From positions 1 to 23,401 of IMG/VR virus record IMGVR_UViG_3300034374_008633: a stretch of DNA of 23,401 nucleotides, one strand, 5' to 3'. Positions 1 through 23,401 of this stretch are shown here, piece by piece (position 1 is the first letter of the stretch; each line of letters opens with the position of its first letter). The translations under genes were made by a program, and so were the position numbers. Source of the stretch: a virus. The notes under the pieces were generated by a model. The model saw only the letters and a program-made list of their open reading frames with translations. It was not told the origin of the DNA and did no database searches.

Positions 1-38
1 CTCCGCATTCTGCCCCTCCCGAAGATGAGCCTGCCTGA
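1..38 (+). CDS. C-terminal tail of an upstream gene (partial, frame unresolved)
   Basis: Two frames run in from the left edge and stop just after the next gene's start. Frame 2 reads SAFCPSRR and ends at TGA 26-28, which would form an ATGA overlap with the ATG at 25. Frame 3 reads PHSAPPEDEPA and ends at TGA 36-38, which would give a 14-nt overlap. The first matches the overlap style of the other junctions; the second looks more like an ordinary hydrophilic C-terminus. By position the upstream gene would be a head gene such as the major capsid protein, but nothing in these few residues identifies it. Confidence 0.3.
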   Translation, partial: PHSAPPEDEPA

Positions 39-564
39 CCTGCACTCAACTATCCGCGTTTGCCCGAACATTCCAGTTCAGGCGATCGCCGGAAGTCAGA
101 CTGTCAGTGGGGAGAACCACCCGTATTCGGAGAGCCAGTACATTTACTTGCGGGACTGCCACAACGCCTACCTTGCTGTGAACTGCGGCGAGCTTGACTC
201 TCACGTGCAGGTAAAGTTGCAGCACTGTGAGGAAATATCGGCCGCAAGCCCGACATGGAATGACGTTGTTTCAGGAGACAGGTGGCTAGACTTCGCTGAC
301 TCCACCTGGGCGGATCTTGGCGAATACACCTGGCTTGACTTTGCCGGCGACAGCGACGTTATATCCGACACAGAAAGCGGCACCCTGCACATCTATCAAA
401 TCAACCTCCGCGGTCGAGAAGACGGCCCCTATTACCGTGCTTCGCTCTACTCCTGCGGAGGTACTGGCGCATCGACTGTTAGCGCCACCTTCCTTGCAGC
501 CTGGCCCAAGGATAATCTCCTCGGTGGAGACCTGGCCGTGACTGCTATTGACGCAACCTGGTGA
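25..564 (+). CDS. Putative head-associated (decoration-like) beta-rich protein
   Basis: This encodes 179 residues. I do not recognise the family with certainty. The sequence alternates short hydrophobic stretches with polar turns (for example QYIYLRD, VQVKLQHCEE and a YRASLYS segment near the end), as expected for a beta-sandwich virion protein. Residues 86-109 form three 8-residue units with the pattern xW(L/A)D(F/L)(A/G)xx, and a fourth related TWND sits at 77-80. Its place just before the head-tail connector genes suggests a capsid decoration or head-completion role, which is inference. The ATG at 25 is favoured because an upstream frame can end in an ATGA overlap there. No good Shine-Dalgarno precedes it and the frame stays open to base 1, so a start outside the window cannot be excluded. 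Confidence 0.6.
   Translation: MSLPDLHSTIRVCPNIPVQAIAGSQTVSGENHPYSESQYIYLRDCHNAYLAVNCGELDSHVQVKLQHCEEISAASPTWNDVVSGDRWLDFADSTWADLGEYTWLDFAGDSDVISDTESGTLHIYQINLRGREDGPYYRASLYSCGGTGASTVSATFLAAWPKDNLLGGDLAVTAIDATW
280..351 (+). repeat. Three tandem 24-bp coding units (Trp/Asp octapeptides)
   Basis: Codons 86-93, 94-101 and 102-109 of the gene starting at 25 read RWLDFADS, TWADLGEY and TWLDFAGD. The Trp, Asp and hydrophobic positions keep an 8-residue period. At DNA level the units are diverged, so this is a protein-level repeat and not a fresh duplication. Confidence 0.6.
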
Positions 565-917
565 TTATGGACCATCTCTACGAAGTCAACCCAGGCAGGA
601 CCCTTATCCTGCCTGAGAAGTTTGGCGACATCAAAGATCGCATTTGGGCGATCACTGGCGACTACGTCACCCTTGAGAACCCCCTTCTGCGCCAGTGGAT
701 GCAGGGGCAGATGGGTAAGCTGACCAAGCGCCGTATTCTCCCTAAGGGTAAGACTGCAAAGGTCCCCGCGCAGCCCGCTGCGCTCCGCGCCATGGCGGCG
801 GCGGTGGGCGACAAGCTCGAGAGCCCTAAGGTTCATGCCGCGAAAGCGATCATTGAGGAGGAGGTCGATCTCGATACTCCTCCCAACATTGTCCCCCCGG
901 ATGAGGTCGACGAATGA
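561..917 (+). CDS. Hypothetical phage protein with acidic C-terminus
   Basis: This encodes 118 residues from GTG 561, or 116 from ATG 567; both are in frame. The GTG overlaps the previous stop as GTGA, matching the coupled junctions elsewhere. The N-terminal half (MDHLYEVNPGRTLILPEKFG and a following TGDYVTLENPLLRQW stretch) looks like a small folded domain. A basic segment (KLTKRRILPKGKTAK, about residues 54-68) follows, then an Ala-rich helix, then a strongly acidic end (EEEVDLDTPP). I recognise no family. Its position between a head-associated gene and the connector gene suggests a head-completion or assembly role. Confidence 0.65.
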   Translation: MIMDHLYEVNPGRTLILPEKFGDIKDRIWAITGDYVTLENPLLRQWMQGQMGKLTKRRILPKGKTAKVPAQPAALRAMAAAVGDKLESPKVHAAKAIIEEEVDLDTPPNIVPPDEVDE

Positions 918-1141
918 GTTTCCATGTTCGCATGTGCTGTGGCTTCAGCCACAACGGTGTGGCGTACAACAGCGGGGACGTTGTCCCTGATGACGTTGCT
1001 CGCATCTACCCCGAGCGTTGTGTGCGCATTGGCGACACGGCCGCTCGAGTGATGGACTCCTACGAGGTGCGCTCCGAGCCGGAGCCGCAGCCCGTTGAGG
1101 AGGTCGAAGCCGAAGAAGAAGTCGCCCAAGAAGAGGAGTGA
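914..1141 (+). CDS. Small head-region protein with low-complexity acidic tail
   Basis: This encodes 75 residues and starts in an ATGA overlap at 914-917. The body has the pattern FxHNGVAYNSGDVVPDDVARIYPERCVRIGD, split here as a Gly-Asp turn followed by an ARxY and RCVRIGD segment. This resembles short phage proteins built on an NGxxYxxGDxV motif, of unknown function. The last 20 residues are almost all Glu, Pro, Val and Ala. The +1 frame over the same stretch is open from 1053 to TGA 1146-1148 and encodes a basic Lys/Pro/Ser tail, which would end in a TTGA overlap with the next start (see findings). The acidic frame as sequenced is reported here. Confidence 0.65.
   Translation: MSFHVRMCCGFSHNGVAYNSGDVVPDDVARIYPERCVRIGDTAARVMDSYEVRSEPEPQPVEEVEAEEEVAQEEE
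1133..1138 (+). promoter_or_regulatory. Ribosome binding site that decides a TTG start
   Basis: GAGGAG lies 6 nt upstream of TTG 1145, inside the last codons of the preceding gene. No suitable ATG or GTG lies near it in that frame, so this site selects the TTG as the start of the connector gene. Confidence 0.7.
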
Positions 1142-1144
1142 CGC

Positions 1145-1777
1145 TTGAACTACACCGGGGCGCTATCCACTCAGGACTTCACTACGCTTGCGCGTGTGAA
1201 GTCGCTTATCAACGCCAGTCTTGACGACGATAGTCAGGACACGCTGATTAGCAGCCTGATTAGTAGCGTCTCGGTCAAGTTCACCAAGTACCTTGGCGTC
1301 CACGCTCTCAAGGCCAGCCGAACCGAAGTGTACGAGGTGCGGGCTGGCCAGAGAGTCATCAGCCTCGATGGTGCGCCGGTCTACCCCGTTGTCGGCGGCG
1401 ACGACGTGACGATCAAGATCGCATACGCCCCTACGGCGGCGGCGTTCAATGCGGCGACGTCTCTCAACGACGACGAGTTTGCGATCAACTACCCCGCCGG
1501 GTACATCCGAACGCTTGTCGAGCAGCTCAAGGATCCGGGCTTTGCCCAGGTGACTTACACGGGCGGGCTGAGCGCATCTGGCGAGATCCCGAACGACTAT
1601 CCTGATCTCGCCTTTGCCGCCGACATGCAGACCAAGTATCTGCTTCAGCGTCACGACACTCTTGGTGGTCAAGTCAGCCTCCAGACCGGTGCCGCCACGG
1701 CATTTGCTCAGATGGAGTACGGCCTTCTCAACGAGGTGCGGGAAGTCCTGGAGGGCTACCGGAGGGCTCGCGTCTGA
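1145..1777 (+). CDS. Head-tail connector protein (gp6-like)
   Basis: This encodes 210 residues and starts at TTG 1145 behind a strong GAGGAG. The N-terminal 60 residues are helical (ARVKSLINASL, DDSQDTLISSLISSVSVKF), matching the 'vkxxLxid dddD xLixxLIxxAs' pattern of the gp6/HK97-type head-tail connector family, in which helices pack into a ring under the portal. A beta-rich middle follows (RTEVYEVRAGQRVISLDG, then APVYPV), and the C-terminus is helical and charged (LNEVREVLEGYRRARV). Family members are usually 100-200 residues. The order connector, neck protein, terminator, tube supports the call. The next gene overlaps it by one base. Confidence 0.75.
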   Translation: MNYTGALSTQDFTTLARVKSLINASLDDDSQDTLISSLISSVSVKFTKYLGVHALKASRTEVYEVRAGQRVISLDGAPVYPVVGGDDVTIKIAYAPTAAAFNAATSLNDDEFAINYPAGYIRTLVEQLKDPGFAQVTYTGGLSASGEIPNDYPDLAFAADMQTKYLLQRHDTLGGQVSLQTGAATAFAQMEYGLLNEVREVLEGYRRARV

Positions 1778-2478
1778 TGTTTGCGGTCAGCGTGAAGAGC
1801 GATGCCGCTTCGGCGGCTAAAGGGCTGCGCGAGCTCAGCGAAAACCTGACCGCGAAAGTCTGGTCGGAAGCGAATGATCTGGCTGCAAAATCGCGGGATT
1901 TCTTCCGGGACAAGGAGCTCCGGGGAAACTACGTCGAGCACTACAGGAGGCGGACTGGCTACGGCCTCCAGATGCGCTCAGGAAAGACCGACGACGAGAC
2001 ACGGCGCAGCTTTGAGTCTAACTACAGCTACAGTAACAAAGTCGGCAAGATCACCTTCTTCATTGGTGGACGCGCCCTAGCGCACGATCAGGACCGGACC
2101 ATAAGCCGCGCCGCCGGATGGATCATCTTCCCCGGAGACGACGCTGTGGATAGCAGAGGCGTTGTGCTGCCCCAGTTCACCGACTCTGCGGTCGCGGCGC
2201 TCCGGGCCAACGGCGAAACCTTCTGGATGCCGACCAAGAGCCCCACGCTGGCCTTCATCGGATATCGCCCCGTGGAAGGTCAGCGGGCCCTGCGAATCCG
2301 AGTCGCTTCCAAGCGGGTGTTTCACCCGAAGCGCGTGTCGCCCGAGATCCACTTTACGTTCACTCGCGGCGTGAACGAGTTCTTCAACCGCCTGGCTGAC
2401 CTGGACTTCTTCACCGAGAATTTCACCGGCACGGTAAACAAGGCGTGGCCGAAATCGAGCCAGGGGCAAATGCGATGA
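1777..2478 (+). CDS. Putative neck / tail completion protein (gpZ- or gp10-like)
   Basis: This encodes 233 residues. The ATG at 1777 shares its first base with the previous TGA (TGATG). GGAGG at 1761-1765 is 11 nt upstream, a somewhat long spacing. The N-terminus carries a predicted helix (SAAKGLRELSENLTAKVWSE, about 12-31) like the first helix of tail completion and neck proteins of the HK97 gp10 and lambda gpZ kind. Basic and beta-rich segments follow, with Arg/Lys clusters (HYRRRTGYG, ASKRVFHPKRV) suitable for contacts at the head-tail joint. The position right after the connector and before the terminator is the main support. A stopper protein is the alternative. Confidence 0.5.
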   Translation: MFAVSVKSDAASAAKGLRELSENLTAKVWSEANDLAAKSRDFFRDKELRGNYVEHYRRRTGYGLQMRSGKTDDETRRSFESNYSYSNKVGKITFFIGGRALAHDQDRTISRAAGWIIFPGDDAVDSRGVVLPQFTDSAVAALRANGETFWMPTKSPTLAFIGYRPVEGQRALRIRVASKRVFHPKRVSPEIHFTFTRGVNEFFNRLADLDFFTENFTGTVNKAWPKSSQGQMR

Positions 2479-2813
2479 TCTTCGACATCGGCTGCATCCC
2501 CTTCCCCGTCACCACTTCGACCATCCGCAAATCGGTTGGGTCGAATGGCGACGCTGGGTTCAGCCGATCTCGCCAGGTCTACGAGCGCCCCGTGCGCGTG
2601 GTTACGCTCAAGTTCTCGGACGCGCCCTACGGATCGGTCAAGGCGCTGAACGACCTTTACCAAGACACGTACGGCGGGATCAAGGCCATGACCTTCGATC
2701 ACCCCGACGGGACTGGGGAGCTGACCGTTCGCTTTGCGGACAGCGACATGCGGGTCACGCAGAACGGGTCAAACTCGTTCAGCTTTGAGGTCGTTCTCGA
2801 GGAGGTTCTCTAG
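2475..2813 (+). CDS. Small virion protein resembling the C-terminal tail-tip domain of the 13331 gene
   Basis: This encodes 112 residues. ATG 2475 is chosen because it forms ATGA with the previous stop and has AGGGG 8 nt upstream; a GTG at 2445 would add 10 residues that overlap the neighbour. The end reads GELTVRFADSDM and then a SFSFEVVLEEVL tail. The last 45 residues of the 793-codon gene read ETVTVRFTDQDL and then FSFSLEEVF. In both, the motif follows a helix-like segment (KALNDLYQDTYGG versus AYLLSFFESHKGA) and a turn with Phe plus Asp/Pro or Trp/Pro. That pattern fits the lambda gpM-type minor tail domain. The role here is unknown. Its place between the neck and terminator genes is unusual for a tip domain. 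Confidence 0.6.
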   Translation: MIFDIGCIPFPVTTSTIRKSVGSNGDAGFSRSRQVYERPVRVVTLKFSDAPYGSVKALNDLYQDTYGGIKAMTFDHPDGTGELTVRFADSDMRVTQNGSNSFSFEVVLEEVL

Positions 2814-3295
2814 TGGCCTACCCCGACGACAACGCGAAGCCGAAGAAGCTGCGCGTGCTCGAAGCTCTGCGCCAGACGATTGCTGATATATCGCAGGCGG
2901 CCGGCTACAAGTATTACATCCAGCGCGCGCACCTGTACCAGGGGGCGGAGGTCGCTCTTGGGTCTGCGTTCCCGGCGGCAGTTCTTTACCCGGCAAACGT
3001 TGACCGTAGCACTCGGCGTATCAACTGCGCTGCGACTGAGCACAGCCTACAGGTCGCCATCAACGTCTTGCTGCGGGTCAACACCGGAAGCACCGCCTGG
3101 CGTGACCAGCTTCACTGGCTGGTCGCTGACGTGACCAAGGCGATTGACGACAACGTCCAGCTTGGCGGTGAGGCTGTTTACTGCCAAGTCGAATCTGACC
3201 AAGTCTACGATCTCGGAGAGGGGGAAACTATCGCAGCCGCCGAGGTCATCGTGTCGATTCTGTATCGGCACGCAACAGGGAACCCAAGCCTTTGA
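2813..3295 (+). CDS. Tail terminator protein (gpU-like)
   Basis: This encodes 160 residues and starts at GTG 2813, which shares a base with the previous TAG (TAGTG) and has GAGGAGG about 8 nt upstream. The order helix (VLEALRQTIADIS, about 14-26), beta strands around a hydrophobic core (FPAAVLYPANVD; HSLQVAINVLLRVNTG), helix (WRDQLHWLVADVTKAIDD) and final strands ending in AEVIVSILYRHATG is typical of tail terminators, which cap the head-proximal end of the tube in a hexameric ring. The length is close to the usual 130-160 residues. It sits directly before the tube gene, as in lambda (U then V). Confidence 0.72.
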   Translation: MAYPDDNAKPKKLRVLEALRQTIADISQAAGYKYYIQRAHLYQGAEVALGSAFPAAVLYPANVDRSTRRINCAATEHSLQVAINVLLRVNTGSTAWRDQLHWLVADVTKAIDDNVQLGGEAVYCQVESDQVYDLGEGETIAAAEVIVSILYRHATGNPSL

Positions 3296-3306
3296 AGAGG
3301 TGAACC

Positions 3307-4818
3307 ATGCCGCTACTGACTAGAAAGAAGCAACTTGTGCTCAAGGAAGAGTACAGCGCCGGTGTCTTCACCGGAAACCTCGAGACCGCGGCCGATGCCG
3401 CGATGCTCGTTTTCGATGCCCAGCTCAACCCCGAGGTCGAGCTCCTGGACCGCGACTTCATCCGGGACTCCATCTCCCCGCTGAAGCAGGCTCCGGCCCA
3501 GAAGACTGCGAGCCTGACCTTCACCACTGAGATGATCGGCACGGTGGCCGGCACGTTCGCTGCCGGCGAGCCCGTGTGGGCGCGCATCCTCAAGGCTTCC
3601 GGTTTCCGGTCCGCCGTCACCGCGAGTGCCACGATCGGCGCCTTTGCTGTTGACGGTCCCTTCCGTCACGGCGAAATCGTTACGAACGACACTGGTGGAC
3701 ACCAGGCCCGCGTTATGCACGACTGCCATAACGGGGACACGGTGATCTATCTTGAGATCATCGACGCCAGCTTCACCAACGGCGCGATTACTGGTGGGTC
3801 CACCGGAGCCAAGGCGACCATCTCGTCGCTGGACACGGAGATTGGATACACCTACTACCCGATCAGCCGCACGGTCAACACCCTTACTGTGACTACGACT
3901 GCCAGCCTTGCCGCCGGCGACGTGGTTGAGGTGCAGACCTCCGCTGGGGCCTCGATCGGCCGCGCTATTGTGGTTGAGGCCGCCTCCTCCGGTGCTACCT
4001 CGGTGGACGTTGAGTTCTTCCGTGGCTACGCCTCGAACGTTGGAACCGACACCCTTCACAAGGTCACGGCCGGAGCTCCCGGATCCTCGATCGGCACGAT
4101 CACCGCGAACTCCTATTCTCAGAACTCCACGGTTTCGGCCAGCCTGTTTGAGGACGGCCTGAAGACCACCATGAACGCGGCGCGTGCTCAGGTGGTGTTC
4201 AGCGCGGAGGTGAACCGGCCGATGAACATCCAGGCTACCTTCCAGGGTCGCCTCGATACCGCTTCGCCCAGCGCCTCCGGTGGTACTGGTGACCGCCCGA
4301 TGCTGAGCGGCATCAGCTACAACCTGACGACCCCGCCCCTGTTCGAGAGCAGCGCGATGACTATCGCTCGTAACGACTCGGCCAATGACGGCCTTGACGC
4401 TATCGAGCCCTGCATCACCTCGATCTCGATCGACACGGGAAACAACCTTGTGCAGCGCCAGTGCGCCGGCGCCGACGAGGGCCTTGAGGAGTTCATCATT
4501 ACGGGCCGCGACGGCACCGTTTCGATGGACCCCGAGGCGACGCTTGAGAACGACTTCGGTTGGCTTGACAGCCTTCTCGAGTCGGAGGTTGTCCGCATGG
4601 GATTCACCATCGGCAGCACGCTGGGCAACAAGTTCTACTTCACGATGCCCGGCCTTCAGCCGACGCAGGCGAACTCCACGGACCGTGACGGCGTGTTCGC
4701 CCGTGACGTCCAGATGCGTCTCACCGGCGGCGACATGCACAACCTTGGCGGGGCGTCGGTGACGATCCCCGCGACTGGCGGCGATAACGAAGTCGTTATC
4801 ACCTATCTCACTGCCTGA
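3307..4818 (+). CDS. Major tail tube protein, copy 1
   Basis: This encodes 503 residues, with AGAGG 6 nt before the ATG. Tube subunits stack as hexameric rings around the DNA channel. The N-terminal block (MPLLTRKKQL and LLDRDFIRDSISPLKQ at 46-61) and the C-terminal half (about 275-503, with GGTGDRPMLSG, RQCAGADEG, MPGLQ and TGGD) are shared with the next gene. Between them, about residues 105-265 form an inserted beta-rich region with Gly turns (GGSTGAKATISS at 163-174), probably a surface-exposed domain decorating the tail. Simple tube proteins are about 150-250 residues, so this one is enlarged mainly by that insertion. The gene is followed by a strong hairpin. Confidence 0.8.
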   Translation: MPLLTRKKQLVLKEEYSAGVFTGNLETAADAAMLVFDAQLNPEVELLDRDFIRDSISPLKQAPAQKTASLTFTTEMIGTVAGTFAAGEPVWARILKASGFRSAVTASATIGAFAVDGPFRHGEIVTNDTGGHQARVMHDCHNGDTVIYLEIIDASFTNGAITGGSTGAKATISSLDTEIGYTYYPISRTVNTLTVTTTASLAAGDVVEVQTSAGASIGRAIVVEAASSGATSVDVEFFRGYASNVGTDTLHKVTAGAPGSSIGTITANSYSQNSTVSASLFEDGLKTTMNAARAQVVFSAEVNRPMNIQATFQGRLDTASPSASGGTGDRPMLSGISYNLTTPPLFESSAMTIARNDSANDGLDAIEPCITSISIDTGNNLVQRQCAGADEGLEEFIITGRDGTVSMDPEATLENDFGWLDSLLESEVVRMGFTIGSTLGNKFYFTMPGLQPTQANSTDRDGVFARDVQMRLTGGDMHNLGGASVTIPATGGDNEVVITYLTA

Positions 4819-4824
4819 TTTTGT

Positions 4825-4846
4825 GGCCGGGCCTACGGGCCCGGCC
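4825..4846 (+). other. Perfect 9-bp hairpin with UACG tetraloop between the two tube genes
   Basis: GGCCGGGCC, loop TACG, then GGCCCGGCC. The C-UACG-G closing is a member of the exceptionally stable UNCG loop class. It begins 7 nt after the stop of the first tube gene and ends 7 nt before the AGGAGGA of the second. No T-run follows on either strand, so it does not look like a classic intrinsic terminator. An mRNA 3'-end stabiliser, processing barrier or partial attenuator between the two tube genes is more likely. Confidence 0.85.
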
Positions 4847-4853
4847 AGCGCAT

Positions 4854-4860
4854 AGGAGGA
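4854..4860 (+). promoter_or_regulatory. Strong ribosome binding site of tube copy 2
   Basis: AGGAGGA is a near-perfect anti-16S match 4 nt before ATG 4865. It is among the strongest sites in the window and sits just downstream of the hairpin, so the second tube gene can be translated independently of the first. Confidence 0.8.
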
Positions 4861-4864
4861 TTCA

Positions 4865-6577
4865 ATGCCGCTGCTTAGCCGCAAAAAACAACTTACTTTC
4901 GTTGAGGAGCTGGGTCCCAAGAAGATCACCGGCTTCTACGACCCCGCGAGTCCTGGTAGCCCCACTCCGGATTCGCCGCTGACGACGCCGCAGTTTGCTC
5001 AGAACCTTGTGTTCGATGCGAGCTTCACTACTGACGTCGAGCTTCTGGACCGTGACTTCATCCGCGACTCGATCTCGCCGCTGAAGCAAATTTCCGGAGC
5101 GCGCACGGCGACGCTTGCATTTACTTGCGAGCTTACGCCGCGAGCAACTGACACCACCCTGGGTGTGAAGTCCGAGCTCCCCTACTCGCAGGCGATCAAG
5201 TCCTGCGGGATGGCCGAGAAGCGTACTGGCTTCCGCATGGACATTAGCGGAGCCACATGGTCAAACCTTGGGTCGTCAACCATCCGCAAGTTCTACGCTG
5301 GCGAGATGGTTGAGGTTTTCAACACGGTGCCGGCCAGCGTCGGGTTTGGCTTCATCATCAAAGACGTCAGCGAGGGAGAGGACTACCTCTATATTCACAG
5401 GGACTCCCAGGATGCAAGGCTTGAAGGCCAGTCCCCTTGGAGTGGCACTCCGAATACTGGATGGTCCATAGAGGGTCAGAGCTCTGGCGCCAAGGTGACC
5501 TTTGCCGATGGTGCGCCTGCCCCAGAGGATGTGGTGTGGGCCTACCACCCGACCACGTCGCCGCTGATGAAGTCGCACGTCACCGGCACGCTGAGCGGGT
5601 CTCTTAGCGAAGGCGATGTCATCGCCTTCCAGGACGCCAGCACCGCGGCCGAGTCCGCGCGTGCCCGAGTCCGCGTTTACAGCTCAGCCGATGGAGCTAT
5701 CTGGTATGAGCTGATCCGTGGCGAGCCCGCCTATGACGATGAGGTTTGGCTGTGCTCTGAGGATGGCACCAAGTCGGATACGGCGCTTGCGGTCATTGGG
5801 GTCAGCACGACTCTGGACATGACCAACAGCGACCCTATTCCCCCTGCGTATTTCGCGTCTGGGGACTCGATGGCGGCCAGCATGTTCGAGGATGGCATCA
5901 AGTCGACGATGCTGGGGGCCCGCGGAACGTTCACGATGAACTGCGAGATCAACCAGCCCGTCGGCCTCGCCTTCACCTTCAGCGGGTGCCTGGACTCCAG
6001 CGCCCCGGATGACGATGGGGGAACGGGTGACTACCCCATGCTTAGCGGCGTGGACTACAACCTGGAAACTCCCGCTCTGTTTGGAACCCAGAGCGTCACG
6101 ATTCGGAAGACTGGAGGCACCACCGACAGCTCGTCCGGTGTTGCGCTGGCCCAGCCCCTGTGCTTGACCTCTATGACGATCGACATCGGCAACGAGGTTA
6201 CGGCCCGGCAGTGCGCCGGCGAGACTGAGGGCATCGCTGAGTACGTCATCTCCAACCGTGCGGGATCCGTCACGATCAACCCGGAGGCGACCAACGAGGC
6301 CGACATCCAGTTCTTCGAGGGGCTTACTGAGGGGGATCTGTTCCGAATCGACTTCACCGTGGGGGACACCTACGGCAAGCGGTTCCACATCCAGATGCCC
6401 GGACTTCAGCTCGAGTCGATGACTTCTGGAGACCGTGACGGTACTCTTGTGAAGGACATGACTTTCCGCATGACCGGCGGAGATTATGCCCTTGACGGAC
6501 CTGCGCCGAACATTCCCAGCTTCGGCGGCGACAACGAGCTGATTATTATTGCGGAAGACCGCATAGCCAGCGCGTGA
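4865..6577 (+). CDS. Tail tube protein, copy 2 (paralogue of copy 1)
   Basis: This encodes 570 residues. It shares with the preceding gene the start MPLL(S/T)RKKQL, the exact 16-residue block LLDRDFIRDSISPLKQ (60-75 here), and the C-terminal landmarks GGTGDYPMLSG, RQCAGETEG, NPEAT, MPGLQ, DRDG and TGGD, in the same order. It has a longer N-terminal loop (about 18-48, Pro/Ser/Thr-rich) and a different central insertion (about 110-340), which again contains an SSGAKVTF-type turn. The two genes are therefore an old tandem duplication with strongly diverged exposed regions. It may form a minority ring type, the tip end of the tube, or a second major tube subunit; the sequence does not say which. 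Confidence 0.78.
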   Translation: MPLLSRKKQLTFVEELGPKKITGFYDPASPGSPTPDSPLTTPQFAQNLVFDASFTTDVELLDRDFIRDSISPLKQISGARTATLAFTCELTPRATDTTLGVKSELPYSQAIKSCGMAEKRTGFRMDISGATWSNLGSSTIRKFYAGEMVEVFNTVPASVGFGFIIKDVSEGEDYLYIHRDSQDARLEGQSPWSGTPNTGWSIEGQSSGAKVTFADGAPAPEDVVWAYHPTTSPLMKSHVTGTLSGSLSEGDVIAFQDASTAAESARARVRVYSSADGAIWYELIRGEPAYDDEVWLCSEDGTKSDTALAVIGVSTTLDMTNSDPIPPAYFASGDSMAASMFEDGIKSTMLGARGTFTMNCEINQPVGLAFTFSGCLDSSAPDDDGGTGDYPMLSGVDYNLETPALFGTQSVTIRKTGGTTDSSSGVALAQPLCLTSMTIDIGNEVTARQCAGETEGIAEYVISNRAGSVTINPEATNEADIQFFEGLTEGDLFRIDFTVGDTYGKRFHIQMPGLQLESMTSGDRDGTLVKDMTFRMTGGDYALDGPAPNIPSFGGDNELIIIAEDRIASA

Positions 6578-6601
6578 TTCAAACTCTTACCCCTAACTCT
6601 G

Positions 6602-7021
6602 ATGATCGCACTCGATCCGCGCCAAACGCGCAACTACATCCTTGAGGCTGACCGGGAGCTCCCCGAGGATCAGCAGACCATCTTCAAGCTGAAGGATCTG
6701 GATGAGGGGACCCTCATCCGGCTTATGGACTCCATCGAGGTGACTCGAGGGGACGACGGCGAGGCTCGCATCTCGAGCGGTGGTATGGGCACCCGTGTCT
6801 ATACCATCGTTCAGGCGGGTCTCGTCGGGTGGAGGAACCTGCGCGACGGCGCCGGCAACTCTATCCCGTTCCATAAGAACGAGGTGACCAACAAGATCGA
6901 CGACGATCTTCTGGCTCGCCTTCCTTGGACTGCCAAGATGGAGCTGGCGAACGCCATTGAGGCGGGAGCCAAGCTGACGGAGGAGCAAGAGGAAAAGTCC
7001 GAGCCGTCGCCCGAGGATTGA
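6602..7021 (+). CDS. Tail assembly chaperone (lambda gpG-like)
   Basis: This encodes 139 residues; lambda gpG is 140. Gene G-type chaperones bind the tape measure protein and recruit tube subunits, and they do not stay in the virion. The N-terminus (MIALDPRQTRNYILEADREL) and the LKDLDEGTLIRLMDSIEVT segment fit a mixed alpha/beta chaperone fold. The C-terminus is highly acidic (TEEQEEKSEPSPED). It sits between the tube and tape measure genes, the standard place. No Shine-Dalgarno precedes the ATG: the 24-nt gap is pyrimidine-rich. The gene is in the same frame as the preceding tube gene, separated from it by one TGA. A -1 slip at 6991-6997 joins it to the next ORF. Confidence 0.8.
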   Translation: MIALDPRQTRNYILEADRELPEDQQTIFKLKDLDEGTLIRLMDSIEVTRGDDGEARISSGGMGTRVYTIVQAGLVGWRNLRDGAGNSIPFHKNEVTNKIDDDLLARLPWTAKMELANAIEAGAKLTEEQEEKSEPSPED

Positions 7022-7470
7022 CGGAAGAGGGGATGCCTGATTGTCCCCGATCCTGTGGAGGACCCAGGGCAGATTTGGGCAGGTTGCCTGAATCTGCCCT
7101 GGCCGTGCGCGAGAGACTCGGGTGCGATAGTGATTGTGCTGTCCCCTACTACACGATCACCTGCCCACGCTGCGGTGGCGTGGGGTGCGATTACAAAGAT
7201 TGCACGGGCGGCGTGAGCCGCGACGGGAGCCTGGCTATGTCCAGGTGCCCAACATCACAACAAGGACTCTGGATGGCGCCGGCTCTGCGGGCGTACTTCA
7301 GAATGAAGAACTTGGGAACGCTACCTGTTCCTGGCGGGACGCTCGACCAGTCGGCCGCATGGCTGCGCTTCGTCGACATCTTTGAGGAAGAGACTGCGAT
7401 TGCCAAGCGCGAGAAGGATGAGGCTGAGTCCAAGAAGGCGAAGGCTCTCAACAAGCGCCGGGGGAGATAA
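6602..7470 (+). CDS. Predicted -1 frameshift fusion chaperone (lambda gpGT-like)
   Basis: Reading frame 0 to codon AAG 6995-6997 (residue 132) and then the -1 frame from GTC 6997-6999 gives a 289-residue product; lambda gpGT is 279. The junction is QEEK-VRAVARGLTEEG. Lambda makes G and GT in a fixed ratio through a slip at GGGAAAG near the end of G; here the heptamer is GGAAAAG in the matching place. The T half would bring a Cys-rich, probably metal-binding domain and a basic C-terminus into contact with the tape measure protein. The fusion is inferred from sequence. Confidence 0.72.
6979..7024 (+). promoter_or_regulatory. Programmed -1 frameshift signal
   Basis: Three elements line up. GGAGGAG at 6979-6985 is an SD-like stimulator 5 nt before the slippery site. 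G-GAA-AAG at 6991-6997 has the frame-0 codons GAA AAG, which can re-pair as GGA AAA after a -1 slip; only the middle P-site position needs a G-U pair. A stem CCGTC/GACGG (7004-7008 with 7020-7024, plus a G-U pair) starts after a 6-nt spacer. The frame-0 stop at 7019-7021 lies inside this stem. The spacing matches known bacterial and phage -1 frameshift sites. Confidence 0.72.
7018..7470 (+). CDS. T-like chaperone extension with Cys-rich domain
   Basis: This is 150 codons from TTG 7018 (TTGA overlap) or 145 from ATG 7033. Both starts have poorly placed ribosome sites, and the frame is open upstream through the slip site, so it is probably made mainly as the C-terminal half of the fusion. Counting from 7018, cysteines fall at 9, 13, 36, 40, 49, 52, 57, 62 and 77: CX3C, CX3C and CX2CX4CX4C around CPRCGGVGC, which resembles a zinc ribbon or DnaJ-type zinc motif. 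The second half (LPVPGGTLDQSAAWL, then a Glu/Lys-rich helix ending KALNKRRGR) matches the helical, basic ends of T-type tail chaperones. A 17-bp hairpin lies in its first part. Confidence 0.7.
   Translation: MTEEGMPDCPRSCGGPRADLGRLPESALAVRERLGCDSDCAVPYYTITCPRCGGVGCDYKDCTGGVSRDGSLAMSRCPTSQQGLWMAPALRAYFRMKNLGTLPVPGGTLDQSAAWLRFVDIFEEETAIAKREKDEAESKKAKALNKRRGR
7064..7102 (+). other. 17-bp intragenic hairpin in the T-like ORF
   Basis: CCAGGGCAGATT (7064-7075) and AATCTGCCCTGG (7091-7102) are perfect reverse complements. The stem continues inward with U-G, G-U and three G-C or C-G pairs to close a 5-nt loop AGGTT (7081-7085), giving 17 consecutive pairs in RNA. It lies 66 nt downstream of the slippery heptamer, inside coding sequence, with no T-run after it. 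Confidence 0.85.
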
Positions 7471-10400
7471 TGGCTGAGGCAAACAGGAAGCTAAGCATTG
7501 AAGTCGCCGTGGTTGACCAGGCATCCAAAGTCCTGGACAAGATTGCGGAGAAGATCGAAAGCCTAGACCTGTCTTCCAAGAAGGCCGGCAGTGTCCCCCT
7601 CGGCGTGACCCTCAAGCCGCCCACGAAGGCTGAGCTGACCAAGATTCTGGCGGAGGTCAAGAAGCAGGTTGACGTCACTGGTAAGGGTCTCCCCCTGTTC
7701 GTCCGGGTGGAGCTGCGAAAAAGCAGCCTTCAGGACACGCAGAAGGCGCTGGACTACTACTACAACCTACTGAAGGCGCGCGCCAAAGTGCTCGTTCCGG
7801 TCGAGCTCGACCTTACATCTCTTAGATCCCAAGCTGGCGCCGGCGATTTCGGCTCCAATATCAAGGCCCTCGGGGAGATCGGCCAGCAGCTCAAGAGCCT
7901 TGGGCAAAGCCTTACCGCGGGGCTGGGTGACCTGGGCACCGCGCGGCTGTCGAAGAGGCTGGATTCCGCACAGGCCGACTTCGCCAAGATCCGGGAGATA
8001 TCGGCGCAAGGGGTTACGGTCGCTCAGAACCTGGGGGCGCTGAACCGGCAACTGGAGTCGCTCTCCAAGTTCCAGTTCGAGAGCTCGTTCAACCTCGGGC
8101 AGATATCCCAATCTGCAACCAGCTTGCGGGAGGGGATTGCCCAGCTCAAGCTGGCCCTTGCCGAGTTCGAGGCCATCAACACGGCGACCTTCAAAGATGT
8201 CGGTGCTAAGACCAAGCAGCTCACGGATTCCATCCGGTACATCCGGAATGCCGTGGCCAGTGGGGACAAGGCCCAAATATCGAAGACCGTCGAGTTCTTC
8301 AGGTTTGCGGCCCAGGAGCTGAACAAGATACCTCCTCCGGAGGTGAAGGCCGATACGGTGCGGGGATACCGCGCCGCGGCCGCTGCACTTGGCGCGGCGT
8401 CAAAGGCCATCTCGCAGATCGAGTTTGCACAGGGCAACCGAGGGCGGCTGGAGCAGCTCACCAAGCTGCTGCGTCAGTTTGGTCAGGAGTTCAAAGGCAT
8501 CCCTGATCTGAAGGGCGGACCCAGCAAGATTTCCGGCTACACCTCGACGGTCAATGCCATGGTCCGCTTCAACGAGGCGGCGAAGGGCATCCAGGGCGCG
8601 GCCCAGGCCCAAAAGAACATCGCGGAGGTGCGTGAGTCCATCCGGGCTATTGCCGGCACCCTCTCGAAGGTCCAGATCAGCAAGGCCAGCCTTGATGGTG
8701 TCCGCAAGGTCACGACCTTCCTCGGCAGGTTCTCCAAAGTGATGTTGGGTGTGGACGCCAACGGCGCCCGCAACCGAGCGATTCAGATCGGTGGCGCGCT
8801 TGATGAGCTGGTCAAGAGCGTGGCGAAGGTCCAGAACCTGAGCGGAACGGCGGGCAATCTCGAGCAGGTTGGCAAGTCGGTCGGAGCTCTGGGGCGGGGC
8901 TTCCTCAAGTTCCAGTCTGTCGAAGCGAAGATTGGCGGGACCGTTCAGTCGTTCAAGCAGCTTGGCGAGGTCCTGAAAACGTTCGGGCCTATAGCCTCCA
9001 GCGTCGCCCCTCAGCTCGCTGAGATGGCCGACGCTCTGCGTAAAACCAACCGCGCGCTTGCCACTATGGACAGGCGCATGGAGACCCTGCCGGAGAACGC
9101 TCGCCAGTTCGCCGGCAGCATGTCCCGCGCTGCTTCTGGAGTCGCGCGGTTTGAAGAGGACAGTACGAAGGCTGCTGAGAACCTTGGCCTACTGTCCAAG
9201 GCCCTCAAGATCGTTGAGAGGGACGCCCAAAAGACCAAGAAGGGCCTGCTCTCATTCCTCGCTGGCCTCGCGGGTTATAACCGCGGGGTCATAAAGCTGA
9301 GAGATGGCCTTACGGTCATCAGCCGATCTTTCGGTCTGAATGCGGTTGGAATCACGGGCATTGGCCTTGCTCTGCGCAAGGGGGTCACGGACTTCCTCGC
9401 GTACAGCCGCGCCCTGAATGACGTCCGTACGATCATGGACGAGACGACGCTCTCGTTTGCTCAGGCGGACAGGAACGTTCGTCGCGTGGCGATTAGCCTC
9501 GGGCTGAGCGAGATCGACGTCGCCGCAGGTCTATACCAAACCCTGTCGGCTGGTGTGACTGACACGGCCCAGGCCATGATTGTGCTGGAAGGCGCAGCAG
9601 GTCTGGCGGTTGCGGGCTCCGCAACTGTGGCCGAGACGGTCGACCTTCTGACCACGACGATCAACGCATTCAACGTCGACGTCACGGCCGATAGCGTCGA
9701 AAACCTGAATGACATCCTGTTCGAGACCGTACGCCTCGCAAAGACGACGGTCCCCGAGCTCGCCAGGTCTATTGGCCAGATCGCTCCCTTCGCTGCTCAG
9801 GCCGAAATCAGCCTAGAGGAGACAGTGGGAGCATTGGCCGCACTGACCCTTGGAGGAAAGAAGACGAGCCAAGCTGTCGTTCAGCTACGTCAGCAGTTCG
9901 TCACATACTTCAAGGCCCAGGAGAAATCCAAGAACGCGGTGCTTGAGATCAACGCCGTGGCCGGCGAGCAGATCATTCAGTTTGATTCTCTAGCCCTGAA
10001 GACCAAGGGTCTCGTCGGGACCCTGCGGGAGCTGCGCACGGCCACCGGAGGCAACGTCGACACCATCGCACTGCTGTTCCCGAACATCCGTGCTCTGGGT
10101 TCCGTCCTTGACCTCGCCGGCAACCAGTTCGAGCGATTCAAGCGGATCACTGACGAGGTCACGAACTCGCAGGGCAAGTTCCGCGAGGCCCTTCAGAAGC
10201 AGCTCGCTGGGCCGGCGAAACGGGTGGACATTATAACCACCGGGCTCCGCCTTGGTCTTTCCGGCCTTGGCGAGCAGTTCGTCAAGGGCTTCTTCCAGGT
10301 GGATGAGTTCGGCAAGTCTCTTCAGGAGGTTCAAAGCCAGGCTATCGACCTCGATGACCAGATCCGTCAATTTGGCGACACCGTCAAGGGTCTGGGCGCA

Positions 10401-13331
10401 ATTTTGAGGAGCGCTGGAGAGCTGGCCCTTAGCATGGCCGCGGACTTCAACCTGACCGGAAAGATCACAGCGGCTGCGGACCAAAACATTCGGCTGCTAA
10501 GGACTAGCACCGCAGCCGCAGAGCTGGCGACGGCTCGCGCCGCGATAGCCCAGGAGCGTTACAACCAAACAGTTGGAAAATTTGATCCGCGGGTAATAGT
10601 CGAGGCTCAGATAGCGAGAAAGCTACTTGAGGGTAGCAAGTCCGCACTGGAGCTAACGGCAGCAGCCGAAAACGCAACAAACGCGATCTTCGATCTTGGC
10701 TTTGCGGCAAAAGAGCTGGCCATCCCGGATGTGCGCGACGCCGCTACGGAGTCGTATTTCAAAAGGCAGATTGACGCCCAGGAAAAACTGGAAGAGGGCC
10801 CGCTTAGGGTAAGGGCTGGATTCATCCAGCTCGCGTCTGAAATACGCAACAGTGCGGACCAGGTAGACGCCGTACAACTCGCGTTCGAGAAGCTGGACCT
10901 GGCCGCACGCCAGATCATTCAGAAGTCAACCCCGGAAGGGCTTGAGGCTATCTCAGAGAAGCTGAATTTGAACACAGCTTCCGCCGAGGCGCTCTCAAGG
11001 GCGCTGCGTCAGGGTCTGACGGAAGAACTGGGGCGAGGATCAAAAAACGCAGCAGCTACCGTTGCTCAGCTCGTTGAGCTCCAGCGCAAGGCGGACACTC
11101 TGTTCCGGGGCAGCGCTGCAAACATCGAGAAATATACCCCGGTCATCCGCAAGGACTTTGTCGACCTGCTGAAGGGCGCATTCGAGGGGGGCATACCTCT
11201 CCCGCGGGAGGCGACGGAGAACCTTATCGACCAAATCTTCTCTCCGTCGGCTGCTAAGGCTGTCCGCGAGAAGTTTGCTGAGGTCTTCCAGTTCGATGTT
11301 GTAACGTCGCCGGAGGTCCAAGAACGGATCACGCAACAAGCCATCGGAGTGATCGACGAGACGATTCGGGCCCTACGATCGCAGGGCAAGGTCGTTCAGT
11401 TTGAGGTCGAGTTCCTTGAAGGGGTGGACCGTCTGACCGCAGAACAGGCAACTGCCCTGTTCGACCGTCGCGCTGCGGAGATACAGAACGAGACCCTGGC
11501 CAGGCTTGCCGAGCTAGAAAAGGCGCAAAAGCGTCAGCAGATAAGTCCTGAGGAGCGCAAAAGGGGCGAGGTCGCGGTACGTGAGGAGGCCGCTAGGGCG
11601 GCAGTCGAACTGCTCCGGCAACAGGAGATCATCCTTGAAGGTATCCGTTCGCGCGAGTCCTCCGAGCAGCGAGTCCGCGACCAGGTGCGGGCCGTCAACC
11701 GTGCGCTGCGGGACTCGGTGGATATCAGCCTGCGCTTGGCAGATCCTGCCGGCAAGACGGCTGACGAGTTTGAGCGCGCTAAAGCGAACGCCGAGGCGTT
11801 CAACGAGCTGCAACTGTCCCGCCTTCGGACGGAGGACAGGGCCGTCGCTGAGGCCGCACAGCGATTGCTGATCGCTGAGCAACTGATCGCAGCGGAGCAA
11901 TCCGCTGGAGAGATCAGCAGGGATACCGCCGATCTTCGTCGCAGGGCCGTCAATGCTATCTACCAGCGCGAGCTCGAGCTGGCTGAGCTCCAACGCGAAC
12001 GCGCCCGCGAGGAGCGCAGGCTTGCCAGCCAGATCAGCCTGCAAGAGCTCCAGGACGAGCTGAGGAACACCTTCCAGGCTCAGATTTCCGGAGTCGAGCA
12101 GTGGGCGGCAACGGCGAAGTTCGAGGCCCGAGAGGTGGGCCTAACCATCCGGGAGGAGCTCAGCAGAAGCATTCCCGTTGTTGGGGCGGGCCTTTACGTG
12201 GCAGCGGCAGCAAGCCTGGAGGAATACCTCGCCCTCATCGACAAGGTCGCTGAGCGCCGCAGGGATCTCATTCGCCTAGAGCGTGAAGAGGCCGATCGGC
12301 AGCGTGGCGTCGACATCCTGCTAACTCAGGCACGCCTTCAAGACGAGCTTACTGGCGGCATTCGCGCGCAGCGCGCTGAGATTATCAGCACCATTGAGGC
12401 GCAGAAGGCCCGGCTAGAGATCAGCCTAGCGCAGGGTCAGATAGACCGTCAGAATTACAACGCCACCATCGCGCTTCTTCAGCAGGTGCGCGACAGGCGA
12501 CTGGAGAACCTCCAGCTCGAGGAGGCTGGCATCCGCCTTGCCTTTGAGGCCCAGGAGCGACAGCGCGAGTGGGAGGCTCGCCTGCTGAGCGACAGCAACC
12601 TTGAGCGCGCAGCCGGGTTCTATCAGACCCTTGGTGCCGCCGGAGAAGACTTCTTCGATGGCTTCCAAGTCGGTTTCGAGAAGCTGATCCAGCAGGTCGA
12701 CACTTTCGGCCAGCTTGGGGAGCGCGTGTTTGGCGCGTTCACCAACGCCTTCACCGAGTACATCGGGTTGCTAATCGACGGCAAGACGAGCTTCAGCGAG
12801 TTTGCGAACCAGTTCCTTGCCGAGGTCGCAAAGATGATCGCCCAGATGACGATCCTGGCTGCCCTCAAGGCGTTCGTCGCCGGCTTCACGGGCGGCGCGG
12901 ATACAGCGGCGGGGTCGGGCTTTGGTGCTGACATCGCGTTCGATGATGCGGCGCCAATCTACGACACGTTTGCTAGGGGCGGAATCATGAAGGGGGCCAT
13001 GCTGGGCACCCTTCCGGTCAAGAACTACGCAGCCGGAGGGGTGGCGAACAGCCCCCAAATGGCGATCTTCGGTGAGGGCAACAACAGGCGGTACGGGGAA
13101 GCGTTCGTGCCGCTGGGCCCGAGCCGCAAGATCCCCGTCGAAGTCAAGGCGCCGATGGGCGACGGTGGCGGTTCCAAGACGGCCGTGGTCAACCTGAACG
13201 TCCAGTCTCTTGACCCCAAGACCGCGGCGGACACGATCTTGGCGAACATGCCTAAGATCAGGGACCAGATCGCCTCGGCTCTCGTTAGTGGCCAGGACCG
13301 CAACCTTGTGAACGCTGTCCGGAGTCTGTGA
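7470..13331 (+). CDS. Tail tape measure protein
   Basis: This encodes 1953 residues and is the longest gene; it starts in a TAATG overlap with GGGGAG 3 nt upstream. It sets tail length and travels with the DNA channel. The N-terminal 600 residues are largely helical, with Lys/Gln/Leu heptads. Residues about 600-870 match the TP901-type tape measure core (hydrophobic GITGIGLALRKG, then SRALNDVRTIMDET, LSAGVTDTAQAM and VGALAALTLGGKKTSQAV). Residues about 1340-1720 are charged coiled coil. Residues about 1725-1807 (LIDGKTSFSEFANQFLAEVA) resemble the lambda-type tape measure C-terminus. The end carries the usual RGGIMKG, AAGGVANSPQMAIFGEG and GEAFVPLG motifs. At about 0.15 nm per residue, the rule derived from known tails, the tail would be near 290 nm. 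Confidence 0.93.
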   Translation: MAEANRKLSIEVAVVDQASKVLDKIAEKIESLDLSSKKAGSVPLGVTLKPPTKAELTKILAEVKKQVDVTGKGLPLFVRVELRKSSLQDTQKALDYYYNLLKARAKVLVPVELDLTSLRSQAGAGDFGSNIKALGEIGQQLKSLGQSLTAGLGDLGTARLSKRLDSAQADFAKIREISAQGVTVAQNLGALNRQLESLSKFQFESSFNLGQISQSATSLREGIAQLKLALAEFEAINTATFKDVGAKTKQLTDSIRYIRNAVASGDKAQISKTVEFFRFAAQELNKIPPPEVKADTVRGYRAAAAALGAASKAISQIEFAQGNRGRLEQLTKLLRQFGQEFKGIPDLKGGPSKISGYTSTVNAMVRFNEAAKGIQGAAQAQKNIAEVRESIRAIAGTLSKVQISKASLDGVRKVTTFLGRFSKVMLGVDANGARNRAIQIGGALDELVKSVAKVQNLSGTAGNLEQVGKSVGALGRGFLKFQSVEAKIGGTVQSFKQLGEVLKTFGPIASSVAPQLAEMADALRKTNRALATMDRRMETLPENARQFAGSMSRAASGVARFEEDSTKAAENLGLLSKALKIVERDAQKTKKGLLSFLAGLAGYNRGVIKLRDGLTVISRSFGLNAVGITGIGLALRKGVTDFLAYSRALNDVRTIMDETTLSFAQADRNVRRVAISLGLSEIDVAAGLYQTLSAGVTDTAQAMIVLEGAAGLAVAGSATVAETVDLLTTTINAFNVDVTADSVENLNDILFETVRLAKTTVPELARSIGQIAPFAAQAEISLEETVGALAALTLGGKKTSQAVVQLRQQFVTYFKAQEKSKNAVLEINAVAGEQIIQFDSLALKTKGLVGTLRELRTATGGNVDTIALLFPNIRALGSVLDLAGNQFERFKRITDEVTNSQGKFREALQKQLAGPAKRVDIITTGLRLGLSGLGEQFVKGFFQVDEFGKSLQEVQSQAIDLDDQIRQFGDTVKGLGAILRSAGELALSMAADFNLTGKITAAADQNIRLLRTSTAAAELATARAAIAQERYNQTVGKFDPRVIVEAQIARKLLEGSKSALELTAAAENATNAIFDLGFAAKELAIPDVRDAATESYFKRQIDAQEKLEEGPLRVRAGFIQLASEIRNSADQVDAVQLAFEKLDLAARQIIQKSTPEGLEAISEKLNLNTASAEALSRALRQGLTEELGRGSKNAAATVAQLVELQRKADTLFRGSAANIEKYTPVIRKDFVDLLKGAFEGGIPLPREATENLIDQIFSPSAAKAVREKFAEVFQFDVVTSPEVQERITQQAIGVIDETIRALRSQGKVVQFEVEFLEGVDRLTAEQATALFDRRAAEIQNETLARLAELEKAQKRQQISPEERKRGEVAVREEAARAAVELLRQQEIILEGIRSRESSEQRVRDQVRAVNRALRDSVDISLRLADPAGKTADEFERAKANAEAFNELQLSRLRTEDRAVAEAAQRLLIAEQLIAAEQSAGEISRDTADLRRRAVNAIYQRELELAELQRERAREERRLASQISLQELQDELRNTFQAQISGVEQWAATAKFEAREVGLTIREELSRSIPVVGAGLYVAAAASLEEYLALIDKVAERRRDLIRLEREEADRQRGVDILLTQARLQDELTGGIRAQRAEIISTIEAQKARLEISLAQGQIDRQNYNATIALLQQVRDRRLENLQLEEAGIRLAFEAQERQREWEARLLSDSNLERAAGFYQTLGAAGEDFFDGFQVGFEKLIQQVDTFGQLGERVFGAFTNAFTEYIGLLIDGKTSFSEFANQFLAEVAKMIAQMTILAALKAFVAGFTGGADTAAGSGFGADIAFDDAAPIYDTFARGGIMKGAMLGTLPVKNYAAGGVANSPQMAIFGEGNNRRYGEAFVPLGPSRKIPVEVKAPMGDGGGSKTAVVNLNVQSLDPKTAADTILANMPKIRDQIASALVSGQDRNLVNAVRSL

Positions 13332-15709
13332 TGCCGGCCTTCTCCTCCATACCCAACGAAGACTTCAACATCTTCCACTCGTACAACGGGTTCGCGCCTA
13401 GCGCGACGCACCGTACGGTATGGGGGGACCAGCCGCAGAACTACTACACGGTGAAGCCCTGGACTGGCGCATACTTGCCTACCGGGGCGCGGTTTAGCTT
13501 TTCGGACCCGTCCGCATACACCGCTGCGTCGCACGGGTCTCAAAACGTTCACCACTTCGCCACGAACAAATACCGTAAGGCCGCAGTCATATCGTACATC
13601 AGCAACGCTCTGTTCGAGCGCGCGTACGAGGTCAACGCCAACGGGGACTACCTTAGCGTCGATGACTGGGCTGACGAGCTTTACGGATATGTGTGCTCGA
13701 AGGTCCCAGAGACCCGCTACATCAAGGTGAACTTCGGCCTGAAGAAGATGATTGGGTCGCCCAATTATCCGCAGCTCGCCGTCGGCGCGATGATCGGTGT
13801 TCAGCACACGGTCGGCACGCACGCCACCTACGGGACCGGGACGACTGCCACCGGCGGCCCTCAGCAGTCTTTCACGAAAGACATTACGGGCTTCTGTGTG
13901 GTCGTCGACCGGGACCGCCGGCTGGACTCCGGTGTGCGCAAAGCGTATCTGATACTGGTCGTTGCTGGCGTTCCGTCTCTGCTGGATAGCGTAGAGATCG
14001 AAATGCCCACGGCTACGATTGGCGGTGGTTCTTCTCCTGGTGCGATGCAGGTGTCGTACGTCGAGATTTTCCATGGCACAACTACGATCATCGCCAACAT
14101 CGCCATGGCTGACGGGGTGGGATACACCTTGACGGCCTCATCCGGGGCGTACTCGGCGGCGGGCCTAGCGGGTCCCATCCTATCCCCGCTGAAGTTCGAC
14201 GCAATAACCACTTACTTCCCGCCCTCTCCTGGGCTGTCGTCGTTCTATGGGCCGACATGCTCGCGGATTGAAATTGCAGAGGACAACTCGGGCTCTGTCG
14301 GGCCGTCTCACGTGGACAGCCTGGATAGGGTCTTTGGCGTTACCTACACCAACTCACCTCTGTACTTCCTCAATGCCTTGCCTGGGTCATCGACTAAGCC
14401 GCGAGACTATCCCAAGAACCAATACGCGGACCTAAGCACTCTGGGCATGGGCACCCGCGGTTGGTGCAACGTAACGAATGGCCTGAACCTCTCGCTGACT
14501 CAGCCGTGGAACGGAATACACACTCCCTCGTCGCCTACTGGGTCGCAGACGAAGCTAGAGATAGGCGATGAGCACACCAACGGTTACGAGTCCCTTGCCG
14601 GCTCTACGCTCAAGTACGGCTCTCTAGTCCGGGCCATAGCCCCAGAGCTGGAGCAGCAGCACTACGAAACCCAGATGACCTTCGCGTCATCAAGTAGGGA
14701 CGTAGGGGCCGGCATCGTTCTTAGGACCCGACTGACCAAAGAGCGCGGGTCTCCAGGCGCAAACTGGAGGCAGGAAAACAACCAGTTCGCCGTTTCCGAC
14801 CACCGTTACTACCATCCCCATCAAAGCGGATACGCCGCGATGATCGAGAGGACCGGATCCAGCTTCGAGCTCAAGCTATACTCGTACCAGTCCGACGCCC
14901 TGTCCTCGGTGTTTATGGATCGAATTGAGCTCGCTTCCGCCGGCCTGACGGGCCTATCCGTCGGGACGCCATTGACGATGAAGTTTGAAGCTCAGAACAT
15001 GGCGCCATCACTGGGAGCCGGATCTGAATTTGTGCGCCTGCGCGTTGAGATCAACGGCACTGAGGTTTCTAGCTATACGATACCTAGCGACCTGGCCCAG
15101 GCTTCAGCGGTATCCCAGGCCCAGCTTGGCTCAAACTACTGGCTGATTGACCAGCAGAGCAACGCCCACGTGGACATCGGGAACGTTGGCCTGGCCGCCT
15201 ACTCACTGGTGGATGGGTCCGACACTAACGCGAAGATCGCGGATTTCGACTACTTCAACCGCCTCGATCCGACGGTTGTCGAGGGGAGCGGTTACGAGGT
15301 GACCTTTGGGTCCAGCGTGGCGATGCAGGCGGAGGACTATGGGGCGACGGGAACCCTGAGCCTGGATCTCTCCTGGCCTGTGGTTGAAACGTCTAAGTGG
15401 CTCAAGGAGAGCATTGAAGCCGAGACCGGTCATGTGATGGTCTTCGCCAGGCAAAGTAAGCGCCGTAGGTCTTGGTCGGTGGCTGCCGCCAACTCGACAC
15501 CGGCTCAGCGCGCGTACCTCCTCAGCTTCTTCGAGAGCCACAAAGGTGCCGAGATCCCCTTCTCATGGTCACCGCCAACGACTCACCCGGCACAGGCCAC
15601 AGAGACAGTGACTGTGCGCTTCACTGACCAGGACCTGAAATCTACTCTATCTGATCCTGGGGTAGAGAGTTTCAGCTTTAGCCTGGAGGAGGTGTTCGAT
15701 GGCGCGTGA
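13331..15709 (+). CDS. Minor tail protein with C-terminal gpM-like domain
   Basis: This encodes 792 residues from ATG 13331 (TGATG overlap, GGAG about 7 nt upstream); a GTG at 13328 would add one residue. The last 140 residues (QSKRRRSWSVAA, IPFSWSPP, TVTVRFTDQDL, FSFSLEEVF) fit the gpM minor tail fold, in which a Phe-x-Trp-x-Pro-Pro turn is typical. The first 650 residues are beta-rich. Segments such as CVVVDRDRRL followed by KAYLILVVAG, and PLTMKFEAQ followed by VRLRVEINGTEV, look like concanavalin A-type jelly rolls that may bind glycans. Lambda gpM is only about 110 residues, so this is a large fusion. It probably sits at the distal tube or tip. Confidence 0.7.
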   Translation: MPAFSSIPNEDFNIFHSYNGFAPSATHRTVWGDQPQNYYTVKPWTGAYLPTGARFSFSDPSAYTAASHGSQNVHHFATNKYRKAAVISYISNALFERAYEVNANGDYLSVDDWADELYGYVCSKVPETRYIKVNFGLKKMIGSPNYPQLAVGAMIGVQHTVGTHATYGTGTTATGGPQQSFTKDITGFCVVVDRDRRLDSGVRKAYLILVVAGVPSLLDSVEIEMPTATIGGGSSPGAMQVSYVEIFHGTTTIIANIAMADGVGYTLTASSGAYSAAGLAGPILSPLKFDAITTYFPPSPGLSSFYGPTCSRIEIAEDNSGSVGPSHVDSLDRVFGVTYTNSPLYFLNALPGSSTKPRDYPKNQYADLSTLGMGTRGWCNVTNGLNLSLTQPWNGIHTPSSPTGSQTKLEIGDEHTNGYESLAGSTLKYGSLVRAIAPELEQQHYETQMTFASSSRDVGAGIVLRTRLTKERGSPGANWRQENNQFAVSDHRYYHPHQSGYAAMIERTGSSFELKLYSYQSDALSSVFMDRIELASAGLTGLSVGTPLTMKFEAQNMAPSLGAGSEFVRLRVEINGTEVSSYTIPSDLAQASAVSQAQLGSNYWLIDQQSNAHVDIGNVGLAAYSLVDGSDTNAKIADFDYFNRLDPTVVEGSGYEVTFGSSVAMQAEDYGATGTLSLDLSWPVVETSKWLKESIEAETGHVMVFARQSKRRRSWSVAAANSTPAQRAYLLSFFESHKGAEIPFSWSPPTTHPAQATETVTVRFTDQDLKSTLSDPGVESFSFSLEEVFDGA

Positions 15710-16373
15710 GTTTGGGTCAATCACTGAGGAGCACAAGAACCAGCTCAGCAGCGAGCATCCGTTCATCTGGCTGTACGAGCTGGACACGCTCGAGGACCCC
15801 AAAGAGACGATCCGTCTCACGAACTACGACAAAGAGATCACTGCGGCTCACCCACTTTCTCAGACTGGAGAGGAGTTCACTTGGTATCCGGCTGCGATCG
15901 TACACTCTGGTGTGGAGCAGAACACCGAAGCGGATCTGCCGAGCCTCTCCGTTACCGTCGGCAACGCGAGCCTCGAGGTGGCGGAGTACGTCGAGCGCCT
16001 GGCCGGCATGGTGAGCTCGCCGGCAAGAATCTGGCTTGTGAGCTCACTTGAGCTCGAGGACCTCAGCAGCGGCGTTTCCCTTGATGGGGAGATCACCGGA
16101 TGCACGATGCGACCGGACTCGCTGACGTTCCTCTTCTCTTGCTACAACCCGTTTGTCAAAACCTTCCCGCCGTACCTGTTCTCGTCTAGCAGGTGCCGCT
16201 GGCTTTACGGATCAGTTGAATGTGGGGCGATCCCTGGTGAGGGATTTGTTCCGCAAGAGTGCCCCGGCTTCACGCTTGCCGCGTGCGAACAGGTGGGGGC
16301 GGCGGAGCTCCAGTCGGGTCTGCCCAAAAAGCACCCGCAACAGTTTGGCGGATTTCCGGGGATACCAGGATGA
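15699..16373 (+). CDS. Minor tail protein L-like, Fe-S cluster motif
   Basis: This encodes 224 residues. The ATG at 15699 overlaps the previous gene by 11 nt and has an excellent GGAGGAGG 6 nt upstream. In the C-terminal part, cysteines at 166, 175, 188 and 196 (CX8C, X12, CX7C) are followed by QQFGGFPGIP. Lambda gpL binds a 4Fe-4S cluster through four cysteines, the first two also separated by eight residues, and ends near an FGGF motif. The N-terminal half (FIWLYELDT, IRLTNYDKEI, FTWYPAAIVHSGV) matches the beta-rich L-type/DUF2163-like start. The protein acts at the tail tip before J is added. Confidence 0.85.
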   Translation: MAREFGSITEEHKNQLSSEHPFIWLYELDTLEDPKETIRLTNYDKEITAAHPLSQTGEEFTWYPAAIVHSGVEQNTEADLPSLSVTVGNASLEVAEYVERLAGMVSSPARIWLVSSLELEDLSSGVSLDGEITGCTMRPDSLTFLFSCYNPFVKTFPPYLFSSSRCRWLYGSVECGAIPGEGFVPQECPGFTLAACEQVGAAELQSGLPKKHPQQFGGFPGIPG

Positions 16374-16768
16374 TCGACATCAGCGATCTCGTCCGGTGCT
16401 CATACTCCATGGAGCCCAACCTGTCGACTACTCACAACTGCGCGAGTGCGGTCCGCGAGGTTCTTATACGGCTTGGCTATAAGGAGGCCGCCAACGGTTT
16501 CCCGGTTCTTCCGGATGCTGCCATCAGCCTGCTCTCACGGAGCATGGAAACCTTGCCGTGGTGCCGAATTGGAGATCAAGCATCGCTTGTACGCCAGGCT
16601 GGGGACATCGCGGTCACTCGAGACATCAAGACCGGTCACATGGGAGTGAGTGTGCTGTTCAAATCGAACGACACTCGGGTCCTTACGGCGCTTCCCGACC
16701 ATGGCGTGCGCATCATGCCGATACGCGCGTTGCCTAAAGTTCAATCTGTCTTCCGACCCCTAAGGTAG
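16370..16768 (+). CDS. Compact NlpC/P60- or CHAP-like tail peptidase (gpK-like)
   Basis: This encodes 132 residues from ATG 16370 (ATGA overlap). The pattern is that of a papain-fold cell-wall peptidase: a helix headed by the probable nucleophile Cys24 (THNCASAVREVL), then AGDIAVT at 77-83, then the probable catalytic His90 in GHMGVSVLF, and a closing strand (IMPIRALPKVQSVFRP). Lambda gpK occupies the same slot between L and I/J but carries an extra JAB-type domain, which is missing here. The likely role is local peptidoglycan cleavage at the tip during DNA entry, or processing during tip assembly. The third catalytic residue is not obvious. The longer in-frame extension to GTG 16259 is rejected. 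Confidence 0.68.
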   Translation: MIDISDLVRCSYSMEPNLSTTHNCASAVREVLIRLGYKEAANGFPVLPDAAISLLSRSMETLPWCRIGDQASLVRQAGDIAVTRDIKTGHMGVSVLFKSNDTRVLTALPDHGVRIMPIRALPKVQSVFRPLR

Positions 16769-16769
16769 T

Positions 16770-19700
16770 ATGCGCTGCACAGTCATCTCTATCAGCAACC
16801 CGCTGGACTTGTCCACGCGCGAAGTGTTCGAGGTGAACTCGGGCGCGACCGTGCGCAGCGTCATTGAGTCCAGGGGCTCCGGGTGTTGGCGGGCATTCCT
16901 TCATGGGCAGGAGCTGAAGGAGGACGAGCTCGACCTTGAGCTCAACAGCGGCGACGTTCTTGGCGTGGTGGACATGCCTCAGGGGCCTCTCCTGGCCGCC
17001 CTGCCGTACCTCATTATTGCGTTCGTCTCGGGCTACATCGCGTATCGACTTCTGACGCGAACAAAGCCCGACCCTCGGGGCGATCAGGGCTCGCCCACGT
17101 ATGCCTTCGGCGGAATCGGGAACAACCGGAATGAGGGCCTACCGATCCCGATCGTGTACGGCCGGCACCGCACAGGCGGCACGATGATTTCCGAGTCCGG
17201 ATCTCTATCCGGATCAAACAACATGACGGTAAACCAGCTCATCGCCGTCAGCGAAGGCCCGATCTATGGCATCGGAAGCCTCGAGTCCCAGCTCATCAAC
17301 AACACTCAGTCTTCCGGTAGCGTCTATGGGGAGAACATCCCCCTTGGCATCACGATTGACGAGTCCGAGGCGAGCAACTTAGCCGAGGCCCAGATTGACG
17401 TCCGTCCAGGGGGTAACGTCCAGCTCCCGATCCCTGGGTTCAACGTTATTTCTATCGAGACGCCTTACGCGATCAAGCTGAACAGCGAGGAGACCACGTC
17501 TTCCGACAACTCTGCGCTTATGTTCGGTGAGGGGGACTGGAACGACGCAGCCAAGTACGCGGACGTTGACGCCAAGTTCGATACCTACGCCACCACGTTC
17601 CGTCTGGACGATAAGGATTACGACTCATTCACCACGCGGATTGAGATGCCGGCCGGGCTTGTCCGTCTGGACAATAACGGCAACCACTTCAACTCGATCT
17701 TGCAGGTGGCCGTCCGCTACAGGAAGCTGGACTCCTCTGGGCTGCCCGTTCTGTCTGGAGGGCCCGGCGGGGACGGCTGGCTTTACGAGTCTTTCCCGCC
17801 GGTGCTCCAGGCCGCAACCAGGCAGAGGATCTTCCGTGAGTACAGCTTCGCGCTCAAGGATCCTTCGAGCTCGTCCGGAGGCATCAGCGTTGGCGCCAGC
17901 TTTTCGCCGGGTACAACCTCAACGAATGGCGAGCTGATAGCCAGCTTCCCGCCCTCCCAGAACTTTAGGGTCTTCTGGACTGAGGGCGACCTGCCAGTTC
18001 CGCAGTTCTGGGCGGAATCGCCTGGGTCGAACTGGCTGGGGTGGATGTTGTACTGCAACGATATCGGCCTAGACCCGATGAACTCCTTTGTTATTGGAGG
18101 GGTGTTCAAGGTCGACGTGGCCCGTCTATCCGACCCCCAGTTCCCGCGCGTTGCCGTGCTCGCGCGACTTGGGAACGGAGGCGATCAGGGCGCAGAGATA
18201 AGGGCCGTGTGCGATGCGGGGTCCACTGACCTAAGGATCGAGGCCAAAGTGGCCAACAGCTATACCGGGGATTTCTCGGTTGTTCTTTCGCACACGATAC
18301 CTGGTTACAGCGGCGAGTGGTTCAAGGCGGAGTTCAGATACCGCATGACCGACAAAAACGGATATCCGTATCCGGGATGGAATGGAGGGGTCAACTGGCA
18401 ATACCGCCCTATGGGGCATAGGCATAGCCTGTATGTGAACGGCAGCGAGCTCGATTATCGGCAGTACACCGCGCCCTACAATGAGTTCGACGACACTTAT
18501 GGTTTCTGGCCCATCGCCAGAAGACCTGAGGGTGCGGCGCGCGTGTTGTACGCAAAGACGCTCGATGCCGTGTACATTGACGAGCTCTACTACGGCGAGA
18601 CCGGGCTTGCCCTTGAGACTGAGTACAGTGGCACTACGGCTTACATCAACTCTACGACCTCGCCATTCCAGCCCTCAATAGAGGACACCGGAACTACATC
18701 TATCGTCAACAGGGCCGCCGACTTCCCTCACGCCGTTGCTTATCTGTTTGACGCGAACACAGGTAGCGGTCCCGTTTCGTACGCCAGCGGGCGCAGCTTG
18801 GGCGATTACGGCCAAGACATGCAGCTCCAGCAGGGCAACGGAACGATTGGGGTCGAGCCTGGCTACACATTCTCCGCTGGGTCCGGCGGATCTTTGACGC
18901 CAGGTCGCTATGAGGCGCAGATCGTCCGCGTCAACAAAGACTCCACCAACGACAAGTGCATTGACGACGCGAACCTAGCTGCGGTCATTGGCATTGAGAA
19001 CAAGGGCCTTGGCTATCCTGGCGTGGCCCTCATCGGCGCCAAGGTCCGGGCGACAGACCAGCTTAGGGACACGAAGCCTAACTTTACGGCGGTGGTCTGG
19101 GGGCGCTTGGTGCCCGTGCTTCTGGGTGAGGCACCCAACTACATCTACAGCAGTAACCCCGCGTGGATTGCCCTCGACATCCTTCTGGACAAGCGGGTCG
19201 GCCTCGGCCACCGCTACTCCGTGAAGAACATCGACCGGCAGTCGATCGCGGACTGGGCCACATACTGCGACGAGATCGTCTACGCCGGCAGCGCTCAGTT
19301 CAGCATGAACAACGCTGGATACGCAACGTCGACCGACTGGGACGACATCGCGTTTTACAACGACACCGCTACCGTAAGCGGCTTGGTCCGCGGATCGCTC
19401 GAGGTGTACATCAAGCAGGTGAGCTCCCAGGACGTTGCTCCGTACAGCGTGGGTAGCTACGTGCGGCTCCACGGATTCCCGGACCCGGACAACTACCCCA
19501 ACAGCGTCGACAACGACATCAACCAGGGCCCCGCCGGATCGAGCGTCGCTGGTGGATATGAGGTCAAGGAAGTCATAGAAGACCCCTCCAACAGCGAGCG
19601 GTGGAAGATCACGCTCTGGTGGGACCGCACTACCGAAGACGACCCCTGGCTCAGCGGATCGCTGCTTTCATCTCGATTGCCCTTGGACGGAGGCGATCAG

Positions 19701-21950
19701 GACGATCTGAATGGCGCCATTCTCGAGATTGGAGAGGCGCGGCACTCCTTCAACGCGGTGTTCGACAAGGAGTACAACGCCTGGGACGCCCTTGTGCAGG
19801 TGTGCTCTGTCGGCAGGGCAAAGCCGATCATGACCGGCAACACGGTGCGCTTTGCTATCGACCGCGCGCGAGACCCGATCGGTATGATCGGCATGGCGTC
19901 AATAAAGGCAAACTCCTTCGAGATGTCGTACGCCGGGCCGAAGTCGAGGCCAAACAGCTATGAGATGGTGATCTTCCCCGAGGACGCCAACTGGGAGCGC
20001 GCTACGGAGATCATCAACGATCCCGAGCTCGCGGACCCGACTCAGTTCGACCAGTTCCGCAGGGAGTCTGTTCAGCTTGTCGGCGTCACCTCTAGGGGGC
20101 AGGCCAGGCGTGAGGGCATCTTCCGCATCAAGTCCAACAAGCTGCGCCTGCGCACGGGAAGGATGATCTGCGGGCCCGAGGCTATGGGCTTCGAGCCTGG
20201 CGACGTGGTGTACATCTCACACGACATCATGCTCCGTGGAGTTAGTGGCCGAATCCTGAGCATCAACTCCCCGTCTTCTGCCAGGCAGCAGTTTGAGATC
20301 GACCGCGACGTGACGATCGAGAGCGGCAAGACCTACCTGGTCTACGTCCGTGACCCAGCTACCGGGATCATCGAGAACTCTCAGATATCTACGATCGACG
20401 CCACCCCCATCGCGCCGGGGGACTACAGCGCCGGCGCGACCATCCGCCTAACGGACGCACTTAGCTTCGATGTCCAGCCCGGAATCACCACCTGGTCGCT
20501 CGCCGCGTCCGGGGAGGAGATGCAGGTGGAGATCACGTCCATCAAGATGGGCGAGAACCTCGAGCATGAGATCGAGTGGCTGGAGTACAGGAGTGAGGTC
20601 TACGATGACGGCATCACTGAGGTCTTGCCTGAGGTAAACGCACTCGACGGTGCGGGCAGCGGCACGCAGGGCGGCCTTGGGGGGTCGGTCCTAGCAGCTA
20701 CTGAGGTTTCCGTACTCGAGACCAACCAGCGGAATTCCGGCGAGTCTTTCATCCCGTCCTTCGAGGTGAGCTGGAAGTTCAATGCCGACCAGGGGCGGTG
20801 GATAAAAGGATGGCGTGTCCTGCAACGATCCTCGACGCCCGAATATGCCGGGCAGGTCGGGCTCGAGGACCGTTACTCAGATTGGAAGGTCGTGGCCCAG
20901 GGCCAGGGTGTCGGGACGCACGCAACGATACCTGCGGACAACTGCATACCCGGACGGGACGTGGAGTTCCGTGTGTACCTGTACGGTGACCGCCCGAGCA
21001 CGCCCCCTGACTACTGCCGTGGCGCGCGAGTCAAATACCGTGGGGTTGGCCCCACGCCGGCGGCTCCCACGTCGGCGGCTATGCGGTTCAACGAGGAAAG
21101 GGCTCTGTACTACGCCAGGCAGAGCGACGATCACTACCGGGAGCAGATTGAATGGCGCCGCGGCGGATGGATTCTGGGAGATCCGATTGGTCGCCTGACT
21201 CCTGGGGACCCGGCTCTAGGCCCGACCGACAACTGGGCCGGCGCCGTCACGGGAGACACCAACCTGTACGCCTCCACGGTCACCTCGATGGGCCAGTACA
21301 GTGCCCCTATGCTGGTGCAGCAGGCCCCGAGCCCCCGGCTTGACGAGATAGCCTTTGACGCGACTTGGCAGTCCCAGGCGTGGGAGGACTACGAGGACGG
21401 GTGGAAAACGGACGGCCTGCCGCCGGCCTACGATCCGCAGCTCAGCGGGCTCCAGCGCCACGCTGACGGATACCTCGAGTTCACGGGAACGGGGCTCACT
21501 GGGACATATATGACCGCCAATGAGCTGATCCCCGCCCCCAGGGCCGAGCAGATGATTCGCCCAGTGCGGGTGTTCCTCCAGACTTACTGGGAAGCGGAGC
21601 AGGTCCACCCCGGAACCTGGCTCTGGGCCGAGGAGCTCGAGTGGAGGAGCACCTCGGCTGAGCAGTGGACCTGGGAGGGCCCCCTGAGCAACGGGATTTA
21701 CACAGACAATAACTGCGTGGTCGAGTGCGAGGCCAGGTTCTCAGAAGACGGCGTGACGTGGGGGGACTGGCTGCCATTCACGCCGGGACTTTACGCTCTG
21801 ACTGCTGTACAATTCAGGCTGAAAGCGACCCGATCCAACGCCAGCTTCAACGTCAAAATCCACAAGTTCCACACCGTTATCAGCCAGCGGTTCCGGACGA
21901 TCACCGACCGCGACAGAATGACCGCATTCGTTGAGAGGGATATTCTCTGA
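16770..21950 (+). CDS. Tail tip hub / host specificity protein (I-J fusion, lambda gpJ-like)
   Basis: This encodes 1726 residues. The ATG is one base after the previous TAG, with AAGG upstream. Residues 1-70 look like a beta-grasp (ubiquitin-like) domain as in lambda gpI (CWRAFLHGQELKEDE, LNSGDVLGVVD), and 73-95 form one hydrophobic membrane-like segment. J-type sequence begins at SPTYAFGGIGNN and PIPIVYGRHRTGG. About residues 360-705 form an insertion with a LamG/concanavalin-like core (WFKAEFRYR, HSLYVNGSEL, DAVYIDELYYG). J-type sequence resumes at PGRYEAQIVRVNKDST and runs through AWDALVQVCSVGRAKPIM. Fibronectin-like segments and a Trp-rich beta domain (VTWGDWLPFTPG) form the end. J proteins bind the host receptor. 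Confidence 0.85.
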   Translation: MRCTVISISNPLDLSTREVFEVNSGATVRSVIESRGSGCWRAFLHGQELKEDELDLELNSGDVLGVVDMPQGPLLAALPYLIIAFVSGYIAYRLLTRTKPDPRGDQGSPTYAFGGIGNNRNEGLPIPIVYGRHRTGGTMISESGSLSGSNNMTVNQLIAVSEGPIYGIGSLESQLINNTQSSGSVYGENIPLGITIDESEASNLAEAQIDVRPGGNVQLPIPGFNVISIETPYAIKLNSEETTSSDNSALMFGEGDWNDAAKYADVDAKFDTYATTFRLDDKDYDSFTTRIEMPAGLVRLDNNGNHFNSILQVAVRYRKLDSSGLPVLSGGPGGDGWLYESFPPVLQAATRQRIFREYSFALKDPSSSSGGISVGASFSPGTTSTNGELIASFPPSQNFRVFWTEGDLPVPQFWAESPGSNWLGWMLYCNDIGLDPMNSFVIGGVFKVDVARLSDPQFPRVAVLARLGNGGDQGAEIRAVCDAGSTDLRIEAKVANSYTGDFSVVLSHTIPGYSGEWFKAEFRYRMTDKNGYPYPGWNGGVNWQYRPMGHRHSLYVNGSELDYRQYTAPYNEFDDTYGFWPIARRPEGAARVLYAKTLDAVYIDELYYGETGLALETEYSGTTAYINSTTSPFQPSIEDTGTTSIVNRAADFPHAVAYLFDANTGSGPVSYASGRSLGDYGQDMQLQQGNGTIGVEPGYTFSAGSGGSLTPGRYEAQIVRVNKDSTNDKCIDDANLAAVIGIENKGLGYPGVALIGAKVRATDQLRDTKPNFTAVVWGRLVPVLLGEAPNYIYSSNPAWIALDILLDKRVGLGHRYSVKNIDRQSIADWATYCDEIVYAGSAQFSMNNAGYATSTDWDDIAFYNDTATVSGLVRGSLEVYIKQVSSQDVAPYSVGSYVRLHGFPDPDNYPNSVDNDINQGPAGSSVAGGYEVKEVIEDPSNSERWKITLWWDRTTEDDPWLSGSLLSSRLPLDGGDQDDLNGAILEIGEARHSFNAVFDKEYNAWDALVQVCSVGRAKPIMTGNTVRFAIDRARDPIGMIGMASIKANSFEMSYAGPKSRPNSYEMVIFPEDANWERATEIINDPELADPTQFDQFRRESVQLVGVTSRGQARREGIFRIKSNKLRLRTGRMICGPEAMGFEPGDVVYISHDIMLRGVSGRILSINSPSSARQQFEIDRDVTIESGKTYLVYVRDPATGIIENSQISTIDATPIAPGDYSAGATIRLTDALSFDVQPGITTWSLAASGEEMQVEITSIKMGENLEHEIEWLEYRSEVYDDGITEVLPEVNALDGAGSGTQGGLGGSVLAATEVSVLETNQRNSGESFIPSFEVSWKFNADQGRWIKGWRVLQRSSTPEYAGQVGLEDRYSDWKVVAQGQGVGTHATIPADNCIPGRDVEFRVYLYGDRPSTPPDYCRGARVKYRGVGPTPAAPTSAAMRFNEERALYYARQSDDHYREQIEWRRGGWILGDPIGRLTPGDPALGPTDNWAGAVTGDTNLYASTVTSMGQYSAPMLVQQAPSPRLDEIAFDATWQSQAWEDYEDGWKTDGLPPAYDPQLSGLQRHADGYLEFTGTGLTGTYMTANELIPAPRAEQMIRPVRVFLQTYWEAEQVHPGTWLWAEELEWRSTSAEQWTWEGPLSNGIYTDNNCVVECEARFSEDGVTWGDWLPFTPGLYALTAVQFRLKATRSNASFNVKIHKFHTVISQRFRTITDRDRMTAFVERDIL

Positions 21951-22363
21951 TGGCAAACCTAGAAGTTAGGACCGATGTCCTCTCGGAGTCGACTAACGGC
22001 CGTCCAATCCACATCAACGAGGATTACACGACCGTCACTGACGTTACGCATATCCACACGATCACTCAGGCGAACGTGCTGGACTCGGTGTACGTAGAGG
22101 TGTTCAACTCCTACTCGTCGAACATCAACGTGAAGCTGATTCTTAGTCCGGCGAACACGTCGAACTCGACTAACGTGGACGATGCCACGGTGGAAGTTAC
22201 GGTTCCCCGTTACGGGTCGGCCTGGCTGCTCCAAGGCCAGAGGTTCCGCAGGACTTCGGGTACGGCGTACACCATCGCCGCGTACGTGGACACCGCCTAC
22301 GTTGGCTATCTCCACGTGACGGGCTGGTACTCCAGGATCTATCAGCCCCCGGTGACGGCATGA
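21950..22363 (+). CDS. Putative tail tip / fibre accessory protein
   Basis: This encodes 137 residues and begins in a TGATG overlap with the J-like gene. It looks all-beta: THIHTITQ, DSVYVEVFNSY, NINVKLILSP, ATVEVTVPRYG, YTIAAYVDTAYVGYLHVTGWYS. It has no signal peptide, membrane segment or cysteine. I do not recognise the family. Its coupling to the J-like gene and its position ahead of a C1q-like protein suggest a small beta-sandwich subunit that decorates the tip or attaches a side fibre. Confidence 0.6.
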   Translation: MANLEVRTDVLSESTNGRPIHINEDYTTVTDVTHIHTITQANVLDSVYVEVFNSYSSNINVKLILSPANTSNSTNVDDATVEVTVPRYGSAWLLQGQRFRRTSGTAYTIAAYVDTAYVGYLHVTGWYSRIYQPPVTA

Positions 22364-22914
22364 GGGGTATCAGGAGGGGTAACGGTTATCCGCCCGGAGA
22401 GCTGGGCAGGATCCGTGTCGACGAGTTGGACACGACTGGGTTTGACCTGACGAAGCCGTCGTCCGGCCTGTACCTCACGACGACGCTGTCCCAGAACATC
22501 AACGCTGCTGCGACGAACAATCTGATCCAGTGGGACACGCAGGCGACGACCTGGGGCGCAGACCTTGAGCACAGCACCTCGAGGAGCTCGCAGAACATCA
22601 CGATCCTGACGGCCGGGATCTACGAGATATCTGCCAGCCTGGCTTTCAACGCCCAGTCTTCTACCTCACAGGACTACAACGGCATCGCCAGGCTGCGGCT
22701 GAACAACTCCACGGACTTCGGCCCCCAGGCCAAGTGCGGGTACATCAGCGATGTGACTGGTCACGATGAGTCCTCACTGCACATCCAGACGTTCCCGTAC
22801 AGCTTCAGCGCGAGCGACTACATCAGCCTGAAGGTGGACCGGGAGAGCTCTGTGACGACCGCAATCAACCTCAACCCCGGCTGCTCAGCGCTCTACATCC
22901 GGAGGATCCAGTAA
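22360..22914 (+). CDS. C1q/TNF-like jelly-roll fibre protein
   Basis: This encodes 184 residues and starts in an ATGA overlap without its own ribosome site, so it probably depends on coupling. Residues from about 37 fit a C1q/TNF-type jelly roll: SGLYLTTTLSQNI, then SQNITILTAGIYEISASLAF (the AGxYxxSAxxxF strand is the hallmark), then IARLRLNN, FSASDYISLKV and a final SALYIRRIQ. Such domains form trimeric knobs at the tips of phage fibres and often bind glycans. The N-terminal 35 residues, basic and Gly-rich (MRGIRRGNGYPPGELGRIRV), may anchor it to the tip. Confidence 0.62.
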   Translation: MRGIRRGNGYPPGELGRIRVDELDTTGFDLTKPSSGLYLTTTLSQNINAAATNNLIQWDTQATTWGADLEHSTSRSSQNITILTAGIYEISASLAFNAQSSTSQDYNGIARLRLNNSTDFGPQAKCGYISDVTGHDESSLHIQTFPYSFSASDYISLKVDRESSVTTAINLNPGCSALYIRRIQ

Positions 22915-23401
22915 TGCCCAACCACCCCGGACACCCGGCACTTGCGAGCTCTCAGGAGCTGATAACAGGCCCTGGCCGCATTAGCAGCGCCCTGGACGCG
23001 ATCTCCGTCCAGACGGTGACCTCGTCGGGTTACATTCGCCCTCGAGATGGGCGCTACATAATCGTGCAGCCCTCGGAGAGTATCACGCTGACTCTCCCGG
23101 ACCCGGACTCGGACCCGGCGTTCCAGAACATCCGCATTGTGCTGAAGCGGACGACCGGCGGCCTGAGCACCGTGACGGTGGTTGCCGGCGGGACGTCGAC
23201 GATTGACGGGGCTTCCTCGTTTACGCTGGACGCCCAGTACGACTGCGAGGTCCTGTTCAGCAGCTCCACAACGGGCCAGTGGCACCGAATGCGGAAGGCT
23301 CCGAACCTGCTGGCTCCGGACTACCTGGACTTCGGAGACTGGATCGTCGGGACGGACGACTCGAACCCGGCTCCGACGGCGACGAGCGATCAGTATGTCG
23401 C
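22914..23401 (+). CDS. Tail fibre-like protein, 5' part (runs off window)
   Basis: This starts at ATG 22914 in a TAATG overlap and stays open to the last base, giving at least 162 codons. It begins MPNHPGHPALASSQEL, a short flexible lead. A beta-sandwich module then follows the pattern common in phage fibres and spikes: GYIRPRDGRYIIVQPSESIT, TLTLPDPDSD, IRIVLKRTTGG, STVTVVAGGTSTIDG, SSFTLDAQYDCEVLFSS, GQWHRM. The final residues turn toward FGDWIVGTDDSNPAP, which may begin a second domain. The rest, including any receptor-binding tip, lies outside the window. Confidence 0.7.
   Translation, partial: MPNHPGHPALASSQELITGPGRISSALDAISVQTVTSSGYIRPRDGRYIIVQPSESITLTLPDPDSDPAFQNIRIVLKRTTGGLSTVTVVAGGTSTIDGASSFTLDAQYDCEVLFSSSTTGQWHRMRKAPNLLAPDYLDFGDWIVGTDDSNPAPTATSDQYV

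Follow-up and report, generated by a model that had tools for sequence, protein, structure and literature searches.

The question raised by this locus is whether two open reading frames (ORFs) that overlap in the -1 relation, directly before a tape measure gene, are expressed as a G/GT pair such as that of phage lambda. The DNA analyzed (hereafter the window) is an IMG/VR virus record of 23401 bases, and its tail genes follow the order tube, G, T, and tape measure (Table 1). G/GT frameshifting is classical, and a low-level G-T shift is widely conserved in long-tailed phages (PMC5009743). Comparison with related loci indicates that the window very probably contains a programmed -1 frameshift site in a siphovirus tail-assembly-chaperone gene of the lambda G/GT-like kind. 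The site would belong to an ordinary frameshift class of a known kind; its unusual part, real as judged from the sequences compared, is a lineage-specific non-canonical heptamer.

Table 1. Features of the G/T junction and neighboring tail genes in the window
Feature	Position	Strand	Basis
Tail tube-like protein, upstream of G	4865..6577	+	Phage_tube_2 2.5e-5 (under the curated cut-off); phrog_290 6e-17
G-like tail assembly chaperone ORF (putative), 139 aa, frame 0, stop TGA 7019-7021	6602..7021	+	ORF list, homology, gene position
Segment shared by frame 0 and the open -1 frame	6961..7021	+	sequence
Shine-Dalgarno-like GGAGGAG	6979..6985	+	sequence
Slippery heptamer G_GAA_AAG, in phase	6991..6997	+	sequence; identical in L001
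T-like extension, -1 frame, 157 aa after slip, Cys-rich	6997..7470	+	alignment with relatives
Short stem CCGUC(G)/(U)GACGG, 5-6 bp, containing the frame-0 stop	7004..7024	+	sequence
18-bp hairpin CCAGGGCAGATTTGGGCA-GGT-TGCCTGAATCTGCCCTGG, 3-nt loop, inside T	7064..7102	+	folding; kept in L001
Tape measure protein, 1953 aa	7470..13331	+	PhageMin_Tail E=7e-24; PHROG tape measure families

Reading frames and slippery heptamer

Analysis of the reading frames bore out both the -1 overlap and the product sizes close to those of lambda G and GT that had been noted in a preliminary description of the window. An open -1 frame spans 6961-7470, ending where the T stop codon overlaps the ATG of the tape measure gene, and the predicted GT fusion of 289 aa would consist of 132 G residues followed by 157 from T. 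The likeness to lambda G/GT extends to the location before the tape measure gene, the -1 direction, and the shift near the 3′ end of G. On the other hand, and unlike the lambda proteins, window G and T do not match lambda-type chaperone profiles, and window T is Cys-rich. Comparison of G and T with PHROGs and Pfam profiles gave no PHROG match and no above-threshold Pfam match; the locus thus contributes a well-supported G/GT frameshift pair that lies outside the known chaperone profiles. AlphaFold models of G (pLDDT 37) and T (pLDDT 46) were too poor to use. Further upstream, the tube-like gene at 4865-6577 has an adjacent tail tube-like paralog at 3307-4818, the two being 34% identical over their length.

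Near the end of G, frame 0 reads CAA GAG GAA AAG TCC GAG CCG TCG CCC GAG GAT TGA, with the heptamer GGAAAAG in the correct phase (GAG GAA AAG), as previously described. Also as described, this heptamer departs from that of lambda (G_GGA_AAG), from which it differs by one base, and it requires a G-U pair in the P site: the predicted re-pairing is from GAA to GGA with one G-U in the P site, and from AAG to AAA, a cognate codon, in the A site. The heptamer does not conform to the canonical X_XXY_YYZ pattern. In the reading frames of the window, GGAAAAG occurs in phase once in 7553 codons, and canonical or two-four motifs are found in phase 30 times in the same 7553 codons (~0.4% per codon), the chance of a slippery-type motif of any kind within a 20-codon overlap being p~0.08. 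Codon resampling of the peptide encoded here is expected to generate the heptamer in 11% of cases. Local anatomy alone is therefore suggestive rather than decisive for the frameshift reading and, because the motif by itself is a p~0.08 event, the claim is carried by the comparative evidence. A sequencing error was rejected as the origin of GGAAAAG, since its bases are identical in the near relative L001, described below.

A literature search for GGAAAAG and frameshifting returned nothing relevant. A similar motif is GGAAAAA, tentatively proposed for the Paenibacillus larvae phages LincolnB and Wanderer (PMC6256562), which is likewise of the XXYYYY type and located in tail chaperone genes but ends in A. 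According to the PRFect description, a canonical heptamer is common among G/GT frameshifts without being obligatory, and the slippery motifs considered there include a 'twofour' class (PMC10885494), similarly of the XXYYYY type and in tail chaperone genes, in which GGAAAA would fall judging by the name of the motif.

Conservation of the G/T junction in related loci

Queries of IMG/VR with single proteins (G, T, tape measure, and tube) retrieved one near relative containing the junction, contig L001, together with one further contig that ends at the tube gene. L001 shows 89% DNA identity to the window and an identical site, and its G-like protein is 98% identical in amino acids to window G. Window G also matched L338C_031 of Rhizobium phage L338C (28% identity over 141 aa, E=3e-6), and it gave no match when used as query against plasmids. 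Window T as query gave no match in the phage collection, and for this reason T homology rests on the alignment of Cys motifs and of a GxLPxxGG...Q region.

The other T-family loci examined, about 20 distinct ones after near-identical records were collapsed, without exception show this -1 overlap together with an in-phase heptamer of canonical type. The set comprises Rhizobium phages L338C, P11VFA, I4, and TM16, Agrobacterium phage JP1, Rhodobacter phages RcTiptonus and RcZahn, a contig from an Acetobacteraceae MAG (L021), and the IMG/VR loci L014, L020, and L022-L038, with G shortened by the contig end in L034; phage S-LBS1 was excluded from the homolog count because its tube protein alone matches the window. 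AAAAAAC is the commonest heptamer (JP1, RcZahn, TM16, and most IMG/VR loci), the others being GGGAAAC (L338C, P11VFA, I4, and L020), AAAAAAG (RcTiptonus and L021), AAAAAAA (L025 and L026), and TTTAAAA (L014), whereas GGAAAAG is confined to the window and L001. The Rhizobium phages L338C, RHph_I4, and P11VFA and the Rhodobacter phages RcZahn and RcTiptonus thus resemble the window in the T Cys motifs, the -1 overlap, and its position, and differ from it in their canonical heptamers (GGGAAAC, AAAAAAC, or AAAAAAG) and in lacking extra T segments present in the window, one of which forms the 18-bp hairpin. Two of these heptamers have been described in Caulobacter phages, AAAAAAC in phiCbK and GGGAAAC in Colossus (PMC3556154).

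The presence of the overlap and of an in-phase heptamer at the same place in about 20 loci strongly supports the reading of the two ORFs as a -1 frameshift G/GT pair, and no homolog without a slippery site was found among them. Conservation of the three elements (Shine-Dalgarno-like sequence, heptamer, and stem), proposed in the preliminary description as a check, was partial: the position of the in-phase heptamer is kept and structured RNA follows it in the relatives, but GGAAAAG itself is not shared beyond L001, and neither the Shine-Dalgarno-like sequence nor the strength of the window stem found backing (see below).

The sequences around the slip point also bear on how T begins. The conserved T N-terminus (e.g. 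LRRGVAAIRLMPERxC) starts directly after the heptamer, the corresponding sequence in the window being VRAVARGLTEEGMPDC. In both the window and the RcZahn/TM16 group, 15 residues separate the slip codon from the first Cys. Six loci (L014, L015, L024, L035, L036, and L038) have no ATG, GTG, or TTG in the T frame before the first conserved Cys residues, so that T would hardly be made whole from a start of its own there. Taken together, the N-terminus beginning at the heptamer and the lack of starts in these six loci indicate that T is arranged for translation as a continuation of G.

In the deposited records of these Rhizobium and Rhodobacter phages, the fusion is not annotated. The T annotations of L338C (L003:6546-6803) and RcTiptonus (L015:2133-2378) begin at internal starts, which removes the conserved N-terminal part with its Cys residues. 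In RcZahn, for which its authors saw no clear frameshift signal (PMC8601537), an in-phase A_AAA_AAC lies 12 nt before the G stop (L016:1998-2004; MW677529.1, about 23927). Unannotated -1 frameshift sites were also noted in deposited genomes of Agrobacterium and Rhizobium phages (L006:6300, L003:6414, L005:6265, and L017:1998). Alphaproteobacterial phages and their metagenomic relatives thus have in common a T family rich in Cys, whose frameshift sites, that of RcZahn included, have gone unannotated. Because one gene junction carries a canonical heptamer in some lineages and a non-canonical one in the window lineage, it offers a natural comparison for asking how much slipperiness tail assembly needs.

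RNA elements around the heptamer

The preliminary description had regarded the site as a complete cassette in which a Shine-Dalgarno-like sequence and a stem might compensate for the weaker heptamer. The elements are present as described, including the 6-nt spacer (6998-7003) and the stem (arms at 7004-7009 and 7019-7024) with the frame-0 UGA (7019-7021) in its 3′ arm; the compensation was not established, because the Shine-Dalgarno-like sequence is not conserved and is likely a by-product of Glu codons, and the stem is at chance level and dependent on folding boundaries. The Shine-Dalgarno-like duplex (-9.5 kcal/mol) is in the top 3% of window positions. Codon resampling of the peptide AKLTEEQEEKS is expected to yield GGAGG in 78% and GGAGGAG in 68% of cases, which makes GGAGGAG a likely by-product of Thr-Glu-Glu codons, and no comparable sequence was found in the relatives. 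The gap to the heptamer is 7 nt when the motif is counted as GGAGG and 5 nt when it is counted as GGAGGAG, slightly shorter than the published optimum: for stimulatory Shine-Dalgarno sequences, a position 8-11 nt ahead of the slip site has been reported, with possible attenuation by nearer ones (PMC6321510).

The stem of the window is no better than shuffled sequence (z = -0.43), and its pairing probability varies between 0 and 1 with the folding boundaries. Its 5′ arm coincides in position with the hairpins of the relatives. A stimulatory RNA structure 5-9 nt downstream is frequent in this frameshift class and is not obligatory. Among 19 relatives, a 50-nt segment beginning 5 nt past the heptamer shows unusual stability when set against the remainder of its own locus (median percentile 0.04; Fisher 3e-11, the loci being related). 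A stem at columns 13-24/32-44 of a gapless 14-sequence alignment, with the structure taken from one of the aligned sequences, outperformed shuffled and slid controls; its covariation score was 0.247 vs 0.153 (0 of 500 shuffles), in a measure inflated by relatedness. Both-sided changes occur at columns 15-42, 18-39, and 21-36, and RNAalifold retains only a 4-bp core of this stem. The unusual stability of the RNA after the heptamer, together with some covariation, makes a downstream stimulator plausible across the T family, the structure in the window itself being a candidate. For L338C and I4, folding predicts a three-way junction, which is not claimed as conserved because L020 keeps it only in part, with the 8-bp hairpin present and the closing helix lost.

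A further structure, missing from the preliminary description, is the 18-bp hairpin inside T, which formed stably in all of the folding windows that included it. It differs in L001 by two bases, one converting a G-U into an A-U pair and the other located in the loop. The segment appears as an insertion relative to other T proteins (an alignment gap), and a search for other copies found none besides that of the near relative. In stability, the 110 nt following the heptamer rank within the top 1% of the window, and a closing helix (7008-7015/7117-7124), beginning 10 nt past the heptamer, encloses the hairpin for some folding boundaries only. A role of the hairpin in frameshifting is speculative, since it starts 66 nt downstream of the slip site and since equal stability is reached in 2% of codon resamplings of the peptide it encodes.

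Proposed mechanism and alternative readings

Under programmed frameshifting, most ribosomes would end G at TGA 7019, and a minority would slip back one base on G_GAA_AAG, with the A-site Lys-tRNA moving from AAG to AAA and the P-site Glu-tRNA from GAA to GGA through the G-U pair; the slipped ribosomes would read on into T and produce the 289-aa GT fusion. By analogy with lambda, G would coat the tape measure protein and the T part would recruit tube subunits. The frames, the phase of the heptamer, the conserved arrangement, and the onset of T homology at the slip point are visible in the sequences; the slippage itself, its efficiency, the stimulators acting on it, and the chaperone function of the products are what we infer from them.

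A translation of T as a separate protein, with no fusion and with GGAAAAG as the remnant of a lost site, seems improbable. The preliminary description saw no convincing start for the downstream ORF; candidates do exist, both weak, at ATG 7033 behind GGAAGAGGGG and at TTG 7018, which overlaps the TGA and might act by stop-start coupling. This reading would fit the fact that the canonical heptamer is missing from the window lineage alone, as well as the annotation of RcZahn T from an ATG overlapping the G stop. However, followed upstream from T, the -1 frame is uninterrupted past the heptamer; the stretch encoded between the heptamer and ATG 7033 can be aligned with the conserved T N-terminus, at an equal distance from the first Cys; and in several relatives this region offers no usable start. 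The identity of the window and L001 from 6971 to 7076, a 106-nt run spanning the heptamer, also argues against a lost site. In G, 24 synonymous changes separate the window from L001, none of them after 6970; T has 10 in 156 codons, and the tube and tape measure genes about 0.29 per codon. The neighboring DNA has other identical runs (106 and 116 nt), and the low divergence at the site could reflect either recombination or RNA-level constraint.

The preferred reading of programmed frameshifting has a variant, not exclusive of it, in which a single tRNA slips on A_AAG, poor P-site pairing is tolerated, and the large downstream fold including the hairpin at 7064-7102 drives the shift. We consider it possible although doubtful. 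In favor of the variant and of the preferred reading alike, A_AAG is the best Z_ZZN motif in E. coli, with up to 5.6% frameshifting in the presence of a strong stimulator; against the preferred reading, Sharma et al. found that tetramer motifs without one hardly shift (PMC4066793). A-site re-pairing of Lys-tRNA from AAG to AAA would be shared with the tetramer shifting of IS elements (PMC5009743, PMC4066793), in contrast with which the P-site codon of the window can also re-pair. The stability of the 110 nt and the closing helix would favor such a fold, while the dependence of that helix on folding boundaries, the distance of the hairpin from the site, and the resampling result weigh against it. 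Decay of a canonical heptamer to the weaker G_GAA_AAG, compensated by GGAGGAG and by the T-insertion hairpin through a larger fold closing near the slip site, appears unlikely. As for transcriptional slippage yielding a fusion mRNA, a run of A is present at the site but consists of just four, whereas known slippage runs are far longer, which renders this origin of the fusion negligible in probability.

Among the loci considered, chaperone profiles were matched only in S-LBS1, whose sole link to the window is its tube protein and which has a G-like ORF (L007:5574-5954) annotated as an ABC-transporter ATPase. This ORF matches tail-chaperone PHROGs, with DUF1799 also matched in the locus; A_AAA_AAC lies just before the stop of the ORF, and a 13-bp hairpin is located 5 nt downstream.
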